Origin: Hyalella azteca
Taxonomy: Eukaryota; Arthropoda; Malacostraca; Amphipoda; Hyalellidae
DNA length: 64,000 bases
Assembly: GCF_000764305.2 (NCBI RefSeq)
Contig: NW_025945902.1
Location: forward strand, 124,001-188,000
Direction of reading: 5' to 3'
This document shows positions 1-64,000 of the stretch, piece after piece. A model generated the notes under the pieces. The model worked only from the letters and a program-made list of their open reading frames with translations. It was not told the DNA's origin and did not search any database. Position numbers and translations under genes: made by a program. Numbering within the stretch: position 1 is the first letter of the stretch; the number at the start of each line of letters is the position of its first letter.

Positions 1-724
1 GTTTGTTTATAGAAATGTGCGAATAAAAACAAATGATCGAAAACTGATTACATTGTGCTTAAAAAGAATATCACTCTACAAAGTTGAGCTCAACACAAAT
101 TTGTTCTCAAATAATTCATTCGCGTCCAACGAAAAGGAAAAGTATTTCCATAGACCGTCTCGTTTAAGCAGGAAGTTCCTCTAAAATTTGCATTGTATAA
201 TGTATTTGTAGCGCACACAGGCGAACGTAGTCGACTTGGACTATCGCTAAAAAGCAGAAAATAGTAGAATGCGACAAGTTCAGTAATGCGCGTTTCTTCT
301 AATCGTCTTGCTCCGGGCCAAATGAACGCATGAAGCTACTCATGGAATAGAAACTGCCGTCCCAACTGCTGCAACGTCGAGTTCCGCATAGTCTCGGCCA
401 GCATTTGCATCTCAATCGCTTCTATGAGAATCAATGAAGTGTTAGTGCCGCCAGGCATTCGTGAGAAGAACATTCTCAGCATAGCAGCAGGCAATCTCAT
501 TGCGCAATAATACGCATACTTACGAGTACAAATACCACAGCATAGGACGGTGCCTAGCTATACATGATCTTTATTTAGATTTTTGATGCGGCTGCTAGAC
601 GGGATTTCATGAGAGATGATGAAATATTGTTTTCGCTCTTTATTAAATTTCCCCCTGCATAATCACTAAATTGCAGATTAAAAGGCATAAGAGTAGGAAG
701 AAAAGCGAGCTCATCTTCACATTC
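1..724. other. No gene seen; probable intron
   Basis: AT-rich sequence with stops in all frames. I searched it on the minus strand for the seven-helix part of GABA-B-R2 and found no match. Nothing else is recognisable. Confidence 0.5.
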
Positions 725-875
725 TGCATACACAGATTAAATCACAGGTTACCAATCATTTACCCACAATTTTACCTCGAATCTCGGCCATCAAAAATTT
801 GATCACTGTCCCCCGATCAAAAACCTGATCATTTACTTCTGATTGACCATGCACTTTTTTAATTGAGAACTCGGG
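725..875 (+). repeat. Left terminal inverted repeat
   Basis: Pairs with 2747-2894 in inverted orientation. The match is patchy at the outer edge (tgcata...) and strong over the inner 130 bp. Confidence 0.75.
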
Positions 876-2122
876 GCTTCAGCGAGCCCTAAACATATTG
901 CATCCATACAGAGCTGTCATCACTCTCACATGACACACTTGAGTAAGTGTGAAAGAGAATGGAATGTTATCACACGTAAGATTCGATGTAATTTGCACTG
1001 CTGAGCATCATAGTAGGCAAGCAACATCAGCACCAGAGCGTCATTCACAAGCGTTCAGTGAGCATTCAGGTGATCAACCGGTCTGCATGACCGTATCCAA
1101 GATCGAAACTCGTTGAGTATGTTTCATATATTGAAAGTATGTGCGAGTGACCTTTAAGTCACTCGCTTATGTATGAAGAAGACCATCTAAAAAGCGAAGG
1201 CGTTTGTGTGCAGGGACCGGCACCTGCAACAAGGTGATTACACGGCCTCGTGATAGGAGAGTGAATGGCCCTGAGTAACTCGCAATTTAAACCCTGGAAT
1301 TTTCTGAAACTCCCATTTACGCCCGACAACTCACAATTCTCGTCTATTTCTACCAGTCTACTGTATCCGTAAGTTGAACTAACTGGTTACGTATTTTTGC
1401 TCCTGTGCAATATTTAACGGGAAAAGTTGCATTAATCATAGAACTAGCCAACTAATAATTGATTTTCCATATCAAACGTAATTACCATGGCTAAACTTTT
1501 TTGAACTTTGCAATCGCATATTACACGTTATGTCCTTGAATTAAAGTACTCATTTGTAATGCGTTAATTATAATTGCTTTACGATAGCTGTGAGTTTTTA
1601 TACGTTTGTTTATCTTTTTAACTACGTTAAAAACTTCACAATGATTCATGCTGACAATATTTGCTGCCATTTTACTGAAATAAATGTGTCCAAAGGGTTT
1701 TCGCATTAAATGTATGATTTTTTTGCATGACTTACATTAGATGATTGTTAGACTCTCATTTTCCTTAAAAAATTATTTCGAAGAGTTTTTGTATTCAAGG
1801 TGCATTTTTCCACATTAGTTACATTAGATGATTCATGAGCTCTCATTTCATATAGAAAAAAAGCACATTAGAAAAATTTTATATTTTTGGATCGAGTACG
1901 AGTCTTCTAGAAGTGCTCAGTAAAGTAACCTAATAAAAATGATAGTCTACAATAAAAGCGCATCAATGAACTATCCTGAGCTACGATCAATCGATAATAG
2001 TGAATATTTAAACCAATTGAAATCATTATTCGTTATGAGAAAAGTGGTAGTGGCTTTTCAAACGATTTTAAGGAAATTACCACTGCCAGAAATGCATTTA
2101 AAACTATCCTCCAACTTTAAAT

Positions 2123-2431
2123 ATGAGCAATTTCCCAATTGTTCTTCCAATAATAAGCATACCTAATAATGTGAACAGGCCTATCCAGGCCTATTCTTTA
2201 ATGCCGAAGATACTATACTACTATACTATACCTACTCCTTCTGTGAGCCTTCTCCTGGCTTCTAAGTGCAAAGCGGCTGAAAATGCGATAGATCCTAGCG
2301 AATTCTGGGATCCAAGCGAAAAAGCGGCTGAAATTGCGATAGATCCTAATGAGAATAAATATGTTGGAACGGATGAAAAATTACACAATGCTATGATGGC
2401 TGGAAAAATTAATGTAGGTCTTGGAGTATAA
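2123..2431 (+). other. Unrecognised open frame inside the inverted-repeat element
   Basis: This frame has 102 codons. The middle part contains a short internal duplication, KAAENAIDPSEF followed by EKAAEIAIDPNEN. I do not recognise the family. It lies 26 bp upstream of the integrase-like frame on the same strand, between the terminal repeats, so it may be a fragment of an element gene. It has no clear start context and may also be chance. Confidence 0.25.
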
Positions 2432-2457
2432 AAGAATGTAAAAGCCCACACACTGAA

Positions 2458-2694
2458 ATGAGTAAATTTTTTTACAGTCCTAAAACCGGCTACATGGGGA
2501 AGAAAGAAATTTATCGTATGAGTGGTGGACCTCGAGAGCAAATCATTAATTGGTTGCAATTACAGAAAACATGCACTTTAAATGAACCAATAAGGCATAA
2601 TTTCACCACAAGAAGAGTTAAAGTAACAACACAAAGTTTTGTGGTGATCAATAATGATGAGTGCCAGGTTCTGGAAAATATTTCAAAAATCTAA
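2458..2694 (+). pseudogene. Integrase-like N-terminal fragment (Polinton type), truncated
   Basis: This frame has 78 codons, starting MSKFFYSPKTGYMGKKEIYR and continuing to INWLQLQKTCTLNEPIRHN. From memory, Polinton-type integrases begin with an FYxPKxGYxGxxxLY segment followed by an FLxxQxTYQLxxPxRK segment. This frame follows that pattern, and then diverges and stops just where the catalytic core should begin. The catalytic D,D-35-E core is absent. The assignment is tentative and rests on pattern similarity only. Confidence 0.35.
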
Positions 2695-2746
2695 ATCGAT
2701 TATATTTCCCACAGAACTATCTCCAATCGTGACACTAGGTCAAGTA

Positions 2747-2894
2747 CCGGGTTCTCGGTTAAAAAGTGCATGGTTAATCATAAGTAAATTATCAGGATTT
2801 TGATCGGAGGACAGTGATCGAATTTTTGATGTCCAAGTTTAGAAATAATATTGTGGGTAAATGGTCGGTAACCTGTGATTTACGGTGTTAATGC
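2747..2894 (-). repeat. Right terminal inverted repeat
   Basis: Inverted partner of 725-875, separated from it by about 1.9 kb. Confidence 0.75.
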
Positions 2895-4029
2895 AAACTG
2901 TGGTTATGGGATCGCTAGTATACCTACTCATAAGTGTTCAATTATTAATATACTTCAATTAGTCTTCAATTTTGTTGACGAATAATGTGTGTCTTTTTAC
3001 AGTTTACAGGCAGTTTTAAACTAACAAATGTGATGACAATTATTTTCGAGTAACCCAAAAAAATTAAATAAAAATGAGCAGAACATTTATCCGATGAAGC
3101 GCAAACATCGCTTTTCGTTGGTAAAATATCGGATTCTCAAAAGAGGGCCCATCATTAGAGAACACGGCAATTTAATACGAAAACGCTGATTGGAGTCGTC
3201 AGTTTATTCTATGTTGAAAAGATTCTGAAGTTTCAATGCCGAGCGTCATCTTGTAGAAAGTTAGGTCTAAGGCAGCACAGCCTCTCTTGTTGACGTTGCT
3301 TGCTTAGACAACAAGATTTGTTTTCTTTCATCTTCTTGCGTGCAAAAAGATGCGGGCTCGGCAATCACAATTTTTCCCTGTAAGGAGTTTTGGCGGCTTG
3401 GTTGAATGAACTTTATGAGGCTCCGGAGGATGAGTGTGCGGGAGAGTTCCAGGCAAGTGGAGCGCTATTGGAACCACGCATGAAAGCCCCGTCCAGACTC
3501 AGCTGTCGTGTGAGCTAAATTTGGATCTATAAGATCTTTGAGGTTTGTATTCTGAAAACATTGAGTGCGCATTGCAAAAAAATAATGCCTGAAGATGAGT
3601 CCTGAGCCTAATTGTTTTCTCGATGACGGACATTTTTTTAAATCCTCTGTATTTTATGAGAGTGCCTCATTTTCTTTGAAAGTCAAGTAAAAAGAAACCT
3701 GCTACACATCATTCCACGATTCTTTATAAATGAAGACTAATCATCGAACACAAACAAATCAAAAGCAAATCAAAATTAGCACAGGAAAGAATAAAAATGA
3801 GCGTAAAACTATTCATAACCATTTTATTGAAATTAGAATTTCAGTGGAATATTCCCCCACTAGTCGATAATTATACTTTATGTGCAGCATTTCACCTCGC
3901 GGAACACGAGCGATTGGTCAATCAAGATATAATATTAGTGGTGACTTGTCTTGTCGGATACGGCAGCAGAGTCATCAGAAGTATAAATAGCGACTCATCA
4001 TGCTGTGGACAGATAATCGTGGATTGATG
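2895..4029. other. No gene seen; probable GABA-B-R2 intron
   Basis: AT-rich sequence. A small open frame on the plus strand near 3797-4027 has no recognisable features. The last part grades into the decayed edge of the 50-bp minisatellite. Confidence 0.5.
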
Positions 4030-4573
4030 TTAGGAATAACCCACCTGTCAGAAACGGTGGGTCGGTCACGAGATGATGTTAAGAGAGACACACTTTGCCA
4101 GAAATGGTGGGTTGCCGACTGGTTGCCGGACACGGTGGGTCGGTTATGGAATGATGTATAGGGAGGAACTCTCCTTACCGGACACTTTGAGTCGGTCAAG
4201 GGACGATGTTGGAAGTGATGCACCTTTCCAGACACGGTGGGTCGGTCATGGGACGATGTTGGAAGTGACTCACCTTGCCGGACACTGTGGGTCGGTCATG
4301 GGGCGATGTTGGAAGTGACTCACCTTGCCGTACACGGTGGGTCGGTCATGGGGCGATGTTGGAAGTGACTCACCTTGCCGGACACGGTGGGTTGGTCAAG
4401 GGACGATGATAAATGTGACTCACCTTGCCGGACACGGTGGGTTGGTCAAGGGACGATGATAAATGTGACTCACCTTGCCGGACACGGTGGGTTGGTCAAG
4501 ACACGATGATAAATGTGACTCACCTTGCCGGATACGGTGGGTTGGTCATGGGACGATGTTAAAAGTGACTCAC
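4030..4573 (-). repeat. 50-bp minisatellite built from an exon end plus its splice donor
   Basis: About ten to eleven 50-bp units continue without a gap from the coding exon into the intron. Each unit holds about 34 nt of the exon end and 16 nt of intron, including AAG|GTGAGT. Intact GTGAGT hexamers, seen as ACTCAC on the plus strand, start at 4268, 4318, 4368, 4418, 4468, 4518 and 4568. The last of these is the true donor. The unit near 4218 has a decayed donor (GTGCAT), and those below about 4200 are increasingly diverged, so the array looks older at its far end. Open frames across it on either strand are by-products of the repeat. Confidence 0.95.
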
Positions 4574-4794
4574 CTTGCCGGATACGGTAGGTCGGTCGTG
4601 GGACGATATGGGTAAGAGGTCAGTCATGATGCAACCCTCGAGGGCAGCCATGATCTCCTCAACGGCACACTTGCCCTCGGTGTCGTTGGGCAGACTCTGG
4701 TGACCGCCAGGATTGACGGTAGTCTCGTGCGTCTCCCTCTCCTGCGGTCCGTGAACTTCTTCGTCCAAAGCCCACCACTCCTCTCGGTACATTC
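4574..4794 (-). CDS. GABA-B-R2: GABA-B-R2 exon: end of the ligand domain, splice donor duplicated
   Basis: This exon has 221 nt, enters in phase 1 and leaves in phase 0. The acceptor is tttcctgcgccag. The donor is GGCAAG|GTGAGT at 4574/4573. The peptide starts MYREEWWALDEEV and ends with KCAVEEIMAALEGCIMTDLL followed by PISSHDRPTVSGK. The CxVEEI..ALEG..(M/L)xDLLP stretch identifies it. About 25 residues between EEWW and CAVEE look longer than in the Drosophila protein as I remember it. The last 34 nt plus 16 nt of intron are the founding unit of the 50-bp minisatellite just below. Reading through the donor adds only VSHF and then meets TAA, so the first donor must be used to make full-length receptor. 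Confidence 0.92.
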
Positions 4795-7700
4795 CTGGCG
4801 CAGGAAATGGAAATTGATGAGGGAGGAAAACTAAGAAGGTTCACGTTCTCGTACTTCATGCAATCAAGTAAAAACTCATGCAAGGCTTGTACGATTTTCA
4901 AAGTTATTAAACTAAGTTGGAAACTTCTAGTGATGAAATTCAATAATATTTCGAGAACAATCTTAAACAATTTCAGCTTAGTCTTTCAGTCACAGTCTAA
5001 CGCGAGCTCAGTATAAATAGGCTCCAGAGAACGAATTTTATTATATAAGGGATGAGATGAGAATTAACGGCTCATGATTGTCGTTAAGATTAATTCCATC
5101 GCGTATCTTGTCGCTGTCGCCGCCGCACCTCCCGTGGCCTTATAAACTTCTGCTAAAATACCAAGAATTTTCAACGTCGTTGTCCTCAGTCGTTGATGAG
5201 AGTCGAAATCAAAGAGGAACTTTGAAATCTACTGTTTTCAAAGGGAAGTTTTCATGGAGTTCAGGATAAAGGAATGGCAACCAACTTTTGGATATCTTTG
5301 GCAAGATTGAAATTTGCTAGAATTTGCTGAATAATTTAATTAGTTGCTGTGGAGGGCGAACATATAATGATTGGAACATTGAAAAAGGAAACGGATTATA
5401 TCTAGACTTACTTGGACATATTTGAATAGTTACGATAGTAAAGATTAATATTATTAAGTTAATTAGGGAATGTGAATTTATTAAAAAAAAATACTCAAAA
5501 TGCCATTATAACTTAGGGTAGAAACGAGAGTTATATATATTAATTCGTTATTCCAGTGTTCTTTGAGTGATTTTATGCGAACAGGTATTTTACAGTTTTG
5601 TGTATTTTCATCATCTTCATTCATCAGGCTTTTTCGTGATTCAGTTCGCGCGAGTTTGCCAAATTTCATAGTCGAGTTGAAGGCGCGAGTCGCTCAGCGC
5701 AGATCAGGGCCGGCAATCGAGCGGGCAATTTACGGTCATCATTACGCAGAAGAATGCGGCACTCAGGAAGCGCAGCATACGGGACGTGGGACGACCAACT
5801 TCTTTCCTCGGCATACGGGGTCTACTGATACTCGTACGGTCATATTTGGGAAATTTATTTAATCACCATGGTATTCAATAACGCGCAGAGAATAAGATGC
5901 AGATAAATTTTTGCTTAAACTAAAATTTTAAACCGATGAACTCTCGTTAAAACTAAAATGTTAGGCCAATAAATTCTCGTTTAAACTAAAATTTAGAAAG
6001 CCGATATACTCTAGCTTTAATTAAAATATGAAGTCGATGTATTTTAGTTTTAACCAAAATTTGAAGCTGATCAACTCTCGTATTAAGTAATACTGTATGT
6101 ATCAACGATATACTTGCACTACGATTTGAACTATGGGAAAAGCAGCCCAAACGATCTAATGTGGCAATATACTGAATTTTAAAAATATATTTTAAAATAA
6201 TTTTCGCGAAACGAAAAATTTTTGCACATAACGTTTCAAAAGGATGAACGAAAAAGAAGAGCAATGGAAGAAGGAGCAACAGGGGTTATATGAAGCACCC
6301 AGGTAACATCAAATAAATGGTGTGCGCTTGCGACACATCTCAGGGGCTTGGCGACGCAACCCAACCAGACTGCAGATGCTGTCATTGGGATTCAGCCTCA
6401 CGCCCTGCATCCAACCACGGAGTAAGAAGCAAAACCAAAAGAATGTTTTCTGAACCTAATTCCCAACCCTCCTCCTCGTACTCGTGAACATCAAATAAAC
6501 CAGGAAATCAAGTCTACGATTGCTGGTGTGATACTAGACTTGTAGTTTTTATTACTTGGCAGCGTTACCATTTTAATGTGATCATCGAATCTCAAAAAAT
6601 TCCTCGTCGATTCTGAAAAAGTGGAAACTTAGCATTTGATAGTTATCTAACCAATTAATGTTTTATTTCACGCATGCGATTTTATTCTTCAAAAAAGATT
6701 TCTTATTCGCTTCGAATAGATATTTTACAAAATAATTTGGTACTTTTTGGAACCAAGTTGAGTTTAAGAATAATTATTGAGTATAGTAATTGAGAACAAG
6801 AGAAACAGAATAAGTGAGAACAAGGATTTACCCTTGATTGAGTATAATAATTTATAATTGAAGGCTCAATTATAAATTATTTAGAATTGAGTCTTCGTCC
6901 CCTCCCTCGACTACCAAGTCTGTTGACTTGAGTAACGCCAGTAATTGGTCGAGTGGAAAACTCATTGAAGTTGTGACCAAAATGATTAAAGAATGACAAC
7001 ATTTAATTCAGCATGCTTCAGTGTCTACGTGCTGGAATCCGTGTCAAGACGTTATTTTCTAACGCTACTGGAATTGATGATATTTTGAAATATCATTACG
7101 TAGCTGCTTGCATCATACGTTCACGTCAAATTCCAGGTATTCGGTTCCATTGAAATCTTTGATCTAAATTTGATTTAAAGATGGTTGCAAAACAGTTCAA
7201 AGTCTTTTCCTGCCTGCGAGGCTGGCAGCTGTGATAAAAATTTAAACGACACGCTGGAATTTGTCACAAACTGCCGGTGTGACGGCCAATAAGAAATGCA
7301 ATACCATGTTTCTGGCGCGTCAAGCGAGACACTTCATGTGCTTAAATGAAATAAAGACGATACATAAAAAGATCAGCTCGTGCAATTCCGCCTTTAGACA
7401 GAATACGTTATGCATTTAGCATTGGACAATGATGCTAAAATGATAACTTCGTCGACACACACGGAAAAATGCACATAAAAATGTGAGTCATATACACAAT
7501 TGCGGGTACAAGATACGTTTGGAAGACTACGAAAGATTCAAAACGAATGCGAAAAAGAATTAATTTCTTATTACCAGCAAATATATTATCGGCAAATTTC
7601 TTGATCAAAACTTGGACCCAAGAGCCTAGATAACAATCTTGTTGATGGATTTCACCCCTTATCCCAACGGGCATAAATTCCCCTGCTTACACATTCGAGG

Positions 7701-8054
7701 ACCATGTCATCTGTACATTTTAATATTGAGGCACTCTTCTAATTAAATTTCAGAGAGTTTGGCGGCAAGACCTCGAGCTCAATTTAATCTGAAGCAAAGG
7801 CTTGCATGTGCAGATATCATCAGAACAAGAGAAGCTGGTTGGTGTCCCGCCTTAAGTTGCTCCTTAGTTTTAGATCTAATTTTAACTTCCAGTGCCGCCC
7901 CTATTTTGAGCAAGTGCATCTCTCATACGATGCAAATTTATCACCAAAATTGCATCGTTCATGTCTATATGAGAACGAGCTCAGAACGAGACTGCAAGTT
8001 AAATTTGCAGTCGTGAACCTGATGAGCGGTGAGGTGGCTACTTCTTTAGGTACC
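4795..8054. other. GABA-B-R2 intron, first part
   Basis: Non-coding by position. A GC-richer patch at 5680-5830 has an open plus frame with no known motif. Degenerate tandem repeats occupy 5905-6085. Nothing else is recognisable. Confidence 0.6.
5905..6085. repeat. Degenerate tandem repeat, unit about 45 bp, four copies
   Basis: The copies share the pattern taaactaaaattt followed by gatgaactctcgtt, with heavy divergence between units. Confidence 0.55.
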
Positions 8055-8222
8055 AAGGACTACTACACACAGGACATGCATAGCCTATGTCCAGCCTCTG
8101 CTAGCAGAGGCGATCGCCTACACTATGAAAATGCTGTTGTTTTAGTGGCATCAACAAATGATATGCCCATAATTGTTTCATACAATAGTATTACAATACA
8201 AGGACTACTACACACATTGTAA
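7806..8222 (+). other. Unclassified open frame running into a hairpin arm
   Basis: This frame has 138 codons, one of the longest in the window, lying antisense to the receptor gene within its intron. The middle reads CRPYFEQVHLSYDANLSPK and later RLQVKFAVVNLMSGEVATS. Its last third, from about TKDYYTQDMHSLCPAS, is the left arm of the inverted repeat 8055-8358, which it crosses without a stop. The residue composition looks more like protein than chance, but I recognise no family. It could be a fragment of a host gene, a transposon or an old viral insertion whose end was duplicated as a hairpin. It has no clear promoter or start. Confidence 0.3.
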
Positions 8223-8358
8223 TACTATTGTATGAAACAATTATGGGCATATCATTTGTTGATGCCACTAAAACACCAGCATTTTCATAGTGTAGGCGAT
8301 CGCCTCTGCTAGCAGAGGCTGGACATAGGCTATGCATGTCCTGTGTGTAGTAGTCCTT
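8055..8358. repeat. Near-perfect 143-bp inverted repeat with an 18-nt loop
   Basis: The left arm is 8055-8197 and the right arm 8216-8358. They match as reverse complements with a single mismatch (ctgttg against ctggtg). The loop, 8198-8215, contains a copy of the arm's own first 16 bases (aaggactactacacac). The arm also holds the smaller palindrome gcctctgctagcagaggc. As RNA it would fold into a long duplex of hairpin-siRNA precursor size. It lies in the 7.3-kb intron of GABA-B-R2, so it would be transcribed with that gene. Confidence 0.95.
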
Positions 8359-10532
8359 GTTAGGTACTTAAATTCCAGAGGCTCACTTTTATTTCTAGCA
8401 CTTTTTTGTGGGGGTACTCGTAAATCAGATTGAGAGGGGAATTAGGAGGAAGAAAGGTATTAGGTTCAACAAAAAACGATTATGCTTAGTTGATAGAGTT
8501 CTTGTATTCAGTAGCTGGGATCCGATGAGAATTTATTATTTTTCATTGCACTATTCGTGATCTGACTATTGTCAAATTCTCGTACATGGATCAAAAACAT
8601 GCCACTTTTTAAAATTTTACATTACGCTTATATTCCGTATTGTCTAAAAGTCCTATTGTCTTACGCTTATATTTCGTATTGTCTATCGTCTAAAGGTCAA
8701 GACTCTCAGTTGGCAATTAAATTCAATAAGAGAATTGACTTGAAATCCTGAGCCGCCTCACCCGAAGCAAAATAAACGAAAATAGAGTTTCTGCAACATG
8801 AAGCCTTTCCTACAGACTGTTGCGGTTCTGCATGGCAATACTAATATAGGGGCGAGAACAATTGCGTTTGACCCAATACATCGACCAATTACCACACTAC
8901 AGCAACAATAGTATATTGACAAATTCGATAGAAGCCAATGCTCCCAAGAATTTTGATTATCTCGTGGTGCTCCTTTGTACATATTTTTAGCCCTACCTAA
9001 CTTCCACCGCTACCAATCTCTTCTACTCTCTTATATTCTATCAATTATACAAACATCAATTTTCACTCACAATCATAGCCACTATCTTTTCAAAGAACGA
9101 ACCAGTAAGAATTGTGAGTTCTTCATTCTTTTCTCTTTATCACTCTCACCCATTCTCCTCATTTAGGATCCTCTCCAAAATCTGCTATCTTTATCTCTCT
9201 TTCATATCGCAGTTCATTGACAAGTTCTCGGCAGTTTTGTTTACACCTCTTCTCATTCATGTCTACTCTTAAGTATTATGTCATTCATATATTTAAATCG
9301 CAATTTCAATAAAAATTTGAAGGTAATTAAAACTTTAGGGAAATCCACCATTTATTTCCAGAAAACATTTCGGACTCAATCGTCAGTTTGAACATTCTAG
9401 AATTTCGAAATGACGATGGAGCTGGACTCCGAAACGTTTTCTATAAACTGTGGTAAATTTCTGTGTGTTTAGCATTCTATCGTTTACTCTCCTCTCATTC
9501 TACGTGTCTTCTCTCCAGCATTCGCACATGCCACACATACTCACACATATTACTCACATACACACATGCCACACACATTAATACCTTGTAGCTCTCTCCG
9601 CACCGTTGTACATCTATTTATTTTTTAGAATGAACATTTTTCATACCGCAAATTGAAACGCCAGTGTTTTTTTTCGATTCTTGTATGCACCAAATCAAGT
9701 TGTGTCACATCACTTTATTATATCATTCCCTCCACATTTCCCTAATTTTTTTTATTCAAATTGCAATTTTATTCCTCGAAACGAGTCAATTTGAACATTC
9801 AAGCTATTTTTTACGTCCTCCTCTTACGTTCTCACTCTCTCAATTCAGTTACCACATATTTTGGTCCATTTTTGTTAATTAACACACACCCAAAACATTC
9901 AGATCCGCTGTGTGTATGTATTTACTATATATGGTCTACGTACGCGAATTATTCTTTTAACATAGTAGAATCTAATAAACAAAACAGCGTATTTTAGTAA
10001 ACAACGTAACAGCGTAAAAACACGTAAAGTTTTTATATGTTTTACAATGCAATTAGCGTGCGCCAACATGTCATTCATTTGTTATTCAGCAGCTGTAGCT
10101 AGGTATATTTCTGTGCAGAACAGTTGGGATGTTTAAAATCATGTGTTTCACGTCACACTTTCTTCATGGCTTAATCAAAATGTCACACTAAAATCAGCCT
10201 AGCTACATTCAGGTTAATTACCAGGCCACTATCGAACACTAAAGATTCAAAATCTAATATTCTTAATAAGTACCTCACCAACTATAGCCATATATATTTA
10301 CACAATTGACCATTTTTGCCACCATTATTCGTTACAGGCGAACAAGCGTCTTTTACGTTGCCGTCCGTTAGAAGAGATGTTTCTTTCCTCACTGGAAAAT
10401 GCTTCGAGAATAATACTTGATTACTGACATACCTAATGTAAATCTTGCCCAAATTTCAAGTGAGTACAAGATGACAGTATATAATGTTATTGTTATTAGA
10501 TGATGCAATGTAATGTAATGTTATTAGATGAT
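8359..10532. other. GABA-B-R2 intron, pyrimidine-rich and CA-rich stretches
   Basis: From about 8990 to 9900 the plus strand is strongly biased to T and C, with CA-rich microsatellite at 9515-9580. The small open frames there reflect this bias. No exon or element was recognised. Confidence 0.5.
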
Positions 10533-10640
10533 GTCACGGACAGCCGTCTGGCTGTCCGTGACTTCACGTTTTGTCGATGAGAAAATGCGCTGTCTGTCAC
10601 TCACTGCAGTGCGTACTGATCGAATTTTTTTCGTTACAAA
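10533..10640 (-). repeat. Fold-back dispersed repeat, copy 1 (minus orientation, truncated)
   Basis: It shares CACTGCAGTGAGTGACAGA, AGCGCATTTTCTC and GTGAAGTCACGGAC with copies at 14403-14560 and 32539-32677, but in the opposite orientation. It ends in a perfect hairpin with 13-bp arms and a 4-nt loop (10533-10562, gtcacggacagcc). The second half of the element is missing. Confidence 0.8.
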
Positions 10641-12073
10641 AATTTACTTGGAGATTATACCCCAAATAAATGCGCACTGCAAAACATAACAAAATGGTCG
10701 CTTAAGATCATATTTGTGCCTTGACTTTTAAAAGGAAGCCAAGCAGAACTGAAAAACTAGTAAAAATGGCGAAACTTTTCATCAAGTGCATAGTTGAGTT
10801 ACGGCGTGCAGAGGAATTACAGTAGCGTTATGGAAAGTGTGAGAAGAACTTCACAGTAGAAATTAACAACAGTAATTTTTATAGACTAATTTTTCATGCA
10901 AGAAAATAATGAGAACAGCACAAGAAGAATCTCTTATTTCAGGACAGGGCATTGCTATACAAAATTTATTGGTGTCCGTGTTGCGGCCTAAGTTCACGTA
11001 GCGGAAAATTTCTTGTTTGGGATCGTCGCGTATATATAGCTTGAAAAGCCGTCAGTGATGAAGTCGTGTCATTATGATTATTTTATAGATAACACCAAAA
11101 TGTTTGGCTGATGGAGTCACGAAATCTGAAATATTTTTGATAAAACGGCCGCTTATTTCTTTCAGAAAGATCCAGAATCAAAATTATGTAATAAATACAA
11201 TTTAAAAAAATGTCAATCAAGATAAATTAACTACTTCCTGTTCCTGTCACTTTTAGCAGTAAACAGCACCGTTGCACGAGCATGTTATAGAACCACCTAA
11301 ATTTGAGTTCATTCAAATAGTTCGGAATGTGTTCGGAAAATATTTCTATTTATCTAGGTAAAGTATGTCATTTCATGCCAAAGAAAATAGTTATTGAACG
11401 AATTGTGATTTGAAAGAGCTACATTGCTGATGAACAGTCAGTATATCGTGGAAGTGGATCACAACTTTTGGGCATGTCTGCGTCATTATAAGTAAAATGT
11501 TGTACGGTGCTGAAAATTCTGTAAGGTAATTTTTTTATGACTTTAAAACTTTCGAAAATGTGTTCATTGGCCGCAATTTGTAGAAATTTATATTAATATA
11601 TTGATTATCAGAATTGCCTTGTGAAAATAATTATTAATATCTTCCACACCGACCAATTCAAAATCTCCTAGTGTTCTTAGCTAAAGATTTTGCGTCTAGG
11701 TCCACGATATTGAATGTGCTGAATTTTTTCTTTGCTAGCAGACCCTGATCGTGACGAAGTCATGGCCACTGTGACACAAATGAAATAACATTTGAATTAA
11801 ATTGACTGTACATGTAAATTGATTACGAGAAGGATTCTCAACGATTAGGACTCTCATTGCTGAGTTCAGTTTTGATTTTTCGAGTTACGATGATTTTTCA
11901 TTTATTTACGATGCACTTTTAACTAATGAAAATTTAAACCTAGTTACTTCAGGCTATATTAACGTATAGGTTCGGTTCACTTCTTGTTAATGAAATTCAA
12001 ATAAAACAGGCCATAATATTAAAAAATTAGATGTAGCCTTTTTCTATCATCATATAGATTAAAAATATCTCAC
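10641..12073. other. GABA-B-R2 intron, no feature seen
   Basis: AT-rich and without long open frames. It ends at the donor of the exon 12074-12293. Confidence 0.55.
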
Positions 12074-12293
12074 CTGTTATAATCCACTGGTAGTTCTTGC
12101 CGTACATTTTCTTCCTGTAAGCTTCACAAAATATCCTCCTGGCCCAATCTTCATCGAAATTTCCCAATATAATTCGAACGTCTTTCTCGATAAGTTTGTT
12201 CAGTTGATCTTTCAATTCGTCGGCAAACGATTGAGCCTCTGCGATTTCATATCCGTCCATGTTATCCAATAAACTCAGCAGGTGATTGTGCGA
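12074..12293 (-). CDS. GABA-B-R2: GABA-B-R2 exon: second lobe of the ligand domain
   Basis: This exon has 220 nt, enters in phase 0 and leaves in phase 1. The acceptor is ttctcctctatttgcag and the donor ATAACAG|GTGAGA. The peptide runs SHNHLLSLLDNMDGYEIAEA, then QSFADELKDQLNKL, then IEKDVRIILGNFDEDWARR, then IFCEAYRKKMYGKNYQWIIT. The QSFAD and EKDVRIILGNF motifs are strongly conserved in insect R2 subunits. The final G joins GA from the next exon to make a glycine codon, giving QWIITGMYREEWW across the junction, as expected for this family. It is a complete internal exon with no frameshift or stop. Confidence 0.95.
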
Positions 12294-14091
12294 CTGCAAA
12301 TAGAGGAGAACCACCTGTGGTTTACAGAGTCTAAGGCTTTCTCCGAGATAAATATATTACAAAGGGAAGTTTGGAAAGTGAATGATTTTCACCAGCATAA
12401 AAAAATAATAATCCACACGAGCGAGGAAGAGAAAAACTTTACCCAAAAAATAAAAATACGAATGTCAAGTTTTGAATTAAAAATTTGGTAGAATATTTAT
12501 TAAATTAGTCGAATGCTGGTACTAAGCAGTGCCAGAAAATTGTATACTTTTCCGCAAAAAAAATCCATTGTTGATTATTGGCACTTCAAAATGTCATCAA
12601 GGTCTTGACTATTTCCCTTTATTTAGGCATGTAAAAAGCTCCAATGATCTTAAGATACCACCAAGATCAATTCAGTGATTGGACCACTTTTTTCAACACT
12701 CGAGCACGTGAGCTCGTCCTTGAAACGTAGTCTTCTCTCCTCACACTAAAAACTCAAGTATTTTTTCGAGCTCAGCATAGCTAGTGAGAATTGGCATGAT
12801 TATGTATAATTTGGATGAGAAATTAGAGAAAAGGTGGGTGGCGTGTCGAACGAGAGTCTGCCATGCTGTCTTTCAAACAATGAGCTTTCCATTAAAATTC
12901 AAACTTTTTGAGGGTTTTTACAGTTCGCTTAGCGCTCTCGCGGCACGGAAGGATTGGTGCAGGCGGCTTTGGTCGTCAAAATTCGTCTCAAGTTAAATAA
13001 AAGGCGTTGAACAAAATTGGTTGATTCCACATGTTTATGGAAAGATCGGGTTCCAAAGGCCGGATTCCTTGTGAATCAAGTCACGAAAAATTCAAGAATC
13101 TGCAACAGGCCATGGGCCTATTTCTTCAGTGCCGACACTTCTATTCTATTCTTTCTATTTGAGTGTTTCGGGATTTTCAAATTCTCTCAGTTTCGAACTT
13201 AAAAACTGCATGGCGTTGCATCGAATCTCCGACCTGTCAGATATGACATTATCAATAGAAACATCTAGCCAAACGTGGTTATAGATGCTCGTGAGAACCC
13301 ATACTATATCCATAGAATGATATTTGTCGAAGTTATCAGGAAAATTTTAACGGTTGTAAATATGTAAATGTATTACTCTAAATAATGTAGTAAGTCGGTA
13401 AAAACACCTCAATATATTTATATTTACGACTGAAAACTATATATGTAATAGCAGAGCAATTGAATGTCACAGAAACCCAAACAATCGATCGAGGATTGTG
13501 TTAAATTCAATCATACCCGTTAGAATACTCGTCGCATTCTGGGCTTGTTAGCGAATTGCACAAGACTGTCCTGTCTTTATATAGGGCGGCCTCTCTGCTT
13601 CTAAGAACATACTCCTGGTGCCAGGATTTGCATGGAAACGAGCGTGGGCTCTAAGAACTGATAAAGACTCGATAGCATCCGCGCAACGAGTGGTTAAAGG
13701 CACCTGACGAACATTTGCTAACTTCACCTGACTCGTCTGGAGAAAATCTGGCTTAATTCTGTTTTTCGTCGCTCAATGAAATTTTTAATAATGATGCTGC
13801 AGATTTATTATTATTATTTACTGTTAAGTGTAATGAAATTTGAATGGAACTTCCTATATTTATACACGCACGAATATTTATAAGAGTTTTCTTGCTTTAA
13901 ACTTCTTGTAAACATTAAACAAGCTCGCCAGCAAACCAGCAATCGTAAATTCTCGACATCAAACGTTGACAGTACATTTTGTACGCACTTCACTTTAGGA
14001 CCAATTTTAAATTATTTTACAATGATAAACAATTCTGAATTATTACCAGTAGAGAAGGTGACCTATATTTAATCATTAACCAAGTCCTCAC
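12294..14091. other. GABA-B-R2 intron, 1798 nt
   Basis: Two short plus-strand open frames (12784-12996 and 13017-13202) have no recognisable motifs. No repeat or element was identified. Confidence 0.6.
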
Positions 14092-14259
14092 CAGCGCATG
14101 CCGAGGTTTGTTCTGATAGAGCGTGCCGATCCTCGTCCAGTTGAAGGTTCGCAGTAGCTGCAGGCGTGGCAGATTGAACTCGTTCTCCGACGGGGCCATC
14201 CTGAAGAAGTTCGGATACTTCACGGCCGAGAACATCGGGTGCGTGTCCGCGTACGACAA
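14092..14259 (-). CDS. GABA-B-R2: GABA-B-R2 exon: hinge and second lobe of the ligand domain
   Basis: This exon has 168 nt (56 codons) and is phase 0 at both ends. The acceptor is ttttccggcag and the donor GCGCTG|GTGAGG. The peptide reads LSYADTHPMFSAVKYPNFFR, then MAPSENEFNLPRLQLL, then RTFNWTRIGTLYQNKPRHAL. The LSYADTHP and YPNFFR..PSE motifs are hallmarks of GABA-B R2 ligand domains. NWT is a possible N-glycosylation site. Base composition is more GC-rich than the flanking introns, as expected of coding sequence. The overlapping frames on both strands are shadows. Confidence 0.95.
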
Positions 14260-14402
14260 CTGCCGGAAAAACCAGGGCATAGAGAGTCAAGTGCTAAATT
14301 CGTAATATTAGAAATGTCGTATTGCGTATGTTGATAACTTTAAAGATAATGGATGAGTTAACAATACAATATTGGTATCTATACAATATACAAAAATATA
14401 AC

Positions 14403-14560
14403 TCAGTACTCACTGCAGTGAGTGACAGAGAGCGCATTTTCTCGTCGATGAAAAGGTGAAGTCACGGACGGACAGACAGACGGACGGACAGACAGACGGA
14501 CACAGACGGACGGCGAGCACATTAGTGCATTTTTTCCATAAATGAGAATATGCGCTAAAA
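14403..14560 (+). repeat. Fold-back dispersed repeat, copy 2 (plus orientation)
   Basis: It starts at CACTGCAGTGAGTGACAGA. AGCGCATTTTCTC near the start is repeated inverted near the end (GAGAATATGCGCT), so the unit can fold back. Between these lies a GACG/GACA-rich microsatellite (gacggacagacagacggacg). Its structure matches copy 3 at 32539-32677. Confidence 0.8.
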
Positions 14561-15314
14561 ATAGCCAAAAATCATTTGATTGGTTGTGATAGCAGTATTT
14601 TAGACGAGCACATACTAGAGGTAATCATAACCACATTATTATTTAGCATTCTTCACAACTTCGTTCCCCCCGATCATCATTGTTAAAAATAAAAACATAA
14701 AAAAAAAACAAACAACTTCACCGAATTTCGTCGGATAAATTCAAATCATATGCTTTGTCCAGCATTTGTTTGCATTGTAGCGTCAATAAACGGGGCATTG
14801 TTTGTGATGGTCGTTGCCGCCGAACATTCTGCCATGTCAACGATCAGGACACATCAACATGACTCAGCTTTAATAACCCATGACACTCAGTCAAAACAAT
14901 ATATTTAATTTTTAATCGCATTACTTTATTCACTTTTTTATGCCCAATCGCCTCCTTTAAAATGGCTCAACATCACATGTCATAATGGCATATAAATTCC
15001 ATGTATTTAATGCACAGTTTATAATAACGAAATTACAGTAAAAAATAATTCATTAACAAGATGAAAAAACATCAATTCTTTGATTTTCCCACAGCTGCTG
15101 TTACTCTAAACTTATTTTGCCTATTCTCCTGTTCCGAATACAGGCACGCAAACGCTCACGCAGCTGTCATTGGAAAAAGTGCACCTGCAGCAGAGCATCT
15201 AAATCTAATTTGCGCCAGTGAAGCGCCTTAGTGTTATTGTCGAGTAGCATGGTGGGTAATTAACGGTAGCTGGGGCGAGTTCAGAGTGCTAAGTTGCTCA
15301 TCGCACGCAACCTA
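14561..15314. other. GABA-B-R2 intron, no further feature
   Basis: Intronic AT-rich DNA between the fold-back repeat and the 145-bp MITE. Confidence 0.5.
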
Positions 15315-15459
15315 GGGCCATACTTTCAAAACTCGCTAAGTGAACGTAAGTACTTACGCTCTATTTTCTTGTCTATGATTGGTGGATTTTGCTTGAAAGG
15401 CCGTCAATGATTGGCTGATGAACTTACGATCTCTTAACTTTTTTTGAAAGTATCGGCCC
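15315..15459 (+). mobile_element. 145-bp MITE, copy A
   Basis: It has terminal inverted repeats gggccatactttcaaaa and ttttgaaagtatcggccc. It is the same length as copy B at 17022-17166, in opposite orientation, and about 90-95% identical by eye. No transposase is encoded. The target-site duplication is not clear. Confidence 0.85.
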
Positions 15460-16097
15460 AGGTCTGCTTTCTTCCTGCTCATCACGACTGGCTGGTTATG
15501 AGCAAACAAGCTGGGCTTAGTAACGATCTTTGCGTGGCTACACGATGCCTTTCCCTGGCTAATAAGGGCTGGAAGTTGCTTTTTAAGTCGGTTATTTCAA
15601 TCTGACATGCGTGACCTGCATGTGCCATTCTTATTAATAAAATGCTCTTAATTACGTTGAACATGGAAAAGACTTTTAGGGTCAATTTTCTTACGACCAA
15701 TGAATCATTTAACCGGAAATTATTATTTGGCAGGTGACTTTTTAATACAAAAGAGTTTCAGTAATTAGAGTTAAGACATGCATGAATGTCAGGCAGAGTG
15801 ATCTGGTTTACCAGAGATAGAAATAATTGACTGTCCGGCAGATAAGAGTGATCGATCGTCTTCCTTTGACACGATTCCTCAGTCAGAGTTTTTGTGTTGT
15901 TCATCTCTTTATTATCTGAGCCGCCAGTCTATAATGATTGTCAGCAGAATGACTATGCATCAATATTGACCGCCTAAATATAAAAACAGGGAGTTTAACA
16001 AGGAATAATTTCAAATATATTGTGGTGATTGCTTCTGCGATATTTTACGGGTATGTACAGGTAATAGTAGTTAATACGTAACTACAATAATAATTAC
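15460..16097. other. GABA-B-R2 intron, remainder
   Basis: Nothing recognised. It ends at the GTAATT donor of exon 16098-16235. Confidence 0.5.
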
Positions 16098-16235
16098 CTG
16101 AGTGATGCGCCAGTGCTTGGAGGCTTTAGCGATGGGATCAGTGACGTGTGTGCACGCCGCGCCGAAGAGCATCACCTTCACGGGCTCCTTGAACATCAGG
16201 TCGAAAAACGCCTTCGTCGCAATTGCCGTGTTGCA
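16098..16235 (-). CDS. GABA-B-R2: GABA-B-R2 exon: ligand-domain core with conserved cysteines
   Basis: This exon has 138 nt (46 codons) and is phase 0 at both ends, so skipping it would keep the reading frame. The acceptor is a run of pyrimidines ending in cttttttttcag. The donor is CTCAG|GTAATT, the only non-GTGAG donor among the five. The peptide begins CNTAIATKAFFDLMF and continues VKVMLFGAACTHVTDP, then IAKASKHWRITQ. The two cysteines are at positions typical of the disulfide in lobe 1 of this family. It follows directly on WNDTE of the exon before, as in other GABA-B subunits. Inverted copies of a 145-bp MITE lie in the introns on either side. Confidence 0.95.
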
Positions 16236-17021
16236 CTGAAAAAAAAAGCCCATCATGATAAAGGGTTCCACCTCGATTGCTTCTTAAAACCAAAACCAAC
16301 AAACAGGTTTTCATATTTTTGAAAACCATTGTCTTCTACTGGATGTTCTACTGGAAAAAGCAGGTAAAAAACTCAGAACAAGCTATATAGAATAATTGTA
16401 CTTATAAATACTTGTTGATTTTGAACTGCGCTGCTGCGGTAATTGTACGTTAAACCTTCATAAAACGTGCAAAATTTCAACTGAGTTTAATTGGGCAGTT
16501 TGAACTTTGAGTACCAGAATACCCATCAAGTATTTAATTTTGCAACCGAATTTAATTGCCAACTGGACGACGTCGGTACACAGAACTCTCTTCATGAAGC
16601 ACAAAACTTCGGACCCGGGGCTATAAAGAGCGCACTCTGGGCCACGACCTAAGAAGTATTTCGGGTTCATGAATTTGAGTGGAACAATTTTAGGCGTCGT
16701 AAAGGCTAACCCAAAGCTTGAGACTTGGGGTCAGCTGACCTTCTTATGTTCTGCCCTGAGAGACTTAGGGACGCCTGGTAAACATATCAGTGTACTAGTC
16801 GGATACTTAGGGTCCGGCTGACACACATCAACGTTCATGAGCAGGACCAAGACTCTGCTGGTAAAGGCCATGGTTCAAGATGAAGCCCAAGTCCAAGCTT
16901 GTCAGAATAAGAGATTATCTGAGAGATTGGGTGCAGTGACTGCAATCCGGACTAGTGTTGGATGTCCGCGGCTTAGATGGCAAATATGCAGTGGTGTTAG
17001 ACTTGGCGCACACTTGCCCCA
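16236..17021. other. GABA-B-R2 intron, acceptor side
   Basis: Contains the pyrimidine tract of the 16235 acceptor. No repeat recognised until the MITE at 17022. Confidence 0.5.
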
Positions 17022-17166
17022 GGGCCTATACTTTCAAAAAAAGTTAAGACATCGTAAGTTCATCAACCAATCATTGACGGCCTTTCAAGCAAAATCCACC
17101 AATCATGGACAAGTAAATAGAGCGTAAGTACTTACGTTCACTTAGCGATTTTTTGAAAGTATGGCC
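17022..17166 (-). mobile_element. 145-bp MITE, copy B
   Basis: Inverted copy of 15315-15459, with matching terminal inverted repeats. It lies in the 10-kb intron, so the two copies bracket the 138-nt exon. Confidence 0.85.
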
Positions 17167-18341
17167 ACAGGATAAGTTGCTGGTACTCCCATTGCATAAA
17201 TCCTGCATGTTACTTACAGCATGCCTTCATTTGATCTGTTTTTATTTTCGATGGGAATGCTCATCGAATAATTTTGCCAAATGAAAACCAAAATATATTT
17301 TCATCATTTATATACATTCATAGAGCGATTTGTTCATTTAATTATCACACGAAGAATGAAAAGGAGTTTTGAAAATATTTTCAAGATTTTGTTTCCATTG
17401 AACCTGCACAACTCACATTTATGGAGTTCCTGAAAGGAAGCATTAGTCAAGAGTCAACGAAATTTCAAATATTTATACAAAATCTGGAACCATAAATTAC
17501 AGAAAAGTGACGTTCGAGAATAGTTGGAAAATTGTAGGGTGAGAAACTGGTCCTCAAATAATTATTGTCGTAGCAGCAAGGTGTCCGACAGCCACTCCAT
17601 TAGAGCAGGTAACCAAGCTGCCTCCTCCATCTCCTTACGGAAGAGAAAAATATCTTTATGGTGGCAGTTGATGGTGGCATAAAATCTATCTCCCAGATAG
17701 GATTGAAAAATTTCTCCTGAAGTCTTGAAATTGTTTGGCTTTTCCGAAGGCCATGCATGTTAGGAGTGAGAGAGACCGTCCTGTTTAGCGTCAGCCTTAG
17801 TCAGAAAGGAAAGTTTTTATAGTCCTAATGTGGCACCTGACTTCTCAGCTCAAATTTGGGACATTTTTTTACCGCCCTGTTGCACGAATGATTAACAATA
17901 TCACTAGGTTATCTCTCAGACTATTATGAACAAAGTATTTTTGGTGAATTATCATGGCGAATAAAATTCAATCACGCCCTTATGTTTCATCGTAATGATC
18001 GACAAGATTAAAATTTCAAGGCTCATTTTCATTTCTAAACTACAATATACTCTTAGATGGACTCGTGAATCTAGTTACAAGAAGGTTGCTCTTCCTTTCC
18101 CCGACTTGAAACTCTTTTTCCCATTTTCACGCATTATAAAAAACTTGACTTGGCCCGAAATTCGAATTTCTACAGTTTAAAAAAATTTGGAAAATCATCT
18201 CCAAAATGACTGTTTAAAAATTAATGAAAAATCGGGACAGTAAATAGAAATGACAAATAAAAGTCTAGATAATCAAAATAAGTTAGAAATGGAGGAGTAA
18301 ACCTATTAAAGTAGTTTTGTGTCGTTGAATTGCATTGCTAG
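17167..18341. other. GABA-B-R2 intron, no feature seen
   Basis: Unremarkable AT-rich intronic DNA. Confidence 0.5.
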
Positions 18342-18724
18342 ATGTAGCTCTAAACTTGTAGCTGTAGCTCTAAACTTGTAGCTGTAGCTCTAAACTTGTA
18401 GCTGTAGCTCTAAACTTGTGGTTGTAGCTCTAAACTTGTAGCTGTAACTCTATAAAACTTGTAGCTGTAGCTCAAAACTTGTATCTGCAGCTCTAAACTT
18501 GTAGCTGCAGCTGTAAACTTGTAGCTGTAACTCTATAAAACTTGTAGCTGTAGCTCTAAACTTGTAGCTGTAGCTCTAAACTTGTAGCTGTTATAGATTT
18601 AAACCAGTATCTGTAGCTCTAAGCTCGTAGCTGTAGCTCAGAACTACTAGCTGTAGCTCTAAACTTGTAGCTGTAGCTCTATTCTTGTAGCTGTAGCTCT
18701 AAACTTGTTGCTGGAGTTCTAAAT
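18342..18724. repeat. 20-bp minisatellite, about 19 units
   Basis: Consensus gctgtagctctaaacttgta. Units vary by point changes, and a few carry small insertions (ctctataaaacttg). Confidence 0.92.
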
Positions 18725-21700
18725 TTGTTAAAAAAGAGTCCATCATTTACAGTGAAATTTTGCTCCCAAATCGGTATATTAAATCTGTGACTACACAATA
18801 ACTTTATTTACATAGTGATAATGAGCATTTTCCGTTCAAACTGAACTTAGCCATGGACGGCATTATCGCATCTTTTCTTAATTTGTGGACAGTGCCATAA
18901 ACAGCCTGAGGAGGACAGCCACGACTAAAACGGCCAGCATCCATCGCTGGCCAGTCCATCGGTTGGATGCATTTTACCGCTCAAAATTGGCCTTGATGAG
19001 GCATGCCCGGCGCCCATAAAATTTGTGGCCCTGGCAGCCTGGTCCTGTAGGAAATTGAAGTCAATTATGACGCGGTACAGACACGGCGGGACATCCAGCT
19101 CACTCGGGTCAGCATTCGTCCTGTGGGTCCAGGTAGCCAAAAACACAGCATTTTTGAGCTTGAGATGAAAATACTTTATTACTCTAGCAAAAAAGTTACA
19201 TTTAGAGCGGCTCTTGCTTCACTATCATCTGAGAAATTTTCAGAAATTCGTGAGCGACAATGAACACACATTGCCCTTCAGTCAACAGCGGAAAAATTTA
19301 ACCGTGAACTAACGTTGAATTTTTTCAAATTATGTCTATAAGAAGTGGAATCTGGTGAAGTAAATCGCAATTTTATGACATAAAAGCGACAGCGGAAGCT
19401 ATTCATTGTGATCTGAGGCACTATTAGTGCCATGAGAAGACCTACGGCTAGAATTTAAGCCGTTTTTCTAACCAGCGTTGTTAAGTTAAGTCAAGAGGAA
19501 GTCACATCCACACAAAACTCCACGGACGTTGCCACCACAAAACTTACGACCATCTCCTGTTACCAGCGCTGCTAATTATGCACTTCTCTGTGCAGCCGTG
19601 GCTATTGCGAGCTACAAATGGACCGTGAGGAAATCTTCACGGGGAATTACTTAAAAATTTATTTCAGTTTTGTTTTATCAGCATAAAATGACGCAGGATT
19701 ATTAATTTCAAGGAGGATTTTCTTCGAAGATGCATGTTACGTACGTATATTCTTCCTTATATGATTTTCGAGATTTTCGTAATTTAGTTTAGTTCTGCTG
19801 ACTGTTTGACTTAAACATATATTCAGCACTGATCTTTTTAGAATAAAAATATTTAGAGCTTATTTAGGCACATCTTCCAAAACTATTACCATTTCTAAAA
19901 GAATAAAGCTTGTTTCATATTGTTTTTAATCCAGATTATAATATCATGTTTGAAATTGAGAAAACTTATAAAACATTAACAAAGTGAAAACTTTCAAACA
20001 ATATATATAAAGAATAATATTCATTTATTATTATTATTGATTTTTTCTTAACAATTTCTAATTAATTATTTTCCACTGAAAATAAAAATAAATAATCGGC
20101 AACGTTAGGAGGTTCAAGCTAAAAAAAATCAATAGAAAACCATGATCACAAAGATGCTTCGTTATCTCTGTGACTTACCGTCAAAGACCTCCTTTAGAAA
20201 CTGTCAGCTGAGAGTGGGCGGCAAGAAGCAAATTCCTCGTTCCGACCTTTGAGGCTGAGCTCGAGTCCAGAACTAAATGTAACAGAGATTCCTAGGGTCT
20301 ATGGAATCCGGAGTGTTGCAAGGAAATCCCATCAGAAAAGTGTTGAAGCGTGAACATTTAAAACCGCACAGATTTAAGATCCAGCTCCAGGCGGTTGTGA
20401 CGGACGTTTTGAAGTGCGGGCAAAAATTTTGCGTAGGTTCGTCAACCTTTCCTTGCATTGAATGCTTGTCAGCATGTGATAATTTACCGTGATACTAAAT
20501 GAAAATTCCCAGTATATTAGTCGCTCACTCATAAATTTCACCTGCACCGTACTTTTAATCTTCAGAAATATTTAGGCCCGCGAAATATTCAGGCGTCCGC
20601 GAGCTTGCTGAGAGACAGCAATAGTTTCCAATAAATTAAACTCCTGGAGTGAAGTGGCAGTTGCGGTGTAATTGAGTGTCGAGATGCCCGTCGTTGTCCC
20701 AGGACTTCGTGATCTAGAGTGGCTGCAACTTGCATCTCAGCGCTCACATCAAAGGCGTGCAATCATGAATAGGACCTCTAATGAACTATATTAAATGACG
20801 CATGAGGAACGAAGAAAGCAACAGAAATGAAAGTGAAACGAAATATCAAACATAGGTAATTAATCAGGAATTCTATGAAGTTTTCACTCGACTTCTCCTG
20901 CAACAATGTTTTAATTAGGCGTCTCGTCTTATAAGCATTTATAGTTATCAGACGTCATTGCGATATCAGCGTATTATCATACTAGCATCTTTTAGAACGC
21001 GTTCCATCCTTAACACGGAAAAGAACCGAAGCACGGTTCTTGTGATACACGTCCTGTAATATTCCTACGGGACGATAGATGATGGAGCGAGCTCGAGAGC
21101 CGCAATTCCTCCATTATTTCCGGAGAATTTCACAGCTCCTTTTGCTTTGCTCGAGGGAACGCACTCTTTATTTGTGCCTGGGGCCGATCGACCCGACGAA
21201 GAATTGCGAGCTCCAAGAATTAATGCCTACAAAAAGTTCCAGATCTCGATCTGTCTCTGCGCTGCCAGAGAAAGTGGAAAAGTTTCACTCATTTTATTAG
21301 TCATTGTTTGCGATATATCAGGAGCTATCTCTAGCAATCAATGTTTCACAATATAGTAGATAAAAATAGATGACTGCCGAAATAATGCTAATTTTTCATG
21401 TTGGTGTAGTACATGAAATATAGTACAAGGGCTCAAAAAAATTAAGTCACTATATGCATTTTGAGATCTGATGTGCTTCTGATTGTTTATAGCTTATGAA
21501 TGGCAGTTAAGGGTTGGGTTATTTCTTAGAGGTTTGGTCTTCCACCTAAAGGAATGGGTGTTACTTTGACAGAATGGCAATGCACTTCGTTCCTCTGTGT
21601 TTGTCATCCTGATCATCATCCTGATCACAGTTTGGCCGCGCTAAACAGTTTTTATCAGTGCTACGTCCGCTCTCTAATTAAAAGAATAATGCTTCTTTTG

Positions 21701-24700
21701 ACTTCATTCTTTTTTTATTCCAGAGTATAATATGATGTGTGCGACTAAAAAACTAGAATAATACGACCAATTCATTTTTCTCAGTGTCTGATCTGACTCT
21801 TGAATAATAGAAGAATACATTTTAACAAATTATGAGTAGATTAGAGCAACAGCGATGTTACCTGCATCGCTGGTTTCACAGAAATTTAAATCTTAGGTTT
21901 AAATTCGCCAAAATATGAAAAAAATATGCCTACACACCTAGAGATCCTGGGATTAGTTAAATCTAATAATAATTAGAAGAAAAGCTAAACAATGCCAGAA
22001 AACTAAAACACATAATTATTTTGCTTCCGGGAATCGAACCCAAGACTCACTGCTTCAATTTCGGAGTTTGAAAAACCGAAACCGGATGGTGCATTGAAGC
22101 CCAGACTAGATGAGCATAGGAGAAGAATTTGACATCATGTCATTTTTTTTGACGCTCGAACGGATTTTCCTGATGAAAAGCTTGAAAGTCTTGGCGAAAA
22201 GGTTAAACTGGATTAAACTATGCCCATTGAAACGTTGTGTTGTGTTGCTGATACTGTCACATCAATTGAAACTGTTACCGTTGGCTGCATTTCAAACATT
22301 TAGACAACCTGTTTCCAAGTCGCAGGTGCAATTTTTATTCTTGATGACATAAAAAGCACCGGCTGAACTTTATGTATCTTCTACTCCACGCGTGAAATTT
22401 TTAAAGGTTTGTGAAAATTATTTACTTCAAAAATATTTTGAGCTTCTTATGTGTTTTTACATTGCTCCATGATTTTATCAATTTTGCGATAACGACATTG
22501 GCTTTTTCCCGCTTGAGAATATATACTCATCATTACAATATCTTTTCGAGTTTTCACAGCTTCGAAAATTCTCCAAAAAATCAAACTATATGAGAATTCG
22601 CTCTTTCGACTCACCAATACCCAAAATTACATGCAATGTCTATGCAGGTCAGTGTAACAGAACTCGTTAGCAGCAGCATAATCTGTACAATTATATAGAA
22701 TGGTTCAGTCATCTACTTGAAAGTGCAGCATTATAAGCAAAGACACTTTTATCGATGGATCAGGACACTTTTATCTACGGACCAGGACACTTTCCTCTTA
22801 GAATGATACACATTTGTTATATGAATGAGAATATTTTAATAATTTTGCAAATCGCCGAGGAGCGGCAGGATGATATCCGACACGCAACTTTCACAGAATT
22901 GCTCTTTTTACCTGACCGGGATGCAGTCAACTGCTTCCCGGTATTCATACAGCAGGCAACTTAATTATATCCGTTTTACCGTAAAATACTTTTCAGTTTA
23001 AGTAAACTGTTCAGCGGTCGAATTGAAATGACAATTAATTTATGGCATCAAAAATCTTGTTTAACTACTTATTATAAATAAATATTTATTCTAAAATTTA
23101 AAGTTCGTTCATCGCGACATCGTTTTCATTAATAAAAAACGATATTGAATGCGAGTTGCATTAGAAAAATTATTTATTAGAATTTATCCTACTTTGTTTA
23201 ATAGATAATAATCGCGTAATGGCCATATCAAATTTGTTTATGAGCGCAATTTCTATCCTTGAAATTACGGTATTGATAAAAAATGGCCAGTCGCTCACGC
23301 CGCTAAACGGTTGATAAATAAAAAAAAAAACTCGTCTGGGTTTGCTTGGTCAGATTGGTTCGATCCGGCAGTGTGACGTGCGTGGCCCCGCTGACTTTCT
23401 TCTATCGGTGACGTCGAAGAAAAGGTCAGGTGACATCATTATTGACGTCTGTATTATACGAGTATACCAGATTTCGTTCTTGGTTTTGTTATTGAGAACA
23501 TAATCAATTATGTTATAAATTGATAACATGTTATCAATTTAAAAGCGTTACAATGAGAAAACATTCATTGAAGAAGAAGAGAGGCAATTATACCTTGCCA
23601 ACTTGCAGGTGAAAAATTTCAAATTTTTGTCAATCGACGGCCATTGAATGAGCATCGATATGCCTCGGTGGCTTATAACTAAAACGGAATTGTCAAGACT
23701 GAGAGCAGCGACCAACAGTGAGCATCGCCCAGCCTTCCCAAACTTCTCAAACATTTTTAAACCTTTTAGTGGGCAACCTTCTATAATGATAACTTGGAAT
23801 TTACGCCCAAACAGCTCACCACGTTCCCCCTGCTAGTGTTTGATGCAACTTATCATGCCGTACAATAATAATAATAATAATTATTAGATGGAATGATATT
23901 ATTATTCATTATTATTAATTAATTATTAATTATCATTATAATTTAATCAATAATAACCTGTCCATCGTTCCATGCATAGCATCATCTTTCCCCACCCTCC
24001 TATCATGCTCAAGGATTTATATAGGAGCATTTAAAGGAAAGTTGTGGCTCAGGTCTTGAAATTGTCGCACCTGTAACATTCTTGCAAATTACTGGAGAAG
24101 CCAATTCTATTCATTTAATGTCCGTAACTTGACAATAATTATTAATCTGAAATAAAGTAGCAGTAGTGGCCGCACTTGAAACATTTTTCAATTACGATTT
24201 ACAGCTTGCAAAGTTTGAAAATGCCTACGGGTAAATAAATATCGGAATTGGTCATAGTTTCTTGAACTACCCTATGAAACTTTAATTTCTCACATTTCAA
24301 TGTAAGCCAAATGCCTAAACTGGGCACGCTTTTACAAATCATTTTTTATTGCGACTTTTTTATAAACTCTTACAAGTGCAAAGGTTCATTCCCAGCAAAT
24401 TTAAAGTAATATATAGTCTTGAAATGTCACGAATTGCCTTACTTTAAACTAATTGTCTCGAATTGCAATACCCTCTGTGGGATTATTTTATACCCAATAA
24501 TTCAAAACTCAACTTTCGTCAAATAAAGTTATTGCTTTTGACAATAAATTGCAATTCAACAGTGTTTGTCTTCAGTTAACGGGTATCTGCCAGTTCTATC
24601 AGGGTTCCTGATAGTATTTTTTATTGTTCCAGCGTTTTATTGAACTTAAAATGACAGTTAAAGGTTGTGTAGATGAGAGAGATAGAAATGGCATATGTTA

Positions 24701-24841
24701 TTTTGATGTCTATAGACAGAATTTTATATATACAAGGAGCGTGGCCTCCTATATAGCAGTTGTCCATATGACCCAAGCGACCGCAGCGGCAGCGACGTGA
24801 GCCATCCAGGCACGATTTGCATGATGTCCATACCGATCTGG
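18725..24841. other. GABA-B-R2 intron, long featureless part
   Basis: Scattered short open frames without known motifs. GC-richer patches at about 18890-19140 (minus-strand frame of 73 codons) and 20170-20460 look like remnants of older insertions but match nothing I know. AT-rich microsatellite (taat/aat) at 23866-23950. No exon of the receptor was seen. Confidence 0.5.
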
Positions 24842-25143
24842 AGGGCCAAGGGTTGACAGCTCCGCTGATTTATTGTACAACCCTTACGAGCATTGTGGCA
24901 ACAGAAAAGTTTTTTCCAGGCATCCTAGTATTAGTTTGTTAGGGCCAAGGGTTGACAGCTCCGCTTGATTTTTATTGTACAACCTTTACGAGCATTGTGG
25001 AAGCAGAAAAGTTTTTTCCAGGCATCATAGTATTAGTTTGCTAGGGCCAAGGGTTGATAGCTCCGCTGATTTATTGTACAACCCTTACGAACATTGTGGA
25101 AACAGAAAAGTTTTTTCCAGGCATCATAGTATTAGTTTGTTTG
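24842..25143. repeat. Tandem repeat, unit about 100 bp, three copies
   Basis: Units start at 24842, 24941 and 25043 with agggccaagggttga. Each contains attgtacaaccctta and agaaaagttttttccaggc. Divergence between copies is low. Confidence 0.92.
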
Positions 25144-26240
25144 TGACCATCAAAAAATGAAGGGGTTCCACTTGGTAGCTGAATAAATGCGCTTTTCTAT
25201 TGACTAAAGTAGATAATTAAGTAATGTCCAAGTGGTTATTAATGGACTGGTCGTTCTGCATATCGTTTTGTCGTGCAATTTAATTATAAAGAAATGGGCG
25301 ATGATCAACAAAGCGCGATTACACTTGCATGAATTACGATCAATTAAGTAATTATTCGGAGGTGAAGCTACATACTGATGCATTTCCTACATTCGTTGAC
25401 TTGATCAAAATCCTGATTTCATTTAAAAGCGTATTGGAATAACCCTTCGTTGTTACTCGCAACATCGTGAGAATCGATAGAAATAAAGACAAGGCCGTCC
25501 TCTGCTAACAGAACGTGAACTATCGAAGCGAAGGGATCAACGAGCTCTCAAAGTGTAGTGGCATCTGGCCTACACTGAAATTTACCGTACCATTCGCCGG
25601 GTATTGAACTCGTTAGTCTGGACGTGTTAACGAATTTGACCGTTTTGTTAAATTCTCTGACGGAAATGACATCGCAAAAAGCAATTGTTGAAAACACAAA
25701 GGACATGTTCACCTCACTCTGGATTTCTGGTCAAATGCTACTATCTTTTTATGCGAAGATAATGAATTACAGACAGCGAGCGATGCAAACTTTACGGCGT
25801 CATCCAATTAGACGGTCTAGGGCTCGGTTGCCTTGTTAGGGTCGTGTAGTATTAAATTGATGGAACTATTATTTTAAACGAATCTTGTGGCTTGGAGAAT
25901 GTCTAATTTTATTCTGTTCAATTTCTAGTGAGGACGCGACTTCAGACAGCTCCGGGAGCCATCTGTTTGTAAGACTGATCTCCTAGCTGTCCATCTTTTG
26001 TAGTATTGCTAGCAACTGACACCTGCTCACAGTGCTCGATCAGCCATCTACACGCGGAGCGAACACTACACGTGGATACAATAGAACGTCTTGCTCTATA
26101 GCAAGCAGCTAGGACAGAGCACAGGTAAATTGTTTACATACATTAAAACAAATAATACTAGTCTTCTAGCTCAAGGGACACAGTATGAATTCTCTTTTTA
26201 ATTTTTTGCAAGAAATACTAGTTCCTTTAAAAATTCTCAC
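25144..26240. other. GABA-B-R2 intron, donor side
   Basis: No recognisable element or exon, up to the GTGAGA donor at 26240. Confidence 0.5.
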
Positions 26241-26375
26241 CTCTGTATCATTCCACACCACATGGAGTTTGTAGTTCCTGAGGATGGTTGGGTGATCGTT
26301 AACGTGCTTCACGCCCAGATCGAGAGCCGGCATCACTCCGCGCCCCAAATCGGACTTCTCTGTCCCGGGTTCCAT
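26241..26375 (-). CDS. GABA-B-R2: GABA-B-R2 exon: N-terminal lobe of the ligand-binding domain
   Basis: This exon has 135 nt (45 codons) and is phase 0 at both ends. The acceptor is a pyrimidine tract ending in ttcttttgcag before ATGGAACC. The donor is CAGAG|GTGAGA. The peptide contains GRGVMPALDLGVKHVNDHP and LRNYKLHVVWNDTE, which match the first strands and helix of the Venus-flytrap domain. NDT is a possible N-glycosylation site. The exon happens to begin with ATG, but the strong acceptor in front of it and the missing signal peptide argue for an internal exon, with the start codon upstream beyond what I could find. The plus-strand frame over this exon is an antisense shadow. Confidence 0.92.
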
Positions 26376-29300
26376 CTGCAAAAGAAGATTAACAATTCAT
26401 CACAATTGCTACCATTTTTTTCAGTAAGATTATCTTCGTGCCACCGAAAAGTGCATTATCAACCAGGAACCATGAATGGTCTACAACCGAGAAGTGCATT
26501 ATATGTATATCCACCGGAATCCACGAATGGTCCACATTCATATCGACAAAGGATCAATACGGATGAGCTGTTCATTGCTGTTCGAATGAAGGAATTATTC
26601 TGCCTGAATGTGGGGCAAAACCATTATCTCCGCACGGCGGCGGGACTGTCGGATTTGTGTCTAGTTTTAGTGACGCGCTTGTGAAGAGCTTCGAGCTAGG
26701 GTTGCCAGTTGGCCTAAAAAAGGCCAAGTTTACGGACAAAAAAATGCCTATTTTCCAATTTTAAATAGTAAATTTACAGGTTCCGTTGCAAAAATTCAAT
26801 TTTCCTTATTATTTATACTTTTCAAAATTCAATAGGGAAGTGCCGTATCGCCATCTTAATTTCTTGCCGACCAACGCAATTGAAAAAAAAAAATAAATCG
26901 TGGAATTCGTTCGAAACAAGACCGTCTGGCTGCCCTGCTTCCAGCCTTGGCTCATATTTTTTTACTGTGTATCCTTCAGTTGCAGGACTACGCAGCCCGA
27001 CTTCATATGATAACAGTGAATAAAATATCTACCCAAGAGCTGCCTCGAAAATTATATTTGTTTCTAAAATTAGTGTTCTTTGCTACGCGCAAACCTGCGT
27101 ACTGCCTGGGTTTGAAGCCGTTCTCTATACAGGTTTACTCGTCTCGCCAAAGCCAAAAAATTTCCGGACGATGAAGCTAAAGTCGTTCAAGTTGAAAGGA
27201 TCGTGGTTTTGCATGTAGGTGTCAACGCTTCAAGAATATTTTCTATATTCTACCGCAAAAATAATCTTATCGGGAGGACCGGAGATAATGCAAAGTCGAT
27301 GCAGGGCTCGTCCATGCATATGTTGCTGAACTTAAGGACACAGGATCAGGATTCCTGGCAGGACATTCAATAATGCAAAGTGAAACCCAATGTACCCATA
27401 AAAACATGGAATAAATGAAGGCGAACATAAAAAAATCTCTTATACATTCTCTCAAGAACTTTCGATGCCACACTTTTTATACGAGCGAATACAAAAATAC
27501 AATTCATCTTACAGCGTTTACTTTTCATGCTTGAATAATGATGGCACGCTTGAATGAAAAATAGATGGCGTTTCAATTGATGCAGTCGCTCAATAGCGAC
27601 TCCTTCAATGGCAAATGCCATCAATTTTTGGAATGCTAAAAACTCTGCGGAATTTTTTGGAATGCGATTCATTCTCAATAGGAGTCGCTTCAATAGCAAA
27701 GTGATTATAATAATCCCAGGCAGGCTGGCACCCAAACGTGTGTATCCTTTCTTATTCATGAAGGAAAATCCCCTTCAACGAAATTTTCCAGCAAATAACT
27801 CAACACATTCGTAGTTGCATGCACGCAGAGGAACAGACTTGTATTCTAGCGGCTTGTTTTGTAGCCGAGTGACGATTTTCCTGTGCAGAGTATGGACGAA
27901 GGCGTATGTCTCGTCTCGATGTTATTATTCGTGACGGCTCTGTTTGTCTTCTTGCCGTCTTTGTTATTTAAATAAAGGCAATCGCGTGCCTGTTACCAAA
28001 CAGAAGAGCTTTCAGTTGCGCCAAGACGGCAAGCCAGCCAAGAGGTTCTAATGGAAACTGAATCTCAACTTTTTGGCACACTACGTGAAATAACTCACTT
28101 TTACAGCAATATTTTCCAATGCCTGTTTGATATCGTTGTTTGCTTGAATTGAATTTTGGATTTTTCGCTCGTGTAGAATTCGTAGAACGAAGCAGTGGCA
28201 GGTACACTTTATTTGTCCATCAGTAACGAGCTCGGAACAAAGAAAAGCCCAAATTCTAATTTCAAGAAACGTGCTACTTTTAAATTCCTGCTGAGGTTTT
28301 GCTATATTTAGTTAAATTTAGTCAATAATTTTAGTAAATTTAAGTCATTTTAAAAACGTATTGGGATTAGGTTATTCTTTATCGAATTGAAAACGGATGC
28401 AGCAACGAAGCCTTCGTAAAAATTGTTTATCTAGTCTGCGGATAATAGTCACGAACAGCCCGGAGATTGAATTCCGATGCGATGTACGCTTTTCCAGGGT
28501 TAAAACAAAGCCGATAAACAGGGTTTAAAAGAAGTGACTGAAAGCCAAAGGTAGTTTTGAAAAAAAATTTTTACATCATCAGTCACAGTCTATTTTCACT
28601 ACATTCATCAGGTCAATCGATTTAGTCCTTCGATTGGGCTCTTCATCTGCTCCTGCGATATCACTATGCCTCTTGGTTCTCCATCAGGCGCTATTGCGAT
28701 GTAACTAATTAAGCTTCATTACCACCCAGTTGAGAAGCATATTTGTTTCGAAAAAGTTTAATGAACTTCAATTCTTCCTCATCCGAGATCTTCGAGGAAT
28801 ATTTGATCAGTGCTATGAGATGAGAGCAGACCAAATAGCGAAACTTCCTTCGCCAGCACATCGGTTTTGTTTTATAAATTTATAAAAAATATTAATTAAC
28901 ATTTCCACGGGGAATCACCCAATTTTAGACTTGTGATTGCGAATAAAAATTGAAACTGCTCATACTCGGGTAAAAATTTCTTACTGGCACAGTTATTTAC
29001 TTCCATTGGATTCGTGGGAGTTTTATTTGTATGCTATTTCGTCGAGAGATCAAATATGGAGGGATACGTGTGTTCATAGTTGGATACTGCGATCGAGGGT
29101 AAAATTTGAGCGTTCCGAATTTGACCTCTAGACAAAAGTTTGAGGAAAGAGACTAGAAAAATTCGGAGACAATAAAAACATGAATCAAATCATGGCTGAA
29201 ATTATATTTTCTTTAATTAAAAGTCGCAAGACGGTACATATGCTAAAGCCCCAAGAATTCGCTCTATGCTGCCGAATTCCGATAGCGATTCTTCTTGACG

Positions 29301-32058
29301 GATAGTGAAGAAGAAAGGGAACCGCCAACCTGTTCACGCGCATGACCGACCCGCAAATCGTGAATAAAGAAAAACCGTGGTTACGTCAGGCACCAACAAA
29401 CTAAACTGGCACAAAAGGCTAGATGCGGAGAAAGGTTTTCTGATGACACAGTTGATAAGAATCGCACATCGTAGCGTAAAGTATTCGTTGCTGGACTGAA
29501 AATCTTTCACTGGAAAACTGTCAAATAATTGAGAAGAGTATTCAAAGAGGCAGGTAAACTGTTAAAAGATGATGTTAAAAGATTTAAAATGCATTGACAA
29601 TTAGGGGCTTAATTATTATTTACTCGGGTCTTAAGTGAAAAGGAACAGGATTCAGCACTTCAGCACCACATGTTCAGTGCCGCCGCAGATAGGGTGACGT
29701 ACCTAATGTACTAAAACTCCTTGGGTGAACTGTCGGTGCAGAGCTGGTTCCTATAGGGCTCTAATGAAGGAATTAAAATTTATTTATTTTACCCTCCCAA
29801 TGAAGAGAAGCACCACAAAATAGGAGGGCTGGTCCACACCGCGCAGAGGTAGGTTGCCGGGGCCAAAGTAATGGTCGCAGCCTAGACAGGAACTAGAGGT
29901 GCCTGAGAAGACGTAGCGCAGACATCACCTAACTGAGAGCGTGTAGGCGCTCACGCCACGAGTCCTAACCATCGTTCGTTGAGGCTTCTATATGAGGCTT
30001 TACTTCATTTCAAATCTAAAGATGTACCAGGGTCAAAGATTCCTCAAAGATTCCTCCACGCAATGACACTCGAAATTTAGAAAATTAAAATGAATCAGTA
30101 TCGTATCCTAAGCTTCATTAGCAGTCTTCATTGAAAACGGTTCAAAATCTAATTTTGAGATTGGATCTACATTATGCGTCACCCAAAATTAGGCACAGAG
30201 CAAGCTATAACCCTAAGGTAATGATATTGAAAGCAAAATCTTACTTTTTTGATAAGCCTCGGTAAAATTCTGGATTATCTATTCCAGCCATTATTCTTGA
30301 GAAGAATAATTTATTGTGGTATAAATCACTTGTCATTCATTTTCCTGATCACAAACTATGAAGGTCGTCATATTCAGATCGTCATAAATATTCCAAGTTA
30401 CCTCCACAAAACGTCTGCATCAGTTCAGAGAGTAGATAACAGCTTGCATCTCTGCCTATAGGAGCGTATCGAGCGCATCATTCTTTTGCATGCCGCCGCC
30501 TGCCTTACAAATCAATGGCTGTCAATGGCAGCTCCGCCGCTAACTTCCCGTGCGCCCGATATTATGCGATGCTTCGAGGTCATGTCATTTCTTAAGTAAA
30601 ATTCCTCATTTATTTTGCTCAGATCCCTTCTTGCTTTGTCCAGAATTGGAAGTTTACCTAACAAATGGATGTGTCATTGTGAGTATTGGCGGCAATTTAT
30701 TAGATTGCGTGGAAGAAAATTTTTCATATCATTTACTCCTTAAATCTCATCAATTGCAAACTTGATGCGGTTCATTGCTCAATGTGATCAGTTGATTCTA
30801 AACTATTGCACGAACTTCCTCGGATCATACTTGGCCAATATACTTCTTTTGAACCGTCAAATGTATTTCCGATCTGATGATAAACTTTTATCGATCAATG
30901 TGCTACTTAAACTGCATTTTATGTATATTAGACCAGTGCAATAAGGCAAATGTAATTTAATGGGCCCATTGGTCTGTAATGTATTGGTCTGTATTAGGCC
31001 CATTACTCTGAGTAATGAGTAATGGGCTCATTACCCCGCATTTTACTCACCATATCACTTGTACCTCCAATTTAATAGGCCCAATTACTCTGACGGACTG
31101 ACATGACTCACCGAGAGACTCGATCGTTGTTAACACAACCTTCATCCGAGTCTCGATCGACTCACCATTATCATCATCAATCATCATACACAGTATCAAC
31201 CACGTCCATCGTATCATCATTTGAGAAAAATAAAATAGAGTAAAATACTTAAAAAAGTTAAAACTCGTGTAAATAGCGCGAACGCGCATTCATTATATTT
31301 TTGTTAATTGTACTCAAAAAATGTAAATAAGGAACCACCACCCTCCCATACCCTCCGTGTGAATTTCTCAAAGCTCTGATGGGTCCCTCCTCTATCCACA
31401 ATCAAACCTAACACTCACAACCAACCTAATCATGCGCAATGCTCCTTCGTCACCGTCTACGATGCTTTCCATTTCTTCTTCCTCTTTCTGGTTAATCTAC
31501 AAATTTGGAGCAGCAAAATGTAATAATTTTTGACGAGATTTAAGTAGGAAGATGAATATTAATGGTGATAGTCATTCACTTTGGCATAATTGGAGTACGA
31601 TGCTTTCCATTTCTTCTTCCTCTTTCTGGCCACTCAGCGCCGCCTCAGGCTCTTTGACATACTTTCCTAGTGGCACCGCAACAATAACAACAAAAAAAGA
31701 CGCTCTGTAACCACATTTTTATTATAGACTGAGAAGTGGAATACAGAGAGAATTATGAAAATATTTCATGGCAAGTCCATATGGCAGCGAAAATTTTACA
31801 AAATAGCAAACAGAAAATACAGTCAAAATTACCCATCTGAAAAAGACTGGCCCGAATAAAAAACACCCTGCAGTCACCAATAGCTTCATCTAATTGTCGT
31901 GAGCACGTTTTGCATGCCATATGACTTTCTACTGTTAGGTATTTCCCGTAGTGTTTCGTCTTGTAGCTTTCGATGCATCTATTCAAGTCAAGTTCGTTGA
32001 AATTCACAGGAGTTGATCACAAATCTCAATAAAATCCACCTCATTTGAGAAACGGAGC
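26376..32058. other. Probable upstream intron or flanking DNA; no gene recognised
   Basis: Starts with the acceptor tract of exon 26241-26375. I searched for the missing signal-peptide exon of GABA-B-R2 and did not find it. Contains small direct repeats, for example a 34-bp block (tacgatgctttccatttc...) at about 31458 and again at about 31595. Also holds a patch of repeated ggcccatt/aatgggc motifs at 30960-31075. Confidence 0.45.
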
Positions 32059-32140
32059 TTACTTGGAAAATAATTTTAAATTGAAGCGGATATTACTGAC
32101 AATAATTTCTATAACTGCTTGAGAATCTGAGCTCACCGAG

Positions 32141-32334
32141 AGGAAACCTAGCCAAAGGTCATAAAATTCTACATCTGTTATGGCCAGACCCTCGAAGTCT
32201 TCGAGGCTGTCGAACAAAAGGAACGTCGCCACAAACCTGTTGCGTCGCAGAGCAAACCATCGATAATCTCCTGCCTCGCCATTGACGCCCACGGTGCCGT
32301 TTACAGCGCGAGTGTAAACGCCAAGCGGTGAGAG
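32141..32334 (-). other. Coding-like stretch, possible unidentified exon
   Basis: The minus-strand frame is open for about 65 codons and has a protein-like composition: VNGTVGVNGEAGDYRWFALR, then NRFVATFLLFDSLEDFEGLA, then TDVEFYDLWLGFLS. It ends at a consensus-like donor, CTCTCG|GTGAGC, at 32141/32140. I see no good AG acceptor in phase upstream, where an in-frame TGA lies near 32350, and I do not recognise the family. A second minus-strand frame with a protein-like middle lies at 31753-32007 (CIESYKTKHYGKYLTVESH...), but an in-frame stop lies before it and the join is unclear. This may be a real exon of an unknown gene, a decayed insertion, or chance. Confidence 0.25.
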
Positions 32335-32538
32335 GGAGTTGCAAATTCAGAATATAAGGTTAAGGCTACTGAACTTGAGGCTTTTAGCTGCGTATTTATT
32401 ACGTCGATGATCTTTCGATGTAGGAGTCTGGTATCGTCCGCGCTTAATTTGTATTTCCGTTGAGATAATTATGAGCTGGACGATAGAGATGAACGCTTGA
32501 AAAGTCTGAGAGTTGATAAAATAGCGCAAAAAATTAGA

Positions 32539-32677
32539 TCAGTACTCACTGCAGTGAGGAGTGACAGAGAGCGCATTTTCTCGTCAACGAAAACGTCACG
32601 GACGGACGGACGGACAAGAAGACACGACTAGCACAAGTGCGCCTTTTTTCCATAAATGAGAAAATGCGCTAAAAAAG
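32539..32677 (+). repeat. Fold-back dispersed repeat, copy 3
   Basis: Same order of blocks as 14403-14560: cactgcagtgag, gtgacagagagcgcattttc, a GACG-rich core, and an inverted end gagaaaatgcgct. The ends pair as an inverted repeat. Confidence 0.8.
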
Positions 32678-33080
32678 TGCTTGGATGTTACTGAAGAATT
32701 TACAGTAAGAAAATTTCTTTAATTTAAACTTAAATATAGTTATTACGATAAACTTTGAGCGTTGATGTCACAACCGAAACTTGGAAATCAAGACTGAACA
32801 TTATAAATAGCAGTTGCAATTAACAGGCTAAACCAAGCTTTGGTTCCATCAAAATTCGCTTCCAGTCTTGTCCAGTGATTACCTACTAAAATTAATATAT
32901 AATGAGTTTTCCAGGCGTTAATTAACGAAGAATGCATTATGTAAACGGAAAATGTTGGTGCTGAGCAAATTAGTCCTTGAGGACCGAAGGCAATTGGAAT
33001 GAACATGCGGCGTGTCGGACCCAGCCCGCCGCTGTGCTGGATGATAATTAGGTTCTGGCGGGCGCTGCTGCTACGCGCAC

Positions 33081-33340
33081 GCCAGCATGCCATGGCATTA
33101 TGCATGCAATGCCATTAAGCATTCCAAGGCTATGAGTATGCAATGCCATTCCTCTTTTAATGCCAAAGCTATACGCATGCAATTCCATTACCCATGCCAT
33201 GGCTGCACGCATGCAACGCCATTAAGCATGCCAAGGCTATGAGTATGCAATGCCATTCCTCTTTCAATGCCATTACACATGCCAAAGCTATACGCATGCA
33301 ATGCCATTACACATACCACGCCATTACGCATAGTACCACG
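33081..33340. repeat. Degenerate minisatellite rich in GCATGCAATGCCATT
   Basis: Several irregular units of about 30-60 bp with catgcaatgccatta, gcatgccaaggctatgagta and ctctttcaatgcc. Open frames across it are repeat by-products. Confidence 0.8.
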
Positions 33341-34014
33341 CAGCCCAAGTCACCTTTTATGTCTCTAATTTTGTGGGAATTGTTAACTTTTTATGTTATT
33401 TGTCCACTAGGATTGTCTCCTGAAGGAAAGAAGGCTTTGCAGGGATGTTACGCATCCAAAGCTTACCAATATTATGAAGAGGAATAATTTGTCTATATAA
33501 TGTCACTGCCAAATGGCTCAGGACGAAGCGTCGTGCTTCGAAGTTCTTTTGCGGTGCAGCCCGCCATCCTTCTCTTAGCAGGTTGTCCGCTGTTTACTTC
33601 TGTTATCAGACAAATTTGTAGTTGTCACCATTCGTTCTTCTCTTCGAGGCCTGTACGAAAGGTCCCTTCGGCTCTCGCAGTTTTGTTAATTAAATTTTTA
33701 ATCAACGTTAACGTCTAATATCTCCTGGTCGTGAGATCTTTCTGTCATGGCGGGTAAACTTCGGGCGAGCTGACGTTTGCGTTCAGGTCTTACGTTTAAT
33801 TTACATCTTCATTGAACAGTTCCTGAAATTTCACCTTAGATACACTGACCTCAATATAATTAATGACGCTAAGTATTCATCCTTAAACTATAATTTTTCT
33901 CCTGCAGCAGTAAGTGCAAAAATTACCATTCCGGTATTACTAGGCATTTATTTATATACTGATCAAGATCACACATGTTAAAAGTTCTGCCACAACAGCC
34001 ATGAAAAGTCGTAA

Positions 34015-34248
34015 ATGGCTCCCAAGAAGCCTGTTGCTGCAAGGAGGATCCCAATAATCGACCACTCAATAACCAAAGAAAAGCTCACTTTGAATGATCT
34101 ATTGCTGGGTCGTCTCTACACATCAGCAGACCAGCATTTGCTTACAGCGTGTAAGACGTCACTAAGAATCGCGTGTAAGACGTCACTAAGAACCGCGTGT
34201 AAGACGTCACTAAGAACCGCGTGTAAGACGTCACTAAGAAAGATTTAA
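34015..34248 (+). other. Open frame ending in four 8-residue repeats
   Basis: This frame has 77 codons from an ATG: MAPKKPVAARRIPIIDHS, then LTLNDLLLGRLYTSADQHLL, then four copies of TACKTSLR with small changes, then a stop. The repeats come from the 24-bp tandem repeat at 34146-34241, whose length is a multiple of three. I do not recognise the protein. It has no visible promoter or splice context, so it may not be expressed. Confidence 0.2.
34146..34241. repeat. 24-bp tandem repeat, four copies
   Basis: Unit gcgtgtaagacgtcactaag plus aacc. Copies are almost identical. Each contains the palindrome gacgtc. Confidence 0.95.
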
Positions 34249-35165
34249 TTACACTTCCAATACTACAACACACGATCACGGGGCGTCCATTGTGTCGTGT
34301 TGAGGTCATGACATGAAGATTTATTTTAAAGTAACAATTTCTTTGAGGGATTTTTAGATAATTTGTTTAACAATCGCATACGGCCAGAATCAATGTCATT
34401 AAGTGTTGGCTTTGATTGTGGCTTGGCAATCTATGACAAAAATCAGGAAACCAAAAACAAATCTTCTTTCTTCAAAAACCTTTGGCGTAGAGTCTAATTC
34501 TTAAAAGCTTTCGCAACATATGTTCCTTAGAGAATAAATGTAATAAATAACTGGAGCGAATAAATGAATGAACCTCGATTATAAATTAAAGTGTAAATTG
34601 ATTTGAAATTTCCCTCTGAATAGCAATACACACCAGATCTCAGACGTCTATGTATTTCGGTCTAGGTTAATGGGGTTGAGGATAAATTGTTCAAGGACAT
34701 AGTTTATTAACGCCAATATAAGACAAAATGTCTAAAACTGAATTTATCTGTCTCGGTGAAATTAATGGTTGATGGCAGGTTATTGTGCTGTGCAGCAACA
34801 AAACATTTTTCTGTACTGTATATAGCAAACGTCGTCGGGATCAATGAACGATAAATCGGTAGTGTCGAGTACAAAATTATTTTCATTCATCGAGGCTCAA
34901 ATAAATGGCTATTGTGAAAAACTGAAAAGCAATGGTCATTCAACGCACATGGAATTTGAAATTAATGAGGGTTATCATAAACTGACTCCCTCTGAGTCAG
35001 TTAATTATAGGAAAGGTTAATTTGACATAGCACTGAAACAAAATTCTATCGAGCCGTTGAATCGTCATTTTGATTCAGTTTCGACGGTTAAGCAAAAAGC
35101 AATGATTATCGTGCTCCATCAAATTGTCAATCAATGGAAATTGGTTACTTTAAAAATGTCATATG
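34249..35165. other. No gene seen
   Basis: AT-rich non-coding sequence. Confidence 0.5.
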
Positions 35166-35217
35166 AGATACTCAACCGTGAGCCTGAGATACTCAACCGT
35201 GAGCCTCAACCGTGAGC

Positions 35218-35261
35218 CTGATTTTTACCGAGCTCTGTAAACAGAGCTCGGTAAAAATCAG
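35218..35261. repeat. Perfect 21-bp inverted repeat with a 2-nt loop
   Basis: Left arm 35218-35238 (ctgatttttaccgagctctg + t), loop aa, right arm 35241-35261. It is preceded by three short direct repeats of caaccgtgagcct at 35173-35220, and another gtgagcctc follows it. Confidence 0.9.
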
Positions 35262-35529
35262 TAATGTGAGCCTCCCGGTACCCACTTGAAGCTTGTGACC
35301 CTCGCAACCAATATTGGATAAGTATAATGAGCATCGTTGAGCGGGGCAATGGTCGTAATTGCAGTCTCAAAAAAGTCTCACAGAGCTTCGCTTTTCAAGC
35401 GCCTTTCACAGTAATTGTATTGGCTCGAACTCGCCACAATATCATTTTACTAACGTGAACTATTCTTCATTCAAAAATTCTGGTCTAAACCAGTAAAAAT
35501 AAAAAGAAGAAAAAACGCTGTAGTATTAA

Positions 35530-35775
35530 TGGTGATATTAGTACACAAGTTTTAGTAGTAGTAATGGTACTACAGTTGTATAAGTACACAGTAGTAATGT
35601 AGTATGTTGTACATAATGTAGTAAATGTTGTAGTATTGATACACATGGTACTAATGGTAGCATTAGTACACATTTTGTAGTAGTAGTAGTAGTAGTAGTA
35701 GTAGTAATAATGGTAGTAGTATAAGTACACATGTAGCAGTAGTAGTAGTAGTAGTAATGGTAGTTTTACTACTAA
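35530..35775. repeat. GTA trinucleotide microsatellite with degenerate flanks
   Basis: Uninterrupted (gta)n runs at about 35676-35705 and 35735-35756, in a longer region built of gtagta, acacatg and taatggta pieces. The tyrosine- and threonine-rich frames on the minus strand are artefacts of the repeat. Confidence 0.9.
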
Positions 35776-37923
35776 TGAGCAAGTATGTCGCAGGAGTACT
35801 ACTAACCCTTCGCAGTAGTTGATATGCGCTCCGCGATGTAACGCGTTGGTTGATTTCTCCGACCTTATGTTCGACGCCGTAGCCTCTACCTGTATCGTAT
35901 CTCTTGTATAAACACCCCGTATATCATGATATGTTATCTAGAGAGCTGTGTTTTACTTATCTTTCACGACCTTAGTCACGTATCCCGATCCTCAGGTAGC
36001 GTTTAATAAATATAAGTACTGACGAGTGGCACCCAAACAATGTAATAACAGCCGTGTTCTCTTAAAAGTGAAACTCGACTGCTTGACAATAATTTTGAGA
36101 CTTTAAATACGGTGGTGAAGTCAAAGACTTTTTAAATATTTGTGATTATAGCAACACTGTCGCATAGTGATTTTCGTGCGGCCAAGCCTTTCAACGGAGA
36201 GTTCTGTAATGGTCATACTCACTTAAACATCTGATTAACGGAATACAAAAAGACCTTCATGTACTAATCACACTATTTCAGCAGCCGAAAACTGTGTGAA
36301 TATTCAAGTTTGGACTGGCGCGCCTTATAAATTAACCTGCAACGTCAAGAATTCCTTATCTATGCCTACGACAGGCGCCGAGAAATTTGAAGCGTCCGCG
36401 AAATTGTTCTTGCGTTCGTTGGAATCCAGTACGAACATGCAGAGCTGAAGGTGACTACGAGCAACTACGAGAGCGACTACGAGCGAAAAGGTCCGGCATC
36501 AGCCAAGGTCGTCTACGAGCGTTCTACAACTAAGGTTTTGATCTCGTGATCTAACACGTGATTTCTTCCAGATGCTGACCGATATCTATAGTACTTTTCC
36601 ATCAATCTCTATCAGGTCAAGTGAATATTACGACCCAATTACATATGATGTAATCATATAATATAATTATAATGATTATAATGAGACGCCAAATTTGCAC
36701 ATGACAAAATTAATAAAAATTGTTATTCCCTCGGAAGAATTTCATGGTTAATTTTTCACTTGGTTTAGAAGACAGCTGCTGCGGTGTCTGTAGGAGCAAT
36801 GATAACGTCTCTACAACTTTACTCGTCACGTCAGTAAACAGATCTTCTTTAGTACTATTGATATCACCGTACTCGAATTTACACGGAAACTACTGGAATT
36901 TGTTAGCACTGCCACGGCAAAAATGCTGTGAGAATTTAATGATTTACAGTGTTTGTACTAGCTATTCAGCCGATTTATTTTTCGTCGCTAGTGTCCATAA
37001 AAAATTGAAGTGGTAGTTAAAATCAGACACAGCTTAATTCCCCACAACGTTTGTACAGTCGATGGCAAGGAACTACAGCAGTAGTAGATGGGCCGTTAAA
37101 CGGTATAATGTTGTTCAATCGAACTTATTTCCAATTTAGGAAATTCGTCAAAGTATTTTTCAGTTTCTAGCCTTATTCATGCTTTGTTTCTAATGATCAT
37201 AGAAATAATACTTTGTTTAGGAACTACTGACGTTCATCAACTGATTCAATTTCTCTTCACATTTCGCTGTAGTGCTATTATAGTTAGTAAGGTGATATGC
37301 CATTACCATCGAAGCGACGGTTATTACGAGCTCGCCTCCCTCACCCTCCGCGTATGTCGGGTTTTGGAGCCTCCTATTGCATGAGAGTTGGAAATTGAAT
37401 TAAGTTGGTCTAATGATCACTGATTATTCTGGACAAATACAGCCAGAAATGCGAGAACCTCAGAACGTAGCTTGATCAACAGTGAACGTACGTAGCTGAA
37501 GGCGGCCGTCGCTTCAAACCATGCTGTTCGCTTCCCCTAATAACTTGAATAAATATTTATTATTTCCTCAAAGAAATAATATCATCACCATTTAAAGAAA
37601 CGTTCATGATGTTTCCAGAGAATCACCTTCTTGTTTTAATTAAAGATGCAATTGAATGGAGTGAATTTTCTAAACATGTGTCATGCGCTGTTGGAAATGA
37701 AAACGAAGTAAAGCCTACCATGAACGGAGTTTTTACCCTGGTAAGTGGAAGAAGATTCGCCGTTTCTTTGGCTAGAGACGAAAGAAGCACGAAAAGCCAA
37801 GAAAATCTTTTGTGGTCACAGAAGCGAGGTCGCGAGCATCGATTGTCAGCGCTCTCGACCGTCGAAAGGACCTTCGAGCGCAGAGCCTGTGACTTGCAGG
37901 TCTTCGAGAGCCCTTGAGTGACC
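35776..37923. other. No gene recognised
   Basis: Plus-strand open frames at 36720-37016 (98 codons) and 37606-37917 (103 codons) lack known motifs. The second ends next to the 26-bp minisatellite. Confidence 0.4.
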
Positions 37924-38160
37924 GAAACTCCACGAGGAGGAACCGTCAGAACACTACACGAGGAGGCTCCGTCAGAACACTACACGAAGAGGAACCGTCC
38001 GAACATTCACGAGGAGGAACCGTCAGAACAATACTTGAGGAGGCTCCATCAGGCTCCGTCAGAACACTACACGAGGAGGCTCCGTCAGAACACTACACGA
38101 GGAGGCTCCATCAGAACACTACACGAGGGGGCTCCATCAGAACACTACACGAGGGCCACT
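37924..38160. repeat. 26-bp minisatellite, about nine units
   Basis: Unit close to cgaggaggctccgtcagaac plus actaca. Some units are shortened (for example aggctccatcaggctccgtc). Overlapping open frames come from the repeat. Confidence 0.92.
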
Positions 38161-39130
38161 TCATAAACTTGTAGTGAATCATTTTCTGAGTCATTGTCGA
38201 ACTCAAGTGATAAATCAAAGCGTACCTTTAAAGCTTCTATTCTATCGCGATTCTATTACTTCATAAGTTAATCTAAGGTTTCTAAGCCAATTACCAGTAA
38301 TTCACGCTGTATATTGATCTCATATATGACATGTAGTAATAATCTGAAAGTGTTTCTCACTGCCAGCGGCTGATGTGCTCATTACTTCTCTTATAACATA
38401 AAAGAATTCGGGGTGTCTGAAAATATTCACAATCTTCCTCAATGCAATTTTCAAATAAATTTCTCACTAAATTATACTTTAAAATTAAACAAACATTGAA
38501 TAGAGTTCAGCAAAAAAATGATTGGGTTTCTGATACGGTTCAAAGCTCTGTCAAACGCGCTTAGATTCCGTCGGTTTCATGTATTTTTAACTATTCCGTC
38601 GGTTTCATGTAAAAAATTAATATAATTACTCGAATTACCAAATCATAGTATTATTTCCTCAAAATTAAAACAAAATTGAAAACTTCTGTTGAATGCTTTC
38701 TGAAATTTGATTACGAATTGCAATTTTTTCGCTTCGATTTATTTCCCTGGTTTTAAAATTTCTCTATCACACATTACTCAGTTTGTTCTCTTCAATCGTA
38801 GGTATATATAGTGGAGCAAAATGCCGGTTGTGTGGGCCGGCTGCGCGCAATGTCTCCGGGTGGAGTCCCACGCAAATGTCGACCACTCAATAATGCATGG
38901 CTGACATTCGAGGCCCCGCAGCCCCTAACAATTTCCCGTCACGCTTCTGCACACGTTATTTATCCGTGCAGAAGAAGGAAGACCCGCTTTTGTCTCGTCG
39001 TGAAAGACAGGTCGATTTGAAAAATAATTGATTTTATTATATACCCGTCACAAACATTCCAAGAAAAGTTCCAGTATTCACTGAGCCTTACAATAAGCAT
39101 TGAAACCATCTGTTTGCAAACGAAAAATAA
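38161..39130. other. No gene recognised; GC-rich patch behind a TATA-like motif
   Basis: At about 38803 the motif tatatatag is followed by a 190-bp GC-rich patch (38820-39010) with short open frames but no known product. A promoter is possible but unsupported. Confidence 0.25.
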
Positions 39131-39306
39131 CTGTAACTTTGTCCATCACACTTTTCCAATTCTAAAGAACAACGTAACTTTCATCCATAACACATTCCCA
39201 AGTCTTAAGGAAGAATCGTAGTTTCATCCATTCCATATTCCCAAATCTTAGAAGAAAGCCAACTTTTACGCATCACACTTTACCAAGTCATAAGAAAAAC
39301 GGCAAC
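39131..39306. repeat. Degenerate tandem repeat, unit about 43 bp, four copies
   Basis: The copies share the order aactttcatccat, cacattcccaagtctta and agaaga, with strong divergence. Confidence 0.6.
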
Positions 39307-41216
39307 TAAAAATTTCAAAATATTCAACTGATTCTTATCAAGACGAAACAGTGCATCCGAATGGTAATTCATGGGGGTTCATAAAACTGCCAGTGTATTG
39401 ACACAAAAAAAAAAAACTTCAAATCGAATATATTTCGGCGGTTTGTGCGTTCCCTAAAATATTCCTTCTATATTTTATGCTTTTTGATTTTGATAACATT
39501 TTAATTAAAGATATTTAAGAGACGAGCACCTGTAAGGTACATATATTATGAAGAAGATCTCATGAGACTCCGACTCCTCAACTAGCCATGCAATTTTAAT
39601 GCTATTCTACGTCAGAAGCTCGCAACTTAACACCGTAATCTTGAATGTCATTCTCATGTGCGAAGCTCAGGCTTATGATTGTCAAGCCCATGAGACGCAG
39701 ATTTCTTCAGTTCCTTGCCATTTGCTGTGATTAGATGAGGGAAGTTTCCTAACTTTGAGCTCCTCGAAAGTGGCTCTGATTTGCCCAATATGAATAAACG
39801 GCGCTTCCAAAACACCGGCGGCGCTTCGCCACCAGCCAGACAGCTTATTTTGTGCAAAGTAGCATAAATTATAATAACAATACAATATGAAGTGCTGGAT
39901 AGGAAAAGTATTTCATTTTAAACAGTATTTCAATCGACGGGAATTGAATGACACCATAATTACTATTACTGAGACATATATAGAATCTAAACCAAAACGG
40001 TGCCACCAATCACTTTTCATTATTCACTGAGGAATATTACAAACTTGCTTTGAGATTAAAGAAAACATAAAATGTTCGATGATATACTATTAATCAGCTA
40101 CAGGACCTAAATTATTATGAATTTTTTTTACATTCAGCTACTTCAGTTACTCCTATTAGTTCATTAACGAACTACGACCCACTTAATATAATGTGTTAGT
40201 CAAAGGTTCGTTGAATTTAGTTAAAAAGTGACTTGAAATTTATTAGACAATGAGATTTTCACACATCCATCAAGCGTCTTAAAATTTCTTTAATAAGCAA
40301 AAGCAAAGCGTCTTAAGACTTCTGGAATAATTATTTGGTCGTGTATTAATTTGCGAAAGCTATTTAAGCGATTTATTCAATCCTCGGATACCAGAAAACA
40401 TTGAAGTACTCAACTACACTACAATAACAGGAATGAGGATACACAGTCGTGCTTTCTCCTTATAATCTCTTTAATTCAATATTTTATTACTATTCTAATA
40501 TTGAAAAATCTTTTTCAAATAAACTAACTTCAGAAAGCATATAATTTAAAAAAATGTCGTTGTTTGCGTATTCAAGTAGCAATCCATTATGATGAATTAG
40601 GTCTCAAACTTACATCCTGGAACCTTGATAGCAAATATAACAACGGTCCTCCAGCTTTTGTTCTACAGGAACGCAGATGACGGAACGGATGAACTAAGCC
40701 ACTCAGAGGCTGTCTACTCTATCCATCCGCTTGACACGAGCCTCCACGGCGCAATGGACGCTTCGTGACATAATGAAAGTTTATAGCTTTATGCTTTAAA
40801 ATTTACAGAGTGCGCAACTTTCAGCACCGACACTATCAACTGCGTAGTTGTAAGAATCACCTATAATTATAAATCAAAAGCTATAGATTTTAATTTCTTC
40901 GCTGCTGACTGACAGCGTATAATGAAATACTGGTTGTCAATTCCGTAGAGCGTTGGAGCATAGTCTCTCTTCGTATCGACAAACGAGTCCAATTTAGCTC
41001 TAGCATTTCAAATGTGTTTCCTGACTACTTAAAATACCTTCCGTAAATAATGCTGCAAATATTTTTTAAGAAATCTTCCCTTAGATTGAAGGGAAGTCGG
41101 GAATCACCATAAATACAATTCGCCGGCAAACTTGTAATCGATTTCTGACATGAAAATTAAGGTTTATCAGATCTCTGAAACCAAACTGACTTCAATTCCC
41201 AGTCGCAGTTAGACAT
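39307..41216. other. No gene seen
   Basis: AT-rich non-coding DNA. A GC-rich patch near 39660-39850 has open frames on the minus strand in two phases but no recognisable product. Confidence 0.45.
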
Positions 41217-41582
41217 CACGAGACCATTATTGAGGGAGTGGAGGCACGAGACCATTATTGAGGGAGTGGAGGCACGAGACCATCATTGAGGGAGTGGAGG
41301 CACGAGACCATCATTGAGGGAGTGGAGGCACGAGACCATCATTGAGGGAGTGGAGGCACGAGACCATCATTGAGGGAGTGGAGGCACGAGACCATCTTTG
41401 AGGGAGTGGAGGCATGAGACCATCATTGAGGGAATGGAGGCACGAGACAATTATTGAGTGAATGGAGGCACGAGACAATTATTGAGGGAGTGGAGGCACG
41501 AGACCATCATTGAGAGAGTGGAGGCACGGGACCATTATTGAGGGAGTGGAGGCATGAGACCATTATTGAGGGAGTGGAGGCA
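41217..41582. repeat. 28-bp minisatellite, 13 copies
   Basis: Unit cacgagaccatcattgaggg plus agtggagg. Units are highly similar; the main variants are catgag, attattg and gggaatgg. Confidence 0.96.
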
Positions 41583-42716
41583 AGGTCAACTGCACCGGAA
41601 ACAAAGCCGTCGATTGCCATGCCCCCCCGGGAACTGAAGGATCCCTAATTCGTCATCTCGCAGGTAATGAAGAGCCTGTTAGCCTTGATCCTATGAAGTT
41701 AGCTCAAGCCTGGCAACACAGAAATTTCTTCCATCGCTTTATGAAAGGATCTAAACAAAAGATGAGAGAGTAGAAGGGCATTAATTTTCTCTATTTGTCT
41801 TTCCTATTTTGTCCGGTTCCTATTAGGAACCGATAAACTACTCATGAAAAGAGAGTTATCAGGGTTTTGAATATGTCTGAGAGTAGTGTTATCCTACTTT
41901 TACTTTAATTAATCTATTTAATGTTCAAATAGTGACCATATTTATAAATGCAACATGTACAAAAAACACAAGCTGCATGGTTGTGTTGACATTTTCGCCA
42001 GCACAAGCAGAGGCCCCAGATGCTTGTTGGAAGCCAGCACCGCCATCCTGATTTGTGGTCATGCAAGAGTAAGTCAAGAAGAAGGAGGCATTCATCTTGC
42101 ATCTTTTAAAGAGGTTCTGTGGTTATGACTCGACACACAAAAGGAAGGCTCTCAAGGAGCCATAGGAGAGGCAGCGTTAACGCGTCTTGCCAAGATGCAA
42201 GCTCTCGTTGAATAGAAATGCATTCTGGACGACGAGCGGCTTTGTACCTCAAAGATTGCGAAACAGGGGTTTGAAAGATGGAGCTTTAGAAATTTGAAAT
42301 CCTTAGTCTTTGGCGTACAGAAGTCTTGGCTCTAAAAATTATTTGAATGACGTATTTTCTAAAATTCCCCGTGAATTCATTTGATCTTCAAGTGCCACTA
42401 CAGTTCCAATTATTTCATTGCTATCACTTCCAATTAATTTACATCTACGAAATAATCATGGCACAACGCTTTACTATTCATTATTGTAGCTTAACTTAGC
42501 CGATCCAATTATTTCATCAAACTCTGTGTCAAAGACAGAAAAATGACGGATTTATTTCGTTTCCTACGGATATATGACTTGAGTTAAGAGATTTACTGCC
42601 AATATTGGTCGATGACGCCATTGTGGCTCCAACATCAATGCGTCTGGCCGACATGTCGGGTCCTCAGCCTCCTGTCGCCCAGCAACGAGCGTCCAGCGGT
42701 CGATTTGTGGCGTCGA
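41583..42716. other. No gene recognised
   Basis: Short frames only. Nothing identifiable. Confidence 0.45.
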
Positions 42717-42960
42717 TTAAGGAGCTCCATCAAGGTTAATCGATTGACAGCCTGACTGAATCCCCCAAACGATTAACTTAATCCCCGTATTAATTTGGTT
42801 ACATTATTGTATTTTTATTATTATTACATTATTGTATTATTATTATTATTACATTATTTTTTATTACTATTAAACCGTATTAATGAACGAATCTTAATCC
42901 CCAAAGATTAAGGAGCTCCATCAAGGTTAATCGATTGACAGCCAGACTGAATCCCCAAAC
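42717..42960. repeat. 54-bp direct duplication flanking an AT microsatellite
   Basis: The block ggagctccatcaaggttaat followed by cgattgacagcc occurs at 42717-42770 and 42907-42960. Between the copies is a (att)n-rich stretch, 42802-42870. Confidence 0.9.
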
Positions 42961-43938
42961 TATTTAGATCATGGACCGCCCAATATTTTGTTCTTACCTT
43001 GGGCGATGTTGCAAGACATTTTCAGATTCTACATAATCGAAAGATCCTCAGTGGATATTTAATTTAGGTAACAAATTCTGTTATATTGTGTATTGATGGC
43101 GTTTTAAAAGTCTTACTTGATCCCGGGACGGAAGTCTTCATAAGCAAAGATGTACTTAAATTGACTCCTGGAAACAAGGCATCACGAATCAGGACCAACT
43201 ACAGGCTTCTCATCGTAAAGGTATTTGCGTGGCTCGGCATAGCATAGTCTAGGACCTATCAAACAGTGATCCCTAGAATTACCACGCCACAATTAAAACG
43301 ACGGTACTTTTTTTAAAGCAAACACTTTACCGAACAAAGGACTTTCAATGAATAAGCAGTTAAAATTGAATCTAATTAACGAAGAATAAATAGAAATACA
43401 AAATATATAACACCCTAATACTCTAATCCTAAGCGTGTGTTTCATTTGACATTCCAATCCACTTTCCGATTCATCCACAAGTTCAAGTCCCAAATATCAA
43501 GAATACGAGCACGCGAGCACTTCAGAACTTTAGACCTTACTGAAAAGATCAAGATGGTTTTCTTTAATTATATACCTAGATAAAATAGTGAATGTAATAG
43601 TAATACACACAATCAAATTGGCACACGAAAATAATGAACATAATACAAAACAATTAGTTCTAGAATTCAACCATCACAAAGAATCCCCAGTATTCATAGA
43701 TCAACTTAGACACGAACCTACACGACAAGATCACCCGTTACAACGATTGTTAAAACGCACTAGCTACTGCGGGAGGTCAAGCTAAGGTGATTGAAATATA
43801 AAAAAGGCAAACGAACTTCATAAATCCTAGTAAATTGCAACTTAGAAATTAAATATACATGTATAAATTAAACCTATTTCTTTTACAGCAAAGAAATCAG
43901 TAATAATAATAGAATAATAAGAGTTGACATCAACCTGA
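42961..43938. other. No gene recognised
   Basis: Non-coding AT-rich DNA. Confidence 0.45.
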
Positions 43939-44208
43939 AGGGTACGCACACAGTGAAAGCAGGTTTGCCCGCGCGGGCAACCTGCTCCAACCTGCCACAA
44001 GAATGAACATAGGATAATAATGTAAGACTTTACAGTGAAAACCTGTACGAATAGGCTTCTGTATTCTATGGTTTCAGGCGCCAGCCTGAGCAGGTAACCA
44101 GCACGCTGGCAACCTGCTTCCTCTGTGAACCTCTCGCGCTTATTTCAGGCGCCAGCCTGAGCAGGTAACCAGCACGCTGGCAACCTGCTTTCACTGTGTG
44201 CGTACCCT
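43939..44208. mobile_element. 270-bp MITE with about 30-bp terminal inverted repeats
   Basis: Left end agggtacgcacacagtgaaa followed by gcaggtt. The right end is its reverse complement, with one extra t near the inner end. Inside, a block of about 50 bp (tttcaggcgccagcctgagc, aggtaaccagcacgctgg) is present twice in direct orientation, at about 44073 and 44143. There is no open frame of note. The target-site duplication is unclear. Confidence 0.88.
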
Positions 44209-47200
44209 AAGGAATAAAGCAATAATCAACAGCATTAAGAATTCCTAAAAATATTCATCTACAATGACATTAAAAATAACGCACTAACAGCTCACTGGCA
44301 GCACGTGACTGAGGCAATGTGCCAACGAAAATGGAAATATCTTTTACATGTGTTAGTAATAAAAGTTAATGACTCGTGTAAAGACCTCCAGCGGGTGAAT
44401 AATGAAGTGGAGTAATGAGTCGTATTACACAGCATGTTAAATAGTACTCATCATTATCCCAGAAATGCAGCAAATATTCCTGTTGAACAACATTAATTGA
44501 CTATGCAAGTCTATCAGTCAATGATTTTTTACTCTAGAAGAAAGCACCATTCAGACGACACTTAAGGCTCTCTGAAATACATCAATTGTACAGTTAACAC
44601 AGCCTAGATAATACACCATTGAAGAGTCTCCAAAATGCTCGAGAATCTAGATGGTGACATCTTGACAGCTCATGATATTTCTTAACTCTATCTTATTTCA
44701 GAACAAATAAATGAAAATAAAATCGAGCGAATCATTTAATTCTAACTTGCAATGATGCCCAAAAAAATATAAAAATATAATTTATCTAAAGAGATGAAAA
44801 TATTCTACGTACAAGCTAGGTTTCGTGATGAGTTTTGAAGTGCTAAGTTTTTTTCGCGCACAAAATTTTGCAGGGTGTATATACTGGCATAATGACGTGT
44901 AATTAGAGGGCGATAGCAACTAATGAACATTCAAAGATAAGCGGGACACTGAGGCCGATGAGATTATATCAGTTGAAACTCGTTGACTCTGTGCATTTTG
45001 ACGTGTAAATTTTTTCTGTTTACCAATGAAACCCTTCCTACATTTTTATAATATCTTACCACCACGGAAACAGAAATCTTTCCATCGTAGCCACAAAAAT
45101 TCAGGCCAAAACCCCACAACGAAGGAATATGATGTTCTGCATTTCCTTTCTTTGTCAAAAATTCACGCAAGATTGAGCCGCGGACTTTTAAATTTTTAGC
45201 ATCGAATAAAAGACGGAAGCATCTGCCGGGCACGACGTCTTCTTTTGAGGAATTTTGGGGCTCGTCGAGGGCAGGCTAAGCCTGGCGGGATCAAAGGCCG
45301 TCACAAGTGCGACAGCTGAACGCCCCTGACGCGGATAACGTAACGGCTTTGGCCGCGTGTAAATCTTACGCAACGCACTTTTAGGTTCAGTACAACAAAA
45401 GAAGTTTTTGCACGTATCTTAAACAACTAACTTGTAGTTTGTACGATTTATGCAAAGAATTTCGGAAAAAGGTATTATGGGGATTAATTTTAGTCCTCGC
45501 ATGACCCGACTTTGGAACAAATTCACTTCCAAATCGACATTTCCACCTCGTTTTATCTCAGCAGTATAACTTGTTCTGACGACCATACCAGTTTTAAATG
45601 CAATAGATAAAGATCGATGGATTTTGTACTGTATGTGTCAATGAATTCATCCCCGTTATTTTTTTACGTACAACAACGTATTCGCTTGACAGTCCCACCA
45701 ATGTGAAACGTTTCATGTAGTTTGGTATCAATGTTCTCGTTCGGCTCGACGTCTTGTGTCAGATTGTGATATTTTGTGTTCTTTATTTTAAAACCTCGCA
45801 TTTATCATACACGTATTTTAGGACAAGCGTACCATTCCTTCAAAATATTTATTTTGATGCAAATATGTTCGTGGTACATGAAATGAGGGATAGAAAAACT
45901 CGTGACATCCGCAACCGCGACAACCGCATTTCGCGCGATCAAACGAGTTTTTTTCTCCCGTATTTTGGGAATCTTAAATTCTATCCCGTTGATTAGTTCA
46001 ATCATATTTTAATATACACTAATACCTGGGCATCGAATGGTGGAAACCTCCAGCAAAAGTGGACCAACTGTTACTAAAAGTTCACAAAATGTTACTCTAT
46101 TTTTCGTGCTGCCTGCCGGAACGAAAAAAAAACACGCTTCGTTGAGCCAAAAAACAAAATGTCAAATTGTCGATGGCGATCGCTGCCGCGGCCAGGATCG
46201 GGGCTGGAGTCGGCGGACAACTTGACTAACGAGCGACAGGCAACAGCAACGTGGGTCGCCGCCTCCATAATTGGATGTTCTCTCTGGGTTCTGACTTACA
46301 CTTCTACAGGCAACACAATTGGCTTCCATGTCGCCCGGAGCTGTGACTCGCACGAAACAAAATATTTTCGCAACGTGGTCTGATAGGAAAATTATATGCA
46401 AATATTTTCATTCCTAGCAATGTGAGAAAATTAAAACATAGAAAAAATTGATAATTGCTTTCATTTTCAATTAGGCTAGACAAAAGAACATAACATAGCA
46501 TTATAGTAGAATTATTAACGATATATTAATTTTTTCTCGATTGGTATTTCGAGTACATCCAGCAATCTTCGAGATGAATTTTTTTCAGTTTTTCAAAATT
46601 TGCAAGATACATGCATGAAAAACTTTGGATTAATCGAGTCTTGAATTGAATCTATAACTGTGATTTTACGTTAAATTGCACTTCAAAAATCCTCTAAAAT
46701 AGACATGATGTATGTTATCATCCCATATGGAAAAGAATTTCGTGAATTATTCTGAATATCTCTACCAGTTGAAGAGTAGCCGGGGAACGCACAATGCTGC
46801 AATAATTAATTATTATAATATCATAACAACCTTCTCATGGTAAACGTGTCGGGCCATAACATAACAATGGCCACACTCGGGCACAAAATCCCGTCCGATA
46901 TTTCGTCCAGGGGAGACCAAATTCTGCTCTTTCATTCCACCATCGGCAAATGGACGCTGGTAACATCAATGGCGTTTCGCCCAGTAGCAGGAGAAAAAGG
47001 CTGCCTTCTCTTCTCGTGGATACACTTGAGCGAATTTCCCATCGATGGCATAGGATAGACAAGGCAAGTTTCGAAGTGGCCGCTTAGCAATGAACAAAGA
47101 TAGGGCCTCGAAAACGAAAGCAAGCAGAGGCAGTAATTGACATCAACCTCGTATGGAATTGTGAAGTACCTCGTCAAAAGAATCCTTTGGTACGATGTTT

Positions 47201-48403
47201 TTTTTTCAACAACAGTGGCAATCAACGATTGAAAAAATATGATGGCGCTTCAACAGAGAGTGAAGTTAAGTTTTTTAGCAGCAAAAATCTATATTAGACT
47301 TGTGAGTAATTTTGATTGTCTCACACAATCGGACAAATAAAGAGACTAGAGTCAGCTGAAATTTATTCAAATTGATTTGAACGAGCAACTGGCGTTGATC
47401 GGGGCCAGTTGTATGAGGAAGCCGAAAACGAAAGTTCATACGTTGGAGTCTAGAAATCTTGGAAGAACGAGCGGTTCAGTGAAGTGATATTGAATGCAGA
47501 ATTTCAAGTTCCTTAATGGCGATGCCCCGACGAGTCCCAGATACTGAAATGAAAATTAAACTACTTACTAAACAATTAATTGATCAGCCACTACCTATGT
47601 AGCAAACAATTCCAAATTATGAATCAATACTGAACAAATTACTAAATTAACAGACCTAAGATTTTGGTGCGTCTCAGTGCTTAAAGCAGTTAAGAGGCAT
47701 ATAAGAATTATAAAGGAAATCAGTCGAAGGAAGGTACTCTAGACGGAAAAGTAGAAAGGACAGTTTGAGATTTTGACGTTGAAAATTTGAAGATAAAGAT
47801 AATAAATTGTGGGTCACAGCTAAGGAAGCTAGTTCCTCTGCCAATATCAGAGACCACGTTTAAAGCTAATTTGAAATTTGAGATCTCAGTAATTGAATAT
47901 TGATTTGTCTAGAGTACCATAGAACAACATTGCGTACAGAGCGTAAATAAGTAAACTGAAAAACAGCAACATTCGCACGAACAAAAAGATAGTGAAAAAG
48001 TAACCAGGAAGACGTTTAGAATCGCAGGAGCCCCAGTTGCAGTGCTAGCCGAAGTGAATATTGGTCCCGATTGAATAACTGAGAATTAGCTGAGTTTGCC
48101 AAAAGGCACGTTTAGAGATAGGTCGTCTGAACGATATGGATGCTTATGGAGGAATGTCTAACCTAGCGGATACTGCTACCTACTTAAACTGCGAAACTAA
48201 ACTGAATACAACAAAACTGTGAATGCAACATGAACAGAAAACGACATATAGCCAACTAAATTTACAGAGCACGACAAATATTATTAATGGTGGGAAAATC
48301 TTCCTACAGACTTTCGGCCGCAAATGTATAAAAGGTATCGCCGCAAAGGTTAAGGTATTGCTTCAATACAGTAAAATGTGCTTGCAAGGTCAATATCAAC
48401 CTT
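44209..48403. other. No gene recognised
   Basis: Mostly AT-rich. GC-richer patches at about 45200-45370, 46160-46330 and 46840-47060 each have open frames, sometimes on both strands, but no motif I can name. They could be exons of an unknown gene or old insertions. Confidence 0.4.
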
Positions 48404-48489
48404 CATGGGCTAAATAAAATAAAGGAAACGCCTGAAAAATCCACAAAATATAGTTTAGTATGGTGTAAGTCTACTTTTTGTGGCAATTA

Positions 48490-49990
48490 CAGCCTCAATT
48501 CTACGAGGTATTGATTCATACTAACTGTGAATTGTTTCCAACGGAATTTTAACCCATTCTTTAGTAAAATCTCCCTCCAGCTGGGTCGCCTGCCGAAGAC
48601 CACCACTGCCTGGATGTAATGGACCATCATGATTCAACACTTCAATTCAACACTCCAATGGATGGCCTTCAACACTTCAAGCCGTCCGTATCTAGGCCGT
48701 GGGTCGAACCAGCCCTCGGTCGAACGGCCACTAGTTGTCGCAGGACGACAAATTTTGTAACAGAACAATGCTATCTGAAACCTAACCTCAGATGCGGTGA
48801 ACGTAAAATTACGTAATTTAACGATGCCTGGAAGTCAGATTCGATCCGCGGCCTGGTGGTGCACGGCAGGTTCTATGCGAGGCCGGAGGAAGACAAAGCC
48901 GAGTGGTTCACGGCTGATTGGTGGATGTCCGGAGAGATCCAAGGCTTACGATTAACGGCTTAATGGTGCACAAATTTGGTGGTGAACGGCTGCGCTCCCC
49001 TCCAGCTCTATTAAGGACGATGGCGGCGGGAATCGAGTTCTGACTTGCAACTCGAAAATCGATCATAAATGCTCGATAATATTCAAGTCAGGTGATTGTG
49101 GTGGCTAAATGTGTGGCTCATCATCATTAGAATGTTCCTCGTGCCATTTTTTAACAATTACAACTCTATGGATATGGGCATTATCATCTCGAAATATGGT
49201 GTTCAACTCTGGAAACAGTGCTTGACCCTAATGAACTTGGATGCTTGAACCTGATGAACTTGAACAGAATGAACTTGGTCTGCCAAAATTCCTAAAATTC
49301 CTGTCGATTCTTCCATAAAATAAATCGTTGGTCTTCCGTATTTCCAAGAAATAGCACTCCAGATCATCACAGATCACCCGCCATGTTTTACGGTTGGGAG
49401 GCGGTAGTCGGGATTAAGAGACTCTTTTGGCTGTTAGCAACCGTAAACTCGACCAGAGGTTAGAAATAAGGTAAACGATGATTCGTCAGAGAAAATCACA
49501 TTTTTTTACTGCTCGAGAGAACGATTCTAGATTTTTTTACATCACTTTAAACGCTTCGAAGCATTTATATATGAAACCAGAGGTTTTCTAATTGCAGCTC
49601 ATCCATAGAATAGCGATCTGTGCAGCTCCCGGCAGACAGTCTTTATGGAAATTGAGTTCGGTAGGTGTTCTTTGAGGTCTGCAGTAATTTTAACAGCCGT
49701 GATCTTTCGACTGTCCCTCACCATTCGATTTAGGTACAAGCGGTCTGTCTCGGACAACTTCGACTTTCGGCCAGAACTGTGCTCCACTGAGGACGTTTTT
49801 CTTTCTCTTTCAAAAGCAGTCATTACTTTTGAGACAGTACCTCTAGAAACGTCAAGCATACGGGAAGTTTCTGTCACACTAGCACATTCACACGTGCTCC
49901 AACATTTCGGCCTCTTTGAAAGTCAGAAAGGTTTGCCTTCTATCGGTTACAGGTTAGGTTATAGACGCAAAAATTTACCAAAAATATCTG
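48490..49990 (-). pseudogene. Tc1-like transposase, broken
   Basis: In order on the minus strand: the helix-turn-helix DNA-binding region (MLDVSRGTVSKVMTAFERE, then SGRKSKLSETDRLYLNRMVR), then VIFSDESSFTLF with the first catalytic aspartate. IWSAISWKYGRP and DDNAHIHRVV with the second aspartate follow. SPDLNIIEHL with the final glutamate and KEWVKIPLETIHS near the C-terminus complete it. The family normally has about 340 residues with a DD34E triad. Several stops and the nested insertion interrupt the frame, so it is not functional. The open piece at 49599-49877 is the intact DNA-binding part. Confidence 0.92.
48583..48997. mobile_element. 415-bp insertion inside the Tc1 transposase
   Basis: It splits the transposase just after the PPPSSLIELEG stretch. 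The 10-bp sequence ccctccagct stands on both sides (48573-48582 and 48998-49007) and looks like a target-site duplication. The ends (gggtcgcctgccgaagacca and, inverted, gagcgcagccgttcaccacc) show weak similarity. A 9-10-bp duplication would fit a Mutator-like non-autonomous element; a SINE is also possible, as the minus strand has ggttcgaccc, similar to a tRNA B box. It is GC-richer than its surroundings. Confidence 0.7.
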
Positions 49991-50117
49991 CGCACGGATA
50001 AAATATCAATTAGCAGCAACAATAAAACCTAAAAATATGTCACGTTTTCATTGTTTATAACATTTTCAAAAATTACGATATCAAAATATTAGGCTTTTCC
50101 CTTTTGTCCAGCCTCTG

Positions 50118-50416
50118 TACATAAATCCACGGCTAACGGTTTAACTACGTAATGTGGAAAAGTTTTGCAGTGCCATCTAAAATTGAACTACCAATCGTAT
50201 TTGTCGACAGCCCTGCTACTCATGGACAGTTTCATGAATGTGTACCAATCAATGTGTCTATTTCATTGAAAAATTATTCAATTTCCTTTGAAGACTACGG
50301 GTTAAATGAGAAAACTTACACAACCATTTGTCTCCACATTTATAACTAGGGACGATATACAATATATCAAAATCCTTTGCAAAGAACAATGATTGACCTC
50401 ACTGCATAACACATAA
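50118..50416. other. No gene recognised
   Basis: Unique non-coding DNA. Confidence 0.4.
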
Positions 50417-50612
50417 CGTGATACTAAAAATCTAGCGGATAGTTGTAGCTAAAAACAAAAACCATTAACAGAAGCTTGTAGAGCAGACGGAGATCACCGC
50501 GAGCGCAAAGAACGCGATACTAAAAATCTGGCGGATAGTTATAGCTAAAAACAACAACCATTAACAGAAGCCTGTAGAGCAGACGGAGATCACAGCGCGC
50601 GCAAAGAACAAC
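50417..50612. repeat. Direct tandem duplication, unit about 96 bp
   Basis: Two copies starting with gatactaaaaatctagcgga at about 50419 and 50515, sharing accattaacagaagc and gtagagcagacggagatcac, over 90% alike. Confidence 0.92.
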
Positions 50613-51169
50613 TTCGTGTTTGCTAGGCCGATATTAACGCTTGGCGGGGCACTTCTTCCGCTCGCAGATACTCGCTTTCAAAACTTCGCTTTTTATTTCC
50701 GCCAGCCGACGATGCTGACGAAATATCGAGGCAGTGATACGCTCACCGGTCGGCGACACGCTTAGAGCTGTTGCCTCGAAAAACAAATTTCTTTTATGGT
50801 TGACGAAATATATTCGGAAGAAACGAATTATTGAATTATTATAGTACGGCAGAAAAAAAGAGCGAAACAACAATATTATTGTTGCACAATCAATTTCCTG
50901 TCATAATTAGGACAGGATATAATAAGAACTCGATTTGTAGTCTATAAAAGGAGAAGACTAAAATTTCCAAAAAATCTACGTTTGAACACGAAAAAATTGG
51001 ACATCGGTGTATTTAACCCTTAACACAGTCATTGCCAAGATGAAGACTAAAAAATAAAAGAATACAGCACCAACAATTAAGTAAGTCGTGATTACATAGG
51101 CCGGCAAGATGAATAACGGCGGTGATTGGAGGGTCCTTATGATGATGTATGCCTAACAGTAGCCAACGG

Positions 51170-51397
51170 TATGATCATTTAGCGCACACAGCAGAATTTT
51201 GTAAGTTCGCCATTCAGAGGCCACCTGAGCAAGATAAAGCACTAATCGTAGAATCCTTGTATGTTCGCCCCTAGAGTGGCCACGGTAGCAAGATAAAGCC
51301 ACAATCGTAGAATCCTTGTATGTTCGCCCTAAAGTGGCCACGGTAGCAAGATAAAGCACCAATCGTAGAATTCTTGTAGGTTCGCCTTAGAATGGCC
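51170..51397. repeat. Tandem repeat, unit about 59 bp, three to four copies
   Basis: Units carry gcaagataaagcac, aatcgtagaatccttgta and gttcgcc. Copies begin near 51229, 51288 and 51346, with a partial unit on the left. Confidence 0.9.
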
Positions 51398-51559
51398 TCT
51401 CCTGACAACCGTGGGGCGAGTGCGGGGGCGCGCGTATTTTGCACCTGATACCTTCGGGACAAACGCGGCCGAATCTGCAAAGTGCGTAAAAAAATGTCCC
51501 CTTCCTTCCCTCTTTATATTGGGGGAAGGGAGGGGGCTTTTCATTACATACATTGCCTT

Positions 51560-51800
51560 TTGAATTGCCAGATTCTACCCCTACATTCTACCCATTCATC
51601 AGTACCAAACATTCTACTTTATCCCAGGTAACAAACGTCCATCTCATACACCAGTGCAAAATATTTTTTAACATAACCCAGTGTCAAGCGTTCTCTCATA
51701 TAGCACCAGTACCATGCATTCTCTTACATTCTCCATTACCAAGCATTTTACCATATATACAGCAGTACCAAACATTCCCCCAGCAATTATCAGTCCTCAA
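51560..51800. repeat. Degenerate tandem repeat with ccagtaccaaacattct motifs
   Basis: About seven irregular units of 30-40 bp built on agtaccaaacattct. The plus-strand frames here follow the repeat. Confidence 0.55.
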
Positions 51801-54800
51801 TGTTCTCTCACAACATTCACAAACTGCCTATTGGATCTACAAGGGTCAATTTTAATGCATGGACTTGATTTGAATAAGCCATTTACACATGGTTGGGTTT
51901 AAATGTTGTAGCTAATTCCTTTATCTCCAGGGATGGAATGACTAACAATATTATCATATGAATTATCGGGTGTTATGCAATTCAAGGCGAAACCCGCTTG
52001 CATTCCATTCCCGCACCCATGTGGGCATAAAAGTATAATATAATTCGATAGCGACTTGTCATTTCACGATACGTCACTAGTAAGTTCCGTTCAGCGAACT
52101 GTTACACGGGCCAATAAATTCTGCCTACAGTGGCTGTAAAGATGAATTGAACTGTTACTAATGTCGAAATTGCAGTTGGAATTGTTGCCTTACTGACATT
52201 GCCATGCTCGATGGCAGTTTCAGAAATTTATCTTGTAATGATATGTAATTCTTAGAAAATTACACAATTCATAACGGCACTCTGCTTTCATTCCGGTAAC
52301 AAACCTGATGTTCCAACGGAAAAACACATCGTCACAGGAAACTAGCATAGCAGTTTCACGAATACACTCCACATCCACGTTTAAACGCGTAAATTCGCTT
52401 AAAACGGCTCGGTGGTGAAGGCTGAACAGTCTGCACTGTCAACATAAATACGCTTCTACGCAGTCGACTGTTGCTAATGCTCAATTTTCGGTTTCACAAT
52501 TCGATCCAGCTATCTTGATGAATTCGAGAATTTAGAACCTGAAGCATGCGAACACGAGTAGCTAACATAACACGCTCATTCCGACACATACCTTAAGTTA
52601 CAAAATTTTCATAACTTTCAAAATCTTGAAAGCTCAAATGTGTGTTCTTGAATCATCAGTCGAATGCCAAGCCGATGTCGAGTTTTCCAACGAACTTACT
52701 TTAAAAAGCTTTAGACACTGCGCAGAAATTTTTGTTTCGAACATTGTTCAGAATTGACATGTTCCGCCTTTAAAACTGGTGATGAATTTCAAGGCACATT
52801 CTTCACTTTTCATGGCACGATTACACAATTGAAATGAGTAGCGAGTGCCGTTCGACAGCGAATCAACACAAGAAACACTTAAGCGCTGCCGCCAGCAACG
52901 TCAGAGTTAGCCCCCTCACACTGCATTACCCTAAAACAGGGTAAAATCAAAACATTAAACGCATGATTGAATTAGTGTATTAATTCAACCATGATTAAAC
53001 GTGTCTTGCAACAAATTTTTGTATAGAATAAAATAATTCTGTGAAAAAAAACGTAAAAATTGACTAGATTTTGTTATCGATGTCGTTTGAACCAATGAAT
53101 GGAAATTATTTTGATTTGTTTAAAAAGTAGTGAAGTACCTGGGCAACGTAGGCCATTATACGCACCGCAATATCACGTTGACCTGAAAAATTAAAATTTT
53201 GAAGAACTTGTTTGCACAACCGAAGGAGCATTGTACAGTACCTGTTAGCTGGCAATGCATTGGTATCACAATATCAAGCAGTGCAATCCCAAAATCACAA
53301 TGATCTGAACCTTTCATAAAACTTGTAGACCCCGACTGCGAAACCAGACGTTCATCTGTTTCTGGTTCTGCCAATTGCTGGCTGCCAACAGCTTGCATAT
53401 CAGTTATTTATTTTATGATGTGAAGATGTGAAATTACCATAAAAATATACAGGCATTGATTTTTTGCTGTCACGTAATCTAAATCGAGCGTGTTTCTCCT
53501 CTTGCACCCCTGAATCAGGTTTCCATGGGTCTCAGCTGCCTCTAGTTCATAAATATAGGATAGTAAATGAGGCATCTTCTTGTCGTAAAACAATTTTTGT
53601 CGTATATGTTATGAAATTACTATCTAAATGACATGTAAGCTCAAAAATTGGTCAAGTAAATTCTCATATTGGTCCATCTTACGAGTGTAAAGGAATCAGG
53701 ACTCACTCCAGAGATCCAAGTGAAGCTTGGAAGATCCCAAATTACGGTCCCTGAGTTAGTCCAGCCAATTGGGTCCACAGCCGCTCGAGAGTAACCAAAC
53801 CAAGCCAAGGGAGGTGACAGAAACGCAACAGATTCTTAAACATATACTTAAGGTTGGTAAACTTAGGGGAAGGCCCAGATGCAGGTAGGGCTCCGTGAAG
53901 CAGGCAAGGCTCCGTGAAGCAGGCAAGGTAACTCCAGAGCCAGAGCAACAGGTAAGAGGACGATGAAGATGAGGAGCCGGTACGTTTACTCGTGGATGAG
54001 TAGCCCTCTGGTGGCCAGTCAGTGGGTCTATCCGTCATAGATTGCATGGGTTAGCAATCGCCGCTCTGGAACATTCGGGTTTAAATGGAAGGCATGATAA
54101 GAGGAGCCAAGGCGATTACAAATGAACTAAGTATCGATCGTAGTTACACAAGTGATCATCCAACAGATGGATATATTGACAACGACGTTTAAGGCAGGTA
54201 AACTACTAGGAATCGAAAGTAGGACTTACCGAAGGTGGACGACTAGCAGCGCGCTATCCACCTCCCACGAGTTCTAACGAGACAATGAACAGTAGTCGAT
54301 ACCTGCGGCTGGTAATTAGCTATGTACCTGCATGACGTGGCGCTGCGGACCAATGAAGGTTGGCCGGTGTTGCCATGCCTGATGAATTTCCCCTACAACG
54401 AGTTAACAAACGTACGTGTTCATGCCATTCCATGAGCGGGAGATGGTCATGGTTCGCTCTAATACCAGAGTCTGATCAGGCTATCATGAAGGATCGTGAC
54501 CAGCTGCTCTTTTCGGTTACATTTTTAGCCCATCAGTTACTTACTATTTTTTCGGTTACATTTCGGACGCAGTTTTGGCCCATCAGGCAATCGATTCCCG
54601 CAATGGGCCCCTAAATAACAGCCGAATAAAGTAAGTTGGCCGATTCAAGCCTGATTCACCTTCAAGGCGAAAGTTGCAACCGTTAGGCGCCGATTGCTGA
54701 CTCCGAAATTTACCTGGCAGTATATTATTTTTATGTGGCAATTTAATTTTGCTTATTGTTATTATAGTCATTATTACGGTTAGGTGTTAAAAAAAAACAT

Positions 54801-55302
54801 TATTTTGATCTTTTCGGGAAGCCCTCATGTTCTAAAGTTCACAATTTGTGGATTTTGTACTTAAATCTTGAGGATTCAATTGTAAGTGGATTGAAATGCA
54901 CGGTTAGGATTAGGTTTTTAGGGTGTAAGGTCTGTTGCTTTATGTTTCGATTTATTAACTGTTAATTCTATATACTTTCGACTGTTTATTCATTGAAAAA
55001 TCCTTGGTTTGATAATTTTTTTTATTGAAGAGCGGTCACGTGCTTTGTGTCGGAGAAACGCTAGTTTGTTGAATGATAGGAAAGTACCCCAAAACTGTAG
55101 CCAAGGTTATGAAATACAGTTCTTGTAATGAATCTTCCCACGTTCACTTCGCAATTGCTGTTTTGATGGTAGAATAGTTAGAGGCTATAGCTACATAATA
55201 GCCAAGGTAAAAGAACTCAACCGGCCTCGTTCGCAGTGACATGATGACATCACATGTTATTGACCATCTTGATAGGACGCCGACAACACTGCTTTACAAA
55301 TA
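51801..55302. other. No gene recognised
   Basis: A GC-richer patch at 53700-54620 has an open minus-strand frame of 101 codons with a serine run and no known motif, and looks like a decayed repeat. The rest is AT-rich. Confidence 0.4.
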
Positions 55303-57049
55303 AGTGCTCCGCATGATTGGGGCAGTGACAGTTCGAAACGTATTTCACTACGAAGCCGTAATTCTTGGTTATGTCGCCCGAGTGCCCCGTGTGATGGCAG
55401 GTCTGAAGCTCGTAGCCTCGATGCTTTTGTCTCAGCGGTGGACGTTGATCTTGCTCAGTGTCCCGTGTGGTGCAGCTTTTTGCTCTCGCTGCTCAAAGAT
55501 TTGTCACGTTCAGCTTAGGGGGCCTGATTTGCTTTTGGGGCTTGCCGCTGCCAGCGGTCGTCGTAACATATAGCAAGGGGCTTTACTGCGGATATGCAGC
55601 TCTGCAGGATGTAAATTAAGTGGATATCAAATAAAAGATGTTTATTGCATGTGCGATGCATGAATGAACATTATATTTAGGTTGGAATGTTTTTAAAATT
55701 ATGTCGTTCGATTTAACTGTAAATTTGGACATCGTGCTCGAGTTTCAAACTTACAGAATATCTTGAATATTACTGTTGGTCTCAATGAATATTTTAGAAA
55801 TAGCGCTTTCATGTTTGATCATCCTCATAAGTTTGCTGTTACTAATTGTCACTCTATTAAAGCCTGGCCTGATTGCTCGGAGTTCGTCCATTCCGTTTTA
55901 TTTCTGATTGACCCGTAATTTACGGCTATTGCCAAACTTCTGACTCCATCATTGAGAAGCTATTGTAATGGCTATAATTTTATTCTAAGTTGTGCTCTGT
56001 TCATTAAAACTTGTGAGGCCTTCAAGTTAAGTTTGTGAGTAACAAGATCATCTGTGGTCGTGAATGATCTATTGGAATGAATGAACCTAAGCTTATATAA
56101 GTAACAAGTGAATGGTCTACCTCATTTGATCTTAAGTACAGACCTAACAAAGATATGTTGAAAATAAGTCAATGGTCTGCTTCAAATGATCTTGAATTAA
56201 CTTAAAGAAACTTTCTGTGAATAATTATTGATAATTATTGATTAATGATAATTAATTATTGATTAATGACAATTAATTTATTATCTGATAATTAATGCCT
56301 TACTTGAACTTAAATAGTAATCATACAAAACTCCGATCAACCAAGCAAACAAGCCAACACTGTGTCATTTACCATTCAAATGAATTGGAATGTGAGGAAA
56401 TCTGATCCGCTATCTTGGTGACTCCGCTTCTAGATTATTAATTTAAATGCACTCCATCAGTTATTATTAGAATGCACTCCATCAGTTATTATTATGCAAT
56501 CATTGTTCTTCGGAAATGTTTCAGCTACCAGCTATATAGTAACTCGTGAAATTCTTAAATGGAGTCAGTATGAATAGCATGTCACTCAAAATGTGCAACA
56601 AAATGAATTTATTCACTTATAGTACGAAACTTTACAACACATGACACACACGTAAGCTAATAGAAATGCGCCCGAATGTAATACTGTCATAATTTACGCT
56701 ATTTCTATGTTGTACAAGTTTGTTAGGATGTTGAGAAATGTCTGGTGCATTTCGTATATTCTTAAAATAATTTCGTCTTCGTCTTTGCATTAACCTACCA
56801 TGCAATGCACCTACCTATTTCCTACGATGTTCCAAAATTAATTATCTTCGATTTTCTATCGAACAACGTTTTGAGCGTCATTTTAAAAATGTGAGTGAAT
56901 CGCTTGGGCTCTCTAGCCAAACTCCATTGTTATTTTAGGTCTGTGTAACGATGAAGACTTGACAGAATCCCTCATCCGTACTTCTGATGATGACGCCAAT
57001 GATCTCACGTCTTCAAAGAAAGTATCCACACAACTTTTACTATCGCACA
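55303..57049 (+). repeat. Left arm of the large inverted repeat
   Basis: Its outer 250 bp hold an open frame (55304-55573, 89 codons) that is also open in the right arm (59928-60167, minus strand), with nearly the same peptide: HYEAVILGYVARVP, then MAGLKLVASMLLSQRWTLIL. A second overlapping phase is open in both arms as well, so conservation alone does not show which, if any, is coding. AT-rich (taat)n sequence at 56222-56295 is absent from the other arm. Confidence 0.75.
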
Positions 57050-58590
57050 AGGACTACGGTATTGTGGCTTTCCTTCACTCTTTGATAGTCAAGCTGTATA
57101 CCAGCATTACAAGCATTAGGATCTTGGAGCAATTTTGTTCTTGACCAACAAAGCGTCGAGGAGAATCCTCAGATGTACATGAATGCCTCTTAATTCTGCC
57201 TCTTCCAACCTCCCTGGGTGCTATTAAGAATTTCGTGAAGGCCTTTGACAAAACTGGTGGTGCTTTCCGACACCTGTCTGCCATGTTTACATGTCTTATA
57301 TATATACGTATGTATATATAGTGCAGATACGCTCAAAAAGGCCAACTTTATCGGACCTCAGATCCTCGAAGTGCGGAAGGATATGCTTTTGGGAAGGGTT
57401 TTTTACCTGCAGGAATAATAGCAATAGAATCATGCAATTTAGCCATTCTGGAGTTTCTCCCTTTAAAACACATGCATTCGAGATTTCCAAGCCTGTTTAG
57501 AGAAATTGGCAAAGATTTAGAAAAGGGGTGCAGAATGTCACTAAAGATTAATTTATTCGTTCTCACCTCAACTTCTTCACGCCGAGCCATGGACCAGTGA
57601 GAAATGAGTACAGAATGACTCCACTAAGACATTACGAAGATGAAGACGGACTATAAAGGGAAATGGAACCCAGGCAATATGAGTAATGCATTCTGGATGC
57701 TCGTGCGTGACATTTCGAAGGCAAATTGTATTGATTTCTGTAAACCAATGCTAACAGTTGCTCTGTGCCGGCACATAACAGGCTGAAAACCATTCATTGT
57801 CATTTGCTTCATTTTACTTAGTAGTGTTACGTTGCAAAATATCAAACCTAGTGAAATATGGGTGCATGCAAGCGAAAAATTTCAAATTCAATGTGGCTCG
57901 TGTAATTGATTGTGTCTCTGGGATTTTTACGTATAAGTAATCATCAACCAGGCAGATATGTTGTACATGAAAAAATTAGGAGACGCTCAATTTCTCTGCA
58001 GCTAACGATGACAAAAACAACTCAGAGGAACGAGCAAAGTTGCCAGCCAGCAGCCAGTCCATCCAACGAGAGTAGGAAACTTTATACTAACTATAAATTT
58101 GATGCTTGCTTGTAGAGAATGTTTTCTCATTTGATCTGCCTTATATTAAATAACACTTAGCCATCAACTGTATTGTTCAAGCTCATCGTTATTTCACAAA
58201 TATTTGAGTAAGAATAAATGAATGTTTGCTAATTCATTCACAAAAATTGAATTTTGTGTGTATTATTCTAAAAAGACGTGTGTTGCTTCAAGCGATGTGC
58301 TCCTTAACTTGTATCCCCTAATGGACGTGACATTGGCATCTGGTGATCGAATAAAATAGAGCACAAAAACTATCAAATAAAATAATGCACGAAAATGAAA
58401 ATAAAGGGCGAAAATCATTTCCTAGATAACTAAAAAAATTATTTTTCAGGTATCATAAGTAAAATTGTTAGCAACAATCTCTACGAGAAAGATTAAAAGA
58501 CTGAACACCTTGATTTTCATTATCAAACAGATAAGTTAACGCTTCAGAAGTCAGCAAATCCACTCACAATTCATTAAAAACTGAAGCCGG
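57050..58590. other. Unique centre between the inverted arms
   Basis: Short open frames on both strands with no known motif. Small (ta)n run at 57297-57320. No transposase signature seen. Confidence 0.45.
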
Positions 58591-60181
58591 TGTGCGATAG
58601 TAAAAGTTGCGTATATACTTCCTTTGAGGACTTGAGATCGTTCGGCGTCATTATCAAAAGTTTGGATGAAGGATGCTGTCAAGTCTTCATCATTGCACAA
58701 ACTTAAAATGACAATGGAGTTTGGCTTGAGAGCAGTCGCGGGAACTTGCATCACAACTCCAAGCGATTCATCCTCTTTTTTAACAAGACTCTAAGAACGT
58801 TGTTCGAAAGAAAATTGATGATTTGAAGGCAGCTTAACGCAGAGACGAAAACGGAACAGAATTTAAAATGTGAAATCAAAATGAAATTTCTGAGCATCCA
58901 AATAAAAGCGAACAGATTGAGCGGGCAATGTACACCCAGAATGAGCGTGAATTGTGATAGTATTCCATTCTGAGATTTTACATTTAACCTTGATTGCTTA
59001 TCGTGCGTTGTAAACGCTTCGTATAAACTAAAGGAATAAGTAAATTTGAAATCATTTAAAAGTGATGCGCTATTGATACTGACTGCATCAACGAATTTCA
59101 CGAGTTGCAGTCAGTTAAAACAATTTCTAAAGAACAAAGATTAGATAGGTACTAGTAAATGCCGGAGTGCATTCAAATGAATGATCTAATAGCAGGGTCA
59201 CCAAGATAGTTGATCTGATTTCCTCTCACTAAAATCTATAAGAACATTAAAAATGACTACGTGTTCACTTATTTCTCCTATTTGAGACTCAGGGAATGCG
59301 TGCATCCATTCGTAATCTTGGATCAACAAGTAGATTTTGTGTAGAATTTTGGTCTTTGAAATAAATTATTGAATTTTTATTCACATGAGCATTGTTTAGT
59401 CATTGCTCAAGATCATGTGAGGCAGACCATCTGCTCGTTATTCACCAAAGGTTTGTTTAATTAGTGCTCACAATCATGAGAGGCAGACTAGCTATTATAC
59501 CTTGTTATTTAATGAAACTCTGTCTAGTTACCGCTTAAGATGACATGAGGCGGTTCTTTCCTGACTTGAGATGATCTTGTTACTCCAAAATAACTTGAAG
59601 ACCCCATAAGTGAAATTTAGTAACTTGAAACTCTATTCATCAGGATCATCAAACATCAAAATGATGCTCCAGAACTATTCAATGAGCCCAATATTAATAT
59701 ACAATATGATCTGATTGTCAAGCTGACTTGCGTGTTTGAAACCCGATGAAAGTCGAGCCCGATGTCCCAATTTACAGTTGAATCACACTAAACAGTATCA
59801 TAAAACATTTCAACCTATATTTAGAACGAATATTCTTCCATGCATCTCACACGCCATAAACATATTTTATTTGATATCCTTTTAAATTCTGTCCTGTGGA
59901 GATGCATACCTGCAGCATAGCCCCATGCTATATGTTACGACGACCGCTGGCAAGCCCTAAACGCCTAAGCTGAACGTGACAAATCTTTGAGCAGCGAGAG
60001 CAAAAAGCTGCACCACGCGGGACACTGAGCAAGATCAACGTCCACCGCTGAGACAAAAGCATCGAGGCTACGAGCTTCAGACCTGCCATCACATGGGGCA
60101 CTCGGGCGACATAACCAAGAATTACGGCTTCGTAGTGTAATACATTTCTTACTGATACTGCCCTCAAACATGTGGAGCACT
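58591..60181 (-). repeat. Right arm of the large inverted repeat
   Basis: Inverted counterpart of 55303-57049. Near its inner end the minus strand has a protein-like open stretch of about 65 codons (58596-58785: VVMQVPATALKPNSIVILSL, then CNDEDLTASFIQTFDNDAER). In the left arm the same segment is broken by a small deletion and stops. No family recognised. Confidence 0.75.
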
Positions 60182-61769
60182 CAATGAAACCGTAGGGTCT
60201 AGACCGGCCTTTACCCAGATCATTTTATATCAGCACTGCACAATGTAAATGGTATCATATACATTTTCAGGCCATGTAGGGCAGGGCAAGATTAAAAGAG
60301 TACTTCGTAAATTCAAACGAAAACCTTCGTATCCCCATTTTTAGCGGAGCTTAAAAATTTTTGAATTTTTTTAAAAGACCATGGATGTAATAAGCGTCGA
60401 TATCACCAATGCATGTTTGAAGACATAGTATACTTAAGATCGTTTTTCAACTCCCCTCCATATTGGGACTGTTGAATTTACTTATAGCAAGGCAAGCGGC
60501 CTCTAAGCTTCTTTGTTTGCTAAGAAAGCGAAGTTTATGCGTACGGCACCGGGGGGAAATGCAATGAGAATGGTATTCTTGCTTCTCAATGCAATTCCAG
60601 GCCCCTGGCTGCACTAACGGCGACTGCTGCATCGAAAAAATTGGGTTTTCAAGCGATTCGCGCAATTTCATCTCTTTTCGACATGTACTTGCTGTGCTCC
60701 TTACGTAGTATTTGAATGTTTGTTTAAAAGTACGTTATAAAATTGATCTTTTTTTAGACGTATTGTCTTTCATTGTATCGTGTGAACCTTGTCCATCGAT
60801 GAAGACTGTAAGGCCGGTGAGTAATGAAGAGCAACAGCTTGTATGCCGACGAGCTATTACTACGGGCAAACTCGCGACTCCGCCACGACTGAGCTACATA
60901 TTGATCTTGCTTAATTCATGCTAGGCAATTATCTTCCAAGTGAACTCGTGACGCTCTATGCTTCATTCATACGAAGCTCCATGCATTATGTGATGCCTCG
61001 ATTTCTTCGTGTCAGAAGCTTGCTGTACTACTTGCAGCGGTCTGTATCCGTTCTGGAAGAAGCCTTATAATTTTTTATTGCTCACGGGTATAACTATGAA
61101 GACGGAAGTTCTGATTCATCATTGATTGCTACTTCGCGATAGCAAGTGGCTTCAATAAGTCAACGATAGTTGATTGGTCGTCAGCTAGGAACTTATACGC
61201 GAAACATGCGCGAGCAAATGTTGGAGCGCGTAAGTTAATTTTATACGGGTATGTACATAAATAAGCTAATCAACCAACAAGGATTCTATAAACTCATTCT
61301 TCGAAAATTTCGAAGTTCATAGTGTAAGTCTGTAAGAGACAGCGATGCGAGCATCAGTCCAGAGTATGTTATCAATAAGAGCTCTGTAGTTGCCGTCAAT
61401 TCTCCAACCCTGACGCCTCACGGGTGCGCTCTGGCTGCCTGCTGCTCTCGCGCTTGCATCATCTCGTCCTAAAATACGAGTCAAGGAGGATAAACTGCTT
61501 CAGGCGTTGAAACTAAATAAGGGAAACAGCATGTGAATCCAACGGCCTCTAATCAATCACGAATTACGACTAAACTTACCGATGTTAGACGTGCTACCTG
61601 AGGTTCCAAAACGAACAGTTACTATATGTTCATAATTTCAGTGCGGAGCCATCATTGAAAAAGAGCCTTCAGGTCCACAAATGTAAAATTTACTTTTAAT
61701 AGTATCATTTCCGCTGATTACAGTTGGTTGCTATCATATTTCTATCAGCCGTTTAAACCCTGCTGCCAG
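60182..61769. other. No gene recognised
   Basis: Small open frames (for example 60447-60671 on the minus strand) without known motifs. Confidence 0.45.
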
Positions 61770-62505
61770 TTAGTCACACTCACTCAGTCATTCACTCACT
61801 CAGTCATTCACTCACTAAGTCATTCATTCATTCACTCAGTCATCCACTCACTCACTCAGGCATTCACTCACTCAGTCATTCGCTCACTCTGTCTTTCACT
61901 CAGTCATTCACTCACTCATTCATTCACTCACTCAGTCATTCACTAACTCAGTCATTCACTCACTCAATCATTCACTCACTCAGTCATTCACTCACTAAGT
62001 CATTCACTCACTCAGTGATTCACTCACTCACTCAATCATTCAATCACTCAGTCATTCACTCACTCGGTCATTCACTCATTCACTTACTCAGTCACTCACT
62101 CTGACTTTCACTCAATCAGTCATTCACTCACTCAAACACTCACTCTGTTGTTCACTCAGTCACTCACTCAGTCAGGTGGGTGAGTGACTTATCACTCACT
62201 CACTAATTTACTCAATCACTCACTCACTCGCTCAGTCAGTCATGCACTCAAGTCAGTCACTAACTTTTTCACTCACTCTGTCTGTCACTCACTCAGCCAG
62301 TCACTCACTCAGTCAGTCATTTACTAAGCCAGTCACTCACTCATTCACTTTCTGTCACTCACTCAGTCATACACTCAGTCAGTCACTCACTCTTTCACTC
62401 ACTCAGTCAGTCATTCACTCAGCCAGTCACTCACTCATTTACTCTCTCAGTCACTCACTCAGTCGTTCACTCATTCATTCACACAGTCAGTCACTCACTC
62501 TAGAT
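61770..62505. repeat. Degenerate tetranucleotide array (cact/cagt/catt), about 740 bp
   Basis: Long run of cactcactcagtcattcact and variants, all built on a four-base period of the form (t/c)cac-tcan. The His/Ser/Thr-rich open frames come from the repeat and are not proteins. One inverted piece (gtgggtgagtgact) occurs near 62176. Confidence 0.95.
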
Positions 62506-62798
62506 GATTCACAATTTTGACGAAAAATCTGGGCAAAAAAAATAATCTGCAGCATGAAGAAATTGGTCGATAAGGAACTATCTGAAGCTAAAAGCTTTGA
62601 GCTAATCTCACGCCGGCCACGGGATGATGGAGGCGCGATGACGGGGAAATTCTGAGGTCCACGATACTATGTCATCAAAGTTAGTTCCCTGGCTGTCTCG
62701 GGACACAAGCCTTCGCACGACATCAATAGTCGACACGCTGCTCATCCATAGACCGTTCACGACAATACAGGAGCTATAGCGCCTACAACCGCATTACT

Positions 62799-63789
62799 GA
62801 TTGCCTAGAGGGACCTTCAACTGATTATTATCACATAGAGGAGAAGAAAATATAAAAGGTACCGACGATAATTTAACAGATTGCCTAGAGGGACCTTGAA
62901 CTGATTATTATCACAAGGAGGAGAAGAAAATATAAAAGGTACCGACGATAATTTAACAGATTGCCTAGAGGGACCTTGAACTGATTATTATCGCAAGGAG
63001 GAGAAGAAAATATAAAAGGTGCCGACGATAATTTAACAGATTGCCTAGAGGGACCTTCAACTGATTATTATCGCAAGGAGGAGAAGAAAATATAAAAGGT
63101 GCCGACGATAATTTAACAGATTGCCTAGAGGGACCTTCAACTGATTATTATCGCAAGGAGGAGAAGAAAATATAAAAGGTGCCGACGATAATTTAACAGA
63201 TTGCCTAGAGGGACCTTCAACTGATTATTATCGCAAGGAGGAGAAGAAAATATAAAAGGTGCCGACGATAATTTAACAGATTGCCTAGAGGGACCTTCAA
63301 CTGATTATTATCGCAAGGAGGAGAAGAAAATATAAAAGGCGCCGACGATAATTTAACAGATTGCCTAGAGGGACCTTCAACTGATTATTATCGCAAGGAG
63401 GAGAAGAAAATAAAAAAAGCGCCGACGATAATTTAACAGATTGCCTAGAGGGACCTTGAACTGATTATTATCACAAGAAGGAGAAGAAAATAAAAAAGGT
63501 GATGACGATAATTTAAACAGAAGATAATTTAAACAGATTGTCTAGAGGGACCTTGAACTGATTATTATCAAAAGCAGGAGAAGAAAATATAAAAGGAGCC
63601 GACGATAATATAAACAGAAGATAATTTGAACTGATTGTCTAGAGGGACCTTGAACTGATTATCATCACAAGGAGGAGAAGAAAATATAAAAGGCGCTTAC
63701 TATGTACTAACAGAAGATAATTTAAACAGATTGCCTAGAGGGATCTTGAACTGATTATTATCACAAGGAGAAGAAAAAATAAAAAAGAC
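62799..63789. repeat. 80-bp satellite, about 12 units
   Basis: Units start with gattgcctagagggacctt and continue with gaactgattattatcacaag, gaggagaagaaaatataaaa and ggtaccgacgataatttaac. The first eight are almost identical at exactly 80 bp. Those after about 63500 carry insertions (aacagaagataattt) and more changes, so the array is older or less homogenised on the right. Confidence 0.97.
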
Positions 63790-64000
63790 GCTGAAAACAG
63801 ACGATGATGTAAAATTAGACGCATCAAATAATATTGGTGATACATTTAATTGTCTTTCGTTCCTAGGAACATTGAAAATTTACAGTATTATTGAATGAAA
63901 AGCTGGCAACGATCAACGACAGCGTCAGCAATTTCATCAGAAAATATCTCTCTGCATGAAAAATTCACAGTAGTTTTGAAGGAAAAATCAGATAAACATT
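63790..64000. other. Window end, no feature seen
   Basis: AT-rich unique sequence. Confidence 0.4.

Follow-up and report, generated by a model that had tools for sequence, protein, structure and literature searches.

Five exons homologous to GABA-B-R2 lie collinearly on the minus strand of the window, which is the whole 64-kb stretch of DNA analysed in the present study, and the last of these exons runs into a tandem array of 5' splice sites. The exons were placed by tblastn using human GABBR2 and the decapod GABA-B-R2 proteins P0002 and P0003 as queries. In the splice-site motifs below, a slash marks the exon-intron boundary.

26241-26375, minus strand: GABA-B-R2 exon A (ligand-binding region), placed by tblastn, with an acceptor and the donor GAG/GTGAGA
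16098-16235, minus strand: GABA-B-R2 exon B, placed by tblastn
14092-14259, minus strand: GABA-B-R2 exon C, placed by tblastn
12074-12293, minus strand: GABA-B-R2 exon D, placed by tblastn
4574-4794, minus strand: GABA-B-R2 exon E, 221 nt, the final 34 nt of which form the exonic half of array copy 1

Exons A to D share 68-76% identity with the R2 proteins of Scylla and Macrobrachium, and identity is lower (46-53%) in exon E. When the joined translation (294 aa) was searched against a protein database, three decapod proteins came out on top with 69-70% identity among the 120 of 193 matches listed. In the same 120 matches, insects with near-full coverage mostly showed 53-58% identity, krill and a low-quality Penaeus entry each showed 56%, and a second Penaeus entry showed 70% across 81% of the query. 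By homology, the gene is GABA-B-R2, nearest to the decapod proteins. A preliminary description of this DNA had given it the same name, which the exon order on one strand and the homology to R2 proteins support.

Exon E alone matched no family in a Pfam search. Against solved structures, it matched GABA-B-R2 chains, with a best E value of 0.00053. Within exon E, a linker (4640-4794) joins the MYREEWW motif to the conserved CAVEEIM block; this linker is long in the compared decapods, slightly longer here, and short in most of the compared insects.

The intron 5' of exon E is 7.3 kb. The next exon was searched for leftward from exon E up to the edge of the window, and none was found; the intron 3' of exon E is therefore at least 4.5 kb, and later GABA-B-R2 exons, with the 7-transmembrane domain, would sit past this edge.

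Structure of the array

The array was detected by TRF at 4123-4607 with a period of 50, 9.7 copies, 88% matches, and 0% indels. It begins inside exon E and extends into the intron. Comparisons of the copies showed that the 50-bp unit consists of 34 nt of the exon E end and 16 nt of the intron start, the same split as previously described. A search with the unit gave 12 placements from 4607 to 4039, the outer four of which were partial and decayed.

4558-4607, minus strand: array copy 1, with exon at 4607-4574, intron at 4573-4558, and donor 1 at 4574/4573
4559-4561, minus strand: in-frame TAA ending the read-through after VSHF; among copies 1-8, present in copy 1 only
4258-4557, minus strand: copies 2-7, each with AAG/GTGAGT, the last base before GT being 4524, 4474, 4424, 4374, 4324, and 4274
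4208-4257, minus strand: copy 8, with the damaged donor AAG/GTGCAT
4039-4207, minus strand: decayed outer copies (four partial placements), the outermost with CAG/GTGGGT at 4045/4044

The donor of copy 9 is also damaged (AAG/GAGAGT). Good donors among the 12 placements are thus the seven AAG/GTGAGT sites and the CAG/GTGGGT site at 4045. The 64-kb window contains seven copies of the sequence AAGGTGAGT, all on the minus strand and in exact 50-bp steps from 4568-4576 down to 4268-4276, and none of them falls outside the array. This exact count agrees with the seven identical donors at 50-bp steps reported earlier. Shuffled controls (n=100) contained AAGGTGAGT 0.35 times on average and twice at most. 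Since the sequence is absent from the rest of the window, a chance origin of the seven donors was rejected.

Outside its own locus, the array had no further copy in the window (search at E up to 1), and the three other matches, of 10-12 nt, had E values of 0.28 or worse. RNA of the array was not predicted to fold with any excess structure over shuffled sequences (z-score 0.71; 80 of 100 shuffles folded at least as well).

Origin of the array and its first donor

In decapod homologues, exon E ends with TVSGK, preceded in several by SS, and both fall inside the unit. The compared decapods continue after TVSGK with NIS or NIT; the exception is a partial Petrolisthes entry (P0195), which reads TVSGR and then SPSQ. 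In the window, coding similarity ends after the K, at 4574, and the donor comes next.

The exon end was also examined in 219 proteins collected from three protein searches, one of which listed 120 of 193 matches and one of which was queried with exons A-E plus VSHF and gave 100 proteins. Among the matches listed, a hand-written exon-end motif was present in 154 of the 219 proteins, and 29 of these 154 end within 25 residues of the motif. In 27 of the 29, again among the matches listed, the protein reads on into V...: 26 read GIV... and P0001 reads KVGL, while P0181 stops at the junction and P0188 continues in a coding-like manner. A reading of V... is expected from translation into an intron that starts with GT, which supports the exon boundary. 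The 29 early-ending proteins, which may be genomic fragments or intron-retaining transcripts, lend support to this boundary rather than to a truncated isoform.

Judging from these homologues, the boundary at 4574/4573 is old and homologous, and donor 1 is the ancestral donor. The earlier placement of the true donor at 4574/4573 matches this boundary. Because the ancestral residues (TVSGK and SS) lie within the unit, the exon is the source of the array and not the reverse; an exon-derived array had been suggested previously. One record of viral_contigs (L001) matched an 18-base pattern taken from the unit; it gave no blastn alignment to the window, and the match was taken as chance. Scanning viral_contigs with the Scylla receptor gave no match.

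Consequences of using later donors

Translation past 4574/4573 gives VSHF followed by TAA, as the preliminary description had noted. All later donors would truncate the protein because each includes the TAA of copy 1; the claim that any later donor is truncating is upheld in every case. The intron part of copies 2 to 8 reads VSHIYH, VSHFQH, or VHHFQH, without TAA. Each successive donor adds 50 nt, such that the reading frame is kept with donors 4 and 7 and changed with donors 2, 3, 5, and 6. Exon E is 221 nt long with donor 1 and 271 to 521 nt long with donors 2-7. With donor 2, the TAA is 35 nt upstream of the exon junction; with donors 3-7, this distance is 85 to 285 nt.

The end of exon E corresponds to residue 327 of the Scylla protein, in which the ANF_receptor domain spans 54-421 and the 7-transmembrane domain spans 477-739. 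The truncated product would thus retain about three quarters of the binding domain and none of the membrane helices. In the receptor heterodimer, R1, and not R2, is the GABA-binding subunit. A functional soluble ligand-binding receptor, which had been offered as one outcome, is unlikely because the stop falls inside the ANF_receptor domain and R2 does not bind GABA. Decay of an mRNA made with a later donor appears likelier than a soluble receptor. None of the 219 proteins, among the matches listed, ends in VSHF; the source species is seemingly missing from the database.

Relations among the copies

Copies 1-7 differ pairwise by 2 to 10 of 50 bases, with no exact duplicates. Adjacent copies differ by a mean of 3.9 bases; the mean increases to 5.8, 7.4, and 8.8 at lags of 2, 3, and 4, and levels at 8.5 to 9.0 beyond. 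Short tandem arrays are prone to misassembly, and a repeat that was collapsed, expanded, or misjoined in the assembly would be a trivial explanation. However, all eight inner copies differ in sequence, and the greatest likeness is between neighbours, unlike simple assembly stutter. We regard an assembly artefact as very improbable.

Variation among copies 1-7 is confined to 14 of the 50 columns, all of them outside the nine donor columns; the sequence is identical from -7 to +9 at all seven donors. When copies 1-7 are treated as independent, though they are related by duplication, the nine donor columns would be invariant by chance with p 0.038, and an invariant run of at least 16 would arise with p 0.030. 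This invariance is a weak hint of selection on the extra donors. Copy 8 differs from copy 7 at six positions, two of which are within the donor.

The changes in the exon-like part of the non-coding copies include the replacements S to P, R to Q, S to Y, S to C, and H to L. The changes of copy 1 itself in its exon part are silent, and it encodes the same peptide as copy 8. Although the numbers are small, silent changes in copy 1 with replacements elsewhere are expected if coding is limited to copy 1.

The donor invariance bears on the possibility that the array has been kept because donors 2-7 are unproductive, with donor competition and copy number setting the amount of full-length R2. The identity of the seven donors and the same early stop from every later donor agree with such a role. 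However, the donors of copies 8 and 9 have been lost, the p values (about 0.03) count related copies as independent, and the window is rich in arrays. We consider this role unlikely. In its extended form, the share of transcripts diverted to the decayed form would rise with the number of copies, and repeat-length variation would tune inhibitory signalling between individuals; we regard this extension as quite doubtful.

The abundance of arrays was quantified with TRF (score of at least 100 and period of at least 10, with manual merging of overlapping rows). Fourteen arrays were counted, which occupy 4,501 bp, or 7% of the window. At least one of the ten exon edges fell inside an array in 45% of 100,000 random rotations; two of the edges were misplaced by 1 to 3 bases, with negligible effect. 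An array overlapping some exon edge is unremarkable in this array-rich window, and the unit includes a donor because the array starts at an exon edge.

Predicted pairing with U1 and acceptor-like features

Predicted pairing to the 5' end of U1 is -10.7 kcal/mol at the seven identical donors and -11.4 kcal/mol at the outermost CAG/GTGGGT, which is the strongest value on the minus strand; the donors of exons A-D range from -8.1 to -11.1 kcal/mol. The minus-strand stretch from 12072 to 12 has 663 GT sites, of which 13 have a predicted U1 pairing equal to or stronger than that of the donor of exon C; nine of these 13, including the donor of exon E itself, are within the array. These donors may hold several U1 snRNPs that, without being spliced, suppress premature polyadenylation in the long intron. 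The length of the following intron (at least 4.5 kb) and the AATAAA/ATTAAA hexamers downstream of the array, the nearest at 3828, are in keeping with this proposal. However, A+T-rich introns should contain such hexamers by chance, and we attach a very low probability to this proposal.

Each of copies 1-7 contains AG/GT, such that AAG/GTGAGT may serve as both an acceptor and a donor. The array would then be removed in 50-nt steps by recursive (ratchet) splicing or intron sliding, with each step remaking the exon end and its donor. However, by a crude measure of composition (17 nt before the last three), the array sites have a pyrimidine fraction of 0.53-0.59 with U of 0.12, and the five real acceptors of the gene have a pyrimidine fraction of 0.71-0.76 with U of 0.41-0.65. 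Furthermore, the array has AAG where all five real acceptors have CAG. On the same crude measure, the pyrimidine tract is poorer than those of the gene's own acceptors, and the sites were rejected as recursive splice sites. We consider stepwise removal of the array to be extremely unlikely.

A probable junction-seeded minisatellite

We consider it probable that the array is a near-neutral minisatellite seeded at the exon-intron junction, mostly a by-product of repeat growth, with a small leak to the later donors. A tandem duplication of the junction at exon E would have seeded the minisatellite, which may then have grown outward from the exon into the intron. Since the unit combines 34 exonic and 16 intronic nt, each duplication would also copy the 5' splice site. 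Copy 1 would be held by selection on the protein; rounds of local duplication or conversion may keep the inner copies alike, and those further out have decayed. Growth of the array would be neutral. The loss of the donors of copies 8 and 9, the likeness of neighbouring copies, and the frequency of arrays in the window support this neutral reading. The invariant donor columns and the strong donor kept by the outermost, otherwise decayed copy count against it.

Donor 1 is most likely the donor used for productive mRNA. Its use leaves the shortest exon (221 nt) flanked by long introns, and it is the first of the donors to be transcribed, both of which would favour it. Conservation of the protein and the intact appearance of the five exons also suggest that donor 1 would dominate. 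Occasional use of donors 2-7 would introduce the stop after VSHF and probably lead to nonsense-mediated decay. As the copies share the donor and its surroundings, donor choice should hinge mainly on the distance to the acceptor, the order of transcription, and any intron-proximal bias.

Comparison with known systems

A minisatellite with a 12-nt unit, starting near the end of exon 2, is present in the human IFI6 (6-16) gene; because of this unit length, extra units add whole codons. It is the subject of a paper by Turri et al. (1995), as the title of that paper states. A further report states that two downstream units serve as donors, giving rise to three mRNAs (PMC4526556). In IFI6 and GABA-B-R2 alike, minisatellite units carry multiple splice donors. 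In contrast to IFI6, the GABA-B-R2 unit is 50 nt, a stop lies just past donor 1, and every later donor truncates the protein. Moreover, the use of later donors has been reported for IFI6, whereas it is a prediction for the GABA-B-R2 array. By its anatomy, the array is of the IFI6 kind, and IFI6 is the closest known case; among the records listed by our literature searches, no other array of splice donors was seen.

In intron 4 of DOK7, two donors 11 nt apart compete for U1, and one choice results in a frameshifted, truncated protein; the intron-proximal donor is preferred and is also the stronger (PMC5585400). The GABA-B-R2 array resembles this case in its close donors and in a truncated protein as one outcome. 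However, DOK7 has two unequal sites, and the array has seven identical donors in tandem. Given the preference in DOK7, a downstream copy could be favoured here, although the preferred donor is also the stronger one there.

In Drosophila, the tandem duplication of AG/GT proto-splice sites has been proposed as a route to new introns (PMC2891723). A duplicated AG/GT segment multiplies splice signals in both cases. However, the Drosophila proposal concerns coding duplications that become introns, whereas an existing donor has been multiplied into an intron here, and the acceptors of the array look weak.

With this array, the IFI6 kind would gain an instance from a distant animal. The array also offers a natural experiment on how a 5' splice site is chosen. 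The nine donor bases do not vary among the seven sites, and their 50-nt surroundings are similar; the main differences are in the distance to the acceptor and the order of transcription. The outcome of donor choice is readable because donor 1 alone avoids the stop. Donor usage could discriminate between exon-length, first-transcribed, and intron-proximal rules in an arthropod gene with long introns.

Other repeats in the window

An 80-bp tandem array at 62799-63794 (9 copies, 97% matches) runs into a related array with a 97-bp period. In the open frames left by a long imperfect CACT-based repeat at 61777-62500, histidine, serine, and leucine are abundant; such frames are no evidence of a gene. 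A 28-bp tandem array (13 copies, 94% matches) was found at 41217-41582. In the intron between exons D and E, 8051-8197 and 8216-8362 form an inverted repeat with 147-nt arms that are 99% complementary and spaced by 18 nt. It could fold into a long hairpin in the pre-mRNA or represent a recent palindromic mobile element.
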